Assembly (NCBI GenBank): GCA_946537565.1
Contig: CAMNFW010000005.1
Span: 1-21,445 of the forward strand
Length of the DNA stretch: 21,445 bases
From: an uncultured Ruminococcus sp.
GTDB lineage: Bacteria; Bacillota; Clostridia; Oscillospirales; Ruminococcaceae
Direction of reading: 5' to 3'
Position 1 is the first letter of the stretch. Each line of letters starts with the position of its first letter. Positions 1 through 21,445 of this stretch are shown piece after piece. A program made the position numbers and the translations under genes. The notes under the pieces were generated by a model. That model was given only the letters and a program-made list of their open reading frames with translations, ran no database searches and had not been told where the DNA came from.

Positions 1-1
1 G

Positions 2-1267
2 TTCTGGACTGAAACAAGTCTGGGAACTTGTCTGAAGCTGCTGGTGACAATCCTGCTGTCCTTATTATATATTTATGAGCTGTTTGGCGGCGGAAGAGAA
101 AAATCCCCTTCAAAACGTCTTAAGCGCATCGACAGGGGAGCAGGCAGAATATGGCTGGGTGGAATATCTGCCTTTGCTGAAATTTTTGTTATCATATGGT
201 ATTTCAATAAAACCGACAGCGGCGCTGCTGCAAAAACATTTTCTATTGTTATGCCAGTGCTTACGATCGCACTTCTGATAATATCCGGACTTATAGCGGT
301 GTCAGTCGGTTCAAAACAGATAAAGCCAAAGGATCATATTCTGCTGCTGCTTTTCTGGTGGGTGCCGGTGGTGAATATTTTTATGATCCGCAGCTTCTAT
401 AAAACCGCCCGTCGGGAGTATTACTTTGAAAGCGCAAAGGAAGAAATTGAAAACGCCCGGGCAGAAAATGAGATTTGTTCAACAAAATATCCCATACTCA
501 TGGTGCATGGAATCTTTTTCCGTGACTGGCAGCTTATGAATTACTGGGGACGAATCCCGGCTACTCTTATCCGCAATGGAGCTAAGGTTTATTACGGCAG
601 GCAGCAGTCTGCTCAGTCTGTGGCGGACAGTGCAGCTGAGCTGAAAGATACTATCCTTAAGATAATCGAAGAAACCGGTGCTGAAAAAGTCAATATCATC
701 GCTCACTCCAAAGGCGGTCTGGATTCACGTTATGCAGTCAGCTGCTTGGGAATGGACAAGTATGTTGCAACGATCACCACGATCAATACTCCTCACAATG
801 GCTGCGACATGGTTGACTATCTGCTGAAAAAGGTGCCGCAGGGAATGGTGGATTTTCTTGAAAAGCGCTATAATAAGCTGTTTACAGTTCTGGGTGATAC
901 TAAGCCGAATTTTCTTGCAGGAGTATACGATCTCAGTGCAGTAAATGCAGCTGCATTAAACGAGAAAATGCCGGATTCACCGGAGGTTTCCTACAGAAGC
1001 TATATGTCAGTTATGAGCTGCGCAGGATCAGCAGGATTTCCGCTGAACATAGGCTATTTGCTGATAAAAAAGCTCAACGGTGCTAATGATGGTCTTGTTT
1101 GGGAAGGTTCAGCAGCTCATGGTAAATTCACACTGGTGAAGTCACCGCATAAGAGAGGCATCAGCCACGGCGATGTCATAGACCTGTTCAGGGAAAACAT
1201 CGAGGGTTACGATGTCCGTGAGTTCTATGCAGATATCGTAAAACAGCTAAAGAATGAGGGTTATTGA
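2..1267 (+). CDS. Membrane-anchored lipase-like alpha/beta hydrolase (5' end probably cut by window)
   Basis: The frame is open to the left edge, so the gene may begin outside the window. The first start inside is GTG at 44 (407 aa), with no convincing ribosome-binding site before it. Numbering from that GTG, the N-terminal third has hydrophobic segments at about 1-14, 37-54, 64-88 and 98-116, and the rest is soluble. The soluble part has the lipase hallmarks: a strand with oxyanion-type HG (ILMVHG, 151-156), a nucleophile elbow AHSKGG with Ser222, a following INTPHNG segment, NDG with Asp349 and SHGD with His375. I infer a Ser222-Asp349-His375 triad. This matches triacylglycerol lipase/esterase-like hydrolases; the substrate is unknown. 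The membrane part suggests action at the membrane on lipids or esters. Its 3' end overlaps the convergent gene by 7 nt, with no terminator between. Confidence 0.75.
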   Translation, partial: FWTETSLGTCLKLLVTILLSLLYIYELFGGGREKSPSKRLKRIDRGAGRIWLGGISAFAEIFVIIWYFNKTDSGAAAKTFSIVMPVLTIALLIISGLIAVSVGSKQIKPKDHILLLLFWWVPVVNIFMIRSFYKTARREYYFESAKEEIENARAENEICSTKYPILMVHGIFFRDWQLMNYWGRIPATLIRNGAKVYYGRQQSAQSVADSAAELKDTILKIIEETGAEKVNIIAHSKGGLDSRYAVSCLGMDKYVATITTINTPHNGCDMVDYLLKKVPQGMVDFLEKRYNKLFTVLGDTKPNFLAGVYDLSAVNAAALNEKMPDSPEVSYRSYMSVMSCAGSAGFPLNIGYLLIKKLNGANDGLVWEGSAAHGKFTLVKSPHKRGISHGDVIDLFRENIEGYDVREFYADIVKQLKNEGY

Positions 1268-1686
1268 TAGCCTTGAATTCCAGGCTCTGACTTCTGGCAG
1301 ACCGAGAATTTTGTGTTAATGATACGGCAAAGTCCAAAGGCTGGTATACATATCAGAAACCAGCCTGCGCTGAACAGCGGACAGATCTGCCCCATAAAAT
1401 TCAGCGCAAGATCAGAATAATCCCAGACCTGCCATTTCATTATGATATTGTCGAATATCCCCACGCACAGTTCAATGCAGGTTATCATAAATGCCCCGAT
1501 AAAGCAGCGTTTCAGCAGGTTCATACGCCGCAGCTGATTGATCCTGTAAAGCAGTGCGAGGACTATGCCGCCGGTAAGTGACATTGTCCAGTGAGTGTAG
1601 CCTCTGCCGGTTATCTCCAGAAGGCTGTAAATAAAATACCCCATGAGAAATGCAAAGGCATAGGGTGAAAATTTGTAGAAATTCAT
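1261..1686 (-). CDS. Small multi-pass membrane protein, putative 'ABC-transporter type IV' family
   Basis: 141 aa, mostly hydrophobic, with likely membrane segments at about 8-25, 33-48, 60-80 and 100-125. The segment at about 87-106 (VWDYSDLALNFMGQICPLFS) resembles the conserved W-x-YS...N-x-x-GQIC...FS signature of the Pfam family called putative ABC-transporter type IV (PF06541). No ATPase or substrate-binding partner lies beside it, and the family has no established function, so a transport role should not be assumed. The ATG is supported by a GAGGT Shine-Dalgarno about 10 nt upstream. It is divergent from malQ across a shared 247-nt region holding a palindrome, and it overlaps the convergent hydrolase gene by 7 nt at its 3' end. 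Confidence 0.7.
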   Translation of the reverse strand: MNFYKFSPYAFAFLMGYFIYSLLEITGRGYTHWTMSLTGGIVLALLYRINQLRRMNLLKRCFIGAFMITCIELCVGIFDNIIMKWQVWDYSDLALNFMGQICPLFSAGWFLICIPAFGLCRIINTKFSVCQKSEPGIQGYQ

Positions 1687-1716
1687 AAAATAAGTACCTC
1701 AGTTCTGTAGGATATG

Positions 1717-1738
1717 CTGATATTATTTGTAATATCAG
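1717..1738. repeat. Perfect 9-bp inverted repeat, candidate operator between divergent genes
   Basis: CTGATATTA-TTTG-TAATATCAG, arms perfect, loop 4 nt. It lies in the divergent region between the small membrane protein gene and malQ. It occupies the -35 and spacer of the best malQ promoter candidate, and its other end could serve as a -35 (CTGATA) for the minus-strand gene (N18, TATCCT). The position suits a repressor site; no regulator gene is nearby to name it. Confidence 0.5.
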
Positions 1739-1745
1739 ACATAAT
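1717..1745 (+). promoter_or_regulatory. Candidate sigma-A promoter for malQ
   Basis: CTGATA (1717-1722), 17-nt spacer, CATAAT (1740-1745): 4/6 and 5/6 matches to consensus. Transcription would start near 1752 and leave a leader of about 180 nt before malQ. That leader contains a 12-bp palindrome AAATTGCAATTT (1842-1853) and widely spaced complementary arms at 1781-1789 and 1900-1908. Confidence 0.4.
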
Positions 1746-1780
1746 ATACACAGTTAATTTTTTATACGATCTAAAAATGG

Positions 1781-1908
1781 TCAGCCGTTATTCAGATACA
1801 AAACCTATCCTTCAGCAAAAGTGAAAATCTTTTAGTAAAGGAAATTGCAATTTTTTCAAAGTATTATTCTTTGAGAAGTATGGTGTTGGGGTTTAAAGAA
1901 ACGGCTGA
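1781..1908 (+). repeat. Long-range 9-bp inverted repeat in malQ leader
   Basis: TCAGCCGTT at 1781-1789 is the exact reverse complement of AACGGCTGA at 1900-1908. The right arm ends about 9 nt before the AAAGGAAAG Shine-Dalgarno region of malQ. In the mRNA it could close a domain of about 128 nt; chance complementarity is not excluded. Confidence 0.35.
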
Positions 1909-1933
1909 GTGACCAGAAAGGAAAGTACGTTAT

Positions 1934-3406
1934 ATGCGAAAAAGCTGCATAATTATGCATATTTCAAGCCTGCCGTCAGAGTACGGCATCGGCAAAATGG
2001 GAAAGCACGCTTTTGATTTCGTGGACTTTCTCAAAAGCGCCGGAGTGAAATGCTGGCAGATACTGCCTCTTTCACCGACCAGCTACGGTGATTCTCCGTA
2101 TCAGTCATTTTCAGTAAATGCCGGAAATCCTTACTTCATCGACTTTGATATACTTGAGGGCGATGAATTGCTGGAGCGTCATGAGTATTCCAGCTACACA
2201 TGGGAGTCAGAGCCGGGAAAGGTTGACTACAGCATTATTTATGAAAACTGCTTTGAAGTGCTGAAAATAGCCTATTCCCGCTTTAAACCAGCACGATTCC
2301 CGGAGTACAAAAAGTTCTGCGACGATAATAAATCATGGCTGGACGAGTATGCTCTCTTCATGTCACTTAAATCTAAAAACGGCGGAAAGGCTTGGTATGA
2401 GTGGGACGAGGAAATTGCTATGCACCGTCCGAAGGCTGTTGCTGCTGCAAAAAAAGATCTGAAAAAGGAGATCGGTTTCTATAAGTTTATTCAGTTTGAA
2501 TTCAGCAGACAGTGGAATGAATTGAAGAAATATGCCAACAGCTGCGGTATTGAAATAGTAGGAGATATTCCGATATACTGCGCTTTAGACAGCGTTGAGG
2601 CATGGTCGCAGCCGAAGCTTTTCTGGTTTGACAAAAAGCGCAGACCGGTGTGTGTTGCCGGCTGTCCGCCCGATGAGTTTTCACCGACAGGTCAGCTATG
2701 GGGAAATCCGCTGTATGACTGGAGCTACCATAAAAAAACAGGCTATGAGTGGTGGATAAACCGTATCGAGTCAGCTTCTAAAACTTATGATATTGTCCGT
2801 ATCGACCATTTCAGAGGCTTCGAGAGCTATTATACCATTCCTTTCGGTAATGAGGATGCAACTATTGGCGAGTGGAAAAAAGGTCCGGATCATGAGCTTT
2901 TCAAGCTGGCTGAGGAGAAGCTGGGCAGACTGAATATCATTGCTGAGGATCTTGGATTTATAACTCCGGAGGTTCGTGCAATGCTGGACAACTGCGGATA
3001 TCCGGGAATGAAGGTTTTGCAGTTTGGATTCAGTGATGGCGAAAATGAGCATCTTCCGCACAATTTTACGACAACTAATTGTTTCGCATACACCGGCACT
3101 CATGACAACGAAACGCTTATAGGCTGGGTTGAATCAATGGACAAGAAGTCGCTGAAATTCACCAGAAAATACCTGAATGTCCGTAAAAAGAGCGATATAC
3201 CGGCAGCCGTTATTCGTGCTGCATGGGGAAGCGTTGCACAGGTCGCAGCTGCCCAGATGCAGGATTTTCTTGATAGTCCTAAGAGCGGAAGGATGAACAC
3301 TCCCTCAACTCTCGGCGGCAACTGGCAGTTCCGCACAAAGGAAAGCGATTTCACTCCTGAGCTGGCTAAGCATATTAAAAAACTTAACAAAATGTACAAT
3401 AGATGA
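1934..3406 (+). CDS. malQ: 4-alpha-glucanotransferase (amylomaltase, GH77)
   Basis: 490 aa, the normal length for a bacterial GH77 enzyme. It transfers alpha-1,4-glucan segments between malto-oligosaccharides, releasing glucose and producing longer chains that phosphorylase can use; it is cytoplasmic (no signal peptide). Family landmarks are all present: the N-terminal SSLPSEYGIG (11-20), PLSPTSYGDSPYQ (45-57), NPYFID (65-70), PPDEFSPTGQLWGNP (245-259), RIDHFRGF with nucleophile Asp291, AEDLG with acid/base Glu338, THDNET with Asp391, and NTPSTLGGNWQFR (455-467). The ATG has an AAAGGAAAG Shine-Dalgarno about 9 nt upstream. It is followed by glgP on the same strand after 156 nt with no clear terminator, so co-expression is likely. 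The palindrome and leader upstream may regulate both. Confidence 0.97.
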   Translation: MRKSCIIMHISSLPSEYGIGKMGKHAFDFVDFLKSAGVKCWQILPLSPTSYGDSPYQSFSVNAGNPYFIDFDILEGDELLERHEYSSYTWESEPGKVDYSIIYENCFEVLKIAYSRFKPARFPEYKKFCDDNKSWLDEYALFMSLKSKNGGKAWYEWDEEIAMHRPKAVAAAKKDLKKEIGFYKFIQFEFSRQWNELKKYANSCGIEIVGDIPIYCALDSVEAWSQPKLFWFDKKRRPVCVAGCPPDEFSPTGQLWGNPLYDWSYHKKTGYEWWINRIESASKTYDIVRIDHFRGFESYYTIPFGNEDATIGEWKKGPDHELFKLAEEKLGRLNIIAEDLGFITPEVRAMLDNCGYPGMKVLQFGFSDGENEHLPHNFTTTNCFAYTGTHDNETLIGWVESMDKKSLKFTRKYLNVRKKSDIPAAVIRAAWGSVAQVAAAQMQDFLDSPKSGRMNTPSTLGGNWQFRTKESDFTPELAKHIKKLNKMYNR

Positions 3407-3562
3407 TGCTGGTTTGCATTGTCAATTTGAGATATGTGTGATCAGTTAAGATGAAGTATAATTGCTGAATGCGGCAAATTATTTTTCATGTTGAATTGAT
3501 AGACTTATGAAAAAGAATTCTTCTTGAAAATAGTGGATAAATATACAATTCGGAGGACGAAA

Positions 3563-5917
3563 ATGGATAAAAATACATTTATGGAAAAATTCACCGGCAG
3601 ACTTCCAAAGGCTCTAAAGCAGGCTACCCCTCAGCAGCTTCACAATGCTCTGGGGGATACGATAATGGAGCTGTATGCTGATCAGTGGACTGAAAGCAGA
3701 CAGGAGCATCTGGCAAAGCGCCGGGCAGCCTATCTTTCAATGGAATTTCTGGTTGGACGAGCAGTGTACAATAATCTTCTCTGCCTGGGAATTTATGATC
3801 AGGTGAACGAGATTTTCAGTGAGCTTGGACTTGACCTGGCTGACCTCGAAGAGATAGAGGACGCTGCCCTCGGTAACGGAGGTCTTGGCAGACTTGCTGC
3901 CTGTTTCCTTGACTCTGCTGCTACACTGAGCCTTCCGCTGGACGGTTATGGAATCCGCTATAAGTACGGCCTGTTTAAGCAGTCCATTGTTGATGGTTTC
4001 CAGAAAGAGGATATTGATGACTGGACAAAATATGGCGACTGCTGGTCAAAGCGCTGTGACGCTGAGACTGTTATTATTGAATACAATGGTCAGACAGTGA
4101 AGGCTGTGCCGTATGATATGCCCGTATTTGGCTGTAAAACAAGAAATATCGGTACTCTCAGGCTATGGCAGGCTGAACCGGTCAAGGAGTTTGACTTTGA
4201 TACTTTCAATCAGCAGAATTATCTTGAAGCCTCAAAGGAGAAGATTTTTGCCGAAGATATTTCTCGTGTGCTTTATCCCAATGATGATACCAACGAGGGC
4301 AAGAAGCTTCGTCTTAAGCAGCAGTATTTCTTTAGCTGTGCGTCACTGACGGACATTCTCAGAAAGCATAAGCAGCGTTTCGGTACACTTGATAATATTG
4401 CAGATTATATATCAGTTCAGCTGAATGACACACATCCGGTAATATCAATTCCCGAACTTATACGCCAGCTGGTTGACAATGAAGGCTGGACCTTTGAAAA
4501 AGCCCTTGCTACAGCTAAGAAAGTGTTTAATTACACAAATCATACTGTAATGCAGGAGGCACTTGAAAAATGGTGGATAGGACTTGTGCAGGAGGTTCTG
4601 CCGAGAATTTATGAGATCATAATTCAGATCAATGAAGAGCTTATTGCTGAGATGTATGCGCATGGCGTACAAAAAGATAAGATCAACCGTATCAAAATAA
4701 TCAAAGGCGAGCTTATTCATATGGCAGACATGGCTTGCTATGCTTCAAGTCATATCAATGGAGTTGCAGAGATCCACACTCAGATTCTTAAAGATACAGT
4801 TCTTTCTGACTGGTACAGTTTATATCCAGAGCGTTTCCGCAACGAGACCAATGGAATAACTCAGCGCCGCTGGCTTGCACTTTGTAATATGGAGCTTTCC
4901 GGTCTTATCACCGAGCTACTGGGAAATGATGAATGGATAACGGATCTTGATAAGCTTAAGGAACTGGAAAAATTTGCCGATGATGAAGCTGTTCTCAGAC
5001 GGTTCATTGACATAAAACAGGTCAAAAAATCTCAGCTGGCTGATTTTATCAAGTTGCATGACGGCATAGACATAGATCCCACATCAATTTTTGATATTCA
5101 GATCAAGCGTCTTCATGAGTATAAGCGTCAGCTGCTGAATGCTTTTTCAATGCTTTGGCTTTACTATGGAATCAAGGACGGAAGTATAAAGGATATTGCG
5201 CCTGTTACGTTTATTTTCGGAGCAAAGTCAGCTCCAGGATACCGCCGTGCAAAGGCAATAATCAAGTATATCAACGAGATTGGCAGGATCGTATCAAGCG
5301 ACCCTGACACAAAGGATATCATCAAGGTAGTATTTGTCCAGAACTACAATGTTTCTTACGCTGAGAAGCTGGTAGCAGCTGCTGATATTTCAGAGCAGAT
5401 ATCTACAGCGGGAACTGAAGCCTCTGGAACCGGTAACATGAAGCTGATGCTGAACGGTGCTGTTACACTCGGAACCTATGACGGTGCAAATATTGAAATT
5501 GTTCAGGAAGCTGGGGAAGAAAACAACTATATCTTTGGTGCAAAGGTTGAAGAGCTTGACGATATAATGCCAAACTATGACAGCCGCAAGGTTTTTGCTG
5601 AAGATGCTATGATAAAGAAAGTTGTATCTTCACTTATTGACGGCAGTGTTTCAGACGGCGGCAGCGGTGATTTCAGGGAGCTTTATATGTCTCTGCTGGA
5701 CGGTGCAAGCTGGCATTCGCCTGATAATTATTATCTGCTTGGCGATCTCCGCAGCTATATCGAAGCCAAACTCAGAACCAACAGCGATTATAGCAATGAT
5801 CGTCTTGGCTTTGCAAAGAAGCAGTGGCTTAATATGTGTAATGCCGGAAAATTCAGTTCTGACAGAACAATTGCAGATTATGCTGAAAACATCTGGGGAA
5901 TAAAGGCAGCTGAGTAA
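3563..5917 (+). CDS. glgP: Glycogen/maltodextrin phosphorylase (GT35)
   Basis: 784 aa from the ATG at 3563. I chose this over the upstream in-frame TTG at 3524 because CGGAGG lies 6 nt before it and the extra 13 residues do not look like the family. The enzyme cleaves non-reducing ends of alpha-1,4-glucan with phosphate to give glucose-1-phosphate in the cytoplasm. Seen: the AYLSMEF start of the catalytic core, GNGGLGRLAACFLDS, QLNDTHP (residues about 286-292), NETNGITQRRW (427-437), IFDIQIKRLHEYKRQ (509-523) and the PLP site EASGTGNMK with Lys627. Compared with about 750-840 aa in the family it is full length. It pairs functionally with MalQ upstream. The 156-nt gap holds a TATAAT (3457-3462) with no good -35, so an own promoter is possible but unproven. 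No glgB, glgC or glgA is in the window. Confidence 0.97.
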   Translation: MDKNTFMEKFTGRLPKALKQATPQQLHNALGDTIMELYADQWTESRQEHLAKRRAAYLSMEFLVGRAVYNNLLCLGIYDQVNEIFSELGLDLADLEEIEDAALGNGGLGRLAACFLDSAATLSLPLDGYGIRYKYGLFKQSIVDGFQKEDIDDWTKYGDCWSKRCDAETVIIEYNGQTVKAVPYDMPVFGCKTRNIGTLRLWQAEPVKEFDFDTFNQQNYLEASKEKIFAEDISRVLYPNDDTNEGKKLRLKQQYFFSCASLTDILRKHKQRFGTLDNIADYISVQLNDTHPVISIPELIRQLVDNEGWTFEKALATAKKVFNYTNHTVMQEALEKWWIGLVQEVLPRIYEIIIQINEELIAEMYAHGVQKDKINRIKIIKGELIHMADMACYASSHINGVAEIHTQILKDTVLSDWYSLYPERFRNETNGITQRRWLALCNMELSGLITELLGNDEWITDLDKLKELEKFADDEAVLRRFIDIKQVKKSQLADFIKLHDGIDIDPTSIFDIQIKRLHEYKRQLLNAFSMLWLYYGIKDGSIKDIAPVTFIFGAKSAPGYRRAKAIIKYINEIGRIVSSDPDTKDIIKVVFVQNYNVSYAEKLVAAADISEQISTAGTEASGTGNMKLMLNGAVTLGTYDGANIEIVQEAGEENNYIFGAKVEELDDIMPNYDSRKVFAEDAMIKKVVSSLIDGSVSDGGSGDFRELYMSLLDGASWHSPDNYYLLGDLRSYIEAKLRTNSDYSNDRLGFAKKQWLNMCNAGKFSSDRTIADYAENIWGIKAAE

Positions 5918-6015
5918 TATATAATAAGCTGTCGATGACAATGTTTATTTTATAGTTTTAACAGCAGGCGTTTCTCATTCATGATAACCGGCAATTAATA
6001 GCAGTGAAAATAACA

Positions 6016-6064
6016 AACTGCCCCGAAGCAATATATCATTTGATATAACGCTTTCGGGGCAGTT
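6016..6064. terminator. Bidirectional rho-independent terminator with nested hairpin
   Basis: AACTGCCCCGAAGC (6016-6029) pairs with GCTTTCGGGGCAGTT (6050-6064) with one bulged base. The loop contains a second perfect stem, TATATCA (6032-6038) and TGATATA (6041-6047). On the + strand it is followed by a T-rich tract (AATTTTTATTT), suiting termination of malQ-glgP. On the minus strand it is followed by TTGTTATTTT, suiting termination of the rnjA-ftsH cluster. It sits between the convergent stops of glgP and ftsH. Confidence 0.9.
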
Positions 6065-6109
6065 AATTTTTATTTGTGAGAATTAAACGGTGGATATTAC
6101 TGTTAATAA

Positions 6110-7972
6110 TTATACAGTCATTGCTTCGATATCAGCATCGGTTATTTCGCCACGCATGATCTTCTCGAACTCTGCATTGTCGATCTTCTCAAATTTAAGA
6201 AGATACTTTGCAAGGAGGTGGAGCTTGTCGATATTGGCAGTCAGGATAGCACGGCAGTCTGAATAAGCCTTTTCGATAATACCCTTGATCTCCTCATCGA
6301 TTTTAGCAGCAGTGATCTCGCTGTAATTTCTTGTGTGACCGTAGTCCTTGCCGAGGAAAACTTCATCATTGTCAGAGCCATAGACAACGGTTCCGAGTTT
6401 TTCGGAGAATCCGTATTTTGTGACCATACTTCTGGCGATATTTGTAGCACGTTCAATGTCATTGGAAGCGCCAGTGCAGATATCGTCAAGAATAAGTTCT
6501 TCGGCAACACGACCGCCAAGCAGCATGATAATATTCTCACGCATCTGATTTCTTGAAACGTGTCTGTCATCGTTATCCGGACGGGTAACTGTCAGACCGG
6601 CAGCCATACCACGCTGAATTATAGTGACCTGATGAACCTTGTCCTGAGTGGGAAGGTTGAAGGCAGCGATAGCGTGACCGGACTCATGGTAAGCAGTAAC
6701 ACGCTTATCGTGGTCAGTAACGAGGCGGGATTTTTTCTCCGGACCGGCAATGACCTTCATGGTAGCCTCTTCAATATCAGCCTCAGTAATAGCCATTCTG
6801 CTGTTTCTTGCAGCGAGAAGAGCAGCTTCATTCAGGAGATTTTCAAGATCAGCGCCTGTGAATCCCTGAGTAGTCTGAGCGATGATCTTAAGATCAACAT
6901 CAGGACCCAAGGGTTTATTTTTAGCATGAACTTTGAGGATCTCCTCACGTCCTTTTACATCTGGATAACCGACAACGATCTGTCTGTCGAATCTTCCAGG
7001 TCGGAGCAGAGCTGGGTCGAGGATATCACGGCGGTTGGTGGCAGCGATAACGATAACGCTTTCGTTGCCTGTGAAACCGTCCATTTCAACGAGCAGCTGG
7101 TTAAGTGTCTGTTCACGTTCATCGTGACCGCCGCCGAGACCGGCACCTCTGTGACGGCCGACAGCATCGATCTCGTCGATGAAAATAATAGCAGGGGCGT
7201 GTTTTTTAGCCTGTTCAAAGAGATCACGGACACGGGAAGCGCCCACACCAACGAACATTTCCACAAAGTCAGAACCTGAGATCGGGAAGAATGGGCAGCC
7301 GGCTTCACCGGCAACAGCTCTTGCAAGAAGGGTCTTACCTGTACCAGGAGGGCCGAGGAGAAGCACACCCTTAGGAACTTTAGCTCCGATCTCAGCGTAT
7401 TTCTTTGGGTGTTTCAGGAAGTCAACGATCTCCTGAAGCTCCTGTTTTTCCTCATCAGCGCCGGCAACGTCATCGAAGGTAGCTTTTCTTGCACTTGCAC
7501 CAGATTTAAGGTTAGCCTTGCCGAAGGAGGTATACTTACCGCCGCTGCTGCTCTGTTTCATCATGAAATAGAGGATAGCGATACCCAGCAGAACGGTGAG
7601 AACGACAGGGATAAGGGAATAGAGCCAGGTTCTGTCGGTAATCTTGATATAGTTCTGTTCCAGAGGTTCATTGGGATACTTTTTGTTATACTCAACACGG
7701 TAGTCCTTAGTATCCTGATAGAAGATATCAACATTTGGAACGTTATACTTTTGTTTAGCAGTCTCACCACGGAGCTGATAAACCAACTCACCGGTACCAA
7801 GATCGAGCTCATAGTAGCAGACCTCATAGTTATCGAAGTGGCTGATGACTTCGGTATAATCGGTCTTGTCGGCACTGCTGCTGATTTTGCTGCTGACAAA
7901 ATAGATGCAGAATATAGCTATGATAATGATCATAATGTAGGTAAAAATGCCTTTGCTTTTTTTAGGTGTCAA
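6110..7972 (-). CDS. ftsH: ATP-dependent zinc metalloprotease FtsH
   Basis: About 620 aa from TTG at 7972, chosen because GGAG lies 8 nt before it. A GTG at 7981 is in frame but has GGAG directly against it, and a longer frame to 8065 would run deep into tilS. It is a membrane-anchored AAA+ protease degrading unfolded or short-lived membrane and cytosolic proteins. Order from the TTG: membrane segment about 10-27, extracytoplasmic domain 30-115, membrane segment 117-137, AAA+ domain with Walker A GPPGTGKT (207-214), Walker B IIFIDEID (262-269) and second region of homology RPGRFDR (324-330), then the zinc site HESGH (429-433) and the third ligand Asp505 in SND. The stop is followed by the bidirectional terminator. 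tilS ends 1 nt upstream, implying translational coupling. In Bacillus, hpt lies between tilS and ftsH; it is absent here. Confidence 0.96.
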
Positions 7973-7973
7973 G

Positions 7974-9314
7974 CTATTCACTCCAATCTGAAACAGTGAT
8001 CTTAAGCAGTCTTTTAGTGGATTTATCCGGTGCAGCACGCTGGGCGACGCCGATGCACTCAGCAAAAACTGTACCCAGATCGTCCTGGATAAAGTGCAGA
8101 AACTGACGCTTATCCTTAGGAACTGTTTCGTTTATTAATTTTTTAACAGAGGAAGCGAAGCTTCTTCCGCAGAGCTGGATCTTGTCGCCGAATCTGCGAT
8201 TTCTTAAAACAGCTCTTCCCTTTATTTTATCATAATCCAGGAGATAAAATGTTAAGTTTTTATGAATATCTTCAACTTTCGCCATTTCGTCACATAACAG
8301 CAGCTGACACGTTAATTTTTTGTCAGGAAATAACCTGTTGTCACCGATTTCAAGAGGACAGAAAAGCTCCTGATGATCAGATTTCTGGATCTGTTCAAGC
8401 TCAATGCAGCCGTTGGCAGCGATCAGAAAGAACTGACCTGAGATATTGATTTTGCCGCCGGAAATCAGGATATGGTCGGCTTCCTCCAGTCTGTCGAAGG
8501 AATATGGCAGGGAATTGTCAGACAGAAGCCGGGCGATGCAGCGTTTTCTCACAACAGACGGAAATACATTCAGTCCGTTTAGTTTACAGCCGGATCTGCA
8601 CAATTTTTCAGCCTTATTGGTTTCAGCTTCGATGAAGCTGTTTTCCTCACGGAGAGCGGAAACAGAGCGGACTGATGTGGCATTAATAGAAGGGTTAAGC
8701 TCGGTGAGCAGAGGGATTATCTGATGTCTTATTTTATTCCGGGTATAGTCATCGGACAGATTAGTGCTGTCGGTGACGAAGGATTCACCGAGAGTTTCAA
8801 GAGAAGAAATAATTTCTTGTCTTGTAACATTGAGGATAGGACGGATAATATTTCCTCTTACGGGAGGAATACCGGCGAGACCTTTAAGGCCAGAGCCTCT
8901 TGTTAGGTTCAGGATCAAGGTTTCGAGGTTATCATTGGCATTGTGAGCTGTGGCGAGTTTTTTGCCGGAGGAATAATTTTTAAAAATATCATATCTGAGT
9001 TTACGGGCAGCCTCTTCATCTGAGAGACTGTTTTCATCAGCAAATTTTTTAACATTGCATGAAACCGCCGTAAATGGGATATCCAGCCGTTTGCACAGCT
9101 GGCGGCAGAATTCCTGATCCCGGTCACTTTCTGCGCCACGCAGACAATGATTGACATGAAGAGCTTCAACGCTTATGCCTAATGCAGAGCTTAATTTATT
9201 CAGCATCAGCAGAAGATAAACGCTGTCAGCACCGCCGGATAATCCACAGACCACAGTGTCACCCGGCTGGAGCATTGAGTATTCATTAATAATAGATAAA
9301 ATTTTATCAGACAT
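7974..9314 (-). CDS. tilS: tRNA(Ile)-lysidine synthetase
   Basis: 446 aa. TilS attaches lysine to C34 of the CAU-anticodon tRNA-Ile using ATP, which converts it to an AUA reader; it is essential and cytoplasmic. The N-type ATP pyrophosphatase P-loop SGGADS is at 26-31. The family segments [25 protein letters not shown] and the tRNA-binding YTRNKIRHQ are clear. The C-terminal about 80 residues ([13 protein letters not shown] onward) fit the TilS C-terminal domain. The ATG at 9314 lies 1 nt after the dnaB stop (TGATATG), with GGAGAA inside the end of dnaB as Shine-Dalgarno, so translation is probably coupled. It ends 1 nt before the preferred ftsH start. Confidence 0.95.
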
Positions 9315-9315
9315 A

Positions 9316-10665
9316 TCAGTTCTCCGGCGGTGTACTGTATTCCGGGTTTGAGAATCTTGTGAACTGACCGTCCCAGATCAATTCAACGCTGCCGGTCTCG
9401 CCGTGTCTGTTTTTAGCAACAATACACTCCGAGACATTCGGACGCTGACTTTCCTTATTATAATAAGCCTCACGGTAGAGGAAAAGAACGATGTCGGCAT
9501 CCTGTTCGATAGAACCGGATTCACGGAGGTCAGAAAGCTGCGGCCGTTTATCATTTCTTCCTTCAACAGCACGGGAGAGCTGGGACAGTAAAATGACAGG
9601 AACATTCAGTTCCTTAGCCATTATCTTGATCTGTCTTGTGATCTCGGAAATTACAGTAACACGGTTATCAGAGCGGGAAGTAGACTCCATGAGCTGGAGA
9701 TAGTCAATGATGATAAGACCGGGATTTTTGATTCTTCTGAGCTTAGCTTTCATTTGCTGAACGGTCATACCGGCGGTATCGTCGATATACATATGGAGCG
9801 TACTCAGCATAGCAGCGCTGGTGGCGAGTCTGCCCCACTCTTCACCCTGGATCCTGCCGGTTCTCAGTGCGCTGGATTCGATGAGAGCCTCAGTGGAGAG
9901 CAGACGGGTAGCCAGCTGTTCCTTTGACATTTCCAGGTTAAAAACCACAACTTCTGAATCGCCTCGTCTTGCTACATTTGAAGCAATATTCATAGCGAAA
10001 GAGGTTTTACCCATACCAGGACGGGCAGCGATAATAATAAGGTCAGATCTATTGAGACCGGTGGTTATAGTATCGAGACTGGAGAAGCCGGTTTTAGCTC
10101 CGATGTATTTTTCTCTGTCCTCGCCGGCGAGTTTACCGAGTCTGTCATAGGCTTCGAGAACAGCGTCAGCGATAGGCACAAGACCTTTGATATCCTTATC
10201 CTGGCGGATATTATAGATTTTCTGTTCAGTGGCATCGAGAAGCTGCTGGGGGTCACTTTCGCCGGCAGCTATCTCATCGAGAATTTCCTGAGCCACATAA
10301 CCGAGGCTTCTAATCAGGTACTTATCAGCAACGATCTTGCAATAGCTTTCCACATTTGAGGTAGTAGGGAGGGTGTTTGCGATCTCAGCGAGATAACGTT
10401 TTCCCTCAGCCGGACTATCAAATATAGGCAATGCAGTGATCTCGTCCAGGACCGTGACAACATCTACAGCTCTATTTGCGGTGAACATACGGAGAATAGC
10501 GCCGTAAATAGCCTTATGCTGCTCGCTGTAGAAATAATCAGGCTTGATTTTTTCTATGACAAGCGGCAGCACATTAGGGTCAGAGAGAATAGAGCCAATA
10601 ACGGATTGTTCAGCTTCGATGTTGTGTGGAAGAACGAGACCGGGCAGTGAAGGTGAATTATCCAT
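9316..10665 (-). CDS. dnaB: Replicative DNA helicase DnaB
   Basis: 449 aa (the dnaC gene in Bacillus naming). It is the hexameric 5'-3' helicase that unwinds DNA at the replication fork and recruits primase. The N-terminal domain starts at PHNIEAEQSVIGS (13-25). The RecA-like C-terminal domain carries Walker A ARPGMGKT (214-221), the FNLEMS segment (242-247), Walker B IIIDYLQ (318-324), LSQLSRAVEGR (360-370) and DLRESGSIEQDAD (379-391). There is no intein. The start codon overlaps the rplI stop by one base (TAATG). rplI-dnaB adjacency with gdpP upstream is a well-known Firmicute order. tilS follows after 1 nt, a less usual junction. Confidence 0.97.
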   Translation of the reverse strand: MDNSPSLPGLVLPHNIEAEQSVIGSILSDPNVLPLVIEKIKPDYFYSEQHKAIYGAILRMFTANRAVDVVTVLDEITALPIFDSPAEGKRYLAEIANTLPTTSNVESYCKIVADKYLIRSLGYVAQEILDEIAAGESDPQQLLDATEQKIYNIRQDKDIKGLVPIADAVLEAYDRLGKLAGEDREKYIGAKTGFSSLDTITTGLNRSDLIIIAARPGMGKTSFAMNIASNVARRGDSEVVVFNLEMSKEQLATRLLSTEALIESSALRTGRIQGEEWGRLATSAAMLSTLHMYIDDTAGMTVQQMKAKLRRIKNPGLIIIDYLQLMESTSRSDNRVTVISEITRQIKIMAKELNVPVILLSQLSRAVEGRNDKRPQLSDLRESGSIEQDADIVLFLYREAYYNKESQRPNVSECIVAKNRHGETGSVELIWDGQFTRFSNPEYSTPPEN

Positions 10666-11111
10666 TATTCTTCAACAACCTCAATATCCACATTTTCGGA
10701 GATACCGGTATAGAACTTTACAGCGGCGGTATATGAGCCGAAATTTTTGATATCGGTATTGAGAGTGATCTTCTTTTTGTCAACCTTAACACCCAACTGG
10801 GAGTCAAGAGCATCAGCTACATTAGCTGGAGTAACTGAACCGAAAAGGCGGCTGTTAGAGCCAGCTTTAGCCTTGATGATGACTTTTTTGCCTTTTACCT
10901 TAGCAGCAGCCTCAGAAGCAGCCTGTTTTTCCACATCAATTTTATGCTGAGCGGAAGCCTGCTGATTCTGGAGGTTATTCATATTAGAAGGAGTAGCTTC
11001 AACGGCGAGACCCTTAGGAAGGAGCATATTTCTTGCATAACCGTCGGCTACATTTTTAACCTCACCTTTTTTTCCTGAACCTTTAACGTCCTGTAAAAAA
11101 ATAACTTTCAT
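10665..11111 (-). CDS. rplI: 50S ribosomal protein bL9
   Basis: 148 aa, standard length. The N-terminal rRNA-binding domain has the signature [20 protein letters not shown] (13-32). A lysine/alanine-rich connecting helix (about 45-75) and the C-terminal domain (about 80-148) follow. bL9 binds domain V of 23S rRNA at the base of the L1 stalk and helps keep reading frame. The ATG is preceded by AAAGGA about 9 nt upstream. The last base of its TAA is the first base of the dnaB ATG. A 183-nt gap separates it from gdpP, so a separate promoter is possible, although I found no good one. Confidence 0.97.
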
Positions 11112-11294
11112 ATCAATTATCCTTTCAATTATATTAATTCATAATTTCTGATTTATAGTTATTGGTTTGATTTATCAGCACAGTAAAAAAGCGGGTATCA
11201 TGGTATATGATAAAACGGGCAGATATGGGTGCTGAGTAATGTAAAAAACATTGCTGAAGAGAGAAACCGCAGTTATAGATTATGGATTACAAAT
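11112..11294 (-). other. gdpP-rplI intergenic region
   Basis: No coding potential seen. It contains two small hairpins: TATCAT/ATGATA at 11196-11212 and AATGT/ACATT around an A5 loop at 11238-11252. A TATAAT lies just before the rplI Shine-Dalgarno (in TTAATATAATTG) but has no -35 and would give almost no leader. No GC-rich stem followed by a T-run is present, so read-through from gdpP into rplI is likely. Confidence 0.5.
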
Positions 11295-13283
11295 TTATTT
11301 AACTTTTATTTTTTCGGCAACATCACTGCTTCGGTGGTCGATAGCAGCTGTAAGTAATTTCTGAGCCTCTTCAAAAGAAACTCCTTCAAGCTGTGCTGCA
11401 GCCATAGACTGATGACCGCCGCCGCCCAGCTCTTCCATAATGACCTGAACGTTCACTGCGCCGAATGAACGGGCAGAGATATTGACCGTGCTGCCGGTTT
11501 TATACAGCACAAAGGAGGCATCGACATCTGATACGCCCAGCAGTTCATCAGCAGCCTGCGGAGCAACAATTCTGATATCATCGGATTTAAAGTCAGCAAC
11601 AGCTATAGCGCAGTTGTTATGGAGCTTAGCGGAGGCGACTATCTGAGTTCTTCGTCTGTAGGAATCCAGTGAATTGGAGAACAGAAGCTTGACAGCAACT
11701 GTATCAGCTCCCAGTTTTTTCAGGTAAGCAGCAGCCTCAAAGGTACGCACACCGGTTCTCATCACGAAGTTTTTGGTATCCAGCATGATACCGGAGAGCA
11801 GAGCATCAGCATAAACCGAAGCGATTTTTTCTTCAGCCGGATACTGGAAATACTGGATAATTTCGGTGACCATTTCGCAGGCAGATGAAGCATAGGGTTC
11901 ATGGTGGAAGATAACAGCATTGTCAATAAAATTAACTGTTTTTCTATGGTGGTCGATAACAACAACAGATTTAGCCTTGTCATAAAGCTCACGGCTTTCG
12001 ATGAAGTCCTTGTTATGTGTATCAACAACGATCAGAAGATCATTTTGTTCGATCATAGAAACAGCGGCGGAGGGAGTAATAAAAAGGTCTGAATTGGTTT
12101 TTTTCTCTACTCTGTCGATCAGCTGAGGGGAGAGGCTTTTATTTCTGTCCACAGCGATGTGAACTTCCTTGCCCAGCAGTTTAACGGCACCGGCGATACC
12201 GCAGGCAGCTCCCACAGAATCCAGGTCACCGAAGCGATGCCCCATAAGGAAGATCTTACCGGAGCTGCTAATGAGATCCTGGAGAGCGTTAGCAATGATA
12301 CGGGATTTTGAACGGGACATTTTTTCAACGCCCTTAGAACCACCGCCGAAGAATCTATAACCGTTCTCAGTTTTGACAACAGCCTGATCGCCGCCTCTTC
12401 CAAGCGCCATATCAAGGCATTGACGGGCGATTTTTTCGCTTTCGGCGAGGGTAGAAGCGCCCTGTCCCACACCGATAGAGAAGGTGAGGGGATATTTTGA
12501 AGCGATGATGATATTTCTTGCCTCGTCGAGTATTTTGAATTTTTCGCTGATAATGAGTTCGAGCCAGCTGTTTTCGATGACGGCGAAGAAGGTATTGGAA
12601 GAAGTTTTTTTGATGAAGCCGTTGGTGCCGTTCATGAAATTTTCGATAAGCTTTTCAGTTTCGACAGAGACCTGAGCTTTTTCGCTTTCCTTGGCATTCT
12701 GGAGAATTTCGTCATAGTTGTCGATAGTGAGAATGACCACATTTGGGCGGGAGTCCTCGGATTGTTTTTTAAGGGTGAGATAAGAGGTCTCGTCGTGAAA
12801 ATAGATAATGAGGAAAGAAAGACCGTTCTCGTTGAATTTTTCGCCGGTCACACGGTAGGTATAGCCGCTTATATGGCAATAGCTGAAGCCCTCACGCTCC
12901 AACATATCAAGATCAGCTTTGACATAGCCTTCAAAGTCCAGACCATAGACATCTGAGCCCAGGCTGATTTTTTCGCTGAAGGTCTGATTGTACCAGACGA
13001 AGCGTTTTTTGTCGTCAATAACAGCCACAGGTGCTGGCAGGAAATTCATATAATCTGCGGCAGAACTTTCCAGGTGGGAATTCATTTTTGAGATATGCCG
13101 CATAGCATTTTTTGAATAATAAACCGAAAGGATAATGAGGGCTGCAAAAAGTACAGCCGAACCGGCAAGCAGAATAGTGCCGCAGGTATTGTTATAATAA
13201 TAAACAAGAAGACTGCCGGCAATTGAATTCAGCAAAAGCACAGCCAGCAGAGAAAAAAACACTGCCGGGAATTTTGGCTTCAT
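11295..13283 (-). CDS. gdpP: c-di-AMP phosphodiesterase GdpP (DHH-DHHA1)
   Basis: 662 aa, full length for GdpP. It hydrolyses the second messenger c-di-AMP, which controls potassium and osmolyte balance and cell-wall stress, at the membrane. Order: two membrane helices (about 7-28 and 35-56), a PAS-like sensor domain (about 80-170), a degenerate GGDEF domain without the GGDEF motif (about 180-310), the DHH domain with GHRFGDLDS (His349, Asp353, Asp355), Asp421 in VVDTHN, DHH at 445-447 and Asp502, then DHHA1 with GGGGH at 620-624. All metal-binding residues are present. The ATG has a strong AAGGAGG 11 nt upstream. It lies 57 nt after rnjA with no terminator and 183 nt before rplI. Confidence 0.96.
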   Translation of the reverse strand: MKPKFPAVFFSLLAVLLLNSIAGSLLVYYYNNTCGTILLAGSAVLFAALIILSVYYSKNAMRHISKMNSHLESSAADYMNFLPAPVAVIDDKKRFVWYNQTFSEKISLGSDVYGLDFEGYVKADLDMLEREGFSYCHISGYTYRVTGEKFNENGLSFLIIYFHDETSYLTLKKQSEDSRPNVVILTIDNYDEILQNAKESEKAQVSVETEKLIENFMNGTNGFIKKTSSNTFFAVIENSWLELIISEKFKILDEARNIIIASKYPLTFSIGVGQGASTLAESEKIARQCLDMALGRGGDQAVVKTENGYRFFGGGSKGVEKMSRSKSRIIANALQDLISSSGKIFLMGHRFGDLDSVGAACGIAGAVKLLGKEVHIAVDRNKSLSPQLIDRVEKKTNSDLFITPSAAVSMIEQNDLLIVVDTHNKDFIESRELYDKAKSVVVIDHHRKTVNFIDNAVIFHHEPYASSACEMVTEIIQYFQYPAEEKIASVYADALLSGIMLDTKNFVMRTGVRTFEAAAYLKKLGADTVAVKLLFSNSLDSYRRRTQIVASAKLHNNCAIAVADFKSDDIRIVAPQAADELLGVSDVDASFVLYKTGSTVNISARSFGAVNVQVIMEELGGGGHQSMAAAQLEGVSFEEAQKLLTAAIDHRSSDVAEKIKVK

Positions 13284-13340
13284 TTTTTACAGTGCCTCCT
13301 TTCGGTTTTGTTGAAAATATCAATATGAAGCGTTGAGATA

Positions 13341-15155
13341 TCAGGTTTCCATGATAATAGGCAGGATCATGGGGCTGCGCTTAGTTTTCTGATAGATATA
13401 ATCAGAGAGAGCGTCCCTGAGTTTACCCTTAAGGGTGTTCCATTCTTTCAGCTCAGCATATGAGCAGCTGTCGAGGGTGCTGTTAAGGATAGCCTTAGCC
13501 TCGTCCATAAGCTCTTCGGACTCACGGACATAAACAAATCCACGGGAGATTATATCTGGTCCGGCAATGACCTCATTTGTTGCACGTTCGATGCCTATGA
13601 CAATTATAATAAGACCATCCTGAGCCAGGTGTTTTCTGTCACGGAGAACGATAGAGCCTACATCGCCCACTCCGAGACCGTCAACAAGTACACGACCTGA
13701 GGGAACCTGTGACACTACCTTCATGGTAAGACCGTCGGTTTCGATAACATTACCGATCTCTGCGATAATTATATTCTCTTTTGGCAGACCCATTTGAATT
13801 CCCAGATCTGCGTGTTTTTTCAGGTGTTTATATTCACCGTGAACAGGAATGAAGAATTTAGGCTTAGTGAGAGCCAGCATGAGCTTCAGTTCTTCCTGAC
13901 AGGCATGACCTGAAACGTGGACCTCATACATTGCCTCATAAACGACCTCAGCGCCGGATTTCATCAGTTCATTGACAACTCTTGTCACATATTTTTCATT
14001 GCCTGGGATAGGAGTTGCAGAGATTATAATGAAGTCCATTGGAGTGATGTTAACTTTTTTATGATCGTTCATAGCCATTCTGGTCAGTGCTGACATAGGC
14101 TCACCTTGACTGCCGGTGGTTATGAGCACGATGCGTTCATTCTCATATCGGTTCATAAGTTCGATGTCTATGATAACACCGTCCGGAACATCGAGGTAAC
14201 CCAGTTCAATGGCGGTGTTTATAACATTGATCATACTTCTTCCGAATATAGCGACTTTTCTGTTATAGCGGACAGCGCAGTTAATGATCTGCTGTACCCT
14301 GTGGATATTTGAAGAGAAGGTGGCGATGATAATACGCTTGCCCTCGCCTTTTTTGAAGAGCCTGTCGAAGGATTCACCGACAGTGCGTTCAGAGTGGGTA
14401 TAGCCTGGTCTTTCGGCATTAGTAGAGTCAGCCATAAGAGCGAGGACACCCTTGCTGCCCAGCTCACCGAAACGTGCAAGGTCGATGATCTTGCCGTCTA
14501 TAGGTGAATAGTCAACCTTAAAGTCACCGGTATGAACAATGACACCGGCGGGGGTATGGATAGCCATACCTACGGAATCGGGGATAGAGTGGTTGACCTT
14601 GATGAATTCAACAGCCATACATCCCATTTTCACGGTCTTTTTCGGCTCAACGATATTGAGCTGGACTTTGCCGAAGAGACCCTGTTCACGGAGCTTGCCT
14701 TCGATAAGACCGATCGTCAGCCTTGTGGCATATACAGGCACATTGACTTTTTTAAGGAGATAAGCCAGACCGCCGATATGATCCTCGTGGCCGTGAGTAA
14801 TAACGATACCTCTGATCTTGTCGGCATTTCTTTCAACATAAGTAAAGTCCGGGATAACTATGTCAACACCGGGCATATCAGCATCCGGGAAGGCGAGACC
14901 GCAGTCGAGAATGAACATATCGTTTGAACATTCAAACACGTTCATATTTTTGCCGATCTCATTGAGACCGCCCAGGGGTATGATTCTGACTGGGGTACGT
15001 TTTACTTCCTTAGGCTGACGGGATTTTTTCACCTTTTCAGCAGGAACATCTGCGGCAGTATCCGCAGCTTTTTTGCGGCTGGATTTTTTTGCAGGCGCAG
15101 CAATGCTTCCGGCAGCTGATCTGCGGACTTTTTTTGTGGTTTCTTTTTCGTTCAC
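13341..15155 (-). CDS. rnjA: Ribonuclease J
   Basis: 604 aa from GTG at 15155, preferred over GTG at 15167 because GAGG of the upstream GTGAGG lies 6 nt before it. RNase J is a metallo-beta-lactamase/beta-CASP nuclease with 5'-3' exo- and endonuclease activity in mRNA decay and RNA maturation. Seen: RIIPLGGLNEIGKN at the start of the core, the zinc motif HGHEDHIGG (121-129), GYTHSE in the beta-CASP region, TTGSQGEP, HVSGHA and FIPVHGEYKHL. About 52 N-terminal residues are lysine/alanine/serine-rich and probably disordered, more than in Bacillus RNase J1. It is the first gene of the cluster, about 283 nt downstream of a consensus promoter start, and gdpP follows after 57 nt. Confidence 0.95.
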   Translation of the reverse strand: MNEKETTKKVRRSAAGSIAAPAKKSSRKKAADTAADVPAEKVKKSRQPKEVKRTPVRIIPLGGLNEIGKNMNVFECSNDMFILDCGLAFPDADMPGVDIVIPDFTYVERNADKIRGIVITHGHEDHIGGLAYLLKKVNVPVYATRLTIGLIEGKLREQGLFGKVQLNIVEPKKTVKMGCMAVEFIKVNHSIPDSVGMAIHTPAGVIVHTGDFKVDYSPIDGKIIDLARFGELGSKGVLALMADSTNAERPGYTHSERTVGESFDRLFKKGEGKRIIIATFSSNIHRVQQIINCAVRYNRKVAIFGRSMINVINTAIELGYLDVPDGVIIDIELMNRYENERIVLITTGSQGEPMSALTRMAMNDHKKVNITPMDFIIISATPIPGNEKYVTRVVNELMKSGAEVVYEAMYEVHVSGHACQEELKLMLALTKPKFFIPVHGEYKHLKKHADLGIQMGLPKENIIIAEIGNVIETDGLTMKVVSQVPSGRVLVDGLGVGDVGSIVLRDRKHLAQDGLIIIVIGIERATNEVIAGPDIISRGFVYVRESEELMDEAKAILNSTLDSCSYAELKEWNTLKGKLRDALSDYIYQKTKRSPMILPIIMET

Positions 15156-15438
15156 TAAAAACCTCACTTTCAGTTTTACTGGACAGGCTGAGAGAAGTTG
15201 GAGCCTATCCTTATGACGGGTGGTGAATGGAGACTCAGGGAGGTCAGCACAGATACATCGGATTGAATAGACGACAGCTGATTTATACTGAGCCGGTAAA
15301 ATGCTCTGTTAAAAGGGGACAGAGACTTTTTTAAAAAATATATCTTAATGACTGTTCAGCAGTCAATAAAGCCTTTGGTCTTAAACTGATAACATGAATC
15401 GTTGTATACGCAAATAAAACTGCATAAAATATTAATAT
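15156..15438 (-). other. Long 5' leader of rnjA (no gene)
   Basis: Gene-free stretch between rnjA and its promoter. On the minus strand it contains hairpins GACTG-N5-CAGTC (15364-15350) and CTCTGT-N9-ACAGAG (15324-15304). Its last 90 nt are pyrimidine-rich, with ACCTCCC that could pair with the GAGGT Shine-Dalgarno of rnjA. A 14-codon ORF (15425-15381) starts soon after the transcription start but has no ribosome-binding site. I do not recognise a known riboswitch. Self-control by RNase J is a possibility only. Confidence 0.5.
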
Positions 15439-15444
15439 ACTATT

Positions 15445-15473
15445 ATTATACAAAAGCTGGAGCGATATGTCAA
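15445..15473 (-). promoter_or_regulatory. Consensus sigma-A promoter for the rnjA-gdpP-rplI-dnaB-tilS-ftsH cluster
   Basis: On the minus strand: TTGACA (15473-15468), exactly 17 nt, TATAAT (15450-15445), a perfect match to both consensus boxes. Transcription would begin near 15438. It lies between the stop of the phosphohexomutase-like gene (15560) and rnjA, so the cluster has its own strong promoter. Confidence 0.9.
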
Positions 15474-15477
15474 TACT

Positions 15478-15503
15478 AAAAAAACAATGTTTTCAGAATT
15501 GTT
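15478..15503 (-). terminator. Weak terminator candidate upstream of the rnjA promoter
   Basis: On the minus strand AACAAT-N9-ATTGTT is followed by a run of T (seven T counting the end of the stem). The stem is only 6 bp and AT-rich, so termination would be weak. It is placed right after the phosphohexomutase-like gene and just before the next promoter, where a terminator would be expected. Confidence 0.35.
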
Positions 15504-15559
15504 AAATTTCCACAGCAATGAAAAAAGGTGACATTATATAGTTTGTAATTGATAACATA

Positions 15560-16645
15560 TCAGGAGTTCGGCTGAAGTCTGGCAGTCCATATCCTGCAAA
15601 GCTCAGCGGCAGTTTCCATTGAGTAAGCCTGGGCGGTCAGGGAAATACGCTGCCTGCCGCTTCGGGAGACAATGATCCGCCCATTTTTATCGGGAATAAC
15701 AGTATCCTCCGGCAGCTTATCCAGGACGGAAAAAACAATTTCCCGGCGCACAGAGCGGAAGTCCGGCATCTGGCTTATGATATTGAAAAAGAGCTGCCGC
15801 CGGGAAGCAAGCTGACAGCAGAGATAGAGCATATCATGGAGATAGCGCTGTTCAAGAGCTTGTCTGGGTGCCGGGGAAGCGGAGCTGAAAGGTATAGCTT
15901 TTCTGTTGAAACTGGTTAAAATCTCGTCAGCGCAGCAGTGAAAATTCTCCGGCAGATAGATCTCACTGCCTTTGTCCGTAAGCATAACAGCACCGGCTAA
16001 GATAAGCTTATCCTGTGGGATATAGCCATAATTCAAGGAATAAGCATTGACTTTTTGTCCGTTGTCGGAAACCTGAAAAACCAGCTCCTCGTCATTTTCA
16101 TTAAAAAAATTAAGCCAGAGAGAGCGCATAGCTTTGCTTCCGCAGCTTACTCCGGCAGGTAGTTTGCTGTTATGATCAGGTATTGAATCCGCAATATTAC
16201 TGGTGTAAATGCAGCTGAAAGAGGTAACAGTGTGTATTCTTCCGCATTTTCCTGAGACAGGTGCAGGGGCTGAGGAAAGGAGTTTTCTCAGCATATCCCT
16301 GTTCATGACCTCGCCGCAGCTTCCGAAAAATGAAAACGTAAGTCCCTGACCGCCTACAAATATACCGCAGTCACATCCCAGCAGCGGAATGCTGAAACGA
16401 AAAGACTGCATTTCTGTGTTGTCACAAAGATATACGGTTATTCCGGCTTCCGAGATTCCGCAGCAGAGGGCATATACAATATTCAGCCGCCTGAAGGCTT
16501 CACAGCCAACGCATATCCTCCTGAAATTTCCGGCTATGCACCGTCCAAATTCAGATGCTTCCTTAGAACTTACCGCAGCCTCAGATACTGCCTCACAGCA
16601 GCTGTCACGAAAACTAAAAAAATTATTTTCTCCTAAATATCCCAT
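15560..16645 (-). CDS. Degenerate alpha-D-phosphohexomutase-like protein (probable pseudoenzyme), cysteine-rich
   Basis: 361 aa, about 80-90 shorter than GlmM/PMM/PGM. I recognise the fold, not a named gene. Residues about 27-125 follow domain 1 of phosphohexomutases (a helix like ELA-x-x-GR, an IGRDTR-like strand reading VGCEAF, then an alternating helix-strand pattern), but where the catalytic ASHNP serine loop should be there is a shortened GGQGLTFSFFG. Domain 2 is shortened, and its metal loop DGDR reads DNGQK. The C-terminal part matches well: DMLYLCCQLASRRQLFFNIISQ resembles the helix before the last domain, and GRIIVSRSGRQRISLTAQA sits where the phosphate loop RPSGTEP should be. All three active-site loops are thus altered, so mutase activity is unlikely. 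It has about 19 cysteines (5%), several as CC pairs, and no membrane segment. AGGAGG lies 6 nt before the ATG. alsT-type gene upstream, rnjA promoter downstream. Confidence 0.65.
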   Translation of the reverse strand: MGYLGENNFFSFRDSCCEAVSEAAVSSKEASEFGRCIAGNFRRICVGCEAFRRLNIVYALCCGISEAGITVYLCDNTEMQSFRFSIPLLGCDCGIFVGGQGLTFSFFGSCGEVMNRDMLRKLLSSAPAPVSGKCGRIHTVTSFSCIYTSNIADSIPDHNSKLPAGVSCGSKAMRSLWLNFFNENDEELVFQVSDNGQKVNAYSLNYGYIPQDKLILAGAVMLTDKGSEIYLPENFHCCADEILTSFNRKAIPFSSASPAPRQALEQRYLHDMLYLCCQLASRRQLFFNIISQMPDFRSVRREIVFSVLDKLPEDTVIPDKNGRIIVSRSGRQRISLTAQAYSMETAAELCRIWTARLQPNS

Positions 16646-16679
16646 GATAAACCTCCTGTGGTTTTTATTTTATCATGGG
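16641..16679 (-). promoter_or_regulatory. Hairpin burying the start codon of the phosphohexomutase-like gene
   Basis: An 11-bp perfect inverted repeat, CCCATGATAAA and TTTATCATGGG, with a 17-nt loop. In the minus-strand mRNA the start codon lies inside the 3' arm and the AGGAGG Shine-Dalgarno is in the loop. The 5' arm carries its own ATG that opens a 3-codon ORF ending in TAA. The geometry suits translational control (RNA thermometer- or protein-dependent). A DNA-binding operator is the alternative. Confidence 0.5.
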
Positions 16680-16803
16680 CAGTTCACAGGTTCTTATTCA
16701 AAGGCAGCTGCTGGTGAAAATGTCGAATTACTGCCTGATATGTTGAATGAGAAGGACTTGTTTATGATAAGGTCACATATAAGTAAAAAGAATGATAAAG
16801 TCT

Positions 16804-18051
16804 TTATTCAGAATCTTTATCGGAGCTTAGAGATTTCTTAGGGATCTTTCTCATCAGCAAAACAAGAGCCAGCAGGTTAGGTATTGCCATAAGACCATTG
16901 AAAATATCTGAAATTGTCCAGACTGTATTCATTGCAGCTATTGCACCAGTCGATGCAGCGGCAGCGAAGATCACGGAAAACAGCCTTTTATAACGATTGC
17001 CTGTAAGGTATGAAAATGAGGTCTCACCGCAATAATACCAGCCGATAACCGTGCATAGAGCGAATACATTCATTTCAGCTGCCAGGAATAAATCGGCGTT
17101 ATTGCCAAGAATACTGCTGAAAGCTGCAGAAATATCACTGCCGGCACAAAGAAGAGCAAGAGCAGTTAAGGTGCAGCAGAACATATCGATCAGCACTTCC
17201 GCCATACTCCATGCTCCTTGTGAGACAGGTGAAGAGCTTCCGGCAGCACTGTGAAGAGCCGGGGAACTGCCGAGACCTGCCTCATTTGAGAAGATGCCTC
17301 GTCTTATACCAACAGAAACAGCATATCCGCATATGCCGCCAGCTGCCTGTTTTAAGCCGAAAGCTCCGCAAAAAATATCCGGGATCACCATTGGGAGCCT
17401 GTTTCTGTGCAGGAACACAACTGCGAGACAGACGATAGAATACAGCAGTGAAGCTGCCGGAAGAAGATATGCAGCTGCCGCACCGATACGCTTAGCGCCT
17501 CCGGAAACGATAAGAAGTATCACAGCGAATGCGGCTGCTGCCAGCCAGTATCTGTTTATGTTTATACAGCTGAGCAGACTTTCTGATGCGGAATTTACCT
17601 GAACCATTCCACCCATTCCGAAAGCTGCCAGAACGCAGAAAACAGAAAATACAGCTGCCAGCTTCCGGCTTCCAAGCCCGTTTTTAATGTAAGCCGCAGC
17701 GCCTTTTACCGTGTCATTGCTGTACTCAACTGACAGGTAGTTTTCAGCGAAAACCAAAGCCATTCCCAGAAATGCCGACACCCACATCCAGAAAAGCGCT
17801 CCGGCACCTCCTTCGAGGATTGCAGCAGAAACTCCAACAATGTTACCGGTTCCCATTGCGGTTCCCAGTGACATACACACAGTTTTCAGCTGAGAAATGC
17901 CGGAATTATTGGATTTTTCGCATCTTATCAGATTCACTGTTCTTAGCTGGATAAATCCCAGGCGGAGGGTATAAGCGAGACCAGTTCCCAGCAGCAGAGT
18001 TATAAGACCATTTCCCCAGATCTGGTCTCTTATATTTTCGATCAGATTCAT
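16804..18051 (-). CDS. Sodium/amino-acid symporter, AGCS (alanine/glycine:cation symporter, AlsT-like) family
   Basis: 415 aa, highly hydrophobic with about 10-11 membrane segments. It imports a small amino acid with sodium; AGCS members carry alanine, glycine or, in some AlsT proteins, glutamine, and the substrate cannot be told from sequence. Family signatures are clear: GTAMGTGNIVGVSAAILEGG (63-82), GALFWMW (84-90), and GIRRGIFSNEAGLGSSP (248-264). It is shorter than the usual 440-490 aa, mainly through compact loops, with no sign of a frameshift. The ATG at 18051 has GGTGA 5 nt and AAGGAC about 10 nt upstream. A 158-nt gap separates it from the phosphohexomutase-like gene on the same strand, with no clear terminator, so they may share a transcript. 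Confidence 0.92.
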   Translation of the reverse strand: MNLIENIRDQIWGNGLITLLLGTGLAYTLRLGFIQLRTVNLIRCEKSNNSGISQLKTVCMSLGTAMGTGNIVGVSAAILEGGAGALFWMWVSAFLGMALVFAENYLSVEYSNDTVKGAAAYIKNGLGSRKLAAVFSVFCVLAAFGMGGMVQVNSASESLLSCININRYWLAAAAFAVILLIVSGGAKRIGAAAAYLLPAASLLYSIVCLAVVFLHRNRLPMVIPDIFCGAFGLKQAAGGICGYAVSVGIRRGIFSNEAGLGSSPALHSAAGSSSPVSQGAWSMAEVLIDMFCCTLTALALLCAGSDISAAFSSILGNNADLFLAAEMNVFALCTVIGWYYCGETSFSYLTGNRYKRLFSVIFAAAASTGAIAAMNTVWTISDIFNGLMAIPNLLALVLLMRKIPKKSLSSDKDSE

Positions 18052-18086
18052 TGAATCACCGTCCTTAAAAATGTAAAGCTGTTGTC

Positions 18087-18098
18087 TTGAGCGCTCAA
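18087..18098. repeat. 12-bp perfect palindrome upstream of the symporter gene
   Basis: TTGAGCGCTCAA, 36 nt before the symporter ATG. Its minus-strand left half could act as a -35 box. It could be an operator for a dimeric regulator; a palindrome of this length may also be chance. Confidence 0.35.
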
Positions 18099-18147
18099 TT
18101 AACTTAGAAAGAATTAATGCAGCGGCTTAAGCGGTTCAGAAGAATAA

Positions 18148-18192
18148 CAGCTTCTCCGAAGCTGAACGCAGCTATGTACGCAAAAGCTTCGG
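18148..18192 (-). promoter_or_regulatory. Mutually exclusive hairpins upstream of the symporter gene
   Basis: Three complementary blocks. Read on the minus strand, the first (CCGAAGCT, 18192-18185) pairs over 8 bp with the second (AGCTTCGG, 18163-18156). The second, as CAGCTTC (18164-18158), also pairs with the third, GAAGCTG (18154-18148), over a 3-nt loop followed by TTATTCTTCT. The two structures cannot coexist, as in attenuators. No convincing promoter upstream on this strand was found, so whether it is transcribed is open. Confidence 0.35.
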
Positions 18193-18214
18193 CTGAAAAA
18201 ATGTGGGAAAACAC

Positions 18215-18243
18215 TTGATAATGAAGTGTATTTGTGATATAAT
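18215..18243 (+). promoter_or_regulatory. Sigma-A promoter for the PH-domain operon
   Basis: TTGATA (18215-18220), 17-nt spacer, TATAAT (18238-18243) with an extended -10 TG one base upstream. Start of transcription near 18250, about 28 nt before the GTG of the first PH-domain gene. Confidence 0.85.
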
Positions 18244-18277
18244 TAAAATATACATATTTTGAGAAAGGCGGTGGAAA

Positions 18278-18712
18278 GTGAAAGAATATAAACCTGATAG
18301 ACGTGCACTTCATGAAATGCGCTTTATACTTATGATCGTCACAGCTGCGCTGCTGGCTGCTGCAAAAATATACATCCCCGTGGATATGGTCGTCATCATT
18401 CTTGGTATATTTTTAGGTGTTGTTGATATCCTGATCATGTTTATTTATCTTCCTCTGCTTTTTTCATCGCTGAAATATGAAGTTTCTGATAATGAACTGA
18501 CCTGCATCAGCGGTGTATTTATAAAAAGCTACCAGTCGGTTCAGTTTTCTGCGGTGCAGTATACAACTGTGATCTTCACTCCTTTGTCTCAGTACACTGG
18601 TCTGAATTTTCTTATACTATTCGTATATGGCGGTCAGCTAAGACTTCTGTTTCTTAAGCAGCAGGATGCTCTGGATATTCTTAATAAAACCCGGAACAAG
18701 AAAGAGAGGTAG
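18278..18712 (+). CDS. Bacterial PH-domain membrane protein (YdbS-like)
   Basis: 144 aa from GTG. Two adjoining membrane helices (about 13-33 and 37-66) precede a soluble bacterial PH-like domain (bPH2/YdbS type, about 67-140) that starts in the usual way with a KYEVSDNELTCISG strand. Such proteins are found in pairs in Firmicutes (YdbS with YdbT in Bacillus, where the pair was linked to protection from certain antimicrobial peptides); the molecular role is not settled. The GTG is the first usable start after a strong promoter, with AAAGGCGG about 7-14 nt upstream. The next gene begins 3 nt after its stop, so the two are surely one operon and probably one complex. Confidence 0.85.
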   Translation: MKEYKPDRRALHEMRFILMIVTAALLAAAKIYIPVDMVVIILGIFLGVVDILIMFIYLPLLFSSLKYEVSDNELTCISGVFIKSYQSVQFSAVQYTTVIFTPLSQYTGLNFLILFVYGGQLRLLFLKQQDALDILNKTRNKKER

Positions 18713-18715
18713 CCT

Positions 18716-20221
18716 ATGTATCATGAGCATCCTATTCGTATAATCCGCTATTCTATACGGAATCTCTGGCTGATGATCATCCCTCTGCTTCGTGGTATCT
18801 CAGTGTATCACTTTCGGGCAGCTGATATTTTTGTCTGGATAAAGGGCGCATGGATGGACATTCTTGTAATGGGAATGATTATTATGTTCGGATTTGTGCG
18901 CTGGTATTTCACCAGGATATATGTTGAAAACGATTCTATTATCCTTATACAGGGAGTTATTCTCAGGATAAGAACCACTATTCCTTTTGAAAATGTCAGC
19001 ATGACAATAGCTGAACGGCCGCTTTGGCTCAGACCGTTAAGCGGTGTAATAATGAAATGTGACACCAGAGCTGGCATACTTAAATCAATTGACATGAAAC
19101 TGTTGGTCACTGACCGGGTATGCGCCCAGCTGTCAAAAGTAATTCCGAAGCTGGATGTGGATAAACTTGTGACGGATATGCCTAAACCAACAGCGTTGTC
19201 AGTGCTGTTGTTTTCAGTATTTTTTTCCAGCGGATTTTCCGGAGTTGTGTATATTGCAACTTTCTTTTTCAAGGGCGGAGATATAAGCCGTGACCTTATA
19301 AATCTCTATATCAGCCGCATCAGCGAAACTGCTGAAAAGCTAAACGACAGCTTCCTCATGAAAATTCCGGCAGCAGCAGTTGGTGCAGGAATATTCTTTC
19401 TGGTATCATGGCTGATATCATTTATTATAAATCTGCTGAGATACGCTAAATTTGACCTGAAACTGGACGGAGAGCAGCTCCAGGTCTGCTTTGGAGTGCT
19501 GAACAGGCGGGAATGTCATATCCGGAACCGTCATATCAATTACACTGATATCAGGCAGAATCTGTTAATGAGACTTCTTGGAGCAGTTACGGTGGATATA
19601 AGCTGTGCAGGCTATGGCAGCGGTTCAAAACATCTGCCTGTGCTTCTTCCGGTAAAGCGTGAGAAAGATCTTTCAGGTGTACTGCGGAATATCGGCATTC
19701 CTGACAGTATTGAAACTGAGTTTCGTCCGCCGCTTAACAGTTTTCCGAGCTATACTCTCAATCCGGTCCTGCTTGGACTGCTGCTCTATCCTCTGAGGAA
19801 GATCGCACTGCTTTTTCTGCCGAATATCAGTGAGCTTATCGACTTTACATTTATTATGATGTATATACCATTAGCCTGGTTTTTGCTGATACAGTTTACA
19901 GCGCTGCGTTCAAATGGTATAAAGATCTATAAAGATCAGATCGTTGTCAGGACTGCAAAAGGAACGTCCTTTCATACGGTTATAGCTGATACGGACAACG
20001 TGGTAAAAATCGGCATTGAACAGACTATCGTGCAAAGGTTAAATAAAAAATGCAAGCTTGTACTCTGGTTCAGCGGTGAGGGCACTTCACGTTATCAGAT
20101 CAAGGCAATTTACCGGAAAGATGCTGAAAAAATTAAAAAAATCATTGAGGACAGCAGAAACGGAAACATCAACAATGCTTTGTTCAAGATACACAAAGAT
20201 GAGCCGAAAAATATAGATTAA
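18716..20221 (+). CDS. Multi-domain bacterial PH-domain membrane protein (YdbT-like)
   Basis: 501 aa. Three bPH2-like units alternate with membrane-helix pairs: helices about 17-30 and 46-64, PH unit 65-150; helices 157-185 and 217-241, PH unit 242-330; helices 348-367 and 374-395, PH unit 396-480. Each PH unit opens with the family's strand-turn pattern (VENDSIILIQGV, LDGEQLQVCFGV, IYKDQIVVRTAKG). The soluble units probably all face the cytoplasm. GAGAGG lies 7 nt before the ATG, inside the end of the upstream gene. Role unknown beyond an envelope-associated complex with its partner. It ends 69 nt before the peptidase gene, with only a weak 5-bp stem in between. Confidence 0.85.
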   Translation: MYHEHPIRIIRYSIRNLWLMIIPLLRGISVYHFRAADIFVWIKGAWMDILVMGMIIMFGFVRWYFTRIYVENDSIILIQGVILRIRTTIPFENVSMTIAERPLWLRPLSGVIMKCDTRAGILKSIDMKLLVTDRVCAQLSKVIPKLDVDKLVTDMPKPTALSVLLFSVFFSSGFSGVVYIATFFFKGGDISRDLINLYISRISETAEKLNDSFLMKIPAAAVGAGIFFLVSWLISFIINLLRYAKFDLKLDGEQLQVCFGVLNRRECHIRNRHINYTDIRQNLLMRLLGAVTVDISCAGYGSGSKHLPVLLPVKREKDLSGVLRNIGIPDSIETEFRPPLNSFPSYTLNPVLLGLLLYPLRKIALLFLPNISELIDFTFIMMYIPLAWFLLIQFTALRSNGIKIYKDQIVVRTAKGTSFHTVIADTDNVVKIGIEQTIVQRLNKKCKLVLWFSGEGTSRYQIKAIYRKDAEKIKKIIEDSRNGNINNALFKIHKDEPKNID

Positions 20222-20290
20222 CAGATTTGAAAGCTGAATGCTTTGATAATAATAGTTTAAATTAAAATATAAAAGAAGGGAATTTTCATT

Positions 20291-21094
20291 ATGCCAGCAT
20301 ATTATTCAGAAATACTTGACACTATATCCTGTATCAACCGTGACAACGGCAGGAGCTTCACCTGCACCGACAGGCTGAACGCCATACAGTCCCTGCTCTG
20401 GGACAGCCGCTACAGAAGAATAAACCCCCAGGGTCTTTATCACCTCTACGCCGCAAAGCCGCTGGAGGAGATGAACAAGCCTGTAATACTCGTTACCTCC
20501 CATGTGGACTGCGAGATAAATATTTCCCGGTGCTTCAATGATATTACAGAGGACGGATATATGATCGGTACTTTTGATAATTCTCTGACAAACGCTGCTA
20601 TTCTTCACATTATGCTGTACTCCAATATCCCGGACAATGTGGTCATCGCCTTCACCGGTGACGAGGAGGGCGACGGCACAGGCATAAAGCAGGCTGCAAA
20701 ATTCCTTGACAATACTGCGGGTATTGAATTTGCCTTTGTCCTTGACGTTACTGATATGGCATGGGACGAGGGCGCAGACTTCACAATTGAGAATGATTTT
20801 TTTGATGACGACGAAGGCTACAAGATAGTAAGTCTGCTGAAATCCGTTTCAGCTAAATGGTACTATGTTCCTGCTGACCCGGCGGACGTGCCGGATTATG
20901 TATATCAGGACAGAGTTATACCCATTGCTTCTGCTGATGATGAGAGCTGGGATCTGGACGATCTGAATATTGATTGCTGCAGCATCTGTGTGCCGGTACG
21001 GGGCGAGATGCACAGCGACAGAGGTGTTCTTGCAAGAAAAAGCTCAATTCCGAAATATATAGAAGCCATTGAAAAGCTTCTGCGTTTCTGGTAA
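20291..21094 (+). CDS. Compact zinc metallopeptidase-like protein (M20/M28/M42 type)
   Basis: 267 aa, short for these peptidases (usually 330-450), with no room for the dimerisation or lid domain. The expected two-metal site is present in the right order: SHVD (His71, Asp73), GTFDNSLTNAA with bridging Asp96, GDEEGDG with Glu125/Glu126, DVTD with Asp152, and EMHSDRG with His241 near the end. An aminopeptidase or amidohydrolase in the cytoplasm is the likely activity; the substrate is unknown. The stretch 155-175 is very acidic. The ATG has AAGGG about 11 nt upstream. GC-rich codons (AGG, CTG, GAC) are more frequent in its first half than in neighbours. The alpha-galactosidase gene starts 10 nt after its stop, so they are likely co-transcribed. 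Confidence 0.75.
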   Translation: MPAYYSEILDTISCINRDNGRSFTCTDRLNAIQSLLWDSRYRRINPQGLYHLYAAKPLEEMNKPVILVTSHVDCEINISRCFNDITEDGYMIGTFDNSLTNAAILHIMLYSNIPDNVVIAFTGDEEGDGTGIKQAAKFLDNTAGIEFAFVLDVTDMAWDEGADFTIENDFFDDDEGYKIVSLLKSVSAKWYYVPADPADVPDYVYQDRVIPIASADDESWDLDDLNIDCCSICVPVRGEMHSDRGVLARKSSIPKYIEAIEKLLRFW

Positions 21095-21104
21095 GGAGCA
21101 AGCC

Positions 21105-21445
21105 ATGTCAGTAAGCTACAGCAGTCTTACCGGTATTTTCAGGCTGAGAGCCGGAAATACCGATTATATCATGAAGATCGCTCCCGGCGGATACTTAGCT
21201 CATGTTTATTTCGGACGTTCAGTGCCGGATGAGGATCTTAGCTATCTTCTGCGGCTTGAGGAAAATCCCTTTACACCTGAGACAAATAATCGTGACAGGG
21301 CAGTGTATATGGACACACTGCCTTTCGAGTTTCCATGTTTTGGCAAGGGAGATTTTCGGGAACCGGCTTTTAAAATAACAGCTCCGGACGGTACTTCCAC
21401 CTGTGATATGGTTTACAAGTCACACAGGATATTTCCGGGAAAACC
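21105..21445 (+). CDS. Alpha-galactosidase, GH36 (N-terminal part, cut by window end)
   Basis: 113 codons are visible, starting at ATG 21105 with AAGGAG 7 nt upstream; the frame is open at the right edge. The visible part is the N-terminal beta-sandwich domain of GH36 alpha-galactosidases, recognised by the YLAHVYFGR segment (about 30-38), FPCFGKGDFREPAF (about 76-89) and YKSHRIFPGKP at the edge. The family removes alpha-1,6-linked galactose from raffinose-type sugars and galactomannan side chains. The catalytic aspartates lie in the missing barrel. No signal peptide, so a cytoplasmic enzyme. Confidence 0.85.
   Translation, partial: MSVSYSSLTGIFRLRAGNTDYIMKIAPGGYLAHVYFGRSVPDEDLSYLLRLEENPFTPETNNRDRAVYMDTLPFEFPCFGKGDFREPAFKITAPDGTSTCDMVYKSHRIFPGK

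Follow-up and report, generated by a model that had tools for sequence, protein, structure and literature searches.

One gene of the window, by which we mean the whole analysed stretch of 21,445 nucleotides from an uncultured Ruminococcus sp. (contig CAMNFW010000005.1), encodes a protein that seems to be a phosphohexomutase (PHM) without any of the catalytic loops of these enzymes. From which ancestor does such a protein descend, is it still maintained, and what could it do? The features of the locus are given in Table 1, and the protein is referred to below as the pseudo-PHM.

Table 1. Features of the pseudo-PHM locus in the window.
Feature	Position	Strand	Remark
Free-standing pseudo-phosphohexomutase gene	15560..16645	-	361 aa
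Ribosome-binding region	16646..16657	-	AGGAGG, then TTTATC, then ATG
Degenerate serine loop GGQGLT, residues 98-103 (ASHNP in PHMs)	16337..16354	-	from residue numbers
Degenerate metal loop DNGQKVN, residues 194-200 (DGDxDR in PHMs)	16046..16066	-	from residue numbers
Degenerate phosphate loop SRSGRQR, residues 327-333 (RPSGTEP in PHMs)	15647..15667	-	from residue numbers
C-terminal helix ETAAELCR, residues 344-351	15593..15616	-	from residue numbers
rnj (RNase J)	13341..15167	-	conserved downstream neighbour
gdpP	11295-13283		beyond rnj
agcS-type sodium:amino-acid symporter	16804..18051	-	conserved neighbour upstream in Ruminococcus-group loci
Sigma-70 consensus match, 12/12	15445..15473	-	between the pseudo-PHM gene and rnj; pattern scan

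The four-domain PHM fold spans the whole protein in a confident structure prediction. The phosphohexomutase fold and domain order that had been proposed from the sequence alone are thus supported by fold comparison and by the structure model, and the underlying observation is confirmed as real. The phosphoserine loop (T/S)ASHNP and the metal loop with three aspartates (DGDxDR) were not found in the 361-aa protein, nor were the sugar loop GExSGH and the phosphate loop RxSGTxP in its alignment. All the catalytic loops are therefore changed, including the three that the sequence-only reading had described as altered, and these losses are conserved, the canonical serine, metal and phosphate motif patterns being matched by none of 27 close homologues. 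Compared with GlmM and PMM/PGM, the fold and the domain order are alike, whereas the window protein lacks the catalytic loops and has 361 aa against about 450-480. From these motifs we infer that the mutase activity has been lost. That it persists with unusual loops, as the fold retained over the full length could suggest, is extremely improbable: the serine loop, the metal triad and the phosphate loop are all absent, and canonical PgcA-type and GlmM-type proteins are present in other genomes of the genus. The protein has no match in Pfam. A match to MraZ in NCBIfam (E 0.0032; 17.1 bits, the cut-off being 162) and ADP-ribosylation-factor-type matches from a PDB profile search (E 0.27 at best) were taken as chance.

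A second, GlmM-like PHM lineage was also observed in the genus, with a member in the genome of the window itself (L080:541-1896, minus strand; G000:C37) and relatives in L095-L098, L100, L101 and L105. Its loops show a graded change, from GSHNSAEYNG/DGDADR in L095-L097 to ASHINAEFSG/DGAAER in L098, L100 and L101, and read GAHSDTEYSS/DGSGER in the genome of the window, where the contig also carries ruvC-, ruvA- and ruvB-like genes (assigned by eye). A PF02878 search of 12 genomes gave three matches in ten of them and two in the genome of the window and in one other; canonical GlmM is absent from the two matches of the former, perhaps because the assembly is 90% complete.

The relatives of the pseudo-PHM point to its ancestor. 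Using two short motifs of the pseudo-PHM, 78 loci (L001-L078) were picked from a genome contig collection; one of these motifs is the C-terminal ETAAELC, which biases the conservation seen in L001-L078, and further homologue protein sets and one set of regions were picked without the two motifs. Twenty of the 78 loci encode fusion proteins of 633-825 aa. Six of these were typed with Pfam: hexapeptide repeats are present in all six, and four have a strong NTP_transferase match (E 3e-20 to 4e-48); this domain reaches only E 0.043 in L055 and is undetected in L057. The state of the nucleotidyltransferase loop was judged by eye, a sequence pattern being over-strict (L073 and L074 escape it), and the glycine-rich nucleotide loop is lost on this basis in five of the 20 fusions (L053, L054, L055, L057 and L064). 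By eye again, the nucleotidyltransferase half appears at various stages of decay in eight fusions (L053, L054, L055, L057, L060, L062, L064 and L067), with the glycine-rich loop lost or altered and the lysine displaced or missing. L053 and L057, two of the decayed fusions, branch in the phylogenetic tree as sisters of the Ruminococcus short forms, but the SH-aLRT value of 87 does not reach the starred level. The PHM domain of the window protein is homologous to that of the fusions and lies at the orthologous position before rnj-gdpP; its catalytic loops are likewise non-canonical. Unlike the fusions, the 361-aa protein contains neither the N-terminal NTP_transferase domain nor the hexapeptide domain, none having been found in it, and its serine loop is shortened further.

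Such fusions extend well beyond the family. A survey of the phylum covered 398 genomes (own genome included), of which 31 have a match at E 1e-26 or better, and 29 of the 31 match rows sit in frames of 743-935 aa. We compared 89 relatives of one phylum fusion, whose names include Bacillota, Chloroflexi and Rubrobacter, and the canonical serine, metal and phosphate motif patterns match none of the 89. The serine column contains S in 70 sequences, and the next column contains P, not H, in 70. In the metal loop, the second aspartate is D in 2/89 and the third position is E in 87/89. In the phosphate loop, the arginine position is L in 82/89 and the serine position is D in 88/89. Several sources name such proteins mannose-1-phosphate guanylyltransferase/phosphomannomutase; we take this fusion family to be CDD cd05805 (MPG1_transferase). 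Judged from these motifs, the PHM domain is already non-canonical in the sampled fusions, before the short forms arose. The former description as a dead GlmM/PMM/PGM consequently stands for the PHM fold and the dead loops, but not for the origin: the protein is probably the detached C-terminal domain of a nucleotidyltransferase-hexapeptide-PHM fusion whose PHM domain had already become non-canonical, and not a GlmM/PMM/PGM inactivated in the present lineage.

How often the front half disappeared was examined at the level of the family. A PHM-domain profile was run over 297 family genomes (own included), and its matches are distinct from GlmM. The E-value is 2.2e-30 or lower in 114 genomes, and the following matches begin at 7.1e-26, the exception in this gap being the second piece of one strong match. 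The 183 other genomes have no strong match, and the gene is thus far from universal. Among the 114 matching genomes, 78 have an open frame of at least 600 aa and 36 a frame of less than 500 aa. Not all of these 36 are real short forms, since five are at contig ends (G048, G122, G139, G155 and G206) and two have an internal stop (G224 and G296). The genus of the window is represented in the sample by five genomes (own included), all with the short form. No nucleotidyltransferase-hexapeptide open reading frame was found beside the short forms in 20 regions and six loci, the upstream side being invisible in three of these 26. The genome of the window (assembly 90% complete) has three NTP_transferase matches, one of them a 357-aa protein that is ManC-like by eye; a nucleotidyltransferase partner may thus be encoded elsewhere in this genome. 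A tree of 77 rows contains 40 short forms and 36 fusions (L062 counted as a fusion), L124, which is cut by a contig end, being uncounted. On this tree the two states need five changes, of which at least two are forced by starred branches. A topology that holds all short forms in one clade is rejected, with p-AU 1.8e-5 for the 77 rows and 0.015 for 54 of them. These counts cannot by themselves separate loss from gain, and the changes are read as repeated loss because the outgroup rows are fusions.

The chromosomal position was analysed in the same loci. The gene rnj is found within 900 bp downstream in 43 of the 52 Ruminococcus-type loci (five cut by contig ends, four without), in 16 of the 20 fusions (two cut, two without) and in four of the six other short forms (two cut). 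It is usually followed by gdpP, rplI and dnaB. Two of the loci, L047 and L050, come from one genome record set. The short and the fused forms share one chromosomal address and are positional orthologues. Upstream, agcS precedes the pseudo-PHM gene in 48 of the 52 Ruminococcus-group loci, with a spacing mostly of 30-110 bp (158 bp in the window), whereas the distance to rnj, measured to the longest rnj frame, ranges from 55 to 725 bp across loci. The 12/12 sigma-70 site is a consensus match only, the pattern scan having returned six sites where 5.2 were expected for this region, and it suggests that rnj may have its own promoter. Given the short agcS spacing, the wide rnj spacing and this promoter match, co-transcription with agcS is likelier than with rnj. 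In the window, the gap between the pseudo-PHM gene and rnj is 392 bp (15168-15559), and the sigma-70 site lies about 280 bases ahead of the rnj start as listed, so that a transcript begun there would carry a long rnj leader. The single Rfam match in 15100-16850 has E 0.84, below the cut-off of its family. A divergent gene pair with matches to the bacterial PH domain PF03703 (18278-20221, plus strand; the first match is below the curated cut-off) was also observed, and adjoins agcS in most Ruminococcus-type loci.

This neighbourhood invites an alternative in which the pseudo-PHM regulates c-di-AMP, either by docking, like GlmM, on the cyclase CdaA or by acting on GdpP. Indeed, gdpP is two genes downstream in most loci, and GlmM binds and inhibits CdaA (PMC8573169). 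We nevertheless consider this role improbable. The lineage is that of the fusion and not of GlmM, the promoter match lies between the pseudo-PHM gene and rnj, and neither rnj nor gdpP was found in the 12 fusion regions taken from outside the family. The GlmM residues D151, E154 and D195, given as CdaA contacts in the same paper, correspond to s, s and g in the family profile. This last test is weak, as the complex with CdaA still formed when these residues were replaced by alanine, with no effect on it or a marginal one (PMC8573169). From five of the 12 outside-family regions, seven neighbours were typed with Pfam: two are GT4 proteins with starch-synthase-like matches, two are GH57 branching enzymes, two are GH94 proteins (1930-2207 aa) and one is a GalT-like protein. 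These neighbours suggest a supply of nucleotide sugars for glucans, in which the dead PHM domain would be a regulatory part.

The loss of the catalytic motifs and of half of the ancestral protein, together with the lack of a strong match in most family genomes, would also fit a decaying relic on its way out. Selection was estimated by the Nei-Gojobori method over close pairs, 57 of 68 pseudo-PHM pairs being kept with dS under 1.5. The median dN/dS of the pseudo-PHM is 0.103 (highest pair 0.272), and the medians of the neighbours are 0.081 for rnj (41 pairs), 0.097 for gdpP (38), 0.122 for agcS (51) and 0.099 for bPH_b (37); as the pairs overlap, levels are compared here without a formal test. 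The pseudo-PHM is under purifying selection in line with its neighbours, as expected from the earlier proposal of a maintained and not decaying gene. The frame is intact with AGGAGG before the ATG, as also claimed at first sight, and 34 columns are invariant among 28 homologues. With the confident fold, these data make the relic very improbable. The PHM fold, the altered loops, the absence of canonical motifs in the homologues and the purifying selection together designate a maintained pseudoenzyme.

Glu18 is invariant in 28/28 homologues, and Cys17, Cys168, Arg174, Trp177, Gln191, Ser193, His236, Cys276 and Cys350 are identical in 27/27 close homologues. Except for Cys350, the residues of this second series are mostly replaced in 61 fusions, so that the close homologues have invariant residues largely missing from the fusions. 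Conversely, Gly34, Gly63, Asp271, Pro294, Glu344, Ala346, Glu348 and Cys350 are retained in at least 57 of the 61 fusions, and the four last, in the C-terminal helix, rank among the best-kept residues of the family. In an alignment with canonical GlmM of the genus, Glu18 falls on the arginine of the DGxRG loop and Cys168 on the cysteine of DCANG. In the structure model, Cys17, Cys168 and Gln191 are within strands, and Ser193 and His236 are just past strands. The close homologues thus hold invariant residues capable of chemistry (Cys, His, Gln, Ser), and a new enzymatic activity could be envisaged, for which the old cleft would have been rebuilt (Glu18 in place of the DGxRG arginine, Gln191, Ser193, His236) to catalyse a different reaction on a phosphosugar or a nucleotide. 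As the metal triad and the phosphate loop are absent, we regard this as unlikely.

We conclude that the pseudo-PHM is probably a maintained non-catalytic protein descended from a nucleotidyltransferase-hexapeptide-PHM fusion. The ancestor would have joined a sugar nucleotidyltransferase, a left-handed hexapeptide helix and a PHM domain with already non-canonical motifs. Some fusions near the lineage of the window have a decayed nucleotidyltransferase, and the N-terminal half is absent from more than one branch on which the dead PHM domain persists, in most cases at an unchanged chromosomal address and with purifying selection in the Ruminococcus group. The protein probably has a non-catalytic job, having been kept under strong selection after the loss of the other half, and it would act by binding. 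Since the lineage of the window keeps only the putative regulatory part of the fusion, a ligand-binding or scaffold role is proposed, by analogy with GMPPA and PGM5. More tentatively, a sugar-phosphate or nucleotide-sugar, a protein partner or both might be bound by the remodelled inter-domain cleft and the conserved C-terminal helix, and the protein might then serve as a scaffold or regulatory subunit, as the inactive GMPPA does for GMPPB. No description of this protein was found among open-licence PMC papers.

Two known proteins can be compared. PGM5, the inactive phosphohexomutase of vertebrates, also has a PHM fold and is no mutase (PMC7761743), the loss of activity in the window protein being deduced from its motifs. 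According to the same paper, PGM5 retains its substrate binding and active site; in contrast, the alignment reveals no intact substrate-binding loops in the window protein, whose loops are gone and whose origin differs. GMPPA is described as a non-catalytic regulator of GMPPB (PMC11228364), and offers an analogy, a dead relative of a sugar-nucleotide enzyme retained as a regulator, as proposed here. However, GMPPA is a nucleotidyltransferase paralogue and not a PHM, and no homology is claimed.

These proteins form a natural series that leads from the fusion enzyme to the free pseudoenzyme, with a dead PHM domain beside an intact nucleotidyltransferase, then beside a decaying one, then alone. 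The seemingly useless part is the part retained, a pseudoenzyme domain outliving its catalytic partner. It is conceivable, though still doubtful, that the functional core of the fusion in Ruminococcus and its relatives is the dead domain, and that after repeated decay and deletion of the nucleotidyltransferase its putative rebuilt cleft (Cys17, Glu18, Arg174, Trp177, Gln191, Ser193, His236 and Cys276) serves to sense a new ligand or to hold a partner. If this reading is true, the "bifunctional guanylyltransferase/phosphomannomutase" fusions would be nucleotidyltransferases with a built-in regulatory PHM domain, and not mutases. Our results suggest that the "/phosphomannomutase" half of this common annotation in Bacillota and Chloroflexota is wrong, an error that would affect reconstructions of the GDP-mannose and glucan precursor pathways.
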